The notes under the pieces were generated by a model. It worked only from the letters and a program-made list of their open reading frames with translations. It made no database searches and was not told where the DNA came from. Below, piece by piece: positions 1-64,000 of a stretch of 64,000 nucleotides of DNA. The position numbers and the translations under genes were made by a program. How positions within the stretch are numbered: position 1 is the first letter of the stretch; every line of letters starts with the position of its first letter. This DNA is from Arachidicoccus terrestris (GTDB lineage: Bacteria > Bacteroidota > Bacteroidia > Chitinophagales > Chitinophagaceae): positions 3,348,001 through 3,412,000 of the forward strand of contig NZ_CP083387.1 of NCBI RefSeq assembly GCF_020042345.1. Reading direction: 5' to 3'.

Positions 1-308
1 ATTTTATTACGATCAAATCTGAGGCTTGTCCCAAAAGTAAATGTTGTATCTGCGGGAATAGTTAAAGATGTGTCCAGATTATAATGTGTTATCAGTTGGC
101 GGTTTGCGAAAACATCGGCATCGATTTTTTTGAGCTGGATCGAATATTTGTTCGGATTGAAAAATGTCAGGGTACCAAAAACCGTTGCGGTGTCCCCGGA
201 AAAATCTATCAATTTAATGTTCTTGATGCCCCGGAATTCGATGCCGGATGGTTTTTTGCAGCCCCAAATTACGAGGCCAAAGAGTAGGATAGAAGCGATT
301 TTTTTCAT
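1..308 (-). CDS. LEA14-like (LEA type 2) lipoprotein, partial
   Basis: The reverse strand reads from an ATG at 308 off the left edge of the window without a stop, so the 3' end is missing. The N-terminus is a lipoprotein signal: Met-Lys-Lys, a hydrophobic stretch, then Cys17 preceded by Trp-Gly (a loose lipobox). The following about 85 residues contain a beta-rich segment with a Gly-Thr-Leu-Thr-Phe-Phe-Asn-Pro-Asn pattern. This resembles the core of the water-stress/LEA14 (WHy) fold found in many small Bacteroidota lipoproteins. It is probably anchored in the outer membrane or in the periplasm. The precise role of this family in Bacteroidota is unknown. The family call rests on motif resemblance only. 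Confidence 0.6.
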   Translation of the reverse strand, partial: MKKIASILLFGLVIWGCKKPSGIEFRGIKNIKLIDFSGDTATVFGTLTFFNPNKYSIQLKKIDADVFANRQLITHYNLDTSLTIPADTTFTFGTSLRFDRNK

Positions 309-566
309 TTTGAATGATTATCCTGCAAAATACAAAATATGCCCGTAATCGAACATATATTAATTTTTTTGTTGTATCTTTGATGACTATAATACTTAGT
401 AATTTTAAAAGTAAATGAAAGGAGATACTAATCTAATATGTTTAGTATATTATATAAATTATAAATTAATGATTACCACATATTAATCCGTTTTATATAA
501 AGTAAAAATTTACATATTATAAGCCGGATTTTTGTTAAAAAATCAATTAAAAAACATCTTATAGAT
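309..566. other. AT-rich divergent intergenic region
   Basis: This 258-base gap separates the leftward lipoprotein gene and the rightward WbqC-like gene and must hold both promoters. It is strikingly AT-rich. A 7-bp inverted repeat, ATACTAA at 425-431 and TTAGTAT at 442-448 with a 10-base spacer, could be an operator. No gene was recognised here. Confidence 0.4.
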
Positions 567-1193
567 ATGCTCAATGAAATGAATGAAATAACAATTTATA
601 CTGTTGATAATCAGTTTCTACCAAATATTAATTGGTTTAAAATTTCAATTAAAGGAGAATATATAAATTTTAGTTTATTTGAAAGGTGGAAAAAAATGAG
701 TTTTGGTAACCGTTGTACCCTATCCGGAGGCAATGGCCCGGTAAATCTTTCCATTCCCCTGGAAAAAGGGCGGGATCAAAAATCATTATTTCGGGATATT
801 AAAATTTCTTATTTAGATAATTGGCAAGTTAAATTTTGGAGAACCATAATTTCATGCTATAACCGCTCACCTTTTTTTGAGTATTATGGTGATGGATTCC
901 GGGAAATCTTATTTAAGAAGCACAGTTTCCTGCAAGACCTGAATATAGAAATGATTTATTTATGTTTGAACTATCTGAGTATAAATAAAGAAGTTATGAT
1001 GGTTAGTGACGATAATTTACCCCATATTGACAGTAGGAAGCATTACCTGACCCCTAAAACATATCACGAAGATCCTGATCCCGTTATCTACCATCAAATG
1101 TTCATAGACAGGTTTGGCTTTCAAGCAAATTTGAGCATCTTGGACTTGCTATTCATGGAGGGTCCTGAAGCTCATTATTTATTAAATAAATAG
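567..1193 (+). CDS. WbqC-like family protein
   Basis: The 208-residue product looks like the WbqC family (PF08889), linked to surface-polysaccharide loci and of unproven activity. Family-like features are the Asn-Arg-Cys segment near residues 48-50, a Gly-Pro-Val-Asn-Leu-Ser-Ile-Pro motif soon after, the aromatic-rich Trp-Gln-Val-Lys-Phe-Trp segment near residue 90, and Ser-Pro-Phe-Phe-Glu-Tyr-Tyr near residue 105. The ATG at 567 gives a normal family length; a second ATG at 579 is also possible. In Bacteroidota this gene often sits near signal peptidase I, which is not seen here. The gene and its flanks are much more AT-rich than the rest of the window, which suggests transfer or a different mutational history. 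Confidence 0.65.
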   Translation: MLNEMNEITIYTVDNQFLPNINWFKISIKGEYINFSLFERWKKMSFGNRCTLSGGNGPVNLSIPLEKGRDQKSLFRDIKISYLDNWQVKFWRTIISCYNRSPFFEYYGDGFREILFKKHSFLQDLNIEMIYLCLNYLSINKEVMMVSDDNLPHIDSRKHYLTPKTYHEDPDPVIYHQMFIDRFGFQANLSILDLLFMEGPEAHYLLNK

Positions 1194-1464
1194 TATTATG
1201 TATTTATATACAATTAGTTGTTATTATTTATATAACGATTTTCATTTAGGGCATTTCTTCAAATGTTGAATATTTAACTATATTTATTATTGTTGTATTA
1301 AATCAGATAGGTACTTGATATTGTAAATCATGTCAAAAATCATATGACCGTTTTTGAATATTTGTTTGCATTGGAAGAACTCTCTTATTTATATTAGTCA
1401 AATATTTAAATTATTAAAATTCGTATGTTTGAATTGGATGAGGATTATTTTTTCCGAAATCTTT

Positions 1465-1512
1465 AAGGATTTGTAAAAACTGTTATTAGATTTCAGTTTT
1501 AACTAAATCCTT
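1465..1512. repeat. 48-base imperfect inverted repeat (hairpin or operator)
   Basis: Left arm AAGGATTT (1465-1472) pairs with AAATCCTT (1505-1512). An inner arm AAAACTG (1476-1482) pairs with CAGTTTT (1494-1500). A GT/AC pair between the arms leaves one mismatch and one bulge, so about 17 base pairs form around an 11-base loop. Neither side carries a clean T-run, so a simple terminator is unlikely. It lies two bases upstream of the candidate -33 element of the GH125 gene, which suits an operator. Confidence 0.5.
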
Positions 1513-1513
1513 C

Positions 1514-1542
1514 TTTGCTTCAGAAGATTTGCCTTATTTTTA
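1514..1542 (+). promoter_or_regulatory. Candidate Bacteroidota promoter for the GH125 gene
   Basis: TTTG at 1514-1517 is followed after 17 bases by TATTTTTA at 1535-1542. The second element fits the TAnnTTTG -7 consensus except for the last base. The GH125 ATG at 1576 would leave a leader of roughly 30 bases. Confidence 0.35.
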
Positions 1543-1575
1543 GCCAACTATTTTTTTCATTAAATTTTTCATGCA

Positions 1576-3063
1576 ATGCATCGTAGAAAATTTTTACAAC
1601 AATCTGCTATGGCGGGCGCAGGTGTGATGGTGGCAAAATCCGGCTTTTCCCGATTAACAAAATTTGAGGATTTTCCGGTAGTGAGGGTTCCGGTAGGACA
1701 ACGGAAATTTAGAAGTGATGCGGTAGAAGCTCTGATCACGGAGGTGAATCAGAAAATAGGTAACAAGGAAATTGCGTGGCTCTTTAATAATTGTTTTCCC
1801 AATACTTTAGATACGACCGTCGACTATTCTTTGATCGGTGGTAAACCAGATACGTTTGTTATTACCGGTGATATTGATGCGATGTGGTTGCGGGACAGCA
1901 CTGCGCAGGTTTCTCCCTATTTACCTTTATGTAAGAAGGATAAGAATCTGCATAAAATGATTGAGGGCGTCATTCGAAGACAGAATAAATGTATTATTAT
2001 TGATCCATATGCCAATGCCTTTTATAAGGATGGGTCTAAAGTCAGCGAATGGAAAAAGACAGACCATACGGACATGAAGCCGGGCGTTCATGAACGAAAA
2101 TGGGAAATCGACAGTCTTTGTTATCCCATCCGTTTGGCCTATCATTATTGGAAAGAGACCGGTGATACAGCCCCTTTTGATGAGCACTGGAAAGAGGCCA
2201 TGGCACTGGTGGTAAAAACATTTAAAGAGCAACAACGCCTGGAAGGCCAGGGGCCCTATAGTTTTACCAGGGAAACTTCCTTTGCTACTGACTCATTACC
2301 ACTTGGTGGGTACGGGTATCCGGGCAAACCCAATGGGCTTATCTGTTCTATGTTCCGGCCGAGTGATGATGCGACCATATTCCCTTATCTGATTCCCAGT
2401 AATTTCTTTGCCGTTAAATCGCTTGGTCAGCTTGCAGAGATGTGCGAGCAAATTGGCAAAGATCCCGAAAAAGCGAAGGAAGCCAGAGAGTTGGCCAAAG
2501 AGGTATATGTAGCATTACAACAGGTTACGGTTATGCATCCTAAATATGGTAAGATCTATCCGTTTGAGGTAAATGGTTATGGCAGTATCAATTTGATGGA
2601 CGATGCGAATGTGCCTTCTATTTTGGGTATGCCTTATTTGGAAGCTGTATTTCCGAATGATGCTACCTATCTTAATTCACGCCGCTTTATTTTATCGGAA
2701 GATAATCCATTCTTTTTCAAAGGTACAGTTGCAGAGGGAGTTGGCAGCCCGCATACTGGTCTGAACATGATCTGGCATATCGGTATTTCCATGCGGGGAC
2801 TAACCTCTACAGATGTGAAGGAAATGGCAGAATGTCTGGAAATGCTGAGGTCTAGCCATGCAGGAACCGGGTTTATGCATGAGTCCTTTGATCCAAGCGC
2901 GCCGATCAAGTTTACAAGGAAGTGGTTTGCCTGGTCCAACACACTTTTCGGTGAATTTATATGGAAGATGTACAGAGAACATCCAGATCTTCTAAAGGCA
3001 CCGGCACCAGCTGTTGCTGCAACACCGCCCAGCAAACAAAAAAGCCGCTGGAAAATATTTTAA
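1576..3063 (+). CDS. GH125 exo-alpha-mannosidase, Tat-exported
   Basis: The 495-residue protein begins with a twin-arginine signal (Arg3-Arg4-Lys-Phe-Leu), then a short Ala/Gly-rich hydrophobic stretch, so it should be exported folded by the Tat system. The body matches glycoside hydrolase family 125 (metal-independent exo-alpha-1,6-mannosidases, also called Mug157 or DUF1237). Residues 98-108 carry the family-like Gly-Asp-Ile-Asp-Ala-Met-Trp-Leu-Arg-Asp-Ser motif. Length and single-domain layout are normal, apart from a short Pro/Ala-rich, basic C-terminal tail. It stands alone: no other mannan gene is next to it. A terminator follows directly. The likely substrate is alpha-linked mannose on host or fungal N-glycans. 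Confidence 0.88.
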   Translation: MHRRKFLQQSAMAGAGVMVAKSGFSRLTKFEDFPVVRVPVGQRKFRSDAVEALITEVNQKIGNKEIAWLFNNCFPNTLDTTVDYSLIGGKPDTFVITGDIDAMWLRDSTAQVSPYLPLCKKDKNLHKMIEGVIRRQNKCIIIDPYANAFYKDGSKVSEWKKTDHTDMKPGVHERKWEIDSLCYPIRLAYHYWKETGDTAPFDEHWKEAMALVVKTFKEQQRLEGQGPYSFTRETSFATDSLPLGGYGYPGKPNGLICSMFRPSDDATIFPYLIPSNFFAVKSLGQLAEMCEQIGKDPEKAKEARELAKEVYVALQQVTVMHPKYGKIYPFEVNGYGSINLMDDANVPSILGMPYLEAVFPNDATYLNSRRFILSEDNPFFFKGTVAEGVGSPHTGLNMIWHIGISMRGLTSTDVKEMAECLEMLRSSHAGTGFMHESFDPSAPIKFTRKWFAWSNTLFGEFIWKMYREHPDLLKAPAPAVAATPPSKQKSRWKIF

Positions 3064-3075
3064 TAATAGAGATAT

Positions 3076-3101
3076 AGGGCGTCCATTGAGACGCCCTTTT
3101 T
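3076..3101 (+). terminator. Rho-independent terminator after the GH125 gene
   Basis: Perfect 8-bp stem AGGGCGTC (3076-3083) with GACGCCCT (3090-3097), 6-base loop, then a T-run to 3101. It lies 13 bases after the GH125 stop and only 13 bases before the next ATG, so the LysR gene is probably transcribed separately or by read-through. Confidence 0.85.
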
Positions 3102-3113
3102 AAACCTGATCGT

Positions 3114-4013
3114 ATGCTGGATTTTAGATTACGGGTGTTTCATGTAGTGGCCCATTTGTTGAGTTTTACCAAAGCAGCTGAGGAGCTTTCTATCAGTCAG
3201 CCCGCCGTTACAAAGAATATTAAGGAGCTGGAAAGCCAATTGGGCATCCGGCTTTTTGATAGAAAAGCCGGTAAAGTTGCACTTACTTCAGCCGGCCGTA
3301 CGGTATTGAATACAGCAGAACGTATCCAGGCGCTCTACCGTCAACTGGAATTTGATTTGAATATTCTGAAAAATCAATTTGGAGGGATATTAAAGCTTGG
3401 TGCCAGTACTACGGCAGGTCAATATGTCTTGCCCGAGATACTTGCGAGGTTTCACCGATCATTCCCGGAGGTGAAACTGGCCATGCACAGTGCCAATACT
3501 GAAACTATTGAACAGGCAATCCTGCAGCATGAAATTATGATGGGCGTCGTGGAGGGTAAAAAACATCAGCCTTTACTAAGTTATACGCCTTTTATCCAGG
3601 ATGAGATAGTAGCCATTACCCACAAAGACAGTAAATATGGCGGATACAATCAGGTATCGCTGGAAGAACTTATTGCGATGCCGGTTGTTTGTCGCGAAAA
3701 AGGGTCCGGTAGTCTGGAAGTATTGGAAGCTGCCCTGCAGGAAAGGAATCTGAGTTTATCTGACCTACAGGTGGAAATGATGCTGGGTAGCACAGAAGCG
3801 ATCAAATCTTTTTTAGAAAATTATGATTGCATCGGTTTTGTTTCGATTGCGGCTGTAGCCGGTCCGGTTAGCAGGGGAGAGTTCAAGATTATTGAAATCC
3901 CTGAAATGGAAATTCTGCGGGAGTTTTATTTCGTACATCCCTTAGGCGTTGCCTCTGGTTTAGCGGCGTCTTTTATGGATTTTGCGCGGCATGCCTATAA
4001 CCATAGGTTATAA
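3114..4013 (+). CDS. LysR-family transcriptional regulator (YeiE/CysB-like context)
   Basis: The 299-residue product has the N-terminal winged helix-turn-helix of LysR regulators (about residues 1-60, with the Ala-Ala-Glu-Glu-Leu...Ser-Gln-Pro-Ala-Val-Thr recognition pattern). A periplasmic-binding-protein-like effector domain of about 200 residues follows. Length is typical. The next gene on the same strand, 68 bases away, encodes a YeiH-family transporter. In enterobacteria the LysR protein YeiE neighbours yeiH, so control of that transporter, perhaps in response to sulfite or a related anion, is a reasonable inference. The effector was not identified from sequence. Confidence 0.88.
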   Translation: MLDFRLRVFHVVAHLLSFTKAAEELSISQPAVTKNIKELESQLGIRLFDRKAGKVALTSAGRTVLNTAERIQALYRQLEFDLNILKNQFGGILKLGASTTAGQYVLPEILARFHRSFPEVKLAMHSANTETIEQAILQHEIMMGVVEGKKHQPLLSYTPFIQDEIVAITHKDSKYGGYNQVSLEELIAMPVVCREKGSGSLEVLEAALQERNLSLSDLQVEMMLGSTEAIKSFLENYDCIGFVSIAAVAGPVSRGEFKIIEIPEMEILREFYFVHPLGVASGLAASFMDFARHAYNHRL

Positions 4014-4081
4014 TATATCAATATTTGCCATAGGAGAAAACCAGAGCGCAGGCCCATCTTTGTTCTTCAAAAACGACAAAG

Positions 4082-5080
4082 ATGATGAAGATAACAGCAA
4101 AAAAAGATCGGAGGAAAAGGGGAAAAAATGTATTGTTTTTATTGATGATGGTCGCTTGTATGACGCCTTGGGTGGGGGCGGCATCGGCTCTATTTTTAGG
4201 TATTCTTATGGCCTGGCTGGGCGTTCTGCCCTTAGAAAAATACAGTGGTATACTGATCCGGTATTTTTTGCAGATCGCTGTTGTGGGCCTGGGATTTGGG
4301 ATCAATTTGCAACAGGCGCTCCGCGCGGGCAAAGAAGGGTTTTGGCTTACGGTCTGTTCGGTGTTTATAACGCTCAGCTTCGGGATTTTCCTTGGTAAAA
4401 AAATCCGGCTGTCCTTCCATAGCACATTATTGATCGCTGCAGGGACCGCCATTTGTGGAGGAAGTGCCATTGCGGCTCTCGCGCCACTACTCGCTGCAAA
4501 AAAAGAAGATATTTCTGTTTCTTTGGGAATCATATTTTTACTGAATGCAGTAGCGCTTCTTATTTTTCCGTGGTTGGGTAATGCATTCCAGTTGAGTCAG
4601 CACCAATTTGGGCTTTGGTCGGCTATTGCCATTCAGGATACCAGTTCTGTGGTCGCCGCCGCAGCAAGTTACGGTAATACAGCACTGAAAATTGCCACCA
4701 CTGTAAAACTGGAAAGGGCCCTTTGGATCATACCGGTCTCAGTTGTCTGTATGGCTCTTCTAAAAAAAGAACATAGAAGAAATAAAAGTGGCGGTTCAGA
4801 ACAGATAAATGGCGATAAGCCGCGGATCCGTATTCCCTGGTTTATAGTGTTGTTTTTGATCACAATCGTGTTATCTTCCTATCTTCCGTGGGTACATGCC
4901 GCAGGAAAAGTGGTGTTACCTGTTTCTAAAAAGCTATTGTCTTTGACCCTGTTTTTTATTGGTACCGGATTTACTAAGGAGGCTGTCCGCAAAGTCGGGT
5001 TCAGACCGTTACTTCTGGGACTGATCTTATGGGGATTTATTGGAATCTTGTCTTTGGCCTTTTTATTTTTTCAGGCATAA
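4082..5080 (+). CDS. YeiH family putative sulfate exporter (UPF0324)
   Basis: A 332-residue integral membrane protein with about ten hydrophobic segments. It matches the YeiH/UPF0324 family (PF03601), usually annotated as putative sulfate exporters; the transport substrate is not firmly established. Family-like stretches are the Gly-Leu-Gly-Phe-Gly-Ile-Asn segment near residue 70, Gly-Thr-Ala-Ile-Cys-Gly-Gly-Ser-Ala-Ile-Ala near residues 120-130, and Ile-Gln-Asp-Thr-Ser-Ser-Val-Val-Ala near residue 185. Two ATGs sit in tandem at 4082 and 4085; either could start. The N-terminus is strongly basic. The neighbouring LysR gene is its probable regulator. Confidence 0.85.
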   Translation: MMKITAKKDRRKRGKNVLFLLMMVACMTPWVGAASALFLGILMAWLGVLPLEKYSGILIRYFLQIAVVGLGFGINLQQALRAGKEGFWLTVCSVFITLSFGIFLGKKIRLSFHSTLLIAAGTAICGGSAIAALAPLLAAKKEDISVSLGIIFLLNAVALLIFPWLGNAFQLSQHQFGLWSAIAIQDTSSVVAAAASYGNTALKIATTVKLERALWIIPVSVVCMALLKKEHRRNKSGGSEQINGDKPRIRIPWFIVLFLITIVLSSYLPWVHAAGKVVLPVSKKLLSLTLFFIGTGFTKEAVRKVGFRPLLLGLILWGFIGILSLAFLFFQA

Positions 5081-5109
5081 AAGGCCGGGTGCGCTGGTGG
5101 AAGTGAAAA

Positions 5110-5958
5110 TCATGTTTTCTTAAGATAATTGATAACACCCATAACGTCTTCTTTGCCATAGCCAACATCATGGGCTTTCTGGTAGGTTTCGATGGCTATT
5201 TTTCCAACGGGAAAATCAGCACCCGCGTCTCTGGCAAGCAGTAAATCTTTCAGCATAAGATCAAGGGCAAATGCCGGTTTAAAATCATTATTCAGCAATA
5301 TTGGCGTTTTAACTTTAGTGGCTCCGCTGCCACTGGCACTCTGATTGATGATGTCAAGCATCGCTTTTCTCTCTATTCCAAGACTGTCAGAAAGCAATAA
5401 GGTTTCGGCCAGGCCCTCATACAACATGCCCAGAAAATAATTGATAGAGATCTTAGCGGCAAGTCCCTTTCCGTTACCTCCCAGGTGCTCTACTTGCTTC
5501 CCCATTTTTTCAAGACAAGGGTGAGCACGCTGAACATCCCTTTGCTGTCCGCCCACCATAATGATCAAAGTCCCTTCGGTGGCCGGCCCGGTACTGCCTG
5601 CAACAGGCGCATCTATAAAAGAACCGCCTTTTGTTTTTATTTTTTCATTAATTTCCAAAGACTTGGCTGGGGAAATCGTACTTAGGTCGACAAATAGTTT
5701 TCCTTGAATATTCTCTTCCAGAATTTCCTGATAGACCTGATTGACAGCTAGATCATTGGTGAGCATGGTGAAGAGGATATCCGCATTCGTTACTACTCCC
5801 GAAATAGATTCATAGACAGTCGAATTTTCCCTGAAGCCGGTCGTTTTTTGTATTGTCCTGTTATAGACAGATAGAGGAAATCCGGCCTTTTCCAGATTTT
5901 TAGCCATCGGATATCCCATGTTTCCTAAACCTATAAACCCAATTTTTTCTGTATTCAT
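5110..5958 (-). CDS. NAD(P)-dependent beta-hydroxyacid dehydrogenase (3-hydroxyisobutyrate dehydrogenase family)
   Basis: The 282-residue protein has an N-terminal Rossmann fold with Gly10-Leu-Gly12-Asn-Met-Gly15. It also has the Asp-Leu-Ser-Thr-Ile-Ser-Pro substrate-loop motif, the Asp-Ala-Pro-Val-Ala-Gly-Ser-Thr-Gly-Pro-Ala family signature, and the Lys-containing Gly-Asn-Gly-Lys-Gly-Leu-Ala-Ala-Lys-Ile-Ser-Ile-Asn active-site segment. The all-helical C-terminal domain follows. Family members oxidise 3-hydroxyisobutyrate or reduce glyoxylate, succinic semialdehyde or tartronate semialdehyde; which one applies here cannot be told. It converges with the YeiH gene, 29 bases apart. Confidence 0.85.
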   Translation of the reverse strand: MNTEKIGFIGLGNMGYPMAKNLEKAGFPLSVYNRTIQKTTGFRENSTVYESISGVVTNADILFTMLTNDLAVNQVYQEILEENIQGKLFVDLSTISPAKSLEINEKIKTKGGSFIDAPVAGSTGPATEGTLIIMVGGQQRDVQRAHPCLEKMGKQVEHLGGNGKGLAAKISINYFLGMLYEGLAETLLLSDSLGIERKAMLDIINQSASGSGATKVKTPILLNNDFKPAFALDLMLKDLLLARDAGADFPVGKIAIETYQKAHDVGYGKEDVMGVINYLKKT

Positions 5959-6122
5959 ACCATTACATTCGATTGATTAGAGATGTTATTATTTTGAGAC
6001 TTCCCGCTAGGGGCGGATAAAGGTATTGAAAAATGCAGGGGTTTAGAAGATTGATGCCCAGTGCGCGCTGTTAATTTTTAAATTTTTCTAAATTTTTTTG
6101 GTATTAGTTTTATACGACTTAA

Positions 6123-6146
6123 TATTGTATAAGTACTTATATAATA
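6123..6146. promoter_or_regulatory. 24-bp near-perfect palindrome, candidate MarR operator
   Basis: The central 14 bases TATAAGTACTTATA (6128-6141) are a perfect palindrome. Including flanks, 6123-6146 is symmetric except for one base pair (6127/6142). It ends five bases before the preferred MarR start at 6152. MarR proteins bind such palindromes at their own promoters, so autoregulation, and possibly control of the hut genes, is likely. Confidence 0.6.
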
Positions 6147-6151
6147 ATTGT

Positions 6152-6691
6152 ATGGCATCATTATATCATGATCTTGGATTTTTAATTCTGGGAAGCCGGC
6201 TTCGAAGAATGAGTGAGTATTTTCTGGCAGAGGTTAATAAAGTTTACCAGGAATTAGACCTTCCGTTTGAGGCAGGCTGGTTCCCGCTGTTTTTTATTCT
6301 GGCGAGGGAACAACAAGTCAGTATCAGACAGGCGGCGGATGAGTTAATGACTTCCCATTCTGCCATCAGTCAGCTCGTTGCTAAATTAAAAGAAAGAGAA
6401 TTGATTACGTCTTTTGAATCCAGTGAAGACCGAAGGGTCCAGTTAATCGGGCTAAGCGAAAAAGGTATACAGTTAAAGAATAGATTACAGCCTGTATGGG
6501 AAAGTATATCAAATAGTATGGAAGAAATGGAAACGACGTATCCGGACGTCGCCCATTTTTTGCCTGCGGTGGCACGTCTGGAGCAGCATTTTGAATCCCA
6601 GCCGCTATCGGGCATCATCATGGACCGGGTGCAACAGGATACCAGAGCACTGAACGGAGTGAACAATGGAGAGAAGCCGCGGAAAGTATAG
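6152..6691 (+). CDS. MarR-family transcriptional regulator
   Basis: With the ATG at 6152 the product has 179 residues. The longer reading from 6098 would place the palindromic operator-like sequence inside the coding region, so the downstream start is preferred. The winged helix-turn-helix spans about residues 40-110: Ser-Ile-Arg-Gln-Ala-Ala-Asp-Glu-Leu, then Ser-His-Ser-Ala-Ile-Ser-Gln-Leu-Val, and the wing Glu-Asp-Arg-Arg-Val-Gln-Leu. The C-terminal 50 or so residues are longer than in many MarR proteins. It lies 61 bases upstream of hutH on the same strand, which suggests, but does not prove, that it controls histidine use. Confidence 0.8.
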   Translation: MASLYHDLGFLILGSRLRRMSEYFLAEVNKVYQELDLPFEAGWFPLFFILAREQQVSIRQAADELMTSHSAISQLVAKLKERELITSFESSEDRRVQLIGLSEKGIQLKNRLQPVWESISNSMEEMETTYPDVAHFLPAVARLEQHFESQPLSGIIMDRVQQDTRALNGVNNGEKPRKV

Positions 6692-6752
6692 TTATCCTGG
6701 CTTCATAGCTTAACTTATCGTGAATTAAATACAAATCGAACAAAACAATAAT

Positions 6753-8336
6753 ATGCAGATATTTGAATATGGGAAGGATCAGTTAACAGTGGGACTGGCC
6801 GTAGATCTGAGTCTGGGGAAAATAAAAGGGCAATTACCTTTATCAGTAGTAGAGCGAATTCAACAGAGTAGCGGATGGGTTCAGGAAATTGTAGAACAGC
6901 AGGCGGTAGTCTATGGTATAAATACAGGGTTCGGCCCACTGTGTGATACACTGATCTCCGCTGCGGAGACCAGAACCTTACAGCATAATTTGCTTAAGAG
7001 CCACAGTGTAGGGGTGGGAGACCCGATAGCGCCTGTTATTGCTAAATTAATGTTGATTTTAAAACTGCACGCTTTATGTCAGGGATACTCAGGAATTCAG
7101 TTAGATACAGTCAGGCGCATCCTGGCCATGATAGAAGCGAATATTATTCCGGTCGTGCCCGCGCAAGGATCTGTGGGAGCATCTGGAGACCTGGCCCCGT
7201 TGGCACATTTGTTTTTACCGTTAATTGGCGAAGGCGAAGTCTACTTTAAAGATAATCGCCTACCGGCCCGGGAGGCATTGCAACAGTCGGGACTTGCACC
7301 GTTGGAACTCAGTGCGAAGGAAGGGCTGGCACTTATTAATGGCACTCAGTTTATTGCTGCACATAGTGTCTGGGGGCTTTATCAGTGGTATAACTGTCTT
7401 GAATCTGCAGATATTATCGGCGCGCTCTCTCTGGATGGACTGATGGGATCGGTGAAACCATTTGATCCCCGGCTTCACGCGATCCGTCCTTTTGCCGGAA
7501 ACCAACTGGTAGCCGCCCGTTTAAGCGCTTTATTAGCAGATTCGGATATTCATAGCGCCCATCTGAATTGCAACCGGGTACAGGATCCTTACTCACTGCG
7601 CTGTATGCCACAAGTGCACGGAGCATCCAGAACGGCTTTTCAGCATCTTAAAGAACTGACACATATCGAAATTAATTCAGTGACGGACAACCCGATCATC
7701 CTGGGGGCATTAGATACAATAAGCGGAGGTAATTTCCACGGAGAACCACTGGCAATAGCATTAGACTATGGTACTGTGGCTGCACATGAACTAGGCAGCA
7801 TTTCCGAACGCAGAAGTTATTTAATTATTGAAGGGCGATATGGTTTACCGAAGCTGCTGATTCAGGATGCAGGATTGAATTCCGGATTTATGATCCCTCA
7901 GTATACAGCTGCGGCGCTTGTTTCAGAAAACAAGTCTTTGTGTTTTCCTGCCAGTGCAGACAGTATTCCCACATCGCTGGGTCAGGAGGACCATGTCTCG
8001 ATGGGCTCCATCGGTTCCAGAAAAATGTTGCGGGTAATAGAGAATCTTAAAAATATCCTGGCAGTGGAACTGCTTTATGGTGCGCAGGCTGTTGATTTTA
8101 GGCGGCCTTTGAGAAGCTCCCGGCCTCTGGAAGCTGTTCACGATTTGGTCAGGGCGGTGGTACCCTTTGCGGACAAAGACCGTGTATTTGGCAATGATAT
8201 TAAAACTTTACACGATCTGATTGATGCGCGGCAGATTATCGCCTGTGTTGCGGACAAATCGCCGGAACTCAGCCAATTATATACTATACAAGAAGTAAAT
8301 ACACATAACTATGCAACATTCGGAATTTATCAGTAA
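6753..8336 (+). CDS. hutH: Histidine ammonia-lyase
   Basis: First step of histidine breakdown: L-histidine to urocanate plus ammonia. The 527-residue protein carries Ala143-Ser144-Gly145, the triad that cyclises to the MIO cofactor, within a [12 protein letters not shown] signature. It also has Tyr54 in Tyr-Gly-Ile-Asn-Thr-Gly-Phe-Gly and the Asn-Gly-Thr-Gln segment near residue 200. The length is slightly above the usual 505-515. The aromatic-lyase superfamily also includes phenylalanine and tyrosine lyases, but the following hutU, hutI and hutG settle the substrate. Its last 26 bases overlap hutU, a sign of translational coupling. Confidence 0.95.
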
Positions 8337-9981
8337 ATATGCGCGCCATCCGCATTATAGTGCGCCTGTCGGTCATATTTTGCATGCCAAAAGTTGGCAA
8401 ACAGAAGCACCCCTCAGGATGCTCCTCAATAACCTTAATGCTGAAGTGGCAGAGAATCCAGATGAACTGGTGGTTTATGGAGGTATCGGTCAGGCGGCCC
8501 GAAATAAGGAAGCCCTGGAGAAAATTATTGAATTACTGCTGGACCTGGACGAGGAACATTCCTTGCTTATTCAATCGGGTAAACCGGTAGGGATCGTTCG
8601 CACACACCCTGAAGCGCCACGGGTGTTACTGGCTAACAGCAATCTGGTCCCACATTGGGCCACCTGGGATCATTTTAATGAACTTAGAAGCAAAGGTCTG
8701 ATGATGTTTGGCCAAATGACGGCGGGCAGCTGGATCTATATCGGCACGCAGGGAATTTTACAAGGCACTTATGAAACTTTCGTTGCCTGTGGGAAAAAAC
8801 ATTTCAATGGTGATCTGGGAGGGAAGCTCATCGTGACTGCCGGCCTCGGAGGTATGGGCGGCGCCCAGCCACTGGCAGCAACTATGGCCGGTGCGGTTTT
8901 TCTGGGTGCTGATGTCGATGCCTCCAGAATCCAAAAAAGAGTCGATACAAGATATATTGATAAAATGACCAGCGATTATGAGGAAGCAATCCGCTGGGTA
9001 AAAGCAGCACAACAAGCGAAAGAGGCCGTTTCTATCGGGCTGGTCATGGATGCGGGAAATATGTTGGAACGGCTTTTGGCAGATGGCATTGTCCCGGACA
9101 TCTTAACTGATCAAACCTCCGCACATGATCCCATCAATGGATATATTCCCAGTGGTTTAAGCTTGGAAGCTGCTGCTGATTTACGTAAAAAAAATGCTGG
9201 ATTATACAGGGAAAAATCACTTAAAAGTATGGCCAGGCATGTAGGGTTAATGCTTGAGTTAATGCATAAGGGAGCGGTCACCTTTGATTATGGTAATAAT
9301 CTGAGAGCCTTTGCCAGGGAAGGCGGAGAAGACAATGCTTTTGATTTTCCAGGATTTACCCCCGCTTTTATCCGGCCACTTTTTTGCGAAGGCAAGGGAC
9401 CGTTCAGATGGGTGGCACTTTCCGGGGACCCGGAAGATATCTACACGACCGATCAGGCGCTTATAGAGGCCTTTCCTGAAAACACGCATCTGATTCATTG
9501 GTTAAAAATGGCCCGGGAGAAAGTAGCTTTTCAGGGGCTGCCTGCCAGGATTTGCTGGTTAGGTCTGGGAGAGAGGGAGCAGGCAGGGCTTATCTTCAAT
9601 GAACTCGTCCGGAAGGGTAAAGTTAAAGCGCCAATTGTGATAGGCAGGGATCATCTGGACTGCGGATCTGTGGCTTCTCCTTATAGAGAAACGGAATCTA
9701 TGTTAGATGGCAGTGATGCCGTCTCCGACTGGCCATTGCTTAATTTGATGAGTAATACCGCAGGAGGAGCGACCTGGGTTTCTTTCCATCATGGAGGAGG
9801 TGTCGGAATGGGCTATTCTCAGCATGCAGGCATGGTTATACTGGCGGACGGAACAGCGCGCGCCGCCAATTGTATAAAAAGAGTGTTATTCAATGACCCG
9901 GCCATGGGGATCTATCGTCACCATGATGCCGGTTATGCAACAGCAACGAAATTTGCTGAGAAATTTGACATCGACCTATAA
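8311..9981 (+). CDS. hutU: Urocanate hydratase
   Basis: Second step: urocanate plus water to 4-imidazolone-5-propionate, with tightly bound NAD+. The 556-residue cytoplasmic protein has the family length. It shows the N-terminal [10 protein letters not shown] segment (residues 56-65), the NAD-binding Gly-Leu-Gly-Gly-Met-Gly-Gly (178-184), and the C-terminal [13 protein letters not shown] motif. Start at 8311 inside hutH is supported by homology-like residues immediately after the Met (Ile-Ser-Lys-Tyr-Ala-Arg-His-Pro). The gap to hutI is 13 bases with the ATG chosen for that gene. Confidence 0.95.
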
Positions 9982-9994
9982 AAAATACTTTCTG

Positions 9995-11248
9995 ATGACA
10001 CAACAGCAATCGCCCTGTAGATTAATTGGCCCCTTTAGTCAAATCGTTACCTTTAAGAATGCTTCTTTAAAAGGTCCTCTGAATGCTGCTGACCTTGGCA
10101 TTATCCAGGGAGGTGCGGTCGTTGTCGGTGGGGAAGGCCGCATAATAGAAGTAGGTGAGATACAGCATCTGGTTTCCCGTTATAAAGACGCTGCGCATGA
10201 ATTCATTCAAGGAGAAAAGGTTTTATTACCCGGATTTATTGATGCACATACACATATATTATTTGCAGGAAGCCGGAGCAGGGATTATAGCATGCGCCTG
10301 GATGGCAAGACCTATTTAGAAATTGCCCAGGCCGGTGGTGGTATTATGGATACGGTAAGGACCACCAGGGAGGCAGATGAAACGGTACTCAGCAAGGATT
10401 TGCAATGGCGATTGCACAAAATGTTACAGGGCGGGATCACAACGGCAGAAGTAAAAACCGGCTACGGCTTGGGGGTATCAGAAGAATTGAGACTGTTAGA
10501 GGTCCTGCATGCCAATAAAGACAATGCCGTTATTGACATTGTGCCGACATGTCTGGCAGCCCATATGAAAGCGCCTGATTTTACCGGTAATAACAAAGAC
10601 TATTTAAATGAAATCCGGGAAAAACTCTTCCCCGTCATGGACACCAGCTCTCTGGCTGCAAGAGTGGACATATTTGTAGAATCTTCTGCCTTTACCATTG
10701 AAGAGGCAAAACCTTATCTGAATGCCGCTAAAGACAGGGGATGGGATATTACCGTACATGCGGATCAGTTTACGCCCGGAGGTGCAGAACTAGCCGTATC
10801 GCTCGGGGCCGTATCTGCGGATCACCTGGAAGCCAGTACCGAGAAAGACATTCATATCATTGCAGGCAGTAATACCGTTGCCACTGTTTTACCGGGTGCT
10901 TCTCTGGGATTAGGCATCTCTTTTGCACCGGCCAGAAAGCTCTTGGATGCCGGTGCAGCAGTAGCCATCGCAAGTGACTGGAATCCGGGGTCTGCCCCCA
11001 TGGGCAATCTTTTGGCAGAGGCGGCCTTACTGGGCGTCTATGAGAAACTGAGTATGGCAGAAACGCTGGCAGGATTGACATTCCGGGCGGCAGCTGCGCT
11101 AAAACTTTCTGACAGAGGTAGAATCGTAAAAAATGCGATTGGCGACATGCAGGCCTATGATACATCCGATTATAGGGATATTTTATATAATCAGGGGTCG
11201 TTAAGGCCCTCCATCATTTGGACTAAATCGAAACGTTATGATCAGTAA
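9995..11248 (+). CDS. hutI: Imidazolonepropionase
   Basis: Third step: hydrolysis of imidazolonepropionate to N-formimino-L-glutamate. An amidohydrolase-superfamily metalloenzyme; residues 83-87 are Asp-Ala-His-Thr-His, the first metal-binding pair. Later come His-Ala-Asp-Gln-Phe (metal/substrate His) and Ala-Ser-Asp-Trp-Asn-Pro-Gly-Ser (catalytic Asp). The open frame begins at 9893 inside hutU. The ATG at 9995 gives 417 residues, the normal family length, and a short 13-base gap, so it is preferred. The last 11 bases overlap hutG. Confidence 0.93.
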   Translation: MTQQQSPCRLIGPFSQIVTFKNASLKGPLNAADLGIIQGGAVVVGGEGRIIEVGEIQHLVSRYKDAAHEFIQGEKVLLPGFIDAHTHILFAGSRSRDYSMRLDGKTYLEIAQAGGGIMDTVRTTREADETVLSKDLQWRLHKMLQGGITTAEVKTGYGLGVSEELRLLEVLHANKDNAVIDIVPTCLAAHMKAPDFTGNNKDYLNEIREKLFPVMDTSSLAARVDIFVESSAFTIEEAKPYLNAAKDRGWDITVHADQFTPGGAELAVSLGAVSADHLEASTEKDIHIIAGSNTVATVLPGASLGLGISFAPARKLLDAGAAVAIASDWNPGSAPMGNLLAEAALLGVYEKLSMAETLAGLTFRAAAALKLSDRGRIVKNAIGDMQAYDTSDYRDILYNQGSLRPSIIWTKSKRYDQ

Positions 11249-12227
11249 TATCTTTTACGAACTGCCTCAGAAAAGCTGGTGGCAAGGGCGTATTGACGGT
11301 GAACAACCCAGCTTGATACGGCTGCACCAAAGTGTCCAGATCATTGAACTTAATGCCTTAAAGCCCACGGCTGGCATTCGTAATGTGATCTTTCTGGGTT
11401 TTGCTTCAGATGAAGGCGTCCGTAGAAACCAAGGTAGGTCGGGCAGTGCGACCGGACCTTACTTATTGCGGAAGGCTTGTAGCAATTTGCCCGTGCACCA
11501 CAGTGAGCAGCTGCATCTGTTGGATACGGGTAATATTGCCACGATTAACGGGAACCTGGAGGAGGCTAGCAAGTATCTCTCACAAGCCATTTCTTTAATC
11601 GTTGAAAGTGAAGGTTTTCCGATTGTGCTGGGCGGCGGGCATGCGGTAGTCACCGGCCATTACAACGGGCTCAAAATGAAGATGCAGGATAAAAAAATTG
11701 GTATCATTAACTTCGATGCACATTTTGATCTAAGGCAGCCGGGAGAAAGCGGACCTAATTCGGGAACAGCGTTCTATGAGATTGCCCGGCAGTGTCAGGA
11801 CAGCGGTGAAGCCTTTCATTACCTGGCCATCGGTATTCAACGCTCTGCTAACAGCAAGTGGTTATTTGATAAAGCAAAGGAAACGGGAACCCAGTATATT
11901 CCGGTAGAAAATATCAATTCCCTGGAAATCGCGTCAGCACAGGAGAAGATCCGAAGCTTTGCCCAGCAGGTAGATGCCCTTTATCTTAGTTTTGACCTGG
12001 ATGTTTTTTCCAGTGCAATTGCACCTGGTGTGAGCGCGCCGACGGCAGCCGGCATTTTCTATGACGGCAATTTCAGGCGATTGCTGCAGGCCTGCTTTGC
12101 CAGCGGTAAAGTCATTTCCATGGATGTGGCGGAGCTTAATCCTGTCTATGACCTTGACAACAGGACGGCAAAATTAGGCGCACAGATAATATTCGACAGC
12201 CTGTTAGCCTTAGAAGGGGCACTTTAA
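11238..12227 (+). CDS. hutG: Formimidoylglutamase
   Basis: Last step: N-formimino-L-glutamate to glutamate and formamide, by an arginase-fold enzyme with two Mn ions. The 329-residue protein shows the ureohydrolase metal motifs in order: Gly-Gly-Gly-His-Ala-Val-Val, Asn-Phe-Asp-Ala-His-Phe-Asp-Leu-Arg, and Ser-Phe-Asp-Leu-Asp-Val-Phe. The N-terminal segment, rich in aromatic residues (Trp-Trp-Gln-Gly-Arg), is typical of HutG rather than agmatinase. The ATG overlaps the end of hutI by 11 bases. No ftcD or histidine permease follows; fumC starts 197 bases later with its own promoter-like element. Confidence 0.93.
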   Translation: MISNIFYELPQKSWWQGRIDGEQPSLIRLHQSVQIIELNALKPTAGIRNVIFLGFASDEGVRRNQGRSGSATGPYLLRKACSNLPVHHSEQLHLLDTGNIATINGNLEEASKYLSQAISLIVESEGFPIVLGGGHAVVTGHYNGLKMKMQDKKIGIINFDAHFDLRQPGESGPNSGTAFYEIARQCQDSGEAFHYLAIGIQRSANSKWLFDKAKETGTQYIPVENINSLEIASAQEKIRSFAQQVDALYLSFDLDVFSSAIAPGVSAPTAAGIFYDGNFRRLLQACFASGKVISMDVAELNPVYDLDNRTAKLGAQIIFDSLLALEGAL

Positions 12228-12381
12228 TGCCGCAGCGGGGCCGGCCATGTCTCTGAAAACCAGTTGAAGATTTGGGAAGTGTCCGATAATCCTCAGCTAA
12301 AAGTTTTTTCAACCGGCGGTTATCGCCTGCGGGTCCGGTCAACAATTGGCATGATGGGTAGGGCGGTTGGGAATTAGCCAG

Positions 12382-12389
12382 TATATTTG
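12382..12389 (+). promoter_or_regulatory. -7 promoter element (TATATTTG) for fumC
   Basis: TATATTTG matches the Bacteroidota TAnnTTTG -7 consensus exactly and is followed by C. Initiation would give a leader of about 30 bases before the fumC ATG at 12425. No well-spaced -33 TTTG was found. Confidence 0.5.
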
Positions 12390-12424
12390 CACATCTGAAG
12401 TTAACATTTAAATGATTATATATT

Positions 12425-13825
12425 ATGGAATACAGGATTGAAAAAGATACAATGGGAGAGGTGAAAGTGCCCGCAGACGCTTATTGGGGGGCACAGACAC
12501 AACGCAGTATTGATAATTTCAAAATTGCGGAAGATATCAATAAGATGCCTAAGGAGATTATCACAGCCTTTGCTTACCTGAAAAAGGCAGCGGCACTGAC
12601 CAATGAGGCATTAGGCGTCCTCCCTGGGGAAAAGGCTGAACTGATCGCCAAAGTAGCTGATGAAATCCTGTCCGGCCAGTTATTGGACCAGTTTCCCTTG
12701 GTGGTTTGGCAAACCGGCAGCGGCACACAGAGTAACATGAATGCCAATGAAGTCATTGCCTATCGGGCACATGTGCTGCACGGAGGTGTATTGACGGATA
12801 AGGAAAAATTTCTGCATCCTAACGATGACGTCAATAAGAGTCAGTCTTCCAATGATACTTTTCCCACTGCCATGCACATTGCGGCCTATAAGATCCTGGT
12901 GGAAAATACTATTCCGCATATTACAACGTTACGTGACACGCTGCAGAGCAAATCCGAAGCTTTTAAAAAAGTGGTTAAGATCGGCAGGACCCACTTTATG
13001 GATGCAACACCTCTTACCTTAGGACAAGAGTTTAGCGGTTATGCTGCACAACTGACGCATGGACTAAAAGCAATCCAGAACTCACTGACACATCTTACGG
13101 AACTGGCCCTTGGTGGGACAGCCGTAGGGACGGGTATCAATACGCCTAAAGGTTATGCAAAGCTGGTCGCGGAAAAAATTGCTGAACTGACAGGGTTGCC
13201 TTTTGTGACTGCCCCCAATAAGTTTGAAGCGTTGGCGGCACATGATGCGATTGTGGAGGCCCACGGTGCATTGAAGACAGTTGCGGTAAGTCTGATGAAA
13301 ATCGGCAATGATATCCGGATGTTGTCCAGCGGACCCAGAAGCGGTATCGGTGAAATCCATATCCCGGATAATGAGCCCGGTTCCTCCATTATGCCTGGCA
13401 AGGTGAATCCGACGCAGTGTGAAGCGCTAACTATGATCGCGGCACAGGTGTTAGGTAATGACGTTGCCATTAATGTAGGAGGAGCAACCGGTCACTTTGA
13501 GTTAAATGTGTTCAAACCGATGATGATCTATAATTTTTTGCATAGTGCCCGTTTGATCGGGGATGGCTGTAAGAGCTTTAACGATAAATGCGCGGTAGGA
13601 ATAGAACCCATTGAGGCAAATATTAAAAAGCATGTTGATAATTCTCTGATGCTGGTAACGGCATTGAATACGAAGATCGGTTATTATAAAGCTGCGGAAA
13701 TCGCACAGACTGCACATAAGAACGGATCAACCCTGAAAGAAACTGCTGTTGCCCTCGGTTATCTGACCCCTGAGCAGTTTGATCAGTGGGTAGTGCCTGT
13801 GAATATGTGTGGAGATATAGATTAA
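12425..13825 (+). CDS. fumC: Fumarate hydratase class II
   Basis: TCA-cycle enzyme for reversible hydration of fumarate to L-malate; iron-independent class II. The 466-residue protein has the superfamily signature [11 protein letters not shown] at about 319-329. It also has Gly-Arg-Thr-His-Phe-Met-Asp-Ala near residue 187 and the Ser-Ser-Asn-Asp-Thr-Phe-Pro-Thr region near 140. Aspartase is the main alternative, but the N-terminal [12 protein letters not shown] and overall fit favour fumarase. It could also benefit from its place beside the hut operon, whose glutamate feeds the TCA cycle; this is inference. Confidence 0.93.
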
Positions 13826-13854
13826 GCCGGCAGAGCCGCTGTAGGAAACATAAC

Positions 13855-13897
13855 AAAAAAGCGTGATCTCAGATTTTAACTGAAGTCACGCTTTTTT
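13855..13897. terminator. Bidirectional terminator between fumC and lspA
   Basis: A 12-bp stem, AAAAAAGCGTGA (13855-13866) with TCACGCTTTTTT (13886-13897), plus an inner TCAG/CTGA stem. A-run on one side and T-run on the other serve both converging genes. Confidence 0.9.
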
Positions 13898-13917
13898 ATT
13901 TATTATGCCTTTTGAGA

Positions 13918-14667
13918 TTAACGGGCCGAATGGATTTCAATGTTGTTTTGCTGATTATCAGAAGATGCATTTTCCTGCATATTCAAGGCTGTGTTAAGAT
14001 CGGATTGCGGTGTCTGCAGTTCCGTTTTATTCTCTTTAGACTGCTGGTCGGGAAAGAATCTTCGTTGGAAAATCAACAGCACGAAAAAACTAAAGGAGAT
14101 ATAGAAATCAGCCAGGTTAAATACAGGATCAAAGAACGTGAATTCTTTACCGCCCCAGAAAGGCACCCAGTTGGGTAAAACTGTATCAATCATAGGAAAG
14201 TATAACATATCAACAACGCGGCCATGGAGAAATGCCGCATATCCGCCACTAGGTGGGAACAGTGTCGCAACGTGGTGGCTGCCTAAGTGGCTGGCATTGA
14301 AAATTAATCCGTAAAACATGCTGTCGATGAGATTGCCTGCAGCACCGGCATAGATCAGACTGACACAGATAATGAACCCCTTGTGCGCTTTTTTACGGAT
14401 CAGATTCCGGATATAAAAAGTGCCCCATATCACGGCAACTAACCTGAACAGTGTTAAGGCTATTTTACCGAAAGAGCCGCCAAATTGCAACCCCCAGGCC
14501 ATTCCTTCATTTTCTACAAAATGCAGTCTGAACCATGAACCTAAAATATTATGTTCCTCACCTAAATAGTAATGCGTCTTGATATAGATTTTAAAAGCCT
14601 GGTCAATAAACAGTAACAGTAAAATGAGCCCTGCAACATGTTTTCCTTTAATGGTCGACGATTTCAA
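13918..14667 (-). CDS. lspA: Lipoprotein signal peptidase (signal peptidase II)
   Basis: Inner-membrane aspartic protease that cleaves prolipoproteins after lipid modification. The 249-residue protein has four membrane segments. The two catalytic aspartates are Asp115 in Gly-Asn-Leu-Ile-Asp-Ser and Asp187 in Phe-Asn-Leu-Ala-Asp-Phe. It is longer than the roughly 160-residue proteobacterial enzyme because of a loop between the last two membrane segments (about 120-175) and a polar C-terminal tail, as is common in Bacteroidota. The only start near the first membrane helix is TTG at 14667; no in-frame ATG precedes residue 56. The window encodes several lipoproteins that would be its clients. Confidence 0.92.
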   Translation of the reverse strand: MKSSTIKGKHVAGLILLLLFIDQAFKIYIKTHYYLGEEHNILGSWFRLHFVENEGMAWGLQFGGSFGKIALTLFRLVAVIWGTFYIRNLIRKKAHKGFIICVSLIYAGAAGNLIDSMFYGLIFNASHLGSHHVATLFPPSGGYAAFLHGRVVDMLYFPMIDTVLPNWVPFWGGKEFTFFDPVFNLADFYISFSFFVLLIFQRRFFPDQQSKENKTELQTPQSDLNTALNMQENASSDNQQNNIEIHSAR

Positions 14668-14698
14668 TGTTAAATTTTTTAATGCACTTAAATTGCGG

Positions 14699-14723
14699 CA
14701 AAGTTAATGGAAAATCAAATGTA
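14699..14723 (-). promoter_or_regulatory. Two candidate -7 elements upstream of lspA
   Basis: On the reverse strand TACATTTG (14723-14716) and TAACTTTG (14706-14699) both match TAnnTTTG. They would give leaders of about 43 and 27 bases before the start at 14667. No clear -33 TTTG is spaced to either, so the active one cannot be chosen. Confidence 0.35.
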
Positions 14724-14862
14724 GGCGTTTAGCCGCTTGCTTTTATTGTTTTTGCCCGTGTGAATTTACAAAAAAATCGCCCGAAAGACGTTAAAAAATC
14801 GCTATTGAGGTCTGTTTGGATGCCAGAATCCACCGATCTGAGTAAAATGACAAAGAAACAGG

Positions 14863-15282
14863 CTATTTAAGTAACCTTGTATTGTTTTTTGTGATAATAT
14901 AACGAACCAGAAAGTAGCCAATGACTGCCCCGAGTCCATCTGCGACCATGTCTTCATAGGAGAAAGAACGGGAATGGCCGGTGCAATATTTCTGGACAAA
15001 CTCCATGATAATACCATAAGAGGTGGCGATCAATACCATAAAAACGAGTTTGGTCTTAGAGAAAGCGAAAGGTATCTTTCTGTAAGCCAACCCAAAAAAG
15101 AATACCAGACCACCGAAAAGCCCCATATGAACGAGCTTATCCTGAAAGGGAATTTTCATGTCCACGCCATCAAAATCTCTTTGCGGGAGCGTCAACAGGA
15201 TAAAAATAATGAGTAGCCAAATAATGAAAGGAATGAACTGGGCGAAAGTCGGTGGCTTTATAATGGTAGTTTGCTGACTCAA
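14863..15282 (-). CDS. VanZ family membrane protein
   Basis: A 139-residue protein with four predicted membrane helices. It carries VanZ-like features: a short helix pair, Gln-Asp-Lys-Leu-Val-His-Met-Gly-Leu-Phe-Gly near residue 48, and a Glu-Phe-Val-Gln-Lys-Tyr segment followed by Phe-Ser-Tyr-Glu-Asp-Met-Val-Ala-Asp-Gly-Leu-Gly. VanZ of Enterococcus gives low-level teicoplanin resistance; most homologues have no known role, and resistance should not be inferred. The start is uncertain: the only upstream candidate is TTG at 15282, and TAATTTTG, a good -7 element, overlaps that very position. Confidence 0.78.
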   Translation of the reverse strand: MSQQTTIIKPPTFAQFIPFIIWLLIIFILLTLPQRDFDGVDMKIPFQDKLVHMGLFGGLVFFFGLAYRKIPFAFSKTKLVFMVLIATSYGIIMEFVQKYCTGHSRSFSYEDMVADGLGAVIGYFLVRYIITKNNTRLLK

Positions 15283-15422
15283 AATTAATCTTTTTTGTTC
15301 GCAGATCAGTCCGTATCAAATTGCTGTACAATGGATACGGGCATCCATATTAGGGTGCTTCTTTGTTATTATTGAATATTTTCACTACCAATGACTAAAA
15401 TCAGGCCAAAATACCGGAACAT

Positions 15423-16379
15423 CTATCGACTTTCGTCCTGAAAGACTTTTTTCCATAATTCCGGTATACGCTTTACCCAGACGAGTTCTCTTCTTTTGTA
15501 CCCAGCCTCTTCTGCAGGATAACCGAAATAGGTCTTTCCGCCTTTGAGGGAGGAAGGCACGCCACTTTGCGCTAATACTGTTGCGTTTTCCCCGATAGTC
15601 AGCGTCTTGCTGACGCCAACCTGGCCCCAAAGGGTGACGCCATCTTCGATTTTGGTCGCTCCTGCGATACCTACCTGAGCCGCAAATAAACAATTGCGTC
15701 CAACCTCCGTATCATGGCCGATATGAACCATATTATCCATTTTTGTACCGCGGCCGATCCGGGTCGCATCCGTTACACCGCGGTCGATTGTACAGTTGGC
15801 CCCGATTTCCACATCGTCTTCAATAATCACCTGACCGCAACTTTGCATTTTACGATACCAGTCTGGTGCTGTTTTCCGGGTATTGTAATAAAAAGCATCA
15901 CTGCCAATAACGCTGCCTGATTGTATAATTACGTGGTTTCCGATTCGTGTATAATCACTAATGGTTGTGTTGGGGTAAATAATACAATTATCACCTATGA
16001 CCACATCTTTGCCGATAAAAACACCCGGACTGATAATGGTATTTTGACCGATGATAGCGCTGGGGTTGATCATCGTACTGGCCGCTGTAAAAGGACGAAA
16101 ATGCGTAACGATTTTCAGGTAAGCTTCAAAAGGCTCTTCTGAATAAAGCAATACTTTTCCCTCTGGTCGTTCTACTGTCTTATCATTAATAATGACATGA
16201 GTGGCTGTACTTTTCAAGCAACTGTCATAATATTTGGGATGGTCCACAAAGACCAGATCACCGGGTTTGACTTTGTGCAGTTCATTGATACCACTGGCTT
16301 TCATAGCGGGATCACCAATCAATTCGGCGCCGATTAGTTCAGCAATCCACTCTGCGGTTACGGGTTGAGGAAACTCCAT
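15423..16379 (-). CDS. lpxD: LpxD-like UDP-3-O-acylglucosamine N-acyltransferase
   Basis: A left-handed beta-helix acyltransferase. The N-terminal domain (1-100) resembles the LpxD uridine-binding domain (Glu-Leu-His-Lys-Val-Lys-Pro-Gly-Asp-Leu-Val-Phe-Val-Asp-His-Pro-Lys-Tyr). Hexapeptide repeats follow from about residue 105, including the His-Ile-Gly-His motif near residues 218-221, where the LpxD catalytic His lies. It would add the third acyl chain in lipid A synthesis. At 318 residues it is shorter than the usual about 340. It is not beside lpxC, fabZ or lpxA, so it may be a stand-alone paralogue rather than the main lpxD. Confidence 0.75.
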   Translation of the reverse strand: MEFPQPVTAEWIAELIGAELIGDPAMKASGINELHKVKPGDLVFVDHPKYYDSCLKSTATHVIINDKTVERPEGKVLLYSEEPFEAYLKIVTHFRPFTAASTMINPSAIIGQNTIISPGVFIGKDVVIGDNCIIYPNTTISDYTRIGNHVIIQSGSVIGSDAFYYNTRKTAPDWYRKMQSCGQVIIEDDVEIGANCTIDRGVTDATRIGRGTKMDNMVHIGHDTEVGRNCLFAAQVGIAGATKIEDGVTLWGQVGVSKTLTIGENATVLAQSGVPSSLKGGKTYFGYPAEEAGYKRRELVWVKRIPELWKKVFQDESR

Positions 16380-16700
16380 GGTTCTATTGTAATTAGTTGT
16401 ATTTAATATTTGGTTCCAAAATTAATACAGTTGGGCTATTATTCTTTTAGAACTTTGTTATTTCTTGCTAGTCTCTCTCAGGCAGCATTCACGGATGATC
16501 AGCGCCCTTTTCAATGGTTTAATGCATGAGGGAAAAATAAAAACCTGCTTGACATGCAATAAAATAATGATGGCTGAACAAAGAAATGCACAATTTGAAA
16601 GGTAATTGTGCATAAAAAAATAGGTAAATTATTTTGCATTCGTCAAAACTAGTTTTAATATTGTGTACGGAAATTTTTTTTCGTGCTTACTAACACATTT
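16380..16700. other. 321-base gap with a hairpin; no gene seen
   Basis: No protein gene was recognised between the lpxD-like start and the end of the phosphopantetheinyl transferase gene. It contains a perfect 10-bp inverted repeat (16586-16613) and must include the promoter for the lpxD-like gene. Confidence 0.45.
16586..16613 (-). terminator. Candidate terminator for the phosphopantetheinyl transferase gene
   Basis: ATGCACAATT (16586-16595) and AATTGTGCAT (16604-16613) form a perfect 10-bp stem with an 8-base loop. On the reverse strand it is followed by TTTCTTTGTT, a broken T-run, and lies about 90 bases after the gene's stop. An operator is the alternative. Confidence 0.4.
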
Positions 16701-17360
16701 TTATCTATATCCCGCTTCATGCGGGATATTTTTTATTCCCCCTGAAACCCACGTCATACTTAGCTTTGCGAATAGCTTGTAATGAACAGCCAATGACATA
16801 TCCATTTCTTCCTTGAAAAATCTCCCCTTAAAACACCCCTCCGTTTTTAAAGAAAATGGCGCTAAAAGAATATTTTCTTTAAAATTAACCTTTCCGAAAC
16901 TAAACCATTTGTAGATGGCTTCCTTAGCACACCACAGCGTAGTGTATAGCGCCAAAGAATGATCATTATTTTCTGACAGGAAACCCCGTTCATTTTCATT
17001 GAGAAATTTATTCTGAATACGTATCACTTTATCATCAAATATTTCAATATCAATACCTACCCTATGGGTTTTACTGATAATGGCTGCGGCATAATCTCCG
17101 CAATGGGAAATGGAAAAGTGATATTTTTCATCTTTAAGGTAGGGTTTTCTGCTGTCTGCAATAGCGATCTCTGACAGCGGAAAGTCAGCCGCCAGAAAGG
17201 ATAATAAATACCGGCCTGCCAGGTGTTGTTTTCTTTTGTGGGGGTGCTGGATCTTTTTACTAAGGGGAACCTGGTTCAGGAAGAAAGATTCTTCTTCCCG
17301 GATTTGCCAGATGGCTAAACGGATATCATCAGAAGGCTGGTCTTGATAAAACAAAGGCAT
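16701..17360 (-). CDS. 4'-phosphopantetheinyl transferase superfamily protein
   Basis: Transfers the phosphopantetheine arm of CoA to a carrier protein (acyl or peptidyl carrier). The 219-residue, two-domain Sfp/EntD-type size fits. Motifs: His-Phe-Ser-Ile-Ser-His-Cys-Gly (81-88), Gly102-Ile-Asp104-Ile-Glu106 (Mg binding), and Trp-Cys-Ala-Lys146-Glu147-Ala-Ile-Tyr-Lys151-Trp, the catalytic and Mg site. No NRPS or PKS gene is in the window, so the client is unknown. The end of the coding region contains a hairpin with a T-run on the opposite strand (16707-16734). Confidence 0.87.
   Translation of the reverse strand: MPLFYQDQPSDDIRLAIWQIREEESFFLNQVPLSKKIQHPHKRKQHLAGRYLLSFLAADFPLSEIAIADSRKPYLKDEKYHFSISHCGDYAAAIISKTHRVGIDIEIFDDKVIRIQNKFLNENERGFLSENNDHSLALYTTLWCAKEAIYKWFSFGKVNFKENILLAPFSLKTEGCFKGRFFKEEMDMSLAVHYKLFAKLSMTWVSGGIKNIPHEAGYR
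16707..16734 (+). terminator. Orphan intrinsic terminator, overlapping the 3' end of the preceding antisense gene
   Basis: ATATCCCGC (16707-16715) with GCGGGATAT (16721-16729) makes a perfect 9-bp stem with a 5-base loop, followed by a six-T run ending at 16734. It points rightward, yet no rightward gene lies before it. Confidence 0.55.
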
Positions 17361-17397
17361 ATGGGCTACTGGTTTCTTTTAAATGTTGGATAAGCTA

Positions 17398-17405
17398 TAT
17401 ATTTG
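17398..17405 (+). promoter_or_regulatory. -7 promoter element (TATATTTG) for dcd
   Basis: TATATTTG followed by C matches TAnnTTTG. A TTTC sequence 21 bases upstream (17373-17376) may be the -33 element. The dcd ATG at 17436 leaves a leader of about 26 bases with an AGGCAGGA ribosome-binding-like stretch. Confidence 0.5.
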
Positions 17406-17435
17406 CAAATATAATCTTAAACCAATTAGGCAGGA

Positions 17436-17972
17436 ATGATATTATCGGATAAAAGGATTTTAGAGGAGATGAACAAGGGGACTATTAAAATCACCCCCTT
17501 TGTGCGTGAACAACTTGGAAGCAATAGTTATGACGTGCATCTGGGGAGCACGCTGGCAGTCTATAAAGATAGCGAGCTGGATGCCAGAAAGCATAATGAG
17601 ATTGAGTTTTTTGAAATTCCTGAGGAAGGTTTCGTGCTACAACCTGACAGATTTTATCTAGGGGTTACGCAGGAGTATACTGAAACACATGTCCACGTCC
17701 CGTTTCTGGAAGGGAAATCTTCAACGGGAAGGTTAGGTATTGATATTCATGCTACGGCAGGAAAAGGCGATGTGGGTTTTTGTGGCAACTGGACACTGGA
17801 GATATCCTGCAAACAGCCCGTACGTGTTTATAAATTTATGCCTATAGGACAGCTGATCTATTTCCCTGTTGAGGGAGAGATCGAGGTCAAGTACAATCAG
17901 AAAAAGAATGCCAAGTACAGTGGCCAGCCCAATAGACCGGTAGAGAGCATGATGTGGAAAAACCCTTTTTAG
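17436..17972 (+). CDS. dcd: dCTP deaminase
   Basis: Deaminates dCTP to dUTP, supplying dUMP for thymidylate synthesis; a homotrimer of the dUTPase fold. The 178-residue protein starts with the typical Met-Ile-Leu-Ser-Asp-Lys-Arg-Ile. It has Gly-Ser-Asn-Ser-Tyr-Asp-Val-His-Leu-Gly near residue 28, Glu-Gly-Lys-Ser-Ser-Thr-Gly-Arg-Leu-Gly near residue 92 (trimer/substrate motif), and Gly-Asn-Trp-Thr-Leu-Glu-Ile near residue 117 with the catalytic Glu. A bifunctional deaminase/dUTPase cannot be excluded. Confidence 0.92.
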   Translation: MILSDKRILEEMNKGTIKITPFVREQLGSNSYDVHLGSTLAVYKDSELDARKHNEIEFFEIPEEGFVLQPDRFYLGVTQEYTETHVHVPFLEGKSSTGRLGIDIHATAGKGDVGFCGNWTLEISCKQPVRVYKFMPIGQLIYFPVEGEIEVKYNQKKNAKYSGQPNRPVESMMWKNPF

Positions 17973-18232
17973 CACCATGGAACCATCTATTGCAGGCTGT
18001 AAGATGGTCCTATTGCAAGGTAGAAGTGTCCTGATTGCGGCTTAATTGAGTGCTTATGAGGAGTTCTATACAGATTAAGCTGCCGTTTTCTGATTGCCGG
18101 CTTTTGATTTAACCTAATCTTTTCACCTTTCTACCGAAAGGCTCTTGTTTTAGCCAGGTGTCCCAGACCTTTGCTTAAACCCAGGCTTTCTGCCTGAGTC
18201 GAAATTTATTTAAAATATACCCCAAAAGTCTT

Positions 18233-21040
18233 ATGCGTTTCACAGTCGTCGTTAGCATCCTGATGGTTTCCCTTATTCTGAGTCGGGCTCAGGCACAGAC
18301 CCAGAATAGGGATGGGAAAATATCGGGCCAGATCGTAGATACGATCTCTAATAATGTCAGCAGAGCTACAATATCCTTGTTAAAGGCTGCTGATACCGCT
18401 AATGTTAAAAGAACTCTCTCAGATAGTACCGGGCACTTTAGTTTTTCAGACCTGGAGCTGACAACTTATATTATGCGCATATCCTTCCAGGGCTACGATG
18501 TCGCAGACCGTTATGTATCCATTTCTAAAGAAGAGCCGGCATTAAATGTTGGAGAAATCACATTGAAGCAGACGCTGAACGAATTAGGGACGGTCATCGT
18601 GACGGCTATTGTGCCGGTGACCTTCAAAGGAGATACTACTGAATTCAATGCGGATGCATTTGGTACCAAGCCCAATGCAACGGTTGAAGACCTGATTAAA
18701 AAGCTACCGGGTATGGAAGTAGGGAAGGACGGCACAATCCAGAGTCAAGGGGAATCTGTTCCAAGAGTATTTGTGGACGGTAAACGTTTTTTCGGAGATG
18801 ACCCGAAAGTGGCCACACAGAATCTGCCTCGTGAGGTCGTAGATAAGATCCAGGTATTTGACGGCAAAAGTGATCAGGCAGAATTTACCGGCTTTGATGA
18901 TGGCAATACGATTAAAACGATCAATATTGTGACAAAAAAGGACAAACGCCACGGTATGTTTGGCAAGTCCTCTGCGGCGATCGGTAATGATGACCCTGAA
19001 TTCAAAAACGGGCTTTATAATTTTAACGGTCGCTTCTTCAAAATGGATGGCGATAAACGACTTGGCGCGATTGTGAACTTCAACAATGTGAATGCGCAGA
19101 CATTTGGTGGTGGCGGCGGTAGTGACGACAATAACGGGCTGAATAAGACTTTTTCTGCCGGTATACGTTACGGTGATCAAATATCTAAGAAGACAGAATT
19201 CTCCGGCAGCTATAATTATACCGACAGGCATTCTGTCAGAGACAGTAAATCTTTCCGGCAAGATCTGTTCACAGATACTTCTCAGTTGACTAGTCAAAAC
19301 AGTTATGGTATTAGTGATAATCAGGGCCACCGGATGAATCTGAACTTCGAGACAAAATTTGATTCCAGCAATGAACTCAGAATCCGGCCAAATATAAGCT
19401 ACAACAAAAGCTCAGGCAGCAGCTCATCTTCAAGTGAGATTTCCCGGCTGATTGACGGAGATACTTCCAGGCTCAGTCGTACTAATTCAAATAATACGAC
19501 GGGGTCAAACAGTTATAATGCCGCCTTGGGAACAACTTACCGGCATGCTTTCAAAAAGAAAGGGCGGTCCGTTTCACTGGACCTGCAGCTTTCTGCCGGA
19601 AGGAACGAAAACGAGGGCACTAATTTCTCAGATATATATAATTTCGAAACGGCCAAAGATAGTCTGACCAATCAGACCTATTCTTCCATTAATGAAAACA
19701 AATCTATCAGCACGACTTTGTCCTATACCGAACCTATTGCCCCGCATCAGTTACTGGAACTGGAACTTAACAATTCCTACCGGAAAACGAACTCGGACCG
19801 TAAAACCTATAATTACGACAGCATCACCGGCGGTTATACGGATGCCAATGAATTTCTCACCAATCTCTACGAAAATACCTATCAGTCTACCCGGGCGACG
19901 TTAGGTTATATGTATAGTGATGAGTTATTGCATATCAGTGCAGGGACCGGGGTGCAGTTCGGTCGCCTCAACAGTGACAATCTTTCCAAAGATATTCATC
20001 TGAGCCAGGATTATGTCAATCTCTATCCAACCGCCTCTATGTCCTATAAGTTTTCAAAAACCAGGCGTTTACGGTTTAATTATCGTGGGCGTACCAATCA
20101 ACCCGACGTTAATCAACTACAGCCTGTAGTCGACAACTCCAATCCGCTACATATAACAACAGGTAACCCTAATCTGGACCAGGAATTCAAACATAGCTTC
20201 CTGTTGCGCTACAATAATTTTGACAGAGAGAGTAATAAGTCTTTCGATGCCATGATCAGCGCAGATATTACACAACATATGATTTCGAATGCAAAATTCA
20301 GGCTACCCAATGGCGGAGATTCTACGATACCCGTTAATTTGAACGGTTTCTATAATATCAGCGGTTATTTGAACTGGGGCATTCCTTTGAACCGGCCGAA
20401 GTCCAACCTGAATCTTTCCACCCGCTTTGAGAATCAGCGTTCTGTCAGTCTGATTAATAATGTGCATAGTTTTACCTATAACACTTCCATTAGCCAACGT
20501 ATCGGTTGGTCTACCAATCTGGCAGAACTTTTTGACGTCAATTTTTCCACAAATCCGACCTATAATTTTGCCAGTTATACCGTCAATAAAAATTCAGACG
20601 GTAACTATTATTCCCAGTCACTGTCCTTTGACGGTACCTGGTATTCAAAGTCCGGTTGGGAGATTATGTCAGACTTTGATTACACTTTTTACGCGGGGCT
20701 TCCAAAAGGACAGAATACGGCCATCCCTATCTGGAATGCAGGTATTGCCAAATTGTTCTGGAATCAGGCCGGGGAATTAAAGCTTTCCGTACATGATATC
20801 CTTAACCAGAATAAAGGGATTGATTTTACCAGAACGGACAACGTTATTGGCTGGACCCAGAATAATATTCTCAAACGTTATTTTATGTTGACATTTACCT
20901 ACAATCTGCGCAAATTCGGAGGAAGGAAAATGCGTTTTGGCCCCGATGGTGGCCGGGGGCCAAGAAGGGATTTTGGTGGAGAAAGAGGTGGTTTTGGAGG
21001 TGGCAGAGGTGGCGGTTTCCGCGGTGGCAGAGGCTTTTAA
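18233..21040 (+). CDS. TonB-dependent-receptor-like outer-membrane beta-barrel protein with Gly/Arg-rich tail
   Basis: A 935-residue outer-membrane protein. Residues 1-22 are a signal peptide ending Ala-Gln-Ala. Residues about 27-110 form a carboxypeptidase-regulatory-like (CarbopepD_reg) beta-sandwich, about 115-235 a plug-like domain (Lys-Lys-Leu-Pro-Gly-Met-Glu-Val), and the rest a barrel of the outer membrane beta-barrel (OMP_b-brl_3) kind. It differs from SusC and has no SusD partner. Its last 40 or so residues are almost entirely Gly, Arg and Phe in RGG-like repeats, an odd extension after the barrel. The transported ligand is unknown. A terminator follows. Confidence 0.82.
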   Translation: MRFTVVVSILMVSLILSRAQAQTQNRDGKISGQIVDTISNNVSRATISLLKAADTANVKRTLSDSTGHFSFSDLELTTYIMRISFQGYDVADRYVSISKEEPALNVGEITLKQTLNELGTVIVTAIVPVTFKGDTTEFNADAFGTKPNATVEDLIKKLPGMEVGKDGTIQSQGESVPRVFVDGKRFFGDDPKVATQNLPREVVDKIQVFDGKSDQAEFTGFDDGNTIKTINIVTKKDKRHGMFGKSSAAIGNDDPEFKNGLYNFNGRFFKMDGDKRLGAIVNFNNVNAQTFGGGGGSDDNNGLNKTFSAGIRYGDQISKKTEFSGSYNYTDRHSVRDSKSFRQDLFTDTSQLTSQNSYGISDNQGHRMNLNFETKFDSSNELRIRPNISYNKSSGSSSSSSEISRLIDGDTSRLSRTNSNNTTGSNSYNAALGTTYRHAFKKKGRSVSLDLQLSAGRNENEGTNFSDIYNFETAKDSLTNQTYSSINENKSISTTLSYTEPIAPHQLLELELNNSYRKTNSDRKTYNYDSITGGYTDANEFLTNLYENTYQSTRATLGYMYSDELLHISAGTGVQFGRLNSDNLSKDIHLSQDYVNLYPTASMSYKFSKTRRLRFNYRGRTNQPDVNQLQPVVDNSNPLHITTGNPNLDQEFKHSFLLRYNNFDRESNKSFDAMISADITQHMISNAKFRLPNGGDSTIPVNLNGFYNISGYLNWGIPLNRPKSNLNLSTRFENQRSVSLINNVHSFTYNTSISQRIGWSTNLAELFDVNFSTNPTYNFASYTVNKNSDGNYYSQSLSFDGTWYSKSGWEIMSDFDYTFYAGLPKGQNTAIPIWNAGIAKLFWNQAGELKLSVHDILNQNKGIDFTRTDNVIGWTQNNILKRYFMLTFTYNLRKFGGRKMRFGPDGGRGPRRDFGGERGGFGGGRGGGFRGGRGF

Positions 21041-21093
21041 TCGTCATCCCATGACTTAGGCGTCGTATTGAAAACAGGGAATTTATCAAATAC

Positions 21094-21144
21094 AAATGGG
21101 CCGGCTATGGAGTAATATGACTACATTGGCGGCCCATTTTTTGA
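21094..21144 (+). terminator. Terminator after the barrel protein gene
   Basis: AAATGGGCCG (21094-21103) pairs with CGGCCCATTT (21130-21139) over a 26-base loop, followed by TTTTTTG within the T-run. The loop is long, but the stem is GC-rich and the T-run good. Confidence 0.65.
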
Positions 21145-21267
21145 TTATAAGGCTTTACATTTTTGCATATCACTGCATGGGTATCCGGCAGTCGTGGCAT
21201 ATATATTGTGCCGGTTAGAACGGATATACAGAAAACAACATTCAGACCCAAATAAAAAAACATCATT

Positions 21268-21501
21268 ATGTGGGAAGAGAAAGATAGCAGGTTAGTAAGG
21301 TCGTTCACCTTTGGTGATTTTAGTGAAGCTTTTGCTTTTATGACCAGAGTGGCGCTGATAGCAGAGAAACACAATCACCATCCCAATTGGTCCAACTCGT
21401 GGAATAAAGTAGATATTAGCCTTAGTACACATGACGCCGGTGATATTGTTACTGATAAGGACCGGGAACTGGCAGAGGCGATCAACGGGCTATTGTCCTG
21501 A
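21268..21501 (+). CDS. 4a-hydroxytetrahydrobiopterin dehydratase (pterin-4a-carbinolamine dehydratase)
   Basis: Recycles 4a-hydroxy-tetrahydropterin formed by aromatic amino acid hydroxylases. The 77-residue protein is short but complete for this single-domain family. The signature Glu-Lys-His-Asn-His-His-Pro-Asn-Trp (about residues 31-39), followed by Trp, His and Asp at family spacing, is clear. In Chitinophagaceae it often works with phenylalanine hydroxylase, which is not in this window. It converges with the universal stress gene, 15 bases apart. Confidence 0.9.
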
Positions 21502-21516
21502 TTGGAAAGCTATGGG

Positions 21517-21996
21517 TTATATGTCTGGCCCTTCAAAGGGAATGACCAATACAGGAACTTTAGCGTGCCGGACCAGATATTCTGCTGTACTGCCTAACAG
21601 AAAATGGGCAAGGCCCTTGCGTCCATGGGTGCCAACGACCAGGATGTCAGCGCCCCAGTTCTTCAGTTTTCTCAGGATCTCTTCTCTGGGTAATCCTTCC
21701 GTCAATACCGGATGGATACGGTCCTCCATGGAGCGGGGTACATATTTTTCAATGATTAGCCTGATCGTGCTGTTGGCTTGATCTTCCAGAAATGTACCTG
21801 TCTGGATAGGTTTTACTTCCAGGTCGGAAGGAATGATTTCCTGGCTTCTGTCTATTACAGAAAATAATGCCGCGGGAATCTGCAAAACAGAGGCTAGTTC
21901 AATACCCTTTTTAGCCGCATTTTCTGAGCAGGGACTACCATCCACCGCAATAAGCATCTTGGAGAACACCATCGTTCCGGACATTGAAGTTGACAT
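21517..21996 (-). CDS. Universal stress protein (UspA family)
   Basis: A 159-residue single Usp domain. The start of the fold is Lys-Met-Leu-Ile-Ala-Val-Asp-Gly-Ser-Pro. The ATP-binding type C-terminal motif, Val-Gly-Thr-His-Gly-Arg-Lys-Gly...Gly-Ser-Thr-Ala-Glu (G-2x-G-9x-G-S/T), is intact, so nucleotide binding is likely. The ATG at 21996 is the first; a start at the second or third Met (residues 5 and 9) is equally plausible. It follows the GH5 gene on the same strand after 138 bases and may or may not be in that operon. Confidence 0.88.
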   Translation of the reverse strand: MSTSMSGTMVFSKMLIAVDGSPCSENAAKKGIELASVLQIPAALFSVIDRSQEIIPSDLEVKPIQTGTFLEDQANSTIRLIIEKYVPRSMEDRIHPVLTEGLPREEILRKLKNWGADILVVGTHGRKGLAHFLLGSTAEYLVRHAKVPVLVIPFEGPDI

Positions 21997-22134
21997 ATGC
22001 GTGCAATTTAAGTTGAAAGATATATTCAGGGTGCAAACCCTCTTTTAATCTGTTCTTTAATCCGCTGCTGCTAGCTGCCGCAAATTCTGCTCCAAACTCC
22101 TACGTTAGGTGTTAATAATCGGTGCCGGAGGCGT

Positions 22135-23940
22135 CTATTTTGTTACCGGCCTGAAAATAATGCCTCTAAGCAATAGGCCCCCTTTTTTAAATATAAGCTT
22201 TACCGGTTTCCCAAGGTTACTGCTCTTATTCAACATAATGGTTACCGGCCGGCTAATTGTAAATGTCCCGTTTGCCGGGGCACTTGTATTGAGCAGAAGA
22301 TCTCCTACTGTTTTGTCAGCTTGCATGATCTCAATATTGAGTGAGTCGGTATCTTGCATCTGCTTATCTTTCGCATAATCCAGCTGCAATTGATATTTAC
22401 CGGATCGTTGGATGTCTAATGTGTAGTTTAGCCATTCACCGTCCTGGATAAAACAGACATAAGGTTTACCGGACGCAGAATCGATTCTTATATCGACACC
22501 GTCGTTACGGTATTGTCGTCCCTTATTGCCATCAGTATGAACGCCCGGGGTATACTGATACCGGGCTGTATCTTTGTCCAGATAGGCATAGCCGTTTGCG
22601 CCTAAATCGTAGTCTGCGGCCAAGACATAACACGGATGGCCATTGAGTGTATATTGTTTAAACCGAACGGACGTGGGGTCCTGCACTCTTCTGAATAGTG
22701 CATCAATGACATCTCTATGGATGATATTATTTTGGATACGAATGTTATTAATAAGAGCTTTTAGCAATTTGCTGCCCTTGCCGGCGGGTGGTTGGGGACC
22801 CTTTCCTGCAGCGTAACGGATAAAAGCATCGTAGTTTGGGGGCATTTTGATTTCCAGCGGGTTATTCAACCCCATTTTTTTCCAGGGCCACCAGCTCCAG
22901 CCGATCTGATTATCTTCCATTAACCGAATACATTGCATATACCAGTTATTGGAATTTTCCCCGGATTCTCCCAGCCACACAGGTGCCTGCAACCGGTTTC
23001 TCAGATCCAGGAAGTACCGGATCGCAGTCTTGTCATTGAAGTTACCATATTTATGAAAACTAAGAACTGTATTGTTATCCCATAAGCTGTCAAGGCCGTG
23101 GTAATTATTGGCAAAACCGTTACCCTCAAGTATGATCATGTGACGCTTGTCATACTGGCGGATGCTTTCTGTAATTCTTTTAAGCAAGGCCCAAAGTGGC
23201 TGATTGTGTTGTTCTTTGGTCCCTCTTATATCTGTACTGTCTTCAAAGCCCCAGTTGGTTTCATTAAGCAGATCATAGCCACCTATATAGGGTTGGTCCT
23301 TGTAGCGCTTTGCCAGTTTTTCCCATAGGGCGACAGTTTTCTCCTGGTTGGCTTGGGACTGCCATAGGGAAGGGCGTGCCGGGTCTCTGTCACTGATAGG
23401 CAAATCATTGCCCTGTCCGCCCGGTGCAGCATGCAGGTCTAATATGAGATAGACATGAGCCTGACTGCACCAGGAAAGAAGGGTATCTACTAACCTGAAA
23501 CCTTCCGGCAGCCAGGTATTCTTCCCGGCAAAAGGTTCTTGCTCAATGGGCAATGTAAAAAGATTGTAATGCATGGGCAGCCGAACGGCATTAAATCCCC
23601 AGGCCGCCATTGAATCAATATCTGCCTGTTGGATAAAGTTTTGCCGCCAGTCTTTATAAAATTGTTCTGTGCCTTCTTCTCCTACCATGTCGCGGATTTT
23701 TTCGCGTATCTTAGTCTGTGTTCCTAAAAAACCAACATGAAACATATAGCCTTCCTGCAGCATGTAACCGCCCAATCCTATACTGCGGATAATAAAGCTG
23801 GAATCTTTGCCGTCTGTGATATGGGTGCCGGAAGTTCTGAGAAACTGTGCGTCGGCTCTCTGGTGAACGCCGATAGCGCCTGCAATGAATAAGCCGATGT
23901 TGAGTAGCCATTTAATCCTGAAGAGAGAAGTGTAAGCCAT
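22135..23940 (-). CDS. GH5 family glycoside hydrolase with C-terminal carbohydrate-binding-like module
   Basis: A secreted 601-residue enzyme, last gene of the glycan locus. Residues 1-32 are a signal peptide. The catalytic TIM barrel (about 35-400) shows Ile-Gly-Leu-Gly-Gly-Tyr near 54, Phe-Asn-Ala-Val-Arg-Leu-Pro at 116-122, the acid/base in Leu-Asn226-Glu227-Thr, and the nucleophile Glu325 in Leu-Gly-Glu-Ser-Gly. Residues about 430-601 form a beta-rich module resembling CBM6-type domains (Asp-Gly-Glu-Trp-Leu-Asn-Tyr). The substrate within GH5 is open (exo-beta-1,3-glucanase or beta-1,6-glucanase types fit the neighbours). It starts 49 bases after the GDPD-GH16 gene. Confidence 0.85.
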   Translation of the reverse strand: MAYTSLFRIKWLLNIGLFIAGAIGVHQRADAQFLRTSGTHITDGKDSSFIIRSIGLGGYMLQEGYMFHVGFLGTQTKIREKIRDMVGEEGTEQFYKDWRQNFIQQADIDSMAAWGFNAVRLPMHYNLFTLPIEQEPFAGKNTWLPEGFRLVDTLLSWCSQAHVYLILDLHAAPGGQGNDLPISDRDPARPSLWQSQANQEKTVALWEKLAKRYKDQPYIGGYDLLNETNWGFEDSTDIRGTKEQHNQPLWALLKRITESIRQYDKRHMIILEGNGFANNYHGLDSLWDNNTVLSFHKYGNFNDKTAIRYFLDLRNRLQAPVWLGESGENSNNWYMQCIRLMEDNQIGWSWWPWKKMGLNNPLEIKMPPNYDAFIRYAAGKGPQPPAGKGSKLLKALINNIRIQNNIIHRDVIDALFRRVQDPTSVRFKQYTLNGHPCYVLAADYDLGANGYAYLDKDTARYQYTPGVHTDGNKGRQYRNDGVDIRIDSASGKPYVCFIQDGEWLNYTLDIQRSGKYQLQLDYAKDKQMQDTDSLNIEIMQADKTVGDLLLNTSAPANGTFTISRPVTIMLNKSSNLGKPVKLIFKKGGLLLRGIIFRPVTK

Positions 23941-23989
23941 AGTAGGAGATATTGCTTGAATAAGAAAATAAGATAGATTGGTAACGACT

Positions 23990-25549
23990 TTATTGATAGA
24001 CCCTTACATAATCCACCAGCATCTTGGCAGGGAAGACGTTGTTGTCAATGCCTCGTTTACCGCCCCAATCGCCGCCTACGGCGATATTCATGAGCAGGTG
24101 AAAAGGTTGATCATAAGGCCAGCTTTTATAACCAGTATGTTCATTGGCAAAACTAAACTGTTTTTGATCATCCATGTAAAAGGATAGGGAGTCCGGCGAC
24201 CATTCTAATGCATATACATGAAATTGTGTATAAAGTGAATTTGTATAAACTCCCTTGGATTTTTGGGTATGCTTTACGTGATTGTATTTCTCTGTATGTA
24301 CGGTAAAAAATACAGAGTCCGGATTGTAACCGACATTTTCCATGAGATCTATTTCTCCGCTGGATGGCCAGCCTCCATACGTGTTATTATCCGGTAATAA
24401 CCATAGTGCCGGCCAGAGCCCACGGCCAGCCGGTAGCTTAGCGCGCAGTTCAAGACGCCCATATAAAAATCCTTTTTTCTGGACCATGCGGACTGAGCTA
24501 TATCCTTTGGGTTGCTTATCATCCTTTCGGGCAATAATATGTAACAATCCTTTTTCAATGACAACATTGCGGCGGTCTCCGTCTGTATAATTCTCTAATT
24601 CATGATTGCCCCAGCCATGACTGCCGGTATCATAGCGCCAGTAACTGCCATCAGGGGAGCCGGCAACGTTAAATTCATCGTTGAAGACCAGTTTTCTGTT
24701 ACCATAGATTTTCTGATGACGGCGGGCCCTGGCGGCCACAAGCTCCGGTTCATTGGTCGTAATGGCGTCAAAACGGCTGGCCAGTAACCAGTCGATAGTT
24801 GCTGTATCGTTGACGGTCCAGCCATTTAGCAAAATGCCTGTATTCTTTGCTTCCCCGATCCACTCCGGATGCTTTTGAAAGACACTGTAATGGTAATCTG
24901 CACCGTTGATGCCGTCCGCTTTTAGGTCGGTCGGCGATTTCTCTCCATTCAGATATTGCGTCATGGCCTTAGGGTATAGGTGATGGATTTCAAGCAACAC
25001 ATCATAATCAAAACTGATAAAAATGACCTTATCCAAAGCTTTAAATTCTTTCACCATTTGAAGTACTGCACGGGTGGTTTTAATGGCACGGTCTTTACTG
25101 ATCACTGAGGGTTTGATCTCCAGTATCGGGATAGTATGACCGCCGCTTCCGAGTGCTGTCTGCAGGTAACTCCGGAGTGTGGGCAAATGTTCTCCGTTTT
25201 TCAGCGGTACACGCATCAGCTGCTGATACGTACTTTTTTCAATCGTATCCCCGGCATACACCGGATCGTGGTTGATAATAAGTGTGTCATCTGAAGTCAT
25301 CTGAACGTCAAACTCAGATCCCATACAACCCAGCTGAATCGCTTTTTTAAGGGATGCTATTGAATTCTGGGGCAAACCGGCGGTTTTCCAGGCGCCTCTA
25401 TGCGCAATGACGTTGCTATAGCCGGCCGTATCACTGACCGCCGGAGACTGCCCCCTTAGCTGCAGCAAGGGAGCGATCTGGAGCGATCCGGCTGCAAACA
25501 ATGCCAGTGCAGCGAACCGGTGCCGGGGTAGGAGGTTCTTTACATTCAT
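23990..25549 (-). CDS. Fusion of glycerophosphodiester phosphodiesterase (GDPD) and GH16 glucanase
   Basis: A 519-residue exported protein with two enzyme domains. Residues 1-35 are a signal sequence. About 45-270 is a GDPD domain with its catalytic set intact: His50-Arg51-Gly, Glu79-x-Asp81, His94-Asp-Pro, and Glu144 in Leu-Glu-Ile-Lys. About 285-519 is a GH16 jelly-roll (laminarinase type) with the Glu-Ile-Asp-Leu-Met-Glu active site near residues 396-401 and the Trp-Pro-Ala-Leu-Trp-Leu-Leu segment. Both halves look active. GH16 would cut beta-1,3-glucan; GDPD would hydrolyse a glycerophosphodiester. The combination suggests a glucan carrying phosphoglycerol groups, which is inference. Its gene sits between GH30 and GH5 genes with gaps of about 45 bases. 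Confidence 0.88.
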   Translation of the reverse strand: MNVKNLLPRHRFAALALFAAGSLQIAPLLQLRGQSPAVSDTAGYSNVIAHRGAWKTAGLPQNSIASLKKAIQLGCMGSEFDVQMTSDDTLIINHDPVYAGDTIEKSTYQQLMRVPLKNGEHLPTLRSYLQTALGSGGHTIPILEIKPSVISKDRAIKTTRAVLQMVKEFKALDKVIFISFDYDVLLEIHHLYPKAMTQYLNGEKSPTDLKADGINGADYHYSVFQKHPEWIGEAKNTGILLNGWTVNDTATIDWLLASRFDAITTNEPELVAARARRHQKIYGNRKLVFNDEFNVAGSPDGSYWRYDTGSHGWGNHELENYTDGDRRNVVIEKGLLHIIARKDDKQPKGYSSVRMVQKKGFLYGRLELRAKLPAGRGLWPALWLLPDNNTYGGWPSSGEIDLMENVGYNPDSVFFTVHTEKYNHVKHTQKSKGVYTNSLYTQFHVYALEWSPDSLSFYMDDQKQFSFANEHTGYKSWPYDQPFHLLMNIAVGGDWGGKRGIDNNVFPAKMLVDYVRVYQ

Positions 25550-25594
25550 TTTTTATCTCTTTAGTTATCCTCAAATTAATATATCCCTACTCAA

Positions 25595-27043
25595 TTACCA
25601 AACGTAGGTGGCTGCCGCACCCGCACTGAGAATAACGGGGGCGATTTTATTTTTGTATTTCAGGCAAAAACGGCGATCGTGGTCCGTGGTATTAATAGCT
25701 ATACATACCTTCCTGCCCCCGGGCGTCAGAAAAGCAACGTTCGGTACGCCGGCGATCTTGCCGGAGCTGATTCTGACTGAACCGGCAGGTACAAACCTGG
25801 AAGCATGGGCAATAATATAATAGGAGGGATTTCTGCTGATGACTTTGCCATCAATGGTAAGCGCCCCCAGACATGTGGTACAGCCACCGGGTGTATGCGG
25901 GGCCAGATTTGGATCTGCGGCCAGGTTCCATTCCAGTACATTGCGGCTCCAGTTCCTGGTCGCGCCTACGATCAGATTACTGATATGCCAGCTGAGATCG
26001 CCACCAAAAGACCCGGTAGAGGGTGTATATTGTTCTGTAAAATATAGATTTTTATCTGGGTACCGATCATGTACTTCAGACAGCGCACTGATGTCGCCGT
26101 TATATAAGTGAAAGGCTGCCCCATCCACATAAACAGCGGCGTCCGGGTCACTAAGAATGGTCATTGGATAATCCGGATGATTGGCGTTATGATCATAGAC
26201 CTGTATTTTGGTCGACAGACCTGCGGTTTTGAAGGCTGGTCCAAGGTTGTTTTTGATAAAACCCCGCTGGTCATCGGCAGTCATATACAGGCTGGGATTG
26301 TTATCCGGATTCAGCGGTTCATTTTGTGGTGTAATGGCGTCAATGGTAATACCTTCTTTCTGCATGGCTTGTATGTACCGTACAAAATACTGCGCATAGC
26401 TCTCATAATACTGCGGCAGTAAACTGCCGCCTTTGGAGCTGGCATTGGATTTCATCCAGGATGGGGCGGACCAGGGAGAACCTAGTATCTTAATAGAAGG
26501 ATTGATGCGGAGAATTTCTTTAAGTAACGGAATCAGGTGTATGCTTGCTTTGGCAATGGAAAAATGTTGCAGGTTTTGATCGGTCTGGCCTTCTGGCATG
26601 TCATCGTACGTATAAACACTGTCACTCAGATCGGACGCACCAATGGATACCCGAAGATAGCTAATGCCAATGGCGCTGCCTTTGTGACCAAATAGCTCGC
26701 CGAGTAGCTGCTTTTTGTCCGCGGCAGCCATTTCACTGATTAGTTTGGCACTGCCATCAGTCAGACAGAAACCAAACCCGTCCATCGTTTGATACTGAAT
26801 GGCAGAATCAACGGTAATCTTATCCAGCTGACTATTGTCGGTTGCTTCGAAGGCAACTTTTGGCTGTCTTTCCAGCAACTTTGACCTGTTGGGGGTTGTT
26901 AAATATGGTTGTACCGAGTCCTTAACAATGGGTGATGTTTCAGGCGAGGTCGTTGTTTGGCTATTACTCTTGCCACAGGCTGTCATCAGGCTAAGCACGA
27001 AAAAAGAAGTAGCTGTTGCTCTTAGTATTTTTATTGAGTGCAT
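25595..27043 (-). CDS. GH30 glycoside hydrolase lipoprotein (probable beta-1,6-glucanase)
   Basis: A 482-residue lipoprotein: lipobox Leu-Met-Thr-Ala-Cys23. The GH30 TIM barrel plus beta side domain shows Met-Asp-Gly-Phe-Gly-Phe (about 87-92), the acid/base Asn241-Glu242-Pro243, and the nucleophile Glu337 in Tyr-Phe-Thr-Glu-Gln-Tyr. GH30 members linked to SusC/D loci include the endo-beta-1,6-glucanases of pustulan-type loci, so that activity is favoured over glucosylceramidase. It follows susD after a hairpin, within the same leftward operon. Confidence 0.87.
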   Translation of the reverse strand: MHSIKILRATATSFFVLSLMTACGKSNSQTTTSPETSPIVKDSVQPYLTTPNRSKLLERQPKVAFEATDNSQLDKITVDSAIQYQTMDGFGFCLTDGSAKLISEMAAADKKQLLGELFGHKGSAIGISYLRVSIGASDLSDSVYTYDDMPEGQTDQNLQHFSIAKASIHLIPLLKEILRINPSIKILGSPWSAPSWMKSNASSKGGSLLPQYYESYAQYFVRYIQAMQKEGITIDAITPQNEPLNPDNNPSLYMTADDQRGFIKNNLGPAFKTAGLSTKIQVYDHNANHPDYPMTILSDPDAAVYVDGAAFHLYNGDISALSEVHDRYPDKNLYFTEQYTPSTGSFGGDLSWHISNLIVGATRNWSRNVLEWNLAADPNLAPHTPGGCTTCLGALTIDGKVISRNPSYYIIAHASRFVPAGSVRISSGKIAGVPNVAFLTPGGRKVCIAINTTDHDRRFCLKYKNKIAPVILSAGAAATYVW

Positions 27044-27065
27044 ATGTATCGGTTTTTCATAGAGA

Positions 27066-27108
27066 ACAACCGGCAGGCGTTAGCCTATTAGAATCACCTG
27101 CCGGTTGT
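27066..27108. repeat. Intercistronic stem-loop between susD and the GH30 gene
   Basis: ACAACCGGCAGG (27066-27077) and CCTGCCGGTTGT (27097-27108) form a perfect 12-bp GC-rich stem with a 19-base loop. There is no T-run on either strand. It lies 38 bases after the susD stop and 23 bases before the GH30 ATG. A partial terminator or RNase-blocking element that raises susCD levels over the enzymes is likely. Confidence 0.6.
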
Positions 27109-27145
27109 CATTTGATTATTAAGTATGTAGATCAGGACAAGTACG

Positions 27146-28693
27146 CTAATTTACATAAAGTGGGTTTTGTTTCAGGTTTTTATTGAATTCGAATTCTGCA
27201 AAAGGGATAGGCAATATCTCGTTTTTGCCCGCTTCAAAACCCTTAAAGGCCAGTACAGCTGCGGCCCTTCCGGTCCTGACCAGATCAAACCACCTGTGGC
27301 CTTCCGTAGCCAGTTCCATATGCCTTTCATGGTAGATATTCTTCAACGTAACCGGTACAGATGGTAGTCCTACTCTGGCACGTACGGCATCCAGGAGTTT
27401 TTGTGCGCGTGCGGTGCCGGTACCTGCCTGTACTAATGCCTCTGCTTCCATCAGATAGGTGTCGGCCAGCCGGATCTCGATATAATCATTGGGAAAGTTT
27501 AGTTCGGCCACACCTGAAGCCACCTTGTATTTCTGTAAAGGTGCGAATTTCTGGATAAAGTAACCTGTGTTCAAATAGCCTTCAATATAACTGGATCCGG
27601 TTGCCTTTGTGAGAGAGTCAATATTGGCAATAGTATAACGGTAACGCGGATCATAGACGTCTTTAGACGGATGCATGTCTTTTACCAGCGTTTCCTTAAT
27701 GATCGGATTAAAGCTCCAGCCACCTCCAAAATAAGTGGGACCCGTATAGGAGCGGGGCCCTACCATATTGACATAGACATTGCCTTTGCCCGGAAACCAG
27801 TTACCCCAGTCCGTTTTGCCGGTGCCGGTGTAGACCAGTTCAAAAATAGACTCAGAATTGAATTTATGATCCGGGCTGAAAATGTCCGCAAAATTTTTCA
27901 CCAGCTGATAGCCATATACCGGTGTGGCTGCGCCGCCCGGTGTGGGGCCGTTGATCTTGTTGAACTGTTCCGCCGCCTCATCCCATTTCTTTTCGTAGAG
28001 ATAGACTTTGCCCAGTAAGGCGATCGCTGCTCCTTGCGTTACACGGCCTTTCTCGGCTTCGCCCACCGTGGCTGGCAGATTCGGTATCGCTGCCAACAGA
28101 TCTTTTTCTACCTGGGCATATACACTGTCAGCAGAAGTTTGTTTGACGTCCCTGTTTTGGGCAATGGGAATGGGTTCCAGTGACAGGATGATGTTTTTAA
28201 ACAAGCGTACCAGGTCGAAATAATAATGAGCCCTGAGAAACTGCGTCTCTGCCTTGTACCTTTTTAAAGTGGCTTCATCCAGCCCGGCCCCTTCGATTTT
28301 CGTTAATAACACATTGCAACGGTAAATACCTTTGTAATCCATAGACCAGAACTGGCCCTGGGGGCCGACCTGCGGTGTGAGTTTTGAATAATCACTCATG
28401 GCCTGCCAGGTATTCATATCTGAGGCGCCGCCGCCACCTGCCAGGCATTCGTCTGATGCGGCGTTCAACGGTCCTAATGTATTCGCATAAGTGCCATCAA
28501 TCCCTCCACCCGCATCGGTGAGCGGTGCGTAACAGGATACCAGACCGGCAAAGGCCTGATCAGGTGTTTTATAATACGTGTCTTCCTGAAATTCCCCTTT
28601 TGGGTCCAGTTCCAGAAAGGATTTGGAGCAGGCCGTGAAAACACCTACGGTCAGTAGTAGCGCCGCTGCTCGTTTAATTATATGATATTGCAT
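27146..28693 (-). CDS. SusD/RagB family outer-membrane glycan-binding lipoprotein
   Basis: A 515-residue surface lipoprotein that captures oligosaccharide and caps the SusC transporter. Lipobox Val-Phe-Thr-Ala-Cys22, then Leu-Asp-Pro-Lys-Gly and Tyr-Tyr-Lys-Thr-Pro-Asp-Gln-Ala, typical N-terminal SusD sequence. TPR-like helices follow. The C-terminal segment has the family Arg-Leu-Ala-Asp-Thr-Tyr-Leu-Met-Glu-Ala-Glu-Ala and Tyr-His-Glu-Arg-His-Met-Glu-Leu-Ala-Thr-Glu-Gly-His-Arg-Trp-Phe-Asp-Leu motifs. It starts 37 bases after susC, the standard pairing. Confidence 0.95.
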   Translation of the reverse strand: MQYHIIKRAAALLLTVGVFTACSKSFLELDPKGEFQEDTYYKTPDQAFAGLVSCYAPLTDAGGGIDGTYANTLGPLNAASDECLAGGGGASDMNTWQAMSDYSKLTPQVGPQGQFWSMDYKGIYRCNVLLTKIEGAGLDEATLKRYKAETQFLRAHYYFDLVRLFKNIILSLEPIPIAQNRDVKQTSADSVYAQVEKDLLAAIPNLPATVGEAEKGRVTQGAAIALLGKVYLYEKKWDEAAEQFNKINGPTPGGAATPVYGYQLVKNFADIFSPDHKFNSESIFELVYTGTGKTDWGNWFPGKGNVYVNMVGPRSYTGPTYFGGGWSFNPIIKETLVKDMHPSKDVYDPRYRYTIANIDSLTKATGSSYIEGYLNTGYFIQKFAPLQKYKVASGVAELNFPNDYIEIRLADTYLMEAEALVQAGTGTARAQKLLDAVRARVGLPSVPVTLKNIYHERHMELATEGHRWFDLVRTGRAAAVLAFKGFEAGKNEILPIPFAEFEFNKNLKQNPLYVN

Positions 28694-28730
28694 GATTTCT
28701 TTTTTTATCTGATGTATAAGAAACTATAAT

Positions 28731-31700
28731 TTAAAGTGTGATATTGGCTCCCAGCATCCAGGTTCTGGCCTGCGGATAAACACCTTTGTCGATACTGCCG
28801 GCCACTTCCGGATCCAGTCCGTTATATCCTGTTAGAGTAAACAGGTTATTGGCACTGATATAAAAACGCACCTTTTGTAGGGTAGCTTTCTGGGTGATCT
28901 CTTCAGGCAGCGTATAGCCGACTTGCAAAGTCTTTACCCTGAAATAGGCACCATTCTGCAAATAAAAGTTACTGGGGTTTTTGAAGTTGCCGTTCTTGTC
29001 ATCATTGGTCAGGCGTGGATAGTTGCCATCTGGGTTCGCTTCAGACCATCTGTCCAGCGCTTCGATGCCATAGTTGGCAGAATTGATGTCCATACGCCTG
29101 TAGGCTTTCATAATTTTATTACCCCATACACCCTGACCAAATAGCAGGAAGTCAAAATTGTGATAGCTGGCGCTTACAGAGAAGCCGTAGTTCCACGAGG
29201 GCAGGCTGCTGCCCAGGAACGTGCGGTCACCGTCAGAAATAGTGCCGTCACCATTGAGGTCCGCCCATTTAAAATCGCCCGGCTTGGCATTGGGCTGAAT
29301 CAGCTTTTCTCCCGTCTTGTAATTATTGATCTCATCCTGGGAGCGGAAGATGCCGAGCTCTTTAAAACCATAGAAGGCGTTGACCGGTTGGCCGACCTGT
29401 GTTCTTCTGGGCGGGTAAATCATGTTCTGATAGGAGCCTGAGGTAAAATACTCGGTCGTTCCTAAATAGGTCACTTCATTATGGTTATAGGAGATATTGC
29501 CGCTGGCGTTGATTCTGAAGTCTTTATTTTGATAGGTATAACCCAGGACCAGTTCTGCTCCTTTGTTAACCAGACTGCCTACATTCTGCCAGGGATCTCC
29601 GTTATAACCTGCATAAAACGGTTGTTTAACGGTCTGCAGCATATCGGTTGTTTTCTTATTGTAGACATCTAAAGACAGGTTGAAGTTTTTCAGGAAAACG
29701 GCATCGATACCGATATTGGCCGTGGCAGTCTGTTCCCATTTAAGATCCGGGTTGGCCGGCGCATTGGGACTGTATCCGATGATCAGGCCATCTATTCCAT
29801 AGACATAGTTCCTGCCGCTGCCAATGGTAGCTGCATATTGGAACGGAGCCAAAGAACGTTCATTGCCCAGTACACCGTAGGATGCCCTTAGTTTAAGGAA
29901 GCTGAGATTGGCAGCCTCTTCCATAAAATGCTCTTTGGAGAGTACCCAGCCTACTTCAACGGAAGGGAAATAGCCATATACATTGTTGCTGCCGAACTTC
30001 GAAGAACCATCCCGGCGGATGATACCGGAGAACAGGTATTTTTCATCAAAGTCATACGTCAGGCGGGAGAAAAGAGAAGACAGTGTATAAGGCTGCGCAT
30101 CGCTGCCGGAAGCGACCCTGTCTTTGGTCGGCAGACTGAAGTTCAAAGAGTAATCTTCGTAAGAATTGATCGGAAGACCTGCAAAGCTACCACTCAGATT
30201 CATACCGGATTCTTTTTGTGCCGATGTACCGACCAGGAGCATAAAATGGTGCAGGCCATTGTAATAATCATAAGACGCCGTGTTGTCCCAGTTCCAGGTC
30301 AGGTTCTGGTTAGAGGCCCGGTTGCCTGAAGTAACGGTCGTATTGCTTCTGGTGGAACTCAGGTAGTAAAGTGGCGTAAAGGATTCACTGCCATAAAATG
30401 CCTGTTTGGCGGACAGTGAGCTTTTAAGGATCAATCCTTTGATGGGCCTGATCTCAACAAAACCGTTGGCCAGAATATTGTGTGACCAGTTATAGTTACC
30501 AGCAATGGTCTTTACGTAGGCGGCCGGATTCACGATCTCCTGGGCGACGAGAGACGAAATACCGTAGGGTTGACCCAGTGCGTTTCTGACGATATACGGA
30601 TTGGAATAGACTGCGGGATCTACAGTGCTCATGTCGGAAACGATAACCGGTGTAATCGGATCCAGGTTCATCGCATCGGAGAGCGGGCCACCGAACTCGG
30701 TATTCGCATCAATACCTTCTGTCTTATTGTAACTATAGGAGATATTTTCTCCGATCGTTAACCAAGGCCGTATTTTATAAGTACTGTTTAATGCGAAATT
30801 GAGTCTTTTAAAGCTGGATACATCCGGCATGACCAGGCCTTTTTGCTGCAAGAGACCAAAGGAGGCATAATAAGTACCTTTATCGGATCCGCCACTCACA
30901 CTAAAGTTATGGTTCTGGATGGGCGTATTCTTTTTAAAGATTACGTCCTGCCAGTCTGTGCCCCGACCATACTTAGATGGATTTTCAATCAGCGGGTCAC
31001 CGCCGTCATTGGTAGCGGCTTCATTGACCAGCTCTGCATACTGGCTGGCGTTGGCCAGTTTTACCCTTTTGATCGGGTTCTGGATACCAAAATAGCCATT
31101 ATAACTGAGCCTGGGCGGACCGTTTTTGCCACTTTTGGTCGTGACGATGACTACACCGTTAGAGGCTCTGGCGCCATAGATAGCCGCAGAGGCATCTTTT
31201 AAAACTGTAATACTTTCAATGTCATCCGGATTCAGCGCTTCATAGCCACCGTTATCTACCGTAATGCCATCAATGACGTACAGAGGATCACTGTTGTTAA
31301 TGGAGGTGACTCCACGCACCCGGATGGTGGGAGAGGCGCCCGGCTGACCGGAACTCTGAACGACTGTTACACCCGCGGCGCGTCCTCTGAGGGCATCATC
31401 AAAACGCGTGATCTGTTGGTTTTCCATGTCTTTTGCGGACACGGTTGAAATCGCACCTGTCAACGCTTTTTTCTTCTGGGTGCCGTAACCGATCACGACA
31501 ACATCACTCAAATCACCGGATTGGGGCTGGAGTGTGATGGAGAGGGTTGTCTGATCAGCAATAGTCACCGTCTGGTCCGCATACCCGATAGAAGAAATGA
31601 CCAGAATATCTCCGGCCTTTGCCTGTAGGGTGAATCGTCCGTCGGTATCTGTGACAGTGCCATTGGAGGTGCCCTGTATCTGTACAGAAACGCCTGCCAA

Positions 31701-31865
31701 AGGTTTTCCATCAGGACCCGATACAATGCCGGTTAGTTGTTGCTGTACCGTAATATAAGCAGGGACATAGCCTGCGGCTAGTGTCCTGGATGTGGGTATC
31801 ACCGCCCCTATAAGTGCAAGGGATGCCAGCGATAGCCAGGGTTGCATGTGTTTTCTTTTTTTCAT
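28731..31865 (-). CDS. SusC/RagA family TonB-linked outer-membrane transporter
   Basis: A 1044-residue TonB-dependent transporter. Signal peptide at about 1-30, then a carboxypeptidase-regulatory-like domain (Leu-Thr-Gly-Ile-Val-Ser-Gly-Pro-Asp-Gly-Lys-Pro-Leu-Ala-Gly-Val), a TonB-box-like Asp-Val-Val-Val-Ile-Gly-Tyr-Gly-Thr-Gln, a plug with the Val-Leu-Lys-Asp-Ala-Ser-Ala-Ala-Ile-Tyr-Gly-Ala-Arg-Ala-Ser-Asn-Gly signature, and a barrel ending in an aromatic-containing strand. It imports glycan fragments with SusD. It lies 88 bases after the first GH30 gene and immediately before susD. Confidence 0.95.
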   Translation of the reverse strand: MKKRKHMQPWLSLASLALIGAVIPTSRTLAAGYVPAYITVQQQLTGIVSGPDGKPLAGVSVQIQGTSNGTVTDTDGRFTLQAKAGDILVISSIGYADQTVTIADQTTLSITLQPQSGDLSDVVVIGYGTQKKKALTGAISTVSAKDMENQQITRFDDALRGRAAGVTVVQSSGQPGASPTIRVRGVTSINNSDPLYVIDGITVDNGGYEALNPDDIESITVLKDASAAIYGARASNGVVIVTTKSGKNGPPRLSYNGYFGIQNPIKRVKLANASQYAELVNEAATNDGGDPLIENPSKYGRGTDWQDVIFKKNTPIQNHNFSVSGGSDKGTYYASFGLLQQKGLVMPDVSSFKRLNFALNSTYKIRPWLTIGENISYSYNKTEGIDANTEFGGPLSDAMNLDPITPVIVSDMSTVDPAVYSNPYIVRNALGQPYGISSLVAQEIVNPAAYVKTIAGNYNWSHNILANGFVEIRPIKGLILKSSLSAKQAFYGSESFTPLYYLSSTRSNTTVTSGNRASNQNLTWNWDNTASYDYYNGLHHFMLLVGTSAQKESGMNLSGSFAGLPINSYEDYSLNFSLPTKDRVASGSDAQPYTLSSLFSRLTYDFDEKYLFSGIIRRDGSSKFGSNNVYGYFPSVEVGWVLSKEHFMEEAANLSFLKLRASYGVLGNERSLAPFQYAATIGSGRNYVYGIDGLIIGYSPNAPANPDLKWEQTATANIGIDAVFLKNFNLSLDVYNKKTTDMLQTVKQPFYAGYNGDPWQNVGSLVNKGAELVLGYTYQNKDFRINASGNISYNHNEVTYLGTTEYFTSGSYQNMIYPPRRTQVGQPVNAFYGFKELGIFRSQDEINNYKTGEKLIQPNAKPGDFKWADLNGDGTISDGDRTFLGSSLPSWNYGFSVSASYHNFDFLLFGQGVWGNKIMKAYRRMDINSANYGIEALDRWSEANPDGNYPRLTNDDKNGNFKNPSNFYLQNGAYFRVKTLQVGYTLPEEITQKATLQKVRFYISANNLFTLTGYNGLDPEVAGSIDKGVYPQARTWMLGANITL

Positions 31866-31953
31866 TGTTAAATTTTCGTTTGATGAGCGCCATTCTGATA
31901 GGATGCCCTCACCTTGTTCTTGTTAAATGAGTGTATGGGGTGTTGTTTTAGTT

Positions 31954-33468
31954 TTATAAAATGACGGTATTCAGGCTATGCGCTCTGGCCCTTGCCAAGG
32001 CCCACCGACCGTTTAACCAAAAATGAAATGAAATATCTTTGTCAGTAGTGTTCAATACTACGGAGGCAATGGATCCATCGGGGTTAATGAAAGAAGTGGC
32101 CTGCAGATCGGAGCGGTTGGTCGTGCAGCTGATTCGCCTGGCGCCCTTATGAATGAATTTAGAGAATTGGCCAATATACCAGAAGGCGTTTGTGAAATGC
32201 AGTTGCTTTTCCGGGATATTGGCGATGACGGGTGCAAAACAGAAATTGCCTACATGGTTGGGTCCGCCGGTTTGATCCAGCAGGATATTCCAGTCACAAT
32301 ACGCGGTAATGCCGCCATTCAGGTCATGGAGGATATTTATGGCGTATCTTTCTCCCAGTCCCCAGTCATTGATCTTACTGTAATCAAATTTTTCCTGACA
32401 GCCTTCTGTAAAGAGCAGGTGTACGCTCGGAAAACTCTCTCTTACTTTTTGCACATTGTCAAAAAGCGGTTTTGTGCCGGACCAGGTTTCATACCAATGG
32501 AAGCCCAGCCCCCAGATGTATTTAGCCGCTACGCTGTCACTGAGCAGTACACTGGCTCTTTGGAATAAAAGATCCCGGTTATGGTCCCAGGCAATCAATT
32601 TTAGGTCCGCATAGCCGTTTTGATGTAAGGCAGGGCCAAGGGCATTTTTGATGAAGTCTCTTTCCTCGCTGGCGGTATATATACAGGATTCCCAGATTTG
32701 ATTGGCCATGGGTTCATTCTGGACAGAAATACCCCAGAGGTCAATTCCATACTGATGATAGGCCTGGACGAATCTGATCAGGTAATCAGCCCATAACGCG
32801 TAATATTTTTTAAGTAAATGGCCACCATGCAGGATATTGTGGTTGTCTTTCATCCAGGCGGGCGGTGTCCAGGGGCTGGCAAATAGCTTGAATTTACCGC
32901 CAAGTTTTTTCTGGATCCGTTTGATCAGCGGAATCTTGAACTTTTCATCATGGGCAACGCTGAAGGTGCTAAGCGTGGTGTCATTTTCTGCCACATACAT
33001 GTAGCTGGCGCTGGAAAAATCGCAACTCCCAATGTTGGTGCGGCCGAAGTTATAACCGATACCGTTTTCGGGATCATAATAGACATTGATCAGGCTGTCT
33101 TGCAGGTTTTCCGGAAGCGCCGCCAAGGTTTCTGCCGAAGCGTCCGTCAGGGCTCCGCCAAAGCCGGTTATTTTCTGAAACTGATGGCCGGGATCAATAA
33201 AAACACAGATATCGGTTTCCAGAGGCTGATCTTTAGCAGTCCAGGTGAGCGTATCTGAGGGGCTGATTCTAAGGTTGGTATTTTTAGCTGTCGTATAGAT
33301 GACGGGAGCTGATTGCTGATGATAGGCAATCACTGTTGACAAACGATTTTGACCTGGGTAATTCCGGTCAGTAGTTGTTTTATTATCCGACCGGCAGCTG
33401 GCGGTCAGGATGATGCAGGTTGCTATGATCGCAACCTCCGGGACATAAGATCTAAATTTTTGAGACAT
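31954..33468 (-). CDS. GH30 glycoside hydrolase lipoprotein (glucosidase/glucosylceramidase-like)
   Basis: First gene of the leftward glycan operon. The ATG at 33468 (504 residues) is preferred to a TTG two codons earlier. Lipobox Leu-Thr-Ala-Ser-Cys25. GH30 features: Thr-Gly-Phe-Gly-Gly-Ala-Leu-Thr-Asp-Ala (about 101-110), Ser-Pro-Trp-Thr-Pro-Pro-Ala-Trp-Met-Lys (about 198-207), the acid/base Asn251-Glu252-Pro253, and the nucleophile Glu355 in Phe-Thr-Glu-Gly. It is only distantly similar to the other GH30 and closer to the glucocerebrosidase/beta-glucosidase type, so it may trim short oligosaccharides. The two enzymes probably divide the work. Confidence 0.88.
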   Translation of the reverse strand: MSQKFRSYVPEVAIIATCIILTASCRSDNKTTTDRNYPGQNRLSTVIAYHQQSAPVIYTTAKNTNLRISPSDTLTWTAKDQPLETDICVFIDPGHQFQKITGFGGALTDASAETLAALPENLQDSLINVYYDPENGIGYNFGRTNIGSCDFSSASYMYVAENDTTLSTFSVAHDEKFKIPLIKRIQKKLGGKFKLFASPWTPPAWMKDNHNILHGGHLLKKYYALWADYLIRFVQAYHQYGIDLWGISVQNEPMANQIWESCIYTASEERDFIKNALGPALHQNGYADLKLIAWDHNRDLLFQRASVLLSDSVAAKYIWGLGFHWYETWSGTKPLFDNVQKVRESFPSVHLLFTEGCQEKFDYSKINDWGLGERYAINILHDLNGGITAYCDWNILLDQTGGPNHVGNFCFAPVIANIPEKQLHFTNAFWYIGQFSKFIHKGARRISCTTNRSDLQATSFINPDGSIASVVLNTTDKDISFHFWLNGRWALARARAHSLNTVIL

Positions 33469-33474
33469 AAACAA

Positions 33475-33756
33475 AGTATTGTGTATTATGAGCTTTAAAG
33501 ATTCTTTGTGATCGAGGACCTGATTAAGGGCGGGAATCCTAAGAGCACCTTAACCTCTTTTAATAAACGAGTCGCCCGTTTGTTAAAGAATTTTAGGTAA
33601 AGTTTGCGTTTTGGGGGACAGCTGCCAAACATACTGCCCCTACAATACCACTACATATTAAAATACATTTATTGATAATCAATGTTTTAATGCCCCTCAA
33701 TATGAAATTGAGATAATTCATGGAAGTTTTTCAGGCAAAAAACAGAATTTTAACGG
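33475..33756. promoter_or_regulatory. Divergent control region of the glycan locus with inverted repeats
   Basis: The 282 bases between the GH30 and regulator genes hold several symmetric elements. TTTAATAAACG (33559-33569) faces CGTTTGTTAAA (33577-33587) with one mismatch. ATTGAT-A-ATCAAT lies at 33671-33683. CTCAAT...ATTGAG lies at 33696-33712. The last two share an ATTGA half-site. CAAACATA at 33626-33633 is, on the reverse strand, TATGTTTG, a -7 element for the leftward operon. These are good candidates for the regulator's binding sites. Confidence 0.5.
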
Positions 33757-36700
33757 GTGAATCCGCAAGCATTATTTCCGGCACCTAAAAGCCAAAATCT
33801 GTTAACGAACAGCAGCCGGCCAGGTTATTTATTCAGGACTTATTTGTTCCTGCTGGCAGTACTCTGCTGTTTTGTCAGGGTGGCCGGCCAGCGTAATACG
33901 GCTGCGACTCATGTACCCTACAGCACCATCGGCTTGCCAGGAGTGGTTCATTTTACTGAGAAAGATTTTGAAGCGGGTGTACAAAACTGGATGATTGCAC
34001 AGGATAGTCTGGGAATACTCTATTTTGCCAATACGGATGGCTTACTTACTTATAATGGGAATGACTGGCACCTGTATCCCTTGCCTAATAAAACACTGGT
34101 ACGGTCGCTGGTTATTGGCTCAGACGGGAAGATCTACACCGGTGGCCAGGATGAGATCGGTTATTATTTTCCATCATCCAACGGGACCTTAACTTATCGC
34201 TCGCTTAAAAAGTATTTGCCGGCGACCGAGCGCAGCTTTGCAGATGTCTGGAACACCGGGATTACCGGCGGCCGGCTTTATTTCAGATGTACCGACCGGA
34301 TTATGGCTATTGACACTGCAGTCGGCAACCGGAGATCTGTTGTGTATCCGGCACCCAGCGAGTGGGTATACATGGCCTGTGTCAGGGAAGGTGTGCTGGC
34401 CCAGGACAGAAAAAAAGGACTCTTGATGTATAAGGGAGGGCACTGGAACGTTCTGACAAAAGCATTTATAAATCAGGTGATAACCTCCATTGTAGAGACA
34501 GAAGGCCATGGCTATCTGATTACGACACTAAAGGGCGGTATTTCAATATTCGAAAACGGCAAAGTCCGCCCTGTACCTCTTCCCGATTATGTCACAGCTG
34601 CACATATTTATACTGCTGCCAGCGTCAGTCGCGATAAGTTTGCTTTAGGTACGACTTCCCGGGGCGTATATATTATCAATGAGGCCGGACAGATATTAAG
34701 GCATTTTGACAGTGAAACCAGACTGCAGAATAATAATGTCCTCAGCCTTTTTGTGGATCGGGAGCAGAATCTTTGGCTGGGACTGGATAAAGGCATTGAC
34801 CTGGTAGACTATAACTCTTTTATCCAGACTATTAGCCCGATTTATAATACACCAGCTGCCTGCTATACCGCACTTGTATATAAAGGACAGCTGGTGATTG
34901 GGACTTCGGACGGCCTTTTTAAAGCACCTTTAAGTGTACCGCTCACTGAAGATATCAGTTTTAGCAGGGGACATTTTTTCAAAGTGGCAGGCAGTTCTGG
35001 TCAGGTATGGGGGTTATACAACACAGGAGACCAATTACTGATGGGGCATAATGAAGGCATTTTCCGGGTAGAGGGAGTCAGTGCTGTACCTATTTATAAG
35101 CATGAAGGTGTATGGCTTTTCCAGCCCCTGCCCGGTAATGGCCAGAGCAGGCGTCAATGGCTAACAGGTAATTATGCGGGAATGGAGTTGCTGAGGGATT
35201 CCTTGGGACAAATCATGGATGGAGGGCGCATTCCGGGTAGCCCTTATGAGTCACTCAGGTTTATGGCCATGGATACCGTGCGTCACGTTATATGGGCTTC
35301 ACATCCTTACAGGGGCGTTTATGGTTTGCAGATGAGTACAGATATGAGACGTGTTTTAGGCATACGCTTATACACACAAAAAGATGGCCTGCCCGGCACC
35401 TTAAATAATTATGTGTATACCCTGAAGGGTAAGATCGTTTTTTGTACTGATAAGGGGCTATACACATATGATCCTCAAAGAGATCGCTTCTTCCCCGAAA
35501 ATAACTATAAAAAAATATTTGGGAAACTCTCTGTTCGACTGGTTTGTGAAGATGCCAAAGGCCGGATCTGGTTTGTAACGCACAAGAAACTCGGTGTATA
35601 TATACCTTCCAGGGGTATCCGTTATTTTCCCGAACTCAACGGTAAGTTGATATCCGGGTTTGAATTTATTTTGCCTATCAATGATAAAAATATTCTTGTC
35701 GGATCCAATGATGGTCTTATTCATATCAATTTTAATAAGTATCAGGGCCGGCATGAACCCGTCCAACTGATACTCACCAGGGTAAATGCAATTGCCGCCA
35801 GGGACTCTTGTCTTTTCAATGGCTATTTTACGCAGCGCAATACCGTTGTCAAAAGCCAGCCTGAACAGACAATTCGACATTTGCCAGCCAGATTCAACTC
35901 ATTCCATTTTGAGTTTACCGCCACTTCCTACCGTCCGCCCAGAGAATTTGAATACAGTTTTCAATTAGAGGGTTTTGATAAAAAATGGAGCGACTGGACG
36001 GCAAAAAAGGAAAAAGACTATACCAACCTGCCTTATGGGAGTTATACTTTTAAAGTCAAAGCCAGGGATCGGTTTGGGACAGCGTCTCAGGTAATGGCGT
36101 ATCAGTTTGTCATTGAGCCCCATTGGTATCAGACCACCCTCGCTTTTCTCCTTTATATCCTCTTATTTTTTGCTGGCTTAATTTATGGCCGGCACCTGTT
36201 ACTTAAAAAATTCGAGGCGCAACGCACCAAGTTCGAAAAAGAACAGCAAAAGCTGCGGTATCTACATCAACTGGAGATCGAACACAGTGAGAGAGAAATT
36301 ATACAGCTCCAGAAAGAAAAGCTAGAGGCAGAAGTGGCTTTTAAAAACCAGGAACTTGCTTCAGCCACGATGCATCTTTTTAAAAGAGGTAAACTGCTTT
36401 CAAAGCTCAAAGAAGAGCTTTCAGGTGCCATTAGAAAATTGCCGGATGATGAAAGTCATGGCGACTTTTCCCGGCTGGTTAAAATGCTCAGTGAGGCGGA
36501 AAAACAGGATGCTGACTGGGAACAGTTTGCGATTCATTTTGATGAAGTACATAATAACTTTCTATCGAATCTGAAAGATGCTTATCCGGAATTGACCCCT
36601 TCAGATCTAAAAATATGCGCTTATATCAAAATGAATTTATCTTCCAAAGAAATGGCGCAACTGCTGAATATTTCTTTAAAAGGGGTAGAGGTGGCCAGAT

Positions 36701-36789
36701 ACCGGCTTAGAAAAAAGCTGCGTATTACGAGTGCACAGGTGAACCTCTATGATTTTTTGAGTAGTGTGCGAAGGCAGGCGGGCAGCTAA
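33757..36789 (+). CDS. Membrane-spanning sensor-regulator: propeller repeats, Y_Y_Y domain, HTH
   Basis: A 1010-residue protein with GTG start at 33757; no ATG precedes the N-terminal hydrophobic segment (about 28-44). Residues about 60-720 are two-component-regulator propeller repeats. About 728-775 is a Y_Y_Y (triple tyrosine) domain, about 793-812 a membrane helix, and about 815-900 a coiled coil. About 947-992 is a LuxR-type helix-turn-helix (Ser-Ser-Lys-Glu-Met-Ala-Gln-Leu-Leu-Asn-Ile-Ser). There is no histidine kinase or receiver domain. It should sense glycan fragments in the periplasm and bind DNA directly. It is divergent from the glycan operon and likely controls it, in the manner of SusR-like regulators. 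Confidence 0.85.
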   Translation: MNPQALFPAPKSQNLLTNSSRPGYLFRTYLFLLAVLCCFVRVAGQRNTAATHVPYSTIGLPGVVHFTEKDFEAGVQNWMIAQDSLGILYFANTDGLLTYNGNDWHLYPLPNKTLVRSLVIGSDGKIYTGGQDEIGYYFPSSNGTLTYRSLKKYLPATERSFADVWNTGITGGRLYFRCTDRIMAIDTAVGNRRSVVYPAPSEWVYMACVREGVLAQDRKKGLLMYKGGHWNVLTKAFINQVITSIVETEGHGYLITTLKGGISIFENGKVRPVPLPDYVTAAHIYTAASVSRDKFALGTTSRGVYIINEAGQILRHFDSETRLQNNNVLSLFVDREQNLWLGLDKGIDLVDYNSFIQTISPIYNTPAACYTALVYKGQLVIGTSDGLFKAPLSVPLTEDISFSRGHFFKVAGSSGQVWGLYNTGDQLLMGHNEGIFRVEGVSAVPIYKHEGVWLFQPLPGNGQSRRQWLTGNYAGMELLRDSLGQIMDGGRIPGSPYESLRFMAMDTVRHVIWASHPYRGVYGLQMSTDMRRVLGIRLYTQKDGLPGTLNNYVYTLKGKIVFCTDKGLYTYDPQRDRFFPENNYKKIFGKLSVRLVCEDAKGRIWFVTHKKLGVYIPSRGIRYFPELNGKLISGFEFILPINDKNILVGSNDGLIHINFNKYQGRHEPVQLILTRVNAIAARDSCLFNGYFTQRNTVVKSQPEQTIRHLPARFNSFHFEFTATSYRPPREFEYSFQLEGFDKKWSDWTAKKEKDYTNLPYGSYTFKVKARDRFGTASQVMAYQFVIEPHWYQTTLAFLLYILLFFAGLIYGRHLLLKKFEAQRTKFEKEQQKLRYLHQLEIEHSEREIIQLQKEKLEAEVAFKNQELASATMHLFKRGKLLSKLKEELSGAIRKLPDDESHGDFSRLVKMLSEAEKQDADWEQFAIHFDEVHNNFLSNLKDAYPELTPSDLKICAYIKMNLSSKEMAQLLNISLKGVEVARYRLRKKLRITSAQVNLYDFLSSVRRQAGS

Positions 36790-36801
36790 GTTCACATGGC
36801 G

Positions 36802-37596
36802 TTATATCGGAACTTGCAATACCAGGCCGTCATAAGCCATATGAACATGCTGAGGCAGTTGTCTGGATATTTCTTCGTGTAGCCCCATTTGATGGCTGGC
36901 ATGTGTAAGATAGGCTTCTGGTATTTGCAGCGTATCAATTACGCCTAAAGCTTCACTAAGTGTAAAGTGAGAAATATGTTTTTCCTTTCTCAGAGCATTG
37001 ATGACAAGTACTTTGGTTCCTGCAATCAATTCCTGTTGCGGGGCGTCGATTTTATTGGCATCTGTTATGTAGGTAAAGTCTCCGATTCTGAATCCCACGA
37101 CTTCTAATTTATGGTGCCACACCCTGATAGGTGTCACTGTAAGGCCCTCTACCTCAAAGGGGACTGATTCGATATTATTCAGTACTATTTGCGGGATGCC
37201 TGGATATTTGGCTTCAGCAAAGGCATAATAGAATTCCCGGACCAGCTCTTTTTGGGTCGCTTTGGTGGCAAAGACCTGCATTGGTTTTTGCTGAAAAAAA
37301 TTATAGGCCCTGATATCATCCAGACCGGCAATATGATCTTTGTGGGCATGGGTGAATAAAACCGCGTCCAGCCGGTCGTTATCTATACGCAACATCTGAT
37401 AACGAAAATCAGGAGTGGTATCAACTATAATCGTCTTATCCCGGTATCGAAGCAAGATGCTGCTTCGTAGCCTTTTGTCTCTGGAGTCAGGGGAGCGGCA
37501 AACTTCACAGTGACAACCGATCATCGGAACACCGCTGCTGGTACCGGTTCCTAAAAAAGTGATCTCTAATAAATCTTTTTTTGCTATTGCTTCCAA
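36802..37596 (-). CDS. MBL-fold metallo-hydrolase (PhnP/RNase Z-like)
   Basis: A 264-residue metallo-beta-lactamase-fold hydrolase. The start of the fold is Phe-Leu-Gly-Thr-Gly-Thr-Ser-Ser-Gly-Val-Pro. A Cys-His-Cys-x-x-Cys cluster lies at 28-33, as in PhnP-like proteins, followed by the metal motif Thr-His83-Ala-His85-Lys-Asp87-His88. It probably cleaves a phosphodiester (cyclic phosphodiesterase in PhnP); the substrate is unknown. Only a TTG at 37596 is available as a near start. It lies 17 bases after the small membrane protein gene and is probably co-transcribed with it. Confidence 0.83.
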   Translation of the reverse strand: MEAIAKKDLLEITFLGTGTSSGVPMIGCHCEVCRSPDSRDKRLRSSILLRYRDKTIIVDTTPDFRYQMLRIDNDRLDAVLFTHAHKDHIAGLDDIRAYNFFQQKPMQVFATKATQKELVREFYYAFAEAKYPGIPQIVLNNIESVPFEVEGLTVTPIRVWHHKLEVVGFRIGDFTYITDANKIDAPQQELIAGTKVLVINALRKEKHISHFTLSEALGVIDTLQIPEAYLTHASHQMGLHEEISRQLPQHVHMAYDGLVLQVPI

Positions 37597-37613
37597 AGTA
37601 TATGCTGATTTAA

Positions 37614-37985
37614 TTATTGGTCCCGCATGGCTAGTATACTGTCAACGATATAAACAGAGTGACCGCGCCAGGGAAGCCTGCCATGATATTCTTTATAATG
37701 GAGATCAAAGACCTTACCACTGTTTCTTTCCAGCTGATGAAAAATGGCACTGTCATCCACCGAAAACGCAAACTCATAGCTTTGAAAAGAGCCATTGTTT
37801 TGCCGGCCAAAACCCTGTTGGATCAGTTTGCCCTCATAGGTCTTAAAAAGATTACCTTTATAGACCGCATAATTGAGTACACCGGATTTGACACCGGTGG
37901 CAAAAACATAATAATATTTTACGTAAACGAAAACTGTGACAAAAAGAATCAATATGATGGAGGCGATGGTCAGGATCTTTTTCAT
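37614..37985 (-). CDS. Conserved small membrane-anchored protein of unknown function
   Basis: 123 residues: an N-terminal hydrophobic helix (about 4-23) and a soluble beta-rich part with Tyr-Glu-Gly-Lys-Leu-Ile-Gln and Leu-Pro-Trp-Arg-Gly-His-Ser-Val-Tyr. The helix may be an uncleaved anchor or a signal peptide. The type is seen in Bacteroidota, where homologues are sometimes mislabelled as 6-phosphogluconate dehydrogenase; nothing here supports that activity. No function can be assigned. Confidence 0.7.
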   Translation of the reverse strand: MKKILTIASIILILFVTVFVYVKYYYVFATGVKSGVLNYAVYKGNLFKTYEGKLIQQGFGRQNNGSFQSYEFAFSVDDSAIFHQLERNSGKVFDLHYKEYHGRLPWRGHSVYIVDSILAMRDQ

Positions 37986-38060
37986 GTGCCGTCTTTATAT
38001 GCTGGATTTCGTCAGCAATTTACGCCTAATTCATGGATTTTGTAGCCAAATTGCCTGTTT

Positions 38061-38094
38061 CTTGTATTTCTTCAATCAGTTTAAGAAATACAAG
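38061..38094. repeat. Perfect 12-bp inverted repeat upstream of the DoxX-like gene
   Basis: CTTGTATTTCTT (38061-38072) and AAGAAATACAAG (38083-38094) with a 10-base spacer. It lies between divergent genes and 12 bases upstream of a -7 element, so an operator is likelier than a terminator. Confidence 0.5.
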
Positions 38095-38106
38095 AATGAT
38101 TCTTTT

Positions 38107-38114
38107 TAATTTTG
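38107..38114 (+). promoter_or_regulatory. -7 promoter element (TAATTTTG) for the DoxX-like gene
   Basis: TAATTTTG fits TAnnTTTG. Its last three bases form the TTG from which the long open frame starts. That makes the ATG at 38133 the real start, with a leader of about 14 bases. Confidence 0.5.
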
Positions 38115-38132
38115 AAATTAAACATTTATAAC

Positions 38133-38576
38133 ATGAAGTATGCACAGCTTTTTGTACGTCTGGCTGTTGGAACAGCTTTCTTATCGGCGGTCGCAGACCG
38201 AATGGGCCTTTGGGGCCCTTTTGGCCAACCGGGCGTCGCATGGGGCAACTGGGAACGTTTTGTGGCTTACACACATCAGCTGACTGTCTTCGCCGGGGAA
38301 GCGATCAGCAATGTACTTGCCATAGTCGCTACCTTATTAGAAACCCTATTGGGCATCTTGCTGATTATCGGTTACCGTATTAAAGCGACCGCTTTTTTTT
38401 CGGGTGGCCTATTGGCACTTTTTGCCATTGCTATGACAGTATCCTTGCCGCTGGGTATTAAATCGACCTTTGATTATTCGGTCTGGACAGGCGCCAGTGC
38501 CTGTTTACTGTTATCATCCATACCCCGTTCCCACTGTGCTTTTAGCCTGGATCGTTTTTTGCAAAAAAATCGCTGA
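38133..38576 (+). CDS. DoxX-like family membrane protein
   Basis: A 147-residue protein with four hydrophobic helices. The N-terminal Phe-Val-Arg-Leu-Ala-Val-Gly-Thr-Ala-Phe-Leu resembles DoxX/DUF417-type proteins, and a Glu-Thr-Leu-Leu-Gly-Ile-Leu-Leu-Ile-Ile-Gly-Tyr segment is typical of the third helix region. Members are linked to quinone or redox processes, but the role here is unknown. The ATG at 38133 is chosen because the longer reading begins at a TTG inside a promoter element. Confidence 0.72.
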   Translation: MKYAQLFVRLAVGTAFLSAVADRMGLWGPFGQPGVAWGNWERFVAYTHQLTVFAGEAISNVLAIVATLLETLLGILLIIGYRIKATAFFSGGLLALFAIAMTVSLPLGIKSTFDYSVWTGASACLLLSSIPRSHCAFSLDRFLQKNR

Positions 38577-38761
38577 CAAACCGCGGTGTTCCGGTCGATG
38601 AAAAGAGAAGCGTATTATAACTGAATTTGCGGGTTTTGCCCGTCTGGGTCAGTGAATTGGTTAATTTGACCGATATTTGCGCCACCGGACTGTTCGGTAT
38701 TCGTTTTGCTGGGTACCGATGAATATTGATCCAATAACCGAATGTAGAAAAGTATAGATTT

Positions 38762-40168
38762 ATGCGCTTATTTTATTTGACGTTTCTTTTTTTTGTGGCC
38801 ACCATACAGTTGTCTGCTCAGTCCATTCATTCCAGGCTTGCGAGTCAGACCCAGCGGTTATTAGAAGATGTGCAAATGAAAAATGCCTCCCTGAGTCTTT
38901 ATGTAGCGGATGCGGCAACAGGTGAACTGGTTTATCAATACAGTGGACACCGTGGCCTGGCACCGGCCAGCAGTCAAAAGATATTTACTGCCATTGCAGC
39001 CTTCGAAAAATTAGGAACGGATTTTCGATTTAAAACGACGCTTGGATATAAAGGCCAGGTAGAAAGTGGTGTATTAAAAGGAGACCTGATCATAAAAGGC
39101 TACGGAGACCCTACACTGGGTAGCTGGCGTTACCCCGGCTATAAACCGGAGGATGTAAAAAATAAGATCATCAGCAGTTTGGAAGCTGCCGGTATCAGAG
39201 CCGTTGACGGGGATGTTATTGTTGATGAAACAAGTTTTAGCTTTAATCCGGTGCCGGGTGGCTGGCCCTGGAATGATATGGGTAATTACTATGGTGCCGG
39301 AGACTGGGGGGTGAATTGGATGGAAAATCAGGTGAACATTACCTATAGGGGCGGTAGCCCGGGTGGCGCTGTAAAGATCCAGAAAGTAGACCCCGAGATG
39401 CCGGGTGTTGCACTGATCAATAAGATGGTCTCCGGCCCCTCTGGCTCCGCTGACAAGAGCAGGATATTTACTGCACCATATAGCCCGGTGGCCTTGATTG
39501 ACGGACGGGTGCCTTCTGGAACGACAAGGATGGCGACCGGTTCCATGCCCAACCCGCCTTTGCAGCTGGGAACAGACATTGTCCGCTGGTTGAAAGAAAA
39601 GCAGATTTATATTACCGGAGGCGTTAAAACGGGAGGAGCGCTGGTGATAAAAGGTAACAGTGTCCCGAAAATGGCCAAAGTGATTGATACCTATACTTCA
39701 CCTCAACTTTCCCAAATTGTTCATTATTTCCTGCGGAAAAGCGTCAACCTGTATGGCGAGGCCTTTGCCAAGGCTATTGGTTATCAGGAGAAAAATGAAG
39801 GTAGTACGGAAACAGGAGTAGATGAAATTATTAAGTTCTGGAAAAGTAACGGGATCAGTGCCGGAGAATTGGGAATGATGGATGGCAGCGGGTTGTCTCC
39901 ACAGAATTATGTCTCCGCCTATGCAGAGGTAAAGGCGCTGCTCTATGCCAGGGGCCGGAACTGGTTTGCTGACTTTTATGAAGCGTTACCTACCTATAAC
40001 GGTACAAAAATGAAAAGCGGAACCATTCACGCCTGTAAGGCTTATGCGGGTTATCAAAAATCGTCTTCCGGAAAGAATTATGTATTTTCTATTATCATCA
40101 ATAATTATTATGGAAGTCAGTACAGTCTGCTCCCCAAAATGTACCGCATTTTGAACGTTTTGAAGTAG
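38762..40168 (+). CDS. dacB: D-alanyl-D-alanine carboxypeptidase/endopeptidase (PBP4, peptidase S13)
   Basis: Periplasmic low-molecular-weight penicillin-binding protein that trims or cuts peptidoglycan peptide cross-links. A signal peptide (1-20, ending Ser-Ala-Gln) precedes the catalytic core. The three active-site motifs are Ser70-Ser-Gln-Lys73 (SxxK), Ser-Val-Asn in Lys-Ser-Val-Asn-Leu-Tyr-Gly, and Lys-Ser-Gly-Thr near the C-terminus (KSG for KTG, normal in this family). The long insert between SxxK and SxN (about 120-315) is expected for S13. Length of 468 residues is normal. Confidence 0.92.
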   Translation: MRLFYLTFLFFVATIQLSAQSIHSRLASQTQRLLEDVQMKNASLSLYVADAATGELVYQYSGHRGLAPASSQKIFTAIAAFEKLGTDFRFKTTLGYKGQVESGVLKGDLIIKGYGDPTLGSWRYPGYKPEDVKNKIISSLEAAGIRAVDGDVIVDETSFSFNPVPGGWPWNDMGNYYGAGDWGVNWMENQVNITYRGGSPGGAVKIQKVDPEMPGVALINKMVSGPSGSADKSRIFTAPYSPVALIDGRVPSGTTRMATGSMPNPPLQLGTDIVRWLKEKQIYITGGVKTGGALVIKGNSVPKMAKVIDTYTSPQLSQIVHYFLRKSVNLYGEAFAKAIGYQEKNEGSTETGVDEIIKFWKSNGISAGELGMMDGSGLSPQNYVSAYAEVKALLYARGRNWFADFYEALPTYNGTKMKSGTIHACKAYAGYQKSSSGKNYVFSIIINNYYGSQYSLLPKMYRILNVLK

Positions 40169-40338
40169 CAGGGGCTTTGCCGTTACAAGCGGTAACTGAC
40201 AAACTGCCAGCATTTCTAAGAAGATAGCGGTGTTTTTTTGTGGTTTGGAACTATTGTACAATATTTGCAGTAATTTTCAAGTCAAAAAGTTTCTAAAAAA
40301 GAAAACTAGTTTTACTTAATTTCACCAAAAAATTGTGA

Positions 40339-41025
40339 ATGGCATTAGTACACAGAAGAAATAATCGGCGTTTTCAGAGACAAACAGAGCCGGAGCATCG
40401 CATCAATGAACGCATAAGAGTTCCGGAAGTTCGTCTGGTAGGAGATAACGTCGAAGTAGGCGTTTATCCTATTGAAGAAGCCCGTAAGATTGCTGCTAAT
40501 CTGGAATTGGACCTGGTAGAAATATCTCCTAATGCAAATCCGCCGGTATGCCGGGTGGTCGAGTATAAGAAGTTCCTGTATGAGAAAAAACGTAAGGAAA
40601 AGGAAATGAAGGCCAACTCTAAACAGAGTGAGCTGAAAGAAATCCGCTTTACGGCTAATACTGATGACCACGATTTTGATTTCAAGGCCAAACATGCTGA
40701 ACGCTTCCTGCAAGAGGGTAATAAAGTAAAGGCCTATGTACAGTTCAAAGGCCGTGCGATTATGTTTAAAGACCGCGGCGAACTTTTGTTGCTGAAATTT
40801 GCGGAAAGGCTGGCAGATGTCGGCTCTTTGGAAAGTATGCCGAAAATGGAAGGACGTCGGATGCTGGCGATGTTTGCTCCGAAAGTCACCAAGAAGAAAG
40901 AAGGCGGTGGTAACAAGGAAAAGCCTCAGGGGGAAAAGAAGGCCGCCAAGCCTCAAGCAGAGAAAAAGGCTGAAAAGCCACAGGCAGCAGACAAAGCTGT
41001 TGATAAGCCGGGAGATAAAGCTTAA
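40339..41025 (+). CDS. infC: Translation initiation factor IF-3
   Basis: Binds the 30S subunit and checks initiator tRNA. The N-domain (about 15-85) has Arg-Ile-Asn-Glu-Arg-Ile-Arg-Val-Pro-Glu-Val-Arg-Leu-Val-Gly; the C-domain (about 95-180) has Glu-Ile-Arg-Phe plus the Val-Gln-Phe-Lys-Gly-Arg segment. A Lys/Glu/Pro/Gln-rich tail of about 45 residues (Lys-Pro-Gln-Ala-Glu-Lys-Lys-Ala repeats) follows the fold. The N-terminal extension Met-Ala-Leu-Val-His-Arg-Arg is basic. thrS upstream and rpmI-rplT downstream, the usual neighbours, are absent. Start is an ordinary ATG. Confidence 0.95.
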   Translation: MALVHRRNNRRFQRQTEPEHRINERIRVPEVRLVGDNVEVGVYPIEEARKIAANLELDLVEISPNANPPVCRVVEYKKFLYEKKRKEKEMKANSKQSELKEIRFTANTDDHDFDFKAKHAERFLQEGNKVKAYVQFKGRAIMFKDRGELLLLKFAERLADVGSLESMPKMEGRRMLAMFAPKVTKKKEGGGNKEKPQGEKKAAKPQAEKKAEKPQAADKAVDKPGDKA

Positions 41026-41054
41026 TTATACCTGATTTAGCGTATTGGAAAAGA

Positions 41055-41131
41055 GTCAGCATGTATCATGCTGACATATATAAAAATAATAAATGCGTCG
41101 ATATCTCTGGATATTTGACGCATTTATTATT
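41055..41131. terminator. Tandem hairpins, bidirectional terminator between infC and the Rrf2 gene
   Basis: First hairpin: GTCAGCATG (41055-41063) with CATGCTGAC (41067-41075), 3-base loop. Second hairpin: AATAATAAATGCGTC (41085-41099) with GACGCATTTATTATT (41117-41131), 15 bp, with an inner ATATC/GATAT stem. A/T-rich arms let the second work both ways for the converging genes. Confidence 0.8.
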
Positions 41132-41168
41132 TAAAATTGAAATAACAGCCTTGCCGGATTGGCTGATC

Positions 41169-41573
41169 CTAAGTCAGATCCGCGACGGTTCTATGTTCCA
41201 GGATGGCCAGATTGGCGTCCCTGACCTGAATCAAGACATCCCGTAGCCCACAGCTGTCTTCATTGCAGTTCTCACATTTTTTATAAAAATGCAGACTCAC
41301 GCAGGGTAATAAGGAGATTGGTCCCTCAATGAGCCGCATTACCTCGGCCAGCACAATATCCTCTGGCTTTTTTGCCAGAAAATAGCCGCCCCCCTTGCCT
41401 TTTTTACTATCTAAAATCCCTTCCTTTTTCATTTCCAGGAGGATGTTTTCCAGAAATTTTAATGGTATTTTCTTTTTGCGGGAAATCTCCGCAATCAATA
41501 CCGGCCCATCCTGTGCCTGTTGTGAGAGGTACATCAGTGCTTTAAATGCATATTGCGTTTTCTTTGATAACAT
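41169..41573 (-). CDS. Rrf2 family transcriptional regulator with four Cys
   Basis: A 134-residue winged-helix regulator. The N-terminal HTH (about 1-60) has Thr-Gln-Tyr-Ala-Phe-Lys-Ala-Leu and Ile-Pro-Leu-Lys-Phe-Leu-Glu-Asn-Ile-Leu; the wing is Lys-Gly-Lys-Gly-Gly-Gly-Tyr. Cys91, Cys100, Cys103 and Cys108 lie in the effector loop, where IscR/NsrR relatives bind an Fe-S cluster, so a cluster or metal sensor is possible. Spacing differs from IscR. No Fe-S or sulfur-assimilation genes are adjacent, so the target is unknown. Confidence 0.85.
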   Translation of the reverse strand: MLSKKTQYAFKALMYLSQQAQDGPVLIAEISRKKKIPLKFLENILLEMKKEGILDSKKGKGGGYFLAKKPEDIVLAEVMRLIEGPISLLPCVSLHFYKKCENCNEDSCGLRDVLIQVRDANLAILEHRTVADLT

Positions 41574-41713
41574 AATTCTATTTTTCCTCCAATCACCTTG
41601 GTTGTTGCAAACGGCAAAGTTACCTCATAAAAATAAATCAAATTATAGAAAAACCCTATTTTTTAGTGGTTTTAGTTCATTCAATCCGTGATTTTGCATC
41701 TATGAGAGCTGGT

Positions 41714-44536
41714 TTAGTTGTAGAAAGATCTGGATCTATTGATTTTAAGATCTCTTAGAATGCCGGATTTTGGGTTCAGGATAATGCTGAATGACTTAAA
41801 CCGGCCGATAGGTGAGACGTTAATGGACATCTGCCAACAGTGCATTTCCCGGGTCAGGAAGAGGCTTAACATACGAACTTCCTGTGATCCGACATCAAAA
41901 TACATGCTTCCGCCGGCCTTCCATTTTGGCGTCAGGCTAAAATCGCCATTCAGGTTGAGGCTGGAATTAACCTGGGTGAAGAATCCCTTATAATCCGGTG
42001 TCGGCGTCCGGTAAAAACCCAGGGCAAAAGAGGCCTGAAGGTTCCAGGGGATATTAAAATCTACAAACTCCGCCGGATTATCCCTTACGTATTGCAATTG
42101 CCTTTGCTGCTGGTCATAAGGCATATTGGGATCCGGTTCAATACGTTGTTGATCAGACCGCTGATCCGCCTTTTTACTCTGAAAAGAAGTAGACATAGAA
42201 ATATTACCACTTGTAATGTTACCGATCTTACCTTCTTTCCATAGGAGTTTATTGACCCGTTGCCCTAATTCATAGTCGTACTGATCAATGACCATACTGG
42301 CATTGACATTCATCTTGTTATTGAAAAGGGCGGTTCTGAGGGAGATATTGATAGGGGACCAGTTCAGGCTATCGGCGATCATATTATAACCAGTATTGAT
42401 ACTAAGCCCGTCGATCAAATTGACTTTTTTAGTGGCATTTTCAGGATCGCCGGTCGTGTCTTTATCGTTGACCTTTTTCATTTGCAGGATATTATCCAGA
42501 CCAAAATTGATACCGCCAAAACTGCCTTCACCAAAGGCTCCTACAATATTGCCGTCAAATTTGGAGACCCGGATCCTGCGGGCAGAAGTGTCCGTCTGCA
42601 GTGACTGGTAGTTCTGTGCATTCATATCGGGCTGATAATTCAGGCTGATCGTAGGGCGGATCTCGTGGCGGATGGCCTTGATTTTCCCTTTCTTAAAATT
42701 CAATGTTCCGAAGATCCTCGTATTCATGGACATGCCGAAAGACATCTGACGGGCGGCAAAGAACCCTCTGGAGATCGTTGTGTCAACTGTTTGCGTTTCC
42801 TCATTCCAGTGTCGGTCCATCTTACGGCTATACCAGTTCTCCGCATAGGAAACGGATGGTGTAAACAAAAGCGGACCTACCGCGGGTAAAGTCAGTGTAA
42901 TAGGAATCTGGTGCTGCGCGCCCCAGAGCATGGTATCTTTTAGCTGTTGCGTTGAAAAAGCGGTGTCGTAAAATGAGAACTGGTTGAGAACGGTTCCATT
43001 ATAGGAGATCCCCAGGTTCTCATACCATTTAGGTTTGCCGACCTGCTCTTTTTTCTGGAACGGGTTGATGGTGGCCATCGAGAAGTTGGCTGTCGGTAGT
43101 TGCACATTGATCAGATGGGTGTTATTATTCTGATTGTGGTTCGCCGCCAGTGACAGATTGTACTTCCCTTCATCCCAGGTCTTGCTCCAGGTAACAGAAG
43201 AGCTTAACTGGTTCTGGATGTTTTCCAGGTTGTTGGTCAGGTAGCTGTTGTATTTTGTACTGCCCGCGTTGACATTGGCAGAAAAACTCACACCGGGTCT
43301 TGCCTTACTATCCATGGAGTGACTCCAGCCGACATGTACGGTCGTTGACTTGGTATATTCATCTCGGGATATGCCCGATGTATTGAGTATTTTGGTAAAC
43401 TGGTACTGTAGGTTTAGCGACCCTCTGTATTTATATCTTTTATAATAGTTAGGATTAACACTGATCATATACCCTCCGTAACTGTATATATTGGCACGGG
43501 TGGTCACATCCCAATAGTCATTGATCACCTTATAGTATCCCAGGCCGTTAAACCCGAGCCCATAACCACTGTTCTGTTCGAAGGTAGGCGGTAAAAAGCC
43601 GGAATGACGCCCTCTGGTCAGCGGATAGATACCAAAGGGGATGACCACCGGCATGGGCACTCCTTCAAACTCCGGAATGGCCGGTCCGGAGACGGCCAGC
43701 TTACCCGTGATCATTTTCATTTTAAAGGCATGAAAATCAAAATGCGGTGGATCCAGATTACAGGTGGTAAACCGGGCATCTTTGGCAAAAAGGGCATTAC
43801 TGTCTATTTTCTTGACAATATCTGCTTTTACAAAGATCTCTCCTTCGTTGTAGTACGTATTTTTCAGAATCCCTTTTTTCGATTTGGCATTAAAGCGCAG
43901 ACTGTCCATAATGGATTTACTGCCCTGTTGCACAATGGTGGGTTTGCCGTATATATTATCTGATGTATCTTTGTTGCCGAAGGCATTAATGATATTGGTG
44001 GATTTATTATAATTAATGTCATTGGCTGAAATATCGTATTCCGGGTTTTTGATATTTGCGTCCTTGTGCAGGGAAAAGGTGTTTTTTTGCACATAAAACA
44101 CAGAAGAATCTGTTGCCTTATAGTCAAAAACGGAAGGTATGGAGTCTTTGGATAAAAAAGACATATCCCTGGCCGGGCGCTTACTAAAAGTAAATGCATC
44201 AGCAGGCGTACGTGGCAGGACGGAGTCTGCAAAACTGGCTGGAATTGAATCGAGTGCGGGATTCAGCCACCATGTATAGTTATGAAAAATTTTTGCCGGA
44301 TGCAGATGATCTGATTTACCTATCGTCCTGAGGACCGCAGCAGAGTCGCCGGTCCAGTTTCCGGTGAGCATGCCGAGAAGCAGATGAAAGGTATATGTTG
44401 AGTTGTTCTCACTTCTGAATGCCGGTGAGTGGCTTCTTGTTCTGGCCTGGCCATTGAGCACCCAGGCAAATGAAAATACCGTGGCCACGGTGGCCCTTAT
44501 TAAGTATTTTTTTTTCGCTGGATAACTAGGGTTCAT
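41714..44536 (-). CDS. lptD: LptD-like LPS-assembly outer-membrane protein
   Basis: Outer-membrane barrel that inserts lipopolysaccharide at the surface. The ATG at 44536 (940 residues) is preferred; a GTG four codons upstream extends the frame. Signal peptide at about 1-32. An OstA-like N-domain (about 110-270) carries repeating strands such as Ala-Asn-Asp-Ile-Asn-Tyr-Asn and Gly-Asn-Lys-Asp. A large barrel follows, beginning near Ile-Pro-Phe-Gly-Ile-Tyr-Pro-Leu. A divergent promoter region separates it from the amidase-mlaD-ostA genes, all envelope functions. It is somewhat longer than proteobacterial LptD. Confidence 0.83.
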   Translation of the reverse strand: MNPSYPAKKKYLIRATVATVFSFAWVLNGQARTRSHSPAFRSENNSTYTFHLLLGMLTGNWTGDSAAVLRTIGKSDHLHPAKIFHNYTWWLNPALDSIPASFADSVLPRTPADAFTFSKRPARDMSFLSKDSIPSVFDYKATDSSVFYVQKNTFSLHKDANIKNPEYDISANDINYNKSTNIINAFGNKDTSDNIYGKPTIVQQGSKSIMDSLRFNAKSKKGILKNTYYNEGEIFVKADIVKKIDSNALFAKDARFTTCNLDPPHFDFHAFKMKMITGKLAVSGPAIPEFEGVPMPVVIPFGIYPLTRGRHSGFLPPTFEQNSGYGLGFNGLGYYKVINDYWDVTTRANIYSYGGYMISVNPNYYKRYKYRGSLNLQYQFTKILNTSGISRDEYTKSTTVHVGWSHSMDSKARPGVSFSANVNAGSTKYNSYLTNNLENIQNQLSSSVTWSKTWDEGKYNLSLAANHNQNNNTHLINVQLPTANFSMATINPFQKKEQVGKPKWYENLGISYNGTVLNQFSFYDTAFSTQQLKDTMLWGAQHQIPITLTLPAVGPLLFTPSVSYAENWYSRKMDRHWNEETQTVDTTISRGFFAARQMSFGMSMNTRIFGTLNFKKGKIKAIRHEIRPTISLNYQPDMNAQNYQSLQTDTSARRIRVSKFDGNIVGAFGEGSFGGINFGLDNILQMKKVNDKDTTGDPENATKKVNLIDGLSINTGYNMIADSLNWSPINISLRTALFNNKMNVNASMVIDQYDYELGQRVNKLLWKEGKIGNITSGNISMSTSFQSKKADQRSDQQRIEPDPNMPYDQQQRQLQYVRDNPAEFVDFNIPWNLQASFALGFYRTPTPDYKGFFTQVNSSLNLNGDFSLTPKWKAGGSMYFDVGSQEVRMLSLFLTREMHCWQMSINVSPIGRFKSFSIILNPKSGILRDLKINRSRSFYN

Positions 44537-44640
44537 ACCAAAAATCACCTGTTGAATGACAGTGCAATAATAACTTAAAAGTTGGTAGCACGATCACAAA
44601 ACATGGAGAAACTGAATATTTTATCGGTTTAAGAAGGCTA

Positions 44641-44670
44641 CAAATGTAGTGCTTATGGGGCAATTGCAAA
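44641..44670 (-). promoter_or_regulatory. Promoter of the lptD-like gene
   Basis: Reverse-strand TTTG (44670-44667), 18-base spacer, then TACATTTG (44648-44641) match the -33/-7 consensus of Bacteroidota almost perfectly. The leader to the ATG at 44536 would be about 100 bases. Confidence 0.65.
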
Positions 44671-44778
44671 ATTGGCCTGTCGTAATTATAACATATTTTA
44701 TTTTATAAAAAGATGGGATTCAAAAAATATCCTGTTATTATTGCAAATAAAACGTTACAGGCGCAAATATTTACGTAA

Positions 44779-45705
44779 ATGAAAGGGAATTTTCGGAGAA
44801 TTATAGGTGTTTTTTTCTTGTTGTTTTGTGGCCTGGGTTATGTTCAGGCGCAAAAATCAGCACTTCGGACTATTATAGTGGACCCGGGACATGGGCTGCC
44901 GGATCCCGGTGCCAGAGGGAAATACAGCAATGAGTCGGATATCACGCTTGCGGTCGCCAAGAAACTGGTAGATAAACTGCGGGATTCTCTTCCGGGTGTG
45001 AAGGTGCTGATGACGCGTACCGACCGGAATTTACCGGGCAGATTGGAAAATGCAGCCCAGGCGAATCGTTGGCGGGCCAAATTTGCCAACGAGAACCATG
45101 GGGATCTGTTTATTTGCATTCACGTCAATGATGCGCCATCGACAACACACAGAAAAGTCGTTGGGTATAGAACCAAAGTATATTATACCGGCAAAGGCAG
45201 TAAAAGACGCCGGCATACCCGCCGGGTGCCTCGCTACAGCTATTATAAGGTTGCCGGGACTGCACATGGTACAGAAACCTATGTGTGGGCGGTTCGTAAA
45301 AATGATTCTAAACAAGACTTTGTCCAGAACAGTCATCCCGAAGAGCTGTATGGAGAAAAAGGAGACAGCTCTGTTCCGATGTTCAGTTCGACCGAAGAAA
45401 AGATACTGGCTACGATCCGTACAAAAAAGTTTTTTTCAAGAAGTTTATTGCTGGCTAATTTAATCGAAGAACAATATGTCAAACAGGGTAGGTTCAGCAG
45501 AGGCGTCAAACAGCGTAACGAAGTGGGGATCTGGGTGCTGCACGCAACCGCCATGCCTAGCATTTTGACGGAGATCGGGTTTATGACCGATCGTAGTGAA
45601 GAGGATTATATGAACAGCCAGGGGGGACAACTACAGATTGCTTCCAATATTTTGCAGGCGGTCATTAAATACAAGCAGTTGCTGGATGCGGGGAATGTAC
45701 ACTGA
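44779..45705 (+). CDS. N-acetylmuramoyl-L-alanine amidase (Amidase_3)
   Basis: A periplasmic zinc amidase that cleaves the MurNAc-L-Ala bond in peptidoglycan for cell separation. Signal peptide at 1-24. The Val-Asp-Pro-Gly-His-Gly zinc motif is near residues 33-38, and Glu in Leu-Thr-Glu-Ile-Gly-Phe-Met-Thr near residue 270 is the catalytic base. A Lys/Arg-rich insert (about 130-160, Gly-Ser-Lys-Arg-Arg-Arg-His-Thr) interrupts the fold and is likely surface exposed. It sits upstream of mlaD/ostA and divergent from lptD, a common Bacteroidota order. Confidence 0.9.
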   Translation: MKGNFRRIIGVFFLLFCGLGYVQAQKSALRTIIVDPGHGLPDPGARGKYSNESDITLAVAKKLVDKLRDSLPGVKVLMTRTDRNLPGRLENAAQANRWRAKFANENHGDLFICIHVNDAPSTTHRKVVGYRTKVYYTGKGSKRRRHTRRVPRYSYYKVAGTAHGTETYVWAVRKNDSKQDFVQNSHPEELYGEKGDSSVPMFSSTEEKILATIRTKKFFSRSLLLANLIEEQYVKQGRFSRGVKQRNEVGIWVLHATAMPSILTEIGFMTDRSEEDYMNSQGGQLQIASNILQAVIKYKQLLDAGNVH

Positions 45706-45815
45706 TGTGTCCAAGAAGCTAATTTGGTTGGTTTTTTGCACTAAAATGGCTGATTTTAATGTTGCGTGAGCCCGGAGGATATAAGAATAATTGGCTATTT
45801 TTAAACTTAACAACT

Positions 45816-45846
45816 TATGGTTCAAAGACTAATCTAATTATCTTTG
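45816..45846 (+). promoter_or_regulatory. Promoter candidate for the mlaD-ostA genes
   Basis: TATG (45816-45819), 19-base spacer, and TATCTTTG (45839-45846), an exact -7 match. The leader to mlaD at 45932 would be about 80 bases. Confidence 0.5.
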
Positions 45847-45931
45847 TACGCCGGTGCCGGAATTGATTATTAGGCTAAAACGATAGAAAGCAAACTAGGG
45901 CACACCGGATAAAAATTATAAAAACCAGGGT

Positions 45932-46945
45932 ATGAAAATATCTAATGAAACTAAAATAGGCGCACTAACCATTATAGCCATTGTATTGCTGTTTTTGGGA
46001 TTTAATTTTTTAAAGGGTAAGAGTCTGTTCAAGTCCGGCTATTATTTATATGCGAAGTTTCCCGAGTCCAATGGACTGGTAGCGTCCAACGTTGTCACCA
46101 TTAATGGATTTCAGGCGGGAACCGTCTCTAAGATCAGTGCCAGCAAAGACCTGAAAGAGATTGATGTAGAAGTGAAACTTAATCAGGAATATGAGATCCC
46201 CGATAATTCTACGGCCAATATTTCCAGCAATCCATTAGGTGCTTCCAGCCTGGAAATCACCTTGGGAGACTCTAAGACCCTGATGAAATCGAAAGATACT
46301 TTACTGACCGTTATGACTCCCGGACTGTTGGGACAGGTAGGGAACCAGATACGCCCCCTGGCAGAAACCGCTAAAAATACCCTGCAGCATATCGACACCG
46401 TCATGCAGAACATTAATCAGGTTATGGACTCCTCTTCCAAAGAACATCTGCAGGAGATGGTCGCAAACTTAAGCGTGGTAACCAAAAATCTGACTCAGAC
46501 GACTGCACTGCTAAATAAGGCATTAGATTTGCAGACAGGAGCCTTTGCAGGATCTATTAAAAATATTAATAGCTTTACCCAGAACCTGGCTGATAATAAT
46601 GCCAAGCTCGATTCCGTAATGAATAATCTTTCCGTGGCGACCGGTAAGTTGGCACAGGTAGACCTGGCCACCACTTTGGACAAGCTCAATAGTTCCATGG
46701 AGCAGCTATCTGGTATCATGAAAAAGGCGAATTCAACGGACGGCTCTCTGGGTGCCCTGCTAAATGACAGAGAATTATATAATAATTTTAACCGTACAGC
46801 AAAAAGTTTACAGACACTTTTGGACGATCTTCGGGTGCATCCTAAGCGGTATGTAAATATTTCTATTTTTGGCAAAAAGGATAAAGGGAATTATTTAGAA
46901 AAACCTTTACCGCAGGATAGTTTGCCTGCTGACTTCCGGAAGTAA
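45932..46945 (+). CDS. MlaD family (MCE domain) membrane-anchored lipid-transport protein
   Basis: A 337-residue MCE protein. A single anchor helix (about 8-26) is followed by the MCE beta-barrel domain (about 38-115; Phe-Pro-Glu-Ser-Asn-Gly-Leu...Val-Thr-Ile-Asn-Gly-Phe-Gln-Ala-Gly-Thr-Val). A long Asn/Gln/Ser-rich helical region (about 130-300) is probably coiled. The family carries phospholipids across the envelope. ostA starts two bases after its stop, a strong operon sign. The permease and ATPase partners (mlaE/mlaF) are not in the window. Confidence 0.9.
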   Translation: MKISNETKIGALTIIAIVLLFLGFNFLKGKSLFKSGYYLYAKFPESNGLVASNVVTINGFQAGTVSKISASKDLKEIDVEVKLNQEYEIPDNSTANISSNPLGASSLEITLGDSKTLMKSKDTLLTVMTPGLLGQVGNQIRPLAETAKNTLQHIDTVMQNINQVMDSSSKEHLQEMVANLSVVTKNLTQTTALLNKALDLQTGAFAGSIKNINSFTQNLADNNAKLDSVMNNLSVATGKLAQVDLATTLDKLNSSMEQLSGIMKKANSTDGSLGALLNDRELYNNFNRTAKSLQTLLDDLRVHPKRYVNISIFGKKDKGNYLEKPLPQDSLPADFRK

Positions 46946-46947
46946 TA

Positions 46948-49155
46948 ATGAAGATCTTAAAGAAGAAAAAAATACAATATTACCTGAGTGTTATTGCCTG
47001 TATTATACTGTCTGTCTATACAGGCAATACTTTGCGGGCACAAGTAAAGCGTGCGGGTACGGATTCTGCCGGCGGGGATCGTATTCAGATTATCCATGCT
47101 GACCGCACCGGGTTTAAAAAGTTCAACGATAGTACCATGATCCGTTTTGCCAGCGGCAATGTCGCGGTCAGGCAATCTAATACTTTGTTTTATTGTGACA
47201 GCGTAGCTGCTAATCCTGCTACACAGATTACCGAAGCTTTTGGTCATGTGCATGTTAATGACAACGACTCTATCCATATCTATTCGGATTTTATGCGTTA
47301 TAAAGGTGCAGAGCGGACAGCCTTTCTGAAAAATAATGTAAAACTGACAGACGGAAATGGCACACTGACGACCTCTACACTTGATTATGACCTGAATACC
47401 AAGATTGCGGTTTACAATCAGCAGGGAAAACTGGTCAACGGCAAAACAGTGCTGACCAGTCGTTCGGGCACTTATTATGGTGATACCAAGGATGCGCAGT
47501 TTACCAAAGATGTAAAACTTGTGGATCCGGATTATACGATGACCACTGATACCCTGTTATATAATACAGTCACAAAAGTTGCCACCTTTACGGTCCCGAC
47601 CCTAGTCCAACAGGGGCCTTATAAAAGTATTCAGACGACGGACGGGTATTATGATCTCTTACATAAGACCGCCTATCTGGGGAAGCGCCCTACACTCATA
47701 GATAGCAGCTCTGTCCTGATTGCGGACGAGATTGCAGCCGATGATAGCAGCGGCTTCGCGGAGGCCAGAGGAACCGTGGTATACAGGGACACGGCCCAGG
47801 GAATGGTTGTCCTTTGTAATGACTTGAAATCCAGTCGTGAGAATGCATCTTTTCTGGCGACTGTAAATCCGATCGCTATCATCAAGCAAGATGCAGATTC
47901 AATATTTATCGCCGCAGACACGCTTTATTCTGCACGTTTTGTCAATGATTCCCTGCAGATAAATACGGATAGTGCGCATAAGGTCGTAGATCACCATCCA
48001 CTTGATTCCACAGGCGGTGATCATGAACGCTTTTTAACGGATCATGTGTCAGCAGCCTCAGATTCACTGCGGACAGACAGCACCAGTTTATCTTCAGCGA
48101 AGGAGTCAGCTACCAAAGACACTGTCAGCCCCCAGGGGTTCCATAAGGTGGGTAAGGTATTCGTCTGGGATACGGACAGTACAAAGCCTGCGGGTCAACC
48201 AAAGCAGGAAACTGATAGTACGACAGATGAGCATCAGGGTTTGTTTGATTTCTTTAAGCGGAAGAAAAAAGATGAACAGGTTAAACAGCCCGTTTTGCCT
48301 GCGGTGTCCGCTGACAGTACAAAGCCTGGCAGAGAGGCGCCCAAAAAGAAAGAGGAGAAGAAATCCATCTTTAATATCTTCAAGAAGAAGGACCGGGGGG
48401 TGAATTCGGGTAAACGCCAGCCGGCGATCATTGACAGTATTAAAGCGTCCAAACCTCAACCTATGGCAGATTCAAGCGGTAGCAGAAAACCCGGCTTAGA
48501 TTTTTCAGTAGGGAAATCTGGCGGTAAAAGAGACTCGTTGCCTCCGGAGGATAAGAAAAACCGCTTTTTGGAAGCTTACTATAATGTGCGGATCTACAGT
48601 GATTCTTTGCAAGGGATAGGAGATAGTCTGTATTATTCGGGCAGAGATTCTCTGATTGAGCTTTTTAAGAACCCGACTATCTGGACGACCTCTAATCATC
48701 AGATCTCGCAAGTCAGCGGAGACACCATTTTGGTCCAGACTGCCAATAATAAACCCAAGTATATCCGGGTAGCGGAAAATGCGCTTATGATTAGTCAGGC
48801 CGATACATTGCACCAGGAAAAGACCAGTAAGTTCTTTAACCAGATGGCTGGGAGAAAGCTGGAAGCCTGGTTTACCGATGGTCAAATAGATAGCCTTTCT
48901 GCTCAGGGAAATGCGCACGGAATATTCTATAGCCTGGATGACGAGAACAAGTATATCGGGGTGACACAGCAAGATTCCAGGATACTTAACTTTTATTTTA
49001 TCAATAAAGAACTGCAGCGTATTGTTGGAAAAAGTGATGTGGTGGGCAGGGTTTACCCGATGGGCGAAGTGGATCACGAAAAGATTCGCCTGAAAGGGTT
49101 TCAGTGGCTGGAAGACAAACGGCCTAAATCCAAGTACGATTTACTGGCGCATTGA
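46948..49155 (+). CDS. OstA-like (LptA-related) envelope protein with a repeated linker
   Basis: A 735-residue exported protein. Signal or anchor at about 8-32. The first 330 residues form repeating beta strands of the OstA/LptA jelly-roll (Gly-Asn-Val-Ala-Val-Arg-Gln, Ala-Phe-Gly-His-Val-His-Val-Asn, Leu-Lys-Asn-Asn-Val-Lys-Leu). The C-terminal about 190 residues (545-735) repeat OstA features (Asn-Val-Arg-Ile-Tyr-Ser-Asp-Ser-Leu, Gln-Gly-Asn-Ala-His-Gly-Ile). They are joined by a polar linker rich in Lys, Ser and Pro, with a duplicated unit. It probably bridges LPS from inner to outer membrane with LptD. It is much longer than typical LptA. Confidence 0.82.
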   Translation: MKILKKKKIQYYLSVIACIILSVYTGNTLRAQVKRAGTDSAGGDRIQIIHADRTGFKKFNDSTMIRFASGNVAVRQSNTLFYCDSVAANPATQITEAFGHVHVNDNDSIHIYSDFMRYKGAERTAFLKNNVKLTDGNGTLTTSTLDYDLNTKIAVYNQQGKLVNGKTVLTSRSGTYYGDTKDAQFTKDVKLVDPDYTMTTDTLLYNTVTKVATFTVPTLVQQGPYKSIQTTDGYYDLLHKTAYLGKRPTLIDSSSVLIADEIAADDSSGFAEARGTVVYRDTAQGMVVLCNDLKSSRENASFLATVNPIAIIKQDADSIFIAADTLYSARFVNDSLQINTDSAHKVVDHHPLDSTGGDHERFLTDHVSAASDSLRTDSTSLSSAKESATKDTVSPQGFHKVGKVFVWDTDSTKPAGQPKQETDSTTDEHQGLFDFFKRKKKDEQVKQPVLPAVSADSTKPGREAPKKKEEKKSIFNIFKKKDRGVNSGKRQPAIIDSIKASKPQPMADSSGSRKPGLDFSVGKSGGKRDSLPPEDKKNRFLEAYYNVRIYSDSLQGIGDSLYYSGRDSLIELFKNPTIWTTSNHQISQVSGDTILVQTANNKPKYIRVAENALMISQADTLHQEKTSKFFNQMAGRKLEAWFTDGQIDSLSAQGNAHGIFYSLDDENKYIGVTQQDSRILNFYFINKELQRIVGKSDVVGRVYPMGEVDHEKIRLKGFQWLEDKRPKSKYDLLAH

Positions 49156-49249
49156 TTTTTATCGAATTATTCATATACGTATTTTTACCCGTAGACAGAG
49201 AAATTCCCGTGTCCATTATATCTGGTAGCTGTCTTTAAATGAGTGGTAT

Positions 49250-50425
49250 ATGTATCAGAAACTACGGTATACCGTAAAAGCATTTATTCATGATAGTCGC
49301 AGCGTAGGGATGCTGCTGCTGTTTTGTACCTTTATATCCCTGCTTCTTTGTAATTTGCCGATGGGAGCAGCTTACAGCCATTTCTGGCACCTGGAATTCA
49401 AAGGCTTGCATACACTACATTTACCTCATACACCAGTAGAACTAATCAATGATTTACTCATGTCGGTCTTCTTCTTTCTGGCGGGAATGGAGATTAAAAG
49501 AGAGCTGGTCAAGGGAGAATTATCTTCACTCAAAAAGGCGGCTTTGCCTTTTGTTGGAGCGGTCAGTGGCGTCGTTTTTCCTGCCATTATCTTCCTGCTA
49601 TTTAACCGTGGGACGGGATTTGAACATGGTTGGGGTATCCCTACGGCGACAGATATTGCTTTTTCATTAGGTGTAGCTGCACTTCTGGGCAGCAAGGTGC
49701 CGTATTCTTTAAAAATATTTTTAACCGCACTGGCCATTATAGATGATCTATGCGCTATTTTAATTATTGCCTTATTCTATGGGGGACAGATAGCGGGCAT
49801 ATGGCTACTAGTCGCTACGGGCTGCTTGTTGTTGCTTTGGGCCATAAACAAGGTCCGCTCTGTTACGACAACCGTCAAGCATCTATTGCGGATCGCAGTA
49901 GCGCTGCTCCTTTGGTATGCCATTTTGCAGAGCGGTATACATCCAACGATCGCAGGTATACTGTTTGCCTTTATGATTCCGGTGGAATTATTGCCACTGT
50001 ATGAAAAGAAAGTGCATATTCCTGTGAACTTTATCATTGTACCGGTTTTCGCGCTGGCCAATACTTGTATTTTGTTACCGGACAACCTGACTGCTGTATT
50101 TCAGTCCACGGTTTCCTGGGGCATTTTATTAGGTCTCTTTATTGGAAAGCCACTGGGCATTAGTCTGGTAGCATACATGGGCATCCGAGCTGGCTGGTTC
50201 AGACTTCCGGCTGGCGCCAACTGGAACCAGTTTATTGGTATTACGGTACTGGCAGGCATTGGCTTTACGATGTCCATATTTGTGACCTCCCTTGCCTATT
50301 CTGAGCTCGGGTTACAGACTGATGCTAAACTGGCTATTCTTCTGGCTTCGGTACTGGCTATGGTGACGGGTTATGGCTGGTTATATGCCGCGTCTGCCAA
50401 AAAAACAAGTTCGCTGTCAGACTAA
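49250..50425 (+). CDS. nhaA: Na+/H+ antiporter NhaA
   Basis: An inner-membrane antiporter for pH and sodium homeostasis. The 391-residue protein has about 12 helices. It carries Phe-Phe-Phe-Leu-Ala-Gly-Met-Glu-Ile-Lys-Arg-Glu-Leu near residue 80, and the paired catalytic aspartates in Ile-Ile-Asp-Asp-Leu-Cys-Ala near residues 163-168. Family-typical length. Convergent with batA, 15 bases apart. Confidence 0.95.
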   Translation: MYQKLRYTVKAFIHDSRSVGMLLLFCTFISLLLCNLPMGAAYSHFWHLEFKGLHTLHLPHTPVELINDLLMSVFFFLAGMEIKRELVKGELSSLKKAALPFVGAVSGVVFPAIIFLLFNRGTGFEHGWGIPTATDIAFSLGVAALLGSKVPYSLKIFLTALAIIDDLCAILIIALFYGGQIAGIWLLVATGCLLLLWAINKVRSVTTTVKHLLRIAVALLLWYAILQSGIHPTIAGILFAFMIPVELLPLYEKKVHIPVNFIIVPVFALANTCILLPDNLTAVFQSTVSWGILLGLFIGKPLGISLVAYMGIRAGWFRLPAGANWNQFIGITVLAGIGFTMSIFVTSLAYSELGLQTDAKLAILLASVLAMVTGYGWLYAASAKKTSSLSD

Positions 50426-50440
50426 ATAAGAAGATTTATC

Positions 50441-51439
50441 TTACGGGAATTTTCGCAACACGCGCAGTCGCAGGAAGAGCTCCAATGCAAGCAGGAAAAG
50501 TCCTGTCAACACAAATGGAATATACTTTTCTTCATAACGGTTATAACTGGTTACCTTAATGTCAGATTTTTCCAGTTTGCCGATACTTTCATAAACTTTT
50601 TGCAGGGTTTTATTATCGCCTGCCTGAAAATACTGACCACCGGTCTGACGGGCAATATTTTTCAGCAGTTCCGGGTTAAACTCCAGCTTTCTGCCACCCG
50701 GGTCGCCAAAAGGGTCGTTGTCATTGACGACTTTATTACTGCCGATACCGACGGTATAGACCTTAATGCCGAACGTCTTGGCCATGGAAGTGGCAATATC
50801 CGGAGATATTTTCCCGCCAAAATCCATTCCATCCGTTAGTAAAATGATGATTTTGCTTTTAGCTTTGCTATACCTGAGGCGGTCGATGCTAGTGGCAAGG
50901 CCGGAACCGATGGCTGTGCCTTCCTCTTCCAGATAACCACTGTTGATCTGACTGATCTGTTGGAGCACCATATTATAATCTGTGGTCACAGGCGTTAGCG
51001 TGAAACTGATATTACTGAAGATTGTTACGCCGATGCGGTCTCCTTCTCTGGTTCTGACAAAGTTTTCCGCAACTTTTTTGGCCGCTTCCAGCCGGTTAGG
51101 AACAAAGTCCCTTTCTGTCATGGAGCCACTGATATCAAAACAAAGTACAATATCGATGCCCTGGCCGGTTGTCGTGGTTTCAGTAAAGCTATCCCTGGGT
51201 CTGGCCATGGCAATGATCAAAACGCCAAGTGCTAATATCCGCAGCCAGAAAGGAATAGGGACCAGCCTGGTTTTCCATGTTTTGGTTTTTTTGATCTCCC
51301 GGGTCGTGGACAATGCTAAAGTTGCCGATTTTTTGGCCTGGCGTCTATAGTGCCATATGACCAATACCGGTAACAATACTAATAACAGCAGGAACCAGGG
51401 GTAGGCAAAATCCGTATATTGCAACCAGTTAACGATCAT
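50441..51439 (-). CDS. batA: VWA-domain membrane protein BatA
   Basis: A 332-residue membrane protein: helices near residues 13-30 and 64-80, then a von Willebrand A domain with the intact MIDAS motif Asp102-x-Ser104-x-Ser106, and a C-terminal helix (about 308-325). It belongs to the Bacteroides aerotolerance (Bat) family, linked to oxidative stress, with exact role unknown. It overlaps the preceding BatD-like gene by 11 bases. batB, batC and batE are absent; the operon ends here against nhaA. Confidence 0.9.
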   Translation of the reverse strand: MIVNWLQYTDFAYPWFLLLLVLLPVLVIWHYRRQAKKSATLALSTTREIKKTKTWKTRLVPIPFWLRILALGVLIIAMARPRDSFTETTTTGQGIDIVLCFDISGSMTERDFVPNRLEAAKKVAENFVRTREGDRIGVTIFSNISFTLTPVTTDYNMVLQQISQINSGYLEEEGTAIGSGLATSIDRLRYSKAKSKIIILLTDGMDFGGKISPDIATSMAKTFGIKVYTVGIGSNKVVNDNDPFGDPGGRKLEFNPELLKNIARQTGGQYFQAGDNKTLQKVYESIGKLEKSDIKVTSYNRYEEKYIPFVLTGLFLLALELFLRLRVLRKFP

Positions 51440-52427
51440 TTTTCTTTTGTGTTTCCATTATTTGTTTTTCTACGCTCGTAAGCGTTTGCCGGGCAATCGT
51501 CACCGCTTCCTTTGTCTTTTCCACTTCAGGACTATGCTCAGCAAATTTCACATAATCGCTTAAGGAAGCAAATGATTCCATATCGGCGCGTTCTTTATGG
51601 CGTACCAGATAAGCCTGGAGGCTGGCTACGAGTTCTTTGGAGGTTGCCTGGAAAGCATGGCTGGATAAGCGTTCATCAAAATAGGCGCGGCAAATATCCA
51701 AAAGCCTTGTATAGAATTCTTTGACCTTACCGGCTTCCACCAGCTTTTCCTTTTCAAGGGCGTCGATCTGGCCCATTGCCCAGGCCAATGGAGGCCCCTT
51801 AACGACCGGCTTACCGGTCTTAGGCCGATCCTTCGTCCTTTTAATCCAGCGGATAATCAGAAAGGTCAAAAGCCCGAGTAAAATTACTGCTCCGGTTATG
51901 TATAACCAGGTGTAATCTCTATAATCTACATTCAGGATATCTTTAACGGGGTGAAAATCTTTTAAATTGCTGACATCCACTGGCATTACCCGCAAAGTGA
52001 CAGGTGTTGTAGAGAGTGTATATTCCTGATTGTTGATATCCTTAACCACCGGTTCAATCACGGGAATTTGCCAGGAACCGGAATCGAAAGAGGTGATGGT
52101 CAGCTTTTGCATGAGCGTCGTCTGCCCGTCTACAGATATCGTATCTATCTTTCCACTGCGAACCACCTCTATATGGTTTGCAGTATCCTTTACCTTAAAC
52201 CAGTTTTGCACGCTCTGCGCCTGGTCGGTGAGGTTCTCTACTTTAAGTTGCAGCGTGACTTGTTCGCCTATTAAAATTTGCTCCCGGTCCAGTGTGACCA
52301 CTGCCTGTTGAGCGGTTACCCGCTGACCCATACAAAAACAGAAAATAATAAATAACAGGGTAGAGAGCATTCTGGTTAAAATAATGCCTGTACGATCTGC
52401 TTTATTTATTATTTTATTCAGGTGCAT
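51429..52427 (-). CDS. BatD-like/DUF4381-type membrane protein
   Basis: A 332-residue protein between DUF58 and batA. A signal-like segment is at about 20-40. A beta-sandwich extracytoplasmic domain follows (about 41-170; Gln-Val-Thr-Leu-Gln-Leu-Lys-Val-Glu-Asn-Leu), then a membrane helix (about 178-198) and a cytoplasmic helical domain (about 215-320) with Tyr-Thr-Arg-Leu-Leu-Asp-Ile-Cys-Arg-Ala-Tyr. This fits BatD-type and DUF4381-type proteins of MoxR operons. It may be a scaffold for BatA; that is inference. The start could be Met20 (signal peptide closer to the N-terminus). Confidence 0.75.
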   Translation of the reverse strand: MHLNKIINKADRTGIILTRMLSTLLFIIFCFCMGQRVTAQQAVVTLDREQILIGEQVTLQLKVENLTDQAQSVQNWFKVKDTANHIEVVRSGKIDTISVDGQTTLMQKLTITSFDSGSWQIPVIEPVVKDINNQEYTLSTTPVTLRVMPVDVSNLKDFHPVKDILNVDYRDYTWLYITGAVILLGLLTFLIIRWIKRTKDRPKTGKPVVKGPPLAWAMGQIDALEKEKLVEAGKVKEFYTRLLDICRAYFDERLSSHAFQATSKELVASLQAYLVRHKERADMESFASLSDYVKFAEHSPEVEKTKEAVTIARQTLTSVEKQIMETQKKNDR

Positions 52428-52441
52428 CGCGTTGCCGTTGA

Positions 52442-53383
52442 TTATTTTCTTTTGATGAAAAACTGTTGGAGAATACCGACAAAATCCTGTCCGGTTTCTA
52501 TTTGTAACAGATCTGCGCCCACTTTTTTAAACTGTCTCTGGGCCTGAGAGGTGATCTCATCAAACTGTTTAGTATATCGCAGCCTTGCGTATTTATCATT
52601 GCTGTCAAATAAAATATTCTCGCCGGTTTCAGGGTCACTGAGCTCGACCAGCCCGATCCTGGGCAGTTGCATATCCATACGATCATAGACCTGAATGCCT
52701 ATAACATCATGCTTTTTGGCAGCGACACCTAAAGCCTGCTCGTAATGATCGGCCACAAAATCGCTCAGAATAAAGACAATGGATTTATGTTTCGCAGTAC
52801 TGGTCAGAAACTTAAGGGCTCTTTCCAGGTCAGTCTTGCCAGATTCAGGAGTGAAACTCAATAATTCCCGTACGATTCTAAGTACATGTTGCCTGCCCTT
52901 TCTGGCCGGAACATATTTTTCTATCCGGTCACTGAATAGAATAGTACTTATTTTGTCATTATTGCTGACAGCAGAGAAGGCAATAGCCGCCGAGATTTCT
53001 GTGATCAGGTCTTTTTTGGATTGCTTATTGGTTCCAAACAGATTACTGGCACTGGTGTCGATCAGCAGATATACACTCAGTTCGCGTTCTTCCTCAAATA
53101 ACTTGCTATAGGCATGCCCCATTCTGGCCGAGACATTCCATTCGATAAAACGCACGTCATCCCCCGGTTGGTATTCCCGGACTTCTTTAAAGGCCATCCC
53201 CCGGCCTTTAAAGGCAGAGTGGTATTCTCCGGAAAATAAATGATTTGTCAGCCTTTTGCTTTTGATCTCCAGCTCGCGCACACGACTGGAGACGGAGGCG
53301 TCATTATCATCCTCTGTCAACAGCGGTGTATTAATGTTGTTATGCTGCGATGACTTATATTTATTTTTCCTAAGTGAAAACAC
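52442..53383 (-). CDS. DUF58 domain protein (MoxR operon)
   Basis: A 313-residue cytoplasmic protein with GTG start at 53383; no ATG is near. DUF58 motif Arg-Glu-Tyr-Gln-Pro-Gly-Asp-Asp-Val-Arg-Phe-Ile-Glu-Trp-Asn at about 69-83, then a VWA-like fold with Leu-Leu-Ile-Asp-Thr-Ser-Ala-Ser. DUF58 proteins accompany MoxR AAA ATPases and are thought to act in protein maturation or assembly. 14 bases separate it from the BatD-like gene. Confidence 0.88.
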   Translation of the reverse strand: MFSLRKNKYKSSQHNNINTPLLTEDDNDASVSSRVRELEIKSKRLTNHLFSGEYHSAFKGRGMAFKEVREYQPGDDVRFIEWNVSARMGHAYSKLFEEERELSVYLLIDTSASNLFGTNKQSKKDLITEISAAIAFSAVSNNDKISTILFSDRIEKYVPARKGRQHVLRIVRELLSFTPESGKTDLERALKFLTSTAKHKSIVFILSDFVADHYEQALGVAAKKHDVIGIQVYDRMDMQLPRIGLVELSDPETGENILFDSNDKYARLRYTKQFDEITSQAQRQFKKVGADLLQIETGQDFVGILQQFFIKRK

Positions 53384-53453
53384 GACAATTATAATTAATC
53401 GGTGAAGACCAAAAATACGAAGGTAGGGTTCTCGATCCGCTCAGAGAGAAAGA

Positions 53454-54455
53454 CTATGGAACCTGAACAGTTTTCAGAATATCTTCAATAATGTTTTCAG
53501 AGCTGGTATTTTCCGCTTCGGCCTCATAGGTGATTCCGATTCTGTGTCGCATAACATCCTTGCATATGGCTTTTATATCTTCAGGGATCACATAGCCGCG
53601 GCCTTGCATAAAAGCATGTGCTTTACCGGCGAGCGCCAGATTAATACTGGCTCTGGGCGATCCGCCATAACTGATAAAAGGTTTGAGTCTATCCAGGCCA
53701 TATTGCTCAGGATAACGGGTCGCGAAAACAATGTCCAGAATATATTTTTCGATCTTTTCGTCCATATAGATCTTGCTTACCAGGTCCCTTGCTTCCTTGA
53801 TTTCTTCTAAGGTAATAATGGGATGAATGCGGGCATTGGCAGACTGTCTGGATGCTTCCTGACGAATGATCTGCAATTCTTCCTGTTTGGTCGGGTAACC
53901 CACGACCACTTTTAGCATAAAACGGTCTACCTGTGCCTCAGGCAACATATAAGTGCCCTCCTGTTCCAGTGGATTTTGAGTAGCCAGCACTAAAAATGGC
54001 TCAGGAAGCGGGTAAGAGCCGTCACTGATGGTCACCTGTTTTTCCTGCATGGCTTCCAGCAGTGCACTCTGGACTTTAGCAGGGGCCCGGTTAATTTCGT
54101 CTGCCAGAATGAAATTAGCGAATACCGGTCCCTTGCGCACGACAAATTCAGCTTTTTGCTGATGATAGATCATTGTGCCGATCACGTCTGCCGGCAATAA
54201 ATCGGGTGTAAACTGGATGCGGCTGAATTGTCCCTGAACAGCTGCGGCCAATGATTTAATAGTCAAGGTCTTGGCCAGACCGGGAACACCTTCCAAAAGC
54301 ACATGTCCGTTAGACAGAAGGCCTATGAGTAACCGATCGATCATATAGGTCTGTCCAACGATCTTTTCAGATAGTTCTTTTTTGATTCTTTCTATAAAAG
54401 AGGATTTCTGCTCTACTTGTTCATTAACCTGTAAGATTTCTTCTTCTAAACTCAT
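53454..54455 (-). CDS. moxR: MoxR-family AAA+ ATPase
   Basis: A 333-residue AAA+ ATPase, first gene of the leftward stress/assembly operon. Walker A is Gly56-Val-Pro-Gly-Leu-Ala-Lys62-Thr63; Walker B is Phe-Ile-Leu-Ala-Asp-Glu-Ile-Asn-Arg-Ala-Pro near residue 115; sensor 1 is Leu-Ala-Thr-Gln-Asn-Pro near residue 157. It probably acts as a chaperone for the DUF58 and VWA proteins encoded next. Divergent from the menG/ubiE gene across 187 bases. Confidence 0.93.
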   Translation of the reverse strand: MSLEEEILQVNEQVEQKSSFIERIKKELSEKIVGQTYMIDRLLIGLLSNGHVLLEGVPGLAKTLTIKSLAAAVQGQFSRIQFTPDLLPADVIGTMIYHQQKAEFVVRKGPVFANFILADEINRAPAKVQSALLEAMQEKQVTISDGSYPLPEPFLVLATQNPLEQEGTYMLPEAQVDRFMLKVVVGYPTKQEELQIIRQEASRQSANARIHPIITLEEIKEARDLVSKIYMDEKIEKYILDIVFATRYPEQYGLDRLKPFISYGGSPRASINLALAGKAHAFMQGRGYVIPEDIKAICKDVMRHRIGITYEAEAENTSSENIIEDILKTVQVP

Positions 54456-54629
54456 TTTGGAGAAAATTAGAGCGTGAATGTACGAAGTATAACGCTTTGA
54501 TTGGTTAATTATATTCTAAAAAAAGCTATTATTTATTTCAGGTTTCACCTTGTGAGCTGACAGTGAAAAACAGGAGACTGAATGGGCGAAAATGAGATTT
54601 TAAGGCTGACGAAACTTCCTAAAAGCCAT

Positions 54630-54637
54630 TATCTTTG
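54630..54637 (+). promoter_or_regulatory. -7 element (TATCTTTG) directly before the menG ATG
   Basis: TATCTTTG matches TAnnTTTG and ends five bases before the ATG at 54643. Transcription would start at or within a base or two of the ATG, giving a leaderless or near-leaderless mRNA. Confidence 0.5.
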
Positions 54638-54642
54638 CAGCT

Positions 54643-55386
54643 ATGACAAAGTACGCACATGACGAGATTCTGCCTTTCGGCAGTAGCGGGAAGGAAAAAA
54701 AACAGCAGGTAGAGCATATGTTTGACGACATCGCACCAAAATATGATTTTCTAAACCGCTTTTTAAGTCTGGGAATTGATGTTCAGTGGCGAAAGAAGGC
54801 CATCAGGCGTTTATCGAAGCTTAAGCCCAGACAAATCCTGGATGTGGCAACTGGTACCGGTGACGTAGCGCTTATGACTTATGATATGTTGCAGCCAGAA
54901 AAAATCATTGGGGTGGATATATCTCAGGGCATGTTGCAGGTAGGTCTTGAAAAGATAATAAAAGCCGGTCTGTCAGACAAAATCGAACTAAAGCAGGCAG
55001 ATAGCGCCGCTCTTCCTTTTGCGGATAATAGTTTTGATGCCATTACAGTGGCTTTCGGGGTGCGTAATTTTCAGGATCTGGAAAAAGGACTCTCGGAAAT
55101 GCATCGGGTATTAAAACCAGGTGGTAAGCTCATCGTACTGGAATTCTCCCGTCCGCATAATCCGGTATTTAAGGGATTGTATAGTTTTTATATGAATGTA
55201 ATAACACCTGCTATGGGAAACCTGTTTTCCAAAAATAAAGAAGCCTACAGTTATCTGAATAAATCAGCTAAAGCCTTTCCTGAAAGGAATGATTTTGTGA
55301 AGATCCTCAATGGGGTGCATTTTAAAAATACCCTATTTAAGGCACTTACTATGGGAATCTGCTGTATATATGAAGGCGTAAAATAG
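54643..55386 (+). CDS. menG: Demethylmenaquinone methyltransferase
   Basis: Adds the C-methyl group in the last step of menaquinone synthesis (UbiE/MenG/COQ5 family). The 247-residue protein has Asp-Ile-Ala-Pro-Lys-Tyr-Asp-Phe-Leu-Asn (about 28-37), SAM motif I Asp-Val-Ala-Thr-Gly-Thr-Gly-Asp-Val-Ala (about 67-76), and the Val-Ala-Phe-Gly-Val-Arg-Asn-Phe motif. Bacteroidota make menaquinone, so MenG is preferred over UbiE. Normal length. Confidence 0.93.
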   Translation: MTKYAHDEILPFGSSGKEKKQQVEHMFDDIAPKYDFLNRFLSLGIDVQWRKKAIRRLSKLKPRQILDVATGTGDVALMTYDMLQPEKIIGVDISQGMLQVGLEKIIKAGLSDKIELKQADSAALPFADNSFDAITVAFGVRNFQDLEKGLSEMHRVLKPGGKLIVLEFSRPHNPVFKGLYSFYMNVITPAMGNLFSKNKEAYSYLNKSAKAFPERNDFVKILNGVHFKNTLFKALTMGICCIYEGVK

Positions 55387-55455
55387 CGGCAGGCAATGCA
55401 TGGTTGGAAATGTTTTTGCATCAAAAGCAGGAATTCAACTTTTCAATTTTAATCC

Positions 55456-55800
55456 ATGAAAACGACTTGGATCATCTTACTACTGGTTTGTTCCAATATT
55501 TTTATGACGACAGCCTGGTACTGGCACCTGAAACCCGGTGTTGGCAATTTACCGGTCTGGAAAATTGTGCTGATAAGTTGGGGAATCGCTTTTTTTGAAT
55601 ATTGTCTGACGGTGCCGGCTAACCATTTTGGAAGAGCGTGGGGAATCGGGGCTTTTCAGCTGAAAATTATTCAGGAAGTTGTAACGCTTGTCGTCTTTAC
55701 TTTCTTTGCTATCTTTTACCTGAAAGAGCCTTTTCACTGGAAATACCTGGTTAGTTTTTTGTGTATACTGGCTGCCGTTTATTTTGCCTTTAAAAAATGA
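55456..55800 (+). CDS. DMT family protein (DUF486)
   Basis: A 114-residue membrane protein with about four helices. It matches the DUF486 group of small DMT-type proteins: Phe-Met-Thr-Thr-Ala-Trp-Tyr-Trp-His-Leu near residue 18, then Glu-Tyr-Cys-Leu-Thr-Val-Pro-Ala-Asn and Gln-Leu-Lys-Ile-Ile-Gln-Glu-Val. The role and any transported substrate are unknown. Separate from menG by 69 bases, same strand. Confidence 0.85.
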   Translation: MKTTWIILLLVCSNIFMTTAWYWHLKPGVGNLPVWKIVLISWGIAFFEYCLTVPANHFGRAWGIGAFQLKIIQEVVTLVVFTFFAIFYLKEPFHWKYLVSFLCILAAVYFAFKK

Positions 55801-55816
55801 ATCTTAATCTCTGTTA

Positions 55817-55856
55817 TACAAGTATGCCCGTGCAATATTGCAAGGGCATACCTGTA
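55817..55856. terminator. Hairpin between converging DUF486 and redoxin genes
   Basis: GTATGCCC (55822-55829) pairs with GGGCATAC (55844-55851), with outer TACA/TGTA pairs and an inner TGCAAT/ATTGCA palindrome. A long near-continuous stem. There is no good T-run, so termination is inferred from position. Confidence 0.5.
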
Positions 55857-55876
55857 TCTCCTATTCGTTGATACTT

Positions 55877-56383
55877 TTACTCCAGCAACTGAATTAATTC
55901 CCTTGGACTGACACCTGCAGGGAAGGTCTTGACCAACTGCCTTTTCTTATTATAAGCGGCCATATACGGGGTCATTTCCAGGTGGTAGAAACTGGGGATG
56001 GAATAATTGACATCTTTCACAAAATGCACATTGGGCAAATCGTTGAGATGATATTTTTCTGCAAATTCATTGATTTCTTCAAAGGAGGCCGCATAGGTGG
56101 CCCAGATAAATTCGATCTTTTTTAATTTATTCATGGAATTTGCCAGTTGAGTTGCTTCATGCTGACAATGTTCACAATCGGGATTAAAAAAAGTGATCAC
56201 TATAGCTGTTTTCTTGGGTATCTGAGCCAGGCTCAGCCAGCTGCTATCCTGTCTGAGTAATAGAAAGTTGGGGAGGGTAGAGTCTTTCCTATAGGGAGGA
56301 AGGCTGTCGTAGCTGTCCTGTGCTTTCAGAGTAGTTACTAAAAATATAGCCAGTAAGGCGGATAATATACCTTTGTAGTTCAT
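55877..56383 (-). CDS. Thioredoxin-like redoxin, exported
   Basis: A 168-residue protein with signal peptide (1-21) and a thioredoxin/TlpA-type fold. The redox motif is Cys70-Glu-His-Cys73 in Phe-Phe-Asn-Pro-Asp-Cys-Glu-His-Cys; the cis-Pro is in Met-Thr-Pro-Tyr-Met near residue 138. It likely acts in the periplasm as a thiol oxidoreductase; partners are unknown. It follows the ABC exporter gene on the same strand after 65 bases, possibly co-transcribed. Confidence 0.85.
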   Translation of the reverse strand: MNYKGILSALLAIFLVTTLKAQDSYDSLPPYRKDSTLPNFLLLRQDSSWLSLAQIPKKTAIVITFFNPDCEHCQHEATQLANSMNKLKKIEFIWATYAASFEEINEFAEKYHLNDLPNVHFVKDVNYSIPSFYHLEMTPYMAAYNKKRQLVKTFPAGVSPRELIQLLE

Positions 56384-56448
56384 GTGATCTTAATTTTAAG
56401 AAAATATAGATTCTACAGTAAAATTAAGGTTTAATTATTGGATGACTG

Positions 56449-58203
56449 TTAGAAAAATGCTGTATTTCTTTCGCCTACTTGCTGACGCCACATGGCATAA
56501 TACAGGCCTTTTTGTTCCAGAAGTGTGTCGTGATTGCCTATTTCGGCGAACTTACCTTTTTCCAGTACATATATGACATCTGCATGCATAATCGTAGAGA
56601 GTCTATGTGCGATCAGTATTGTAATTTGCTGCTTGTCGGCAGAGATCGACCGGATCGTTTCCGTAATGCTTTGCTCGGTTATGGAATCCAGTGCAGAAGT
56701 TGCTTCGTCAAATATAAGCAGTCGTGGCTTTCTTAAAAGTGCCCTTGCGATTGAGAGTCTCTGTTTTTCTCCTCCAGAGAGTTTCATGCCGTTTTCTCCG
56801 AGAATGGACTGCAGTCCCTGCGGAGATTTTTGCAGCAGATGCGTGGCGGACGCCTTGTGCATCGCGTCCAGCATTTCTGATTCGGTGGCATCGGATTGCA
56901 CAAACTGTAGGTTTGCCTGAATGCTGCCGGCAAATAGCTGGGTATCCTGCGTGACAAAGCCAATCTGCCGTCGCAATTGGTTGTAGCGGATCTTTTGGGA
57001 ATCAATTTCATTAAACAAAATGGAACCCGATAAAGGTCTGTAGAGTCCCACTAATAGTTTGACCAAAGTCGATTTGCCCGATCCTGAAGGACCGACAAAC
57101 GCAATGGTTTGCCCGATTTGGACTTCAAATGAAAGGTGATCGATACTGTTATAATCGGCTGTTTTATGCCGGAATACGACATCGTCGAACCGCAGGCTGT
57201 CCAGCCTGCCAAGGTCTTCTGGTGTAGGGGGACGTGTTTCAACAGGCTTTATCATCAGCCGGTCAAAACTGCGGATAGAAGCATCTACTTCCCTGTATTG
57301 TAAGATGATATTTCCCAGATCCTGTAAAGGGCCGAAGATCGTGGTGGAGATAAACTGCATGGCAATTAATTCACCGGTGGTCAATACTTTTCTGAAGATG
57401 AGCCACAGCAGAATAAATAAAATGGATTGCTTCAATACATTTAGTGTAGTCCCCTGCAGAAAAGATAAAGTGCGTACTTTTTTAACCTTTTCCATTTCGA
57501 GGTCAAAAATGGAAGAGGTTAATCCACGCAGGCGTCGGATTTCCGGAAAGGTGAGCCCAAGGGAGCGTACCAGTTCTATATTCCTCAGGCTCTCTGTAAT
57601 AATGCCAGACATGGCATAGGTCTCTTTATTGATAGAACGCTGAATGGTTTTAATTTTCTTAGAAAGCAGTCCGGTCAATGACCCTAATAAAACAATACCA
57701 ATTAAAAACACAGGTATGAGCATCCAGTTTTTTGTAATAGAATACCAGATCAGGAAGCCGATCCCGACAACAGAAGAAAAAAGGATATTGATAAAGGACG
57801 TAACAAAGCGTTCTGTGTCGGTTTTAACCTTTTGTAAAATGGACAGTGTTTCTCCGCTTCGGTTTTCCTCAAATTCTTGAAAGTTTAACCTCAGTGTCTG
57901 TTTAAGTCCATCGTTGAATATCTTCTCTCCGAATCTGGCGGTCGCCAGGCGAATGACATAATCCTGAAAAGCCTTGGCCAGCCGCGATAACAAGGCGACA
58001 GCGATGGCAACGGCCAGCCAGAAGAGGACTCCGCTTATCAATTCTTTTTCTGTGCTGACGACCGGATGCGTCGCATAATCGTCAATGATTTTTCCGAAGA
58101 TTACCGGGTCGATCAGACTGAGCAGCTGCGCCGCAGTGGCTAGCAGTAGGGCCAGTATGATCAGTTTCTTATGAGGTTTGAGGTACTTCCAGAGCGTTTC
58201 CAT
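56449..58203 (-). CDS. ABC transporter, fused permease and ATPase (exporter)
   Basis: A 584-residue half-transporter with six-helix membrane domain (about 1-310) and an ATPase. Walker A is Gly-Pro-Ser-Gly-Ser-Gly-Lys-Ser-Thr near residue 370, the signature is Leu-Ser-Gly-Gly-Glu-Lys-Gln-Arg, Walker B is Leu-Leu-Ile-Phe-Asp-Glu-Ala-Thr-Ser-Ala-Leu-Asp, and the switch is His in Ile-Ala-His-Arg-Leu-Ser. It acts as a dimer, and lipid or drug export is typical, with the substrate unknown here. The ATG at 58203 is used; a GTG one codon earlier exists. Confidence 0.93.
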   Translation of the reverse strand: METLWKYLKPHKKLIILALLLATAAQLLSLIDPVIFGKIIDDYATHPVVSTEKELISGVLFWLAVAIAVALLSRLAKAFQDYVIRLATARFGEKIFNDGLKQTLRLNFQEFEENRSGETLSILQKVKTDTERFVTSFINILFSSVVGIGFLIWYSITKNWMLIPVFLIGIVLLGSLTGLLSKKIKTIQRSINKETYAMSGIITESLRNIELVRSLGLTFPEIRRLRGLTSSIFDLEMEKVKKVRTLSFLQGTTLNVLKQSILFILLWLIFRKVLTTGELIAMQFISTTIFGPLQDLGNIILQYREVDASIRSFDRLMIKPVETRPPTPEDLGRLDSLRFDDVVFRHKTADYNSIDHLSFEVQIGQTIAFVGPSGSGKSTLVKLLVGLYRPLSGSILFNEIDSQKIRYNQLRRQIGFVTQDTQLFAGSIQANLQFVQSDATESEMLDAMHKASATHLLQKSPQGLQSILGENGMKLSGGEKQRLSIARALLRKPRLLIFDEATSALDSITEQSITETIRSISADKQQITILIAHRLSTIMHADVIYVLEKGKFAEIGNHDTLLEQKGLYYAMWRQQVGERNTAFF

Positions 58204-59082
58204 CACCTAATGTAAGGAATCTTTTTATTGGACAGACATTTGTGGCTTTTTTTTCAGACCGGCCGTCAAATGAGATGGGGGAAATATCTGAGGCTTTGGC
58301 GAGAGTGCCTATAGGCAGATCATGAAGGCAGTATATGTAATTGGCTGTATATTTCGCGTTTTGTTTAGATATGAGGTGGCAGAATAGAGGGCACAATCAA
58401 ATGTGCGATTCCCGTAAGAAGAGGAGCGTCATATCAGCTGTATTTATCCTATATGCCGTTCATTTTTTCGTCTCCTATAGAAGCGCGCTTATAATAAAGA
58501 AGTTGCTATGCAGGGAATAGTATATTTCATTATATATTGAATAAATAATTATACATTTTCGATTCACTTTGCATTCTGGTCCCAAGAATATACGCTGATT
58601 TCGTACTTTTGCCATTTTTGTTTTCATGTCATTTTCCATTTCTTTTTATTAAGATTAGCCATGCCCATTCTATCAAATAGTGACTTAGATCTTTCCTATT
58701 TAAATACAACCGGTATTTCGTCCATTGTCCTTTATGGGATCCAAGAAAACACCAGTTTTTAAACCCAGATGGAAAACCGGTTCTATTGAAAATGGAATAA
58801 CGAGACCAGCCATACATAACGAATAGTCTGCCGACGGTGATGTATATTGCTTCTAATTTACTACTCACACAACTATATGAATAACGTATTTACCTAATAA
58901 ATTTTTCTGCGCGTTGTGCGGTAGGATTGGTATCAGCAAGTTTGAGTGCAAATGAATAGAAAATAGATTGTTGACCATCCATCTTAGAAAATAAGCCTAA
59001 TGAACACTGAAGTTCCGGTCCTATTTAGAGATTTGTTTTACCTTTCCATTTCAATTATAAATATCTGTTTAAACTAAATAAA
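58204..59082. other. About 880-base gap with no recognised gene
   Basis: No convincing gene was found between the ABC exporter and the SDR gene. A 79-codon frame on the reverse strand (58629-58868) matches nothing I recognise. A thin mix of short AT-rich stretches suggests decayed coding DNA or a regulatory spacer. It must contain the promoters of both flanking genes. Confidence 0.4.
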
Positions 59083-59850
59083 ATGGCAAATAAAAGAATA
59101 ATTCTTGTAACGGGGGCCAGCTCCGGTTTTGGTAGAGCAATTGCCTTGCGGTTTGCGGCAGGAGGGTGGGATATCATTATTACAGGAAGAAGAGCGGAAA
59201 GGCTGTCGGAGCTCAAGGGGCAAATTGAGGCTGATTATGGAGTAGACGTACTGCCCCTGTGTTTTGATGTTCAAGACAGGAAAGCGGTTAATGAACAGTT
59301 AGCCAATCTACCTGCCGAATGGCAGGAGATTGATGTTTTGGTAAATAATGCTGGTCTTGCACTTGGCAGAGCTAACTTCGATGAGGCCGATATAGATGAT
59401 TGGGAAACCATGATCGATACCAATATTAAGGGGCTGCTTTATGTTTCAAGGGGCGTTTTGCCCTATTTTGAGAAAAAGGGGAAAGGACACATCGTCAATA
59501 TTGGCTCTACAGCCGCTAAAGATGTATACCCGATGGGCAATGTGTATTGTGCTACCAAAAGCGCGGTGGAGGCAATTTCCAAGGCTCAGCGAATAGACCT
59601 GCTTTCTAAAAAAATAAAGGTAACGGCAATTCATCCAGGTGCTGCGGAAACAGAATTTTCTTTGGTACGTCTTAAAGGTAACCAGGCAGAAAGTGACAAA
59701 GTATATGCAGGTTACCATGCCTTAGAAGCCAGAGATATTGCAGATATTACTTATTACGTCGCCAATCAGCCAGCGCATGTTTGTATTAATGACCTTGTTG
59801 TTACTTGTACGGCCCAAGCCAATGGTTTATTCACCTATAAAGAAGGGTAG
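59083..59850 (+). CDS. SDR family NAD(P)-dependent oxidoreductase (YdfG-like)
   Basis: A 255-residue classical short-chain dehydrogenase. Cofactor motif Thr10-Gly11-Ala-Ser-Ser-Gly15-Phe-Gly17 with a following Gly-Arg-Arg (NADP preference is likely); Asn-Asn-Ala-Gly near residue 90; catalytic Ser near 142 and Tyr155-x-x-x-Lys159. It resembles YdfG-type 3-hydroxy acid/serine dehydrogenases. Substrate is not determined. A strong terminator follows. Confidence 0.9.
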   Translation: MANKRIILVTGASSGFGRAIALRFAAGGWDIIITGRRAERLSELKGQIEADYGVDVLPLCFDVQDRKAVNEQLANLPAEWQEIDVLVNNAGLALGRANFDEADIDDWETMIDTNIKGLLYVSRGVLPYFEKKGKGHIVNIGSTAAKDVYPMGNVYCATKSAVEAISKAQRIDLLSKKIKVTAIHPGAAETEFSLVRLKGNQAESDKVYAGYHALEARDIADITYYVANQPAHVCINDLVVTCTAQANGLFTYKEG

Positions 59851-59880
59851 AAGGAGTTTTGCGGGGAACAAAATAATATA

Positions 59881-59924
59881 AATAAAAGCCGACAAGCCTA
59901 CGAATAGGTTTGCCGGCTTTTATT
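59881..59924. terminator. Bidirectional terminator between the SDR and ThuA genes
   Basis: AATAAAAGCCG (59881-59891) pairs with CGGCTTTTATT (59914-59924). An inner stem of eight more pairs, one of them G-T, closes on a CGAA tetraloop (59901-59904), with one mismatch between the stems. Converging genes both use it. Confidence 0.88.
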
Positions 59925-59958
59925 TATTATCACTGCCTTTAGAAATCTGGTCACCGGA

Positions 59959-60693
59959 TTAATTCTTTGAAGTAGCCCAGTCCAGCGCCTTGTAGATTAT
60001 TTTCTGAAAGCTTTTGGAAGAAAAAGTTTCGGGAAAATGGCCCCATTCAATATAAAAAGCCCGCCCGCCATCAAAGTTATGATACCAGCTGATCGGGTGA
60101 AATTTACCCATGTTGCCACCTTTATAGCTGGATTCATCTACGCTGATCAGGTAATGTAGACCGTCTTGTACAGACTTAAAATTATAGATCTCTTCTTTCT
60201 GTATCAGGGAGTCCGGCAGATGCTGGGTCGCAATGAACTTTTTGTCCAATACTTTGAAGGTCGCTTCCTGCGGGTGAGGATGGCTGTCGAAATAGGCTCC
60301 GGAGAGTTTGTTATACCAAGGCCAGTCATACTCCGTATCAGTGGCTGCATGGATGCCGATATATCCGCCTCCTTTTTGAATAAAATGCTGAAAAGCGGCC
60401 TGCTGCGCATTATTGAGTACATCGCCGGTGGTATTGAGAAATACAACCGCTTTATAAGGTTTAAGCCCCTGTTTGGTAAATACTGTCGCGTCTTCCGTTG
60501 TGTCTGCCTGGTAGCCGGCAGCAACACTTTTTTCCAGAAACATCGTTTTGCCGGCAGCAATAGAGGCATGCCTGTAACCGGCTGTTTTGGAAAAGACCAA
60601 TATTTTTTTGGGTTGCTGGGCGAACAGATACGCCGGCACCAGCCATAAAGCCAGCACGGTAAACAAAAGATACTTTGTTTTTAGTCGAAACAT
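59959..60693 (-). CDS. ThuA domain protein, exported
   Basis: A 244-residue protein: signal peptide (about 1-26), then a ThuA (class I glutamine amidotransferase-like) domain. It shows Phe-Ser-Lys-Thr-Ala-Gly-Tyr-Arg-His, Gly-Gly-Gly-Tyr-Ile-Gly-Ile-His-Ala-Ala-Thr-Asp, and Gly-Gly-Arg-Ala-Phe-Tyr-Ile-Glu-Trp-Gly-His. The family is tied to trehalose and sugar use, but no catalytic role is proven. It lies 35 bases after the zinc peptidase gene on the same strand. Confidence 0.87.
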   Translation of the reverse strand: MFRLKTKYLLFTVLALWLVPAYLFAQQPKKILVFSKTAGYRHASIAAGKTMFLEKSVAAGYQADTTEDATVFTKQGLKPYKAVVFLNTTGDVLNNAQQAAFQHFIQKGGGYIGIHAATDTEYDWPWYNKLSGAYFDSHPHPQEATFKVLDKKFIATQHLPDSLIQKEEIYNFKSVQDGLHYLISVDESSYKGGNMGKFHPISWYHNFDGGRAFYIEWGHFPETFSSKSFQKIIYKALDWATSKN

Positions 60694-60728
60694 TCTTTTT
60701 TAATTTTGATGAGTGATGGAGTAACTGA

Positions 60729-61601
60729 TTAATTCAGGCTGGGATCATTAAAGGTATCGCCTTGGCTGAAATCACCGGACGTGTAGCCTTTTTTAAACCA
60801 GTAAATACGTTGTGCGGAAGTACCGTGAGTGAAAGAGTCTGGGTTGGTGGTGCCGGTCGCTTCCCTTTGCAGGCGGTCGTCGCCTACTGCACCGGCAGCG
60901 CCCAGTGCTGATTCGATGTCACCTTGCTCCAATTGAATGATCTGTTCCTGTTCTGCATAATGTGCCCAGAGGCCGGCATAGAAATCTGCCTGCAGTTCCA
61001 GTTTGACAGACAGCTTATTATAAGCGGCCTCGCTAAGCCTCCCTCTGGCGGCATCCACCTGATCGGTCATACCAAGGAGATTCTGGATATGATGCCCCAT
61101 TTCGTGGGCGATGACATAAGCTTTGGCCAGCTGGCCCGGTGCATTAAATCGCTGGGATAGTTCCTGGAAAAAACCAAGGTCAATATATACCATTCTGTCG
61201 CCCGGACAATAAAAAGGGCCGGAGGCCGAACTGGCACCCCCACAGGCAGTCTGCACACTGCCTTCAAACATGACCAGTCTGGGTCTGGAATAAGATTTAC
61301 CAAACTTGTCGCGTAAAATGCCGTTCCAGACAGTATTACAGCTGTTATATACTCTGACCGTCAGTGTTGAGTCATTATTGGCCCCAACATTCGTGACGGT
61401 TCCAGTGGTCTGCGTCTGCGTTTGGTCCGGTATCGCATTATTGACAAAACCCAACATCTCCATGGGATTCTTGCCAAGAATCAGGGAAATAACGACGACG
61501 ACGATAGCGCCCAGGCCACCGATCTTGCCGACACGACGGGCGCCACCTCCTTTCCTTACCTCTACGCCATCTGTACTGTCATCAGGATTTAACCATTTCA
61601 T
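60729..61601 (-). CDS. Neutral zinc metallopeptidase (YpfJ family)
   Basis: A 290-residue protein. The N-terminal Met-Lys-Trp, a Gly/Arg-rich turn and one helix (about 25-45) form a membrane anchor. The zinc site is His-Glu-Met-Gly-His near residues 164-169 (HExxH). The C-terminal Ser-Phe-Thr-His-Gly-Thr-Ser-Ala-Gln-Arg and Trp-Phe-Lys-Lys-Gly segments fit the YpfJ/PF04228 family, whose function is unknown. Length is normal. Confidence 0.9.
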   Translation of the reverse strand: MKWLNPDDSTDGVEVRKGGGARRVGKIGGLGAIVVVVISLILGKNPMEMLGFVNNAIPDQTQTQTTGTVTNVGANNDSTLTVRVYNSCNTVWNGILRDKFGKSYSRPRLVMFEGSVQTACGGASSASGPFYCPGDRMVYIDLGFFQELSQRFNAPGQLAKAYVIAHEMGHHIQNLLGMTDQVDAARGRLSEAAYNKLSVKLELQADFYAGLWAHYAEQEQIIQLEQGDIESALGAAGAVGDDRLQREATGTTNPDSFTHGTSAQRIYWFKKGYTSGDFSQGDTFNDPSLN

Positions 61602-61822
61602 TTGTTTGTGTTTTAGGTGTGTGGAACATTCGTTATCTGTTCAGTCCCATTAAAATTAACTGTTAATAAAAACTTATCGTAAATATACAGTAAGATTCTA
61701 AGTCAACCACTACTTGCTCAAAAAATCTAAGTGATAATTATACCAGCTGTGCTTTTAATACACAAAGGGCATGGCCTTCTGCGCATGTCCCTCTTTACTT
61801 ATGGCAGGTATTTAGCCCGTAT

Positions 61823-62623
61823 TTACCGATAGCCATGTTGGTATAGTGTCGGTAAGAGATCTGACTGCCAGAAGGGGTTTGTTTCAACAGGAGCAGATGC
61901 TGCACTGACAGTCGAAGGCAGTTCCATAATCGTTAAACGGCCTTCATGGCCCGCACCAGTATCCAGATTTATGATATTCAATGCTTTCATAGGTTGATCT
62001 CTGTTCCAGTGGGTTGTCGCAGTATGCCCGATATAGATTTCCCGGAAACGGGTATCACTATAAAAACCTTCTGGTATCACCCCGTTTTCATAATAACTAT
62101 CCTTTTGCAATGCGGCCTCAAAAAGATCCCTGTCCCGGTAAAAAGTTGCTGCTTTTTGCAGGCTGAAGGGTATATGGCGGTCAAAACCACCATGTACAAA
62201 ACACCGGTTTTCCGAATCTATATAATATAACCTTTGCTGGTTGAAAAACTTTTGATGCTGCTGGGGTATATCTGAGGCCGAAAGTGCCGATTGAAAGCCT
62301 GACCCGGACGTATATATTTTACGCGCTTTACCCGCGTGATGCAGGTAGGAGATTAATGTGCCTCGGCCTCCGGTTCGCCACTGGACAGGGTGGTAGCCGG
62401 TTTCAAAGAAGGTCTGGAACCAGTCATCATGATTACCTTTAATAAGCACGCTGTTTTTGATGCTTAAGAGGGTCTCGATACACTCAAAAACATCAGGATA
62501 GCCATCGACAATATCTCCCAATTGAATTAAGTGATCTTGCTCTACATCGAAGCTTGCCCGCTCCAGACATTGCTTAAGGGCTTTATAGGCGCCATGAATA
62601 TCGCCCATAACAAAAGTGCGCAT
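61823..62623 (-). CDS. Metallophosphoesterase (Ser/Thr phosphatase/Ap4A hydrolase-like)
   Basis: A 266-residue calcineurin-like phosphoesterase with the metal motifs Gly7-Asp8-Ile-His10-Gly11, Gly-Asp-Ile-Val-Asp-Gly (near 36-41), and Gly-Asn-His-Asp (near 64-67), and a later His in Tyr-Ile-Gly-His-Thr. It is close to PrpA/PrpE and symmetrical Ap4A hydrolase proteins. The substrate is uncertain. The gene stands alone between gaps of 221 and 525 bases. Confidence 0.87.
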   Translation of the reverse strand: MRTFVMGDIHGAYKALKQCLERASFDVEQDHLIQLGDIVDGYPDVFECIETLLSIKNSVLIKGNHDDWFQTFFETGYHPVQWRTGGRGTLISYLHHAGKARKIYTSGSGFQSALSASDIPQQHQKFFNQQRLYYIDSENRCFVHGGFDRHIPFSLQKAATFYRDRDLFEAALQKDSYYENGVIPEGFYSDTRFREIYIGHTATTHWNRDQPMKALNIINLDTGAGHEGRLTIMELPSTVSAASAPVETNPFWQSDLLPTLYQHGYR

Positions 62624-62811
62624 GGTAATTTTATTGCAAATTCCTGATTGATTTTCAGTGTTAAAGATCGTTTTTTCCGGATGAATAACAAGGAATTCTG
62701 CAGCCTTATGAGGGCTGGTTCCTATTTACAATATATTACAACATATTTATTATGAATGTTGTACGTAAGGACTTGCGACTTATTTTTACCAAGTTTGTTG
62801 TTAAAATTTGT

Positions 62812-62843
62812 TTTGCCCATTCGTAGAATTTGCTTTACCTTTA
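62812..62843 (+). promoter_or_regulatory. Promoter candidate for the small RNA
   Basis: TTTG (62812-62815), 20-base spacer, then TACCTTTA (62836-62843), one base off TAnnTTTG. Predicted start near 62849. Confidence 0.45.
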
Positions 62844-62848
62844 GCCTA

Positions 62849-62944
62849 CAAGCGCATTAGATGCGCCCTATCACAAACCTGATATGTGGTTTGGACAAAT
62901 CAACGACCAGGCGGGTAATTTCAAGATACCCGCCTGGATTTTTT
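62849..62944 (+). ncRNA. Candidate small RNA of about 96 bases
   Basis: Three hairpins stand in a row: GCGCAT-TAG-ATGCGC (62852-62866), CAAACC/GGTTTG (62874-62893), and a terminator CCAGGCGGGTA/TACCCGCCTGG (62907-62937) with a T-run to 62944. A promoter-like pair sits just upstream, and no open frame of sense ends here. This fits an independent small RNA. An alternative is a leader or attenuator, but pth starts over 200 bases later. Confidence 0.5.
62907..62944 (+). terminator. Strong Rho-independent terminator
   Basis: Perfect 11-bp GC-rich stem, 9-base loop, ATTTTTT tail. It ends the candidate small RNA. Confidence 0.85.
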
Positions 62945-63080
62945 AAGATATTGCTTTGCTGCCAGACTGTCTCCTCTCTCTTTATCCATGCCCTTTGCTA
63001 TTTAATGAACTTAATGCCGGAAAAGAGGCCTTGATGCTTAAAAACGTTTAGTTGTTACAGAACTTGTCCACATAACCGAT

Positions 63081-63105
63081 TAATATGCATTAATTTTGCA
63101 TATTA
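63081..63105 (+). promoter_or_regulatory. pth promoter with overlapping 9-bp inverted repeat
   Basis: TAATTTTG (63091-63098) is an exact -7 match. TAATATGCA (63081-63089) and TGCATATTA (63097-63105) are a perfect inverted repeat that covers it, as for a repressor operator. The pth leader would be about 46 bases. Confidence 0.5.
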
Positions 63106-63148
63106 TTGTTATTGATAAGTAATTGTGATTACCTGAAGGAGAGTTAAT

Positions 63149-63736
63149 ATGTCTAAATTTTTAATCGTTGGGCTGGGGAATCCGGGAAGTGAATATGCCG
63201 GCAGCCGCCATAATGCAGGCTTCGATGTGGTAGATGCCTTTGTGTCAAAACATGAAGGTAGTTTCCGGTCAGACCGCCTGGCCGATGTGGCAGAAGTAAG
63301 ATGGAAAGGCAAGATTTTTATATGCATCAAGCCCACCACCTTTATGAATTTAAGCGGTAAAGCCTTTCGGTATTGGATGGATAAAGAAAAGGTACCCTTG
63401 GAACGGACCCTTACAGTAGTTGATGATTTGGCCCTGCCCATTGATAAGGTCAGGATTCGGGCGGGCGGTAGCGATGCAGGCCATAATGGTTTAAGGGACA
63501 TTCAGCAGATCCTTGGTACTACGGAATATCCAAAACTGCGTTTTGGGATTGGTAATCAGTTTCCTAAGGGGATGCAGGTCGATTTTGTTCTGGGAAAGTG
63601 GTTTCCAGAGGAAAGAGAGACTATTCGGGCCAAAGTAGATAAGTGCGTTGAAATGATCGAGCAGTTTGCTGTAGCAGGGATATCCCGGGTCATGAATGAT
63701 TATAATAAGCAAAGTTTTAGCGTCGTTAAAAAATAA
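63149..63736 (+). CDS. pth: Peptidyl-tRNA hydrolase
   Basis: Recycles peptidyl-tRNA dropped by ribosomes. The 195-residue protein has Val-Gly-Leu-Gly-Asn11-Pro-Gly, catalytic His21 in Arg-His-Asn-Ala-Gly, Lys-Pro-Thr-Thr-Phe-Met-Asn, Asp near 92 in Val-Val-Asp-Asp-Leu-Ala-Leu-Pro, and Gly-Gly-Ser-Asp-Ala-Gly-His-Asn-Gly. Start at 63149 follows GAAGGAGAG, an unusually strong ribosome-binding site for Bacteroidota. rplY, a common neighbour, is not beside it. Confidence 0.95.
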   Translation: MSKFLIVGLGNPGSEYAGSRHNAGFDVVDAFVSKHEGSFRSDRLADVAEVRWKGKIFICIKPTTFMNLSGKAFRYWMDKEKVPLERTLTVVDDLALPIDKVRIRAGGSDAGHNGLRDIQQILGTTEYPKLRFGIGNQFPKGMQVDFVLGKWFPEERETIRAKVDKCVEMIEQFAVAGISRVMNDYNKQSFSVVKK

Positions 63737-63748
63737 TTAGCAAATACA

Positions 63749-64000
63749 TTGAACAATATAACAGCTTTTCGCAAGTTTGTTTCTGGGCATCATTTATATG
63801 CCGGGTTATTAATTACCCTGGCGGTATTGGTTCCCTCTATTGTCTTCTTCCAGAACGGGTTGCTGATCAAATATATTCTGGTTCCTCTTGGCGTGATTAA
63901 CGTCGGGTTTGCAGATGCACCAGGTTCTTTTAAACATCGGCTGAACGCCAATATTATCGCTATTGTCGCTTATTTTGTAGTATCTGTTATTGCCGGTTTT
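63749..64000 (+). CDS. FUSC-family-like membrane protein, partial
   Basis: From TTG at 63749, 13 bases after pth, an open frame runs through the right edge (84 codons so far, no stop). No in-frame ATG is seen. The residues form two or three hydrophobic helices with a short charged loop (Ala-Pro-Gly-Ser-Phe-Lys-His-Arg), which resembles the N-terminus of YccS/FUSC-type proteins. The family call is tentative because most of the gene lies outside the window. It may be co-transcribed with pth. Confidence 0.55.
   Translation, partial: MNNITAFRKFVSGHHLYAGLLITLAVLVPSIVFFQNGLLIKYILVPLGVINVGFADAPGSFKHRLNANIIAIVAYFVVSVIAGF

Follow-up and report, generated by a model that had tools for sequence, protein, structure and literature searches.

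A two-domain GDPD-GH16 protein beside SusC/D genes of Arachidicoccus terrestris and its possible role in the use of glycerophosphate-bearing beta-glucans

The window, which is the whole 64,000-nucleotide stretch of Arachidicoccus terrestris DNA analyzed here, was found to carry a run of six minus-strand genes in the order GH30, SusC, SusD, GH30, GDPD-GH16 fusion and GH5, separated by gaps of 37 to 102 nt, with a Reg_prop/Y_Y_Y regulator gene divergent from the run. This agrees with the original prediction, which had placed the fusion between GH30 and GH5 genes together with SusC/D. The features are as follows.

22135..23940, minus strand: GH5 protein with a weak CBM6-like C-terminal part (CBM_6 below cut-off; PDB relatives remote only)
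23990..25549, minus strand: GDPD-GH16 fusion protein of 519 aa (complete ORF, ATG start; signal-peptide-like N-terminus judged by eye)
24743..25402, minus strand: GDPD domain of the fusion, residues 50-269 (Pfam PF03009; H50, R51, E79, D81, H94, E144, K146)
23993..24694, minus strand: GH16 laminarinase-like domain of the fusion, residues about 286-519 (Pfam PF00722 and PDB 3iln match; E399, D401, E404)
25595..27043, minus strand: GH30 protein close to endo-1,6-beta-glucanase BT3312 (NCBIfam NF053856; best PDB 5ngk)
27146..28693, minus strand: SusD-like protein (profile match)
28731..31865, minus strand: SusC-like TonB-dependent transporter (profile match)
31954..33474, minus strand: second GH30 protein (closest PDB relative, human glucosylceramidase)
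33757..36789, plus strand: regulator with Reg_prop, Y_Y_Y and a sub-cut-off GerE match (profile match)

The claim of a single exported chain joining the two domains was borne out by the intact reading frame and by Pfam scores above the curated cut-offs for PF03009 (residues 50-269, E 8.3e-24, 85.5 bits against 23.6) and for PF00722 (residues 332-500, E 2.6e-23, 82.8 bits against 22), the latter domain extending to residues 286-519 when delimited by its match to 3iln. The GDPD residues were found at the positions predicted, namely H50 and H94, which we take to be the catalytic His pair, and E79, D81 and E144, presumably the metal ligands; the ExDxxE motif of the GH16 domain is likewise intact (E399, D401, E404). 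The predicted structure of the fusion is of moderate confidence (mean pLDDT 78, pTM 0.73). By its domains and intact active sites the protein is a two-enzyme chain with both activities predicted, and kinship to a homologue whose structure is titled with laminaritriose (PDB 7WWC) suggests that the GH16 domain would cleave beta-1,3-glucan.

The GH30 protein encoded at 25595..27043 scored 407.7 bits against NF053856, the BT3312 equivalog, which has a cut-off of 700, and is, as judged from its sequence, a relative of BT3312 and not a filed member of that family. Genes for EEP phosphatases and for glycerol catabolism (glp) are absent from the fusion locus of the window, and no GH144, the beta-1,2 backbone enzyme that would mark degradation of osmoregulated periplasmic glucans (OPGs), was found at the locus among the families scanned; the GH144 genes of this genome sit elsewhere, away from the fusion locus. 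The genome consists of one contig of 4.9 Mb; the closest named species to it are Arachidicoccus ginsenosidivorans (75%) and A. rhizosphaerae (69%). Elsewhere on this contig, a beta-1,2-glucan locus (L156, G000:C1:4427000-4446900) has the order regulator, SusC, SusD, GH144 and GH3 and is without a GDPD gene. Another GDPD gene (G000:C1:207220) adjoins a gene for phosphocholine-specific phospholipase C (C1:208226), one of four such genes over the cut-off in this genome, with GlpK about 11 kb away; the cluster (C1:207220-220653) is likely devoted to lipid head-group scavenging. A PF10091 match (G000:C1:4001478-4002110) within a 2974-residue open frame is perhaps a cyclic-glucan-synthase-like protein.

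Full-length fusions were detected in at least 6 of 244 genomes of the window's family, at least 9 of 395 genomes of the phylum (one as two pieces in one frame) and at least 13 of 397 genomes of the family of genome G342; these genome sets overlap, and up to six candidates per genome were scored in the window's family and up to three in the other two. With four species of a named collection added (A. rhizosphaerae being identical to G116), 26 distinct fusions from five family codes were compared: nine from the window's family, 13 from f5, two from f3 and one each from f2 and f10. GDPD residues H50, R51, E79, D81, H94, E144 and K146 and GH16 residues E399, D401 and E404 are kept in all 26, and among 92 distinct GDPD domains, nine belonging to fusions, none departs from these seven GDPD residues. 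Three further genomes (G418, G760 and G835) encode GDPD and GH16 as separate adjoining genes on one strand, with gaps of 83, 151 and 12 nt, respectively; both active sites are kept in all three pairs, and those of G418 and G760 come after a regulator, SusC and SusD. The architecture is thus recurrent, and neither an isolated occurrence nor a loss of GDPD catalytic residues in all homologues, either of which would have undone the original prediction, was encountered. An accidental join or frameshift is ruled out by the 26 fusions with both active sites kept.

The suggestion that the architecture was possibly undescribed did not survive comparison with the PDB. When the window chain was matched to entries 7WW4 and 7WWC, both domains aligned end to end with the same packing (whole-chain TM 0.94 on the target), and novelty of the architecture is ruled out by these full-length homologues.

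A single origin of the fusion without later change was also rejected, as forcing all fusions into one clade failed for GDPD (AU p 0.004) as well as for GH16 (p 0.0003), in trees that each took in 16 fusions, with the ten found later left out. This rejection fits repeated fusion as well as fission, and the test cannot tell the two apart. The inter-domain spacing is 21-22 residues in 12 of 16 fusions, the pattern being unreadable in the other four, and this near-constant spacing speaks for few fusion events.

The gene neighbors of the 26 fusions were called mostly by phmmer with few query proteins, a procedure by which enzymes of other families may be missed. SusC/D genes lie within the same-strand run of the fusion at 16 of the 26 loci; the other ten are not counted as having SusC/D. 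One locus (L147) has an extra same-strand SusC/D pair located after two genes that, by eye, are a putative sigma/anti-sigma pair, and at another (L114) no partner gene was recognized around the fusion. GH30 genes were found near only five of the 26. Thus, of the conserved association with GH30 and SusC/D that had been anticipated, the SusC/D part stood and a general link to GH30 was not supported. Within the genus, A. ginsenosidivorans and A. rhizosphaerae (L033 and L034) have no SusC/D between their two GH30 genes, unlike the window.

Directly after the fusion, a gene of the EEP phosphatase family (PF03372) is present at 14 of the 26 loci, including all 13 in f5, at spacings from a 4-nt overlap to 12 nt. 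The genomes of four EEP-linked fusions carry just 4 to 13 EEP genes each, so that chance adjacency to the fusion is unlikely. PDB relatives of the EEP proteins include 4c1r, a 'mannosyl-6-phosphatase'. Other neighbors are a beta-lactamase-fold gene ahead of the fusion in Niabella and L113, and an esterase gene after the fusion in the two Niabella. A lipoprotein-like sulfatase with a C-x-P-S-R motif is encoded at seven of the 13 f5 loci (L160, L192, L194, L195, L196, L198 and L199), either upstream of the glp genes or on the downstream side of EEP, a hint that the substrate is sulfated.

Glycerol genes in the order DeoR-GlpD-GlpK-GlpF were found directly upstream of the locus for six of the 13 f5 fusions (G342, G346, G820, G751, G924 and G854), the six cases sharing this one gene order. 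GlpK is over the curated cut-off in all six (754 bits against 590 in G342). GlpD of G342 and G346 scored 302.9 and 297.2, respectively, against an NCBIfam cut-off of 360, so that the protein is called GlpD here by its resemblance to the family. The channel scores over the MIP subfamily cut-off, with a lactic-acid transporter among its best-scoring names, and we infer glycerol to be its cargo; its gene lies 77-197 nt from the regulator gene (from SusC in the case of G924). Genome G342 has no other GlpK over the cut-off and no MIP match other than this channel. The split pair of G835 has the order GlpK-GlpF-GDPD-GH16, with 12 nt from GlpF to GDPD. Ten other fusion genomes among those examined have a GlpK over the cut-off, in each case far from the fusion; no GlpK over the cut-off was found in fusion genome G529, and in G668 the contig, at 7.9 kb, is too short to judge where GlpK lies relative to the fusion.

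Stand-alone GDPDs of the subfamily of the fusion were compared with other GDPD genes of the same 24 genomes, which comprised nine from the phylum set and 15 of the 20 family-locus genomes (G210, G103, G215, G028 and G167 left out). A GH144 gene was found within 10 kb of 13 of the 24 subfamily GDPDs and of 0 of the 33 others (Fisher p 1e-6), where the 13 cases fall in five genera, eight of them in one, and are not 13 independent events. GH144 lies nearby at 41 of 65 subfamily GDPD loci of the named collection, nearly all from Flavobacterium, and is close to the endo-beta-1,2-glucanase 5gzh. The Flavobacterium loci (L039-L087) share one order, SusC, SusD, GH144, esterase, GH3, GDPD and GH43 (the esterase unrecognized in L043), and look like loci for the utilization of decorated beta-1,2-glucan. 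Five of 20 family loci also have GH144 within 10 kb of a stand-alone GDPD, in gene orders differing from Flavobacterium. The remaining family members of the GDPD subfamily have unrelated genes around them, which means that a tie to glucans is not universal in the subfamily.

Passages of PMC3818809 and PMC11842490 describe the OPGs of Escherichia coli as having a beta-1,2 backbone with phosphoglycerol, phosphoethanolamine and succinyl groups. The removal of such groups would suit a GDPD and an esterase encoded next to GH144. The literature passages on these glucans yielded no enzyme that removes phosphoglycerol from bacterial periplasmic glucans, for which the GH144-linked stand-alone GDPDs are a candidate route. 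The OPG link is better for these proteins than for the fusion, for which an OPG substrate is less fitting since the E. coli backbone is beta-1,2 and the GH16 domain of the fusion resembles beta-1,3-glucanases.

The usual chemistry of GDPD enzymes releases glycerol 3-phosphate. We favor, by a slight preference, a reading of the sequence evidence in which both domains of the chain act on one glycerophosphate-bearing beta-glucan, the GDPD domain freeing glycerol phosphate and the GH16 domain cutting the glucan, both activities being predicted. The GDPD domain would hydrolyze a phosphodiester by which the glucan carries a small alcohol (glycerol phosphate is the likeliest), and the GH16 domain would cleave the glucan at its beta-1,3 linkages; SusC/D would import the resulting pieces, and degradation of the backbone would be completed by GH30 and GH5. 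In the relatives, the adjacent EEP phosphatase may dephosphorylate the glycerol 3-phosphate (or a sugar phosphate) so released, yielding glycerol and phosphate, and the glycerol may be used by GlpF, GlpK and GlpD. We infer the activities, the substrate and the order of steps of this pathway from these arrangements. By homology, the window protein would act as its relatives do; its own locus is without EEP and glp genes, and it may cut another diester.

Points in favor of a substrate shared by the two domains are the retention of both active sites (26/26) and the association with SusC/D (16/26), EEP (14/26), glp genes (6/13 in f5) and, for the stand-alone relatives, GH144 (13/24). Against it are the absence of EEP and glp genes from the window locus, the two congeners without SusC/D, the GH144 locus L156 of the same genome without a GDPD gene, the sulfatase genes of the f5 loci (7/13), which it does not explain, and the fit of glp genes to lipid glycerophosphodiesters as well. 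The dual enzyme of the original prediction, stripping phosphoglycerol and cutting the glucan, is thus partly supported by the active sites and by the SusC/D, EEP and glp neighbors (the last at six fusions), with the novelty of the architecture and the GH30 link set aside.

The main rival is scavenging of phosphate or glycerol, in which the GDPD domain would act on membrane-lipid glycerophosphodiesters of cells (fungi, algae or bacteria) opened by the GH16 domain, the common target being a cell and not a molecule. Consistent with this, a gene for phosphocholine-specific phospholipase C is next after the fusion at two loci (L148 and L149), the glp genes suit any glycerophosphodiester, EEP proteins can also be nucleases, another GDPD adjoins GlpK in G091, and the window's genome has a further GDPD beside a phospholipase C gene and about 11 kb from GlpK, as described above. 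By contrast, the two phospholipase C neighbors are from one genus code and are the only such cases among the 26 fusions, and stand-alone relatives of the subfamily accompany GH144. Moreover, SusC/D would be needless for small lipid head groups, yet the fusion is the sole glycan-cutting enzyme recognized in the SusC/D gene run of L116, L151 and L152. We consider scavenging unlikely, although it deserves weight.

Fungal beta-1,6-glucan carries a GPI remnant. A substituent of phosphocholine or phosphoethanolamine, as on this remnant or on the cyclic beta-1,3;1,6-glucan of Bradyrhizobium, is in our estimate improbable. The resemblance of the window GH30 to endo-1,6-beta-glucanase would fit beta-1,3/1,6 linkages, PMC12423599 cites a reference whose title names a macrocyclic beta-(1,3);(1,6) glucan of B. 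japonicum substituted with phosphocholine, and the same two phospholipase C genes adjoin fusions; such a substituent leaves unexplained the glycerol catabolism genes at six fusions and one split pair. These glp genes give more confidence in glycerophosphate over phosphocholine, as well as in a shared substrate. It is very improbable that the GDPD domain is catalytically idle, serving as a binding or stabilizing module of a laminarinase. The deposited homologue 7WW4/7WWC is named as a glucanase only, and the whole-chain match points to one packing of GDPD on GH16; against idleness, none of the 26 fusions has lost a catalytic or metal-ligand residue, the stand-alone GDPD domains have the same residues, and EEP and glp genes are neighbors.

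Extended beyond single proteins, the reading of a shared glycerophosphate-bearing glucan would make these loci a widespread and unrecognized type, in which SusC/D, a stripping-and-cutting GDPD-GH16 enzyme, an EEP phosphatase and GlpF/GlpK/GlpD would gain carbon from backbone and substituent as well as phosphate; this we propose tentatively, as a possibility somewhat short of probable. If true, it implies a natural phosphoglycerol-bearing beta-1,3-glucan, to our knowledge undescribed, that is common enough to serve as food and for which the fusion enzyme would provide a means of detection. The substituent would then be part of the meal, in contrast to the usual view of glucan loci as machinery for sugars alone.

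Among known systems, the closest is the 'multidomain beta-1,3(4)-glucanase' of 7WW4 and 7WWC (released 2023; 7WWC with laminaritriose), a different protein and full-length homologue of the fusion. No paper was found for 7WW4, nor were its gene context, source and GDPD activity found in the literature searched; the open-licence literature likewise yielded no paper on the GDPD-GH16 architecture or on a GDPD in a glucan locus. The stand-alone GDPD 3no3 of Parabacteroides distasonis and enzymes of the GlpQ/UgpQ kind have fold and catalytic residues in common with the GDPD domain of the fusion, which differs from them in being exported and joined to GH16 and falls outside the curated UgpQ/GlpQ families by cut-off (55.6 bits against 264 for NCBIfam PRK09454, glycerophosphodiester phosphodiesterase). 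The GH16 laminarinase 3iln of Rhodothermus marinus shares about 46% identity over the whole domain and the active-site motif, and is without a GDPD domain. In beta-1,2-glucan loci with GH144 and GH3, GDPDs of the subfamily stand alone beside SusC/D (as in L043), and these loci differ from those of the fusion in their beta-1,2 backbone and in having no GH16 fusion. Bacteroides thetaiotaomicron has a 1,6-beta-glucan locus containing BT3312. A GH30 relative and SusC/D are common to that locus and the window locus, to which the latter adds the GDPD-GH16 fusion, a second GH30 and a GH5.
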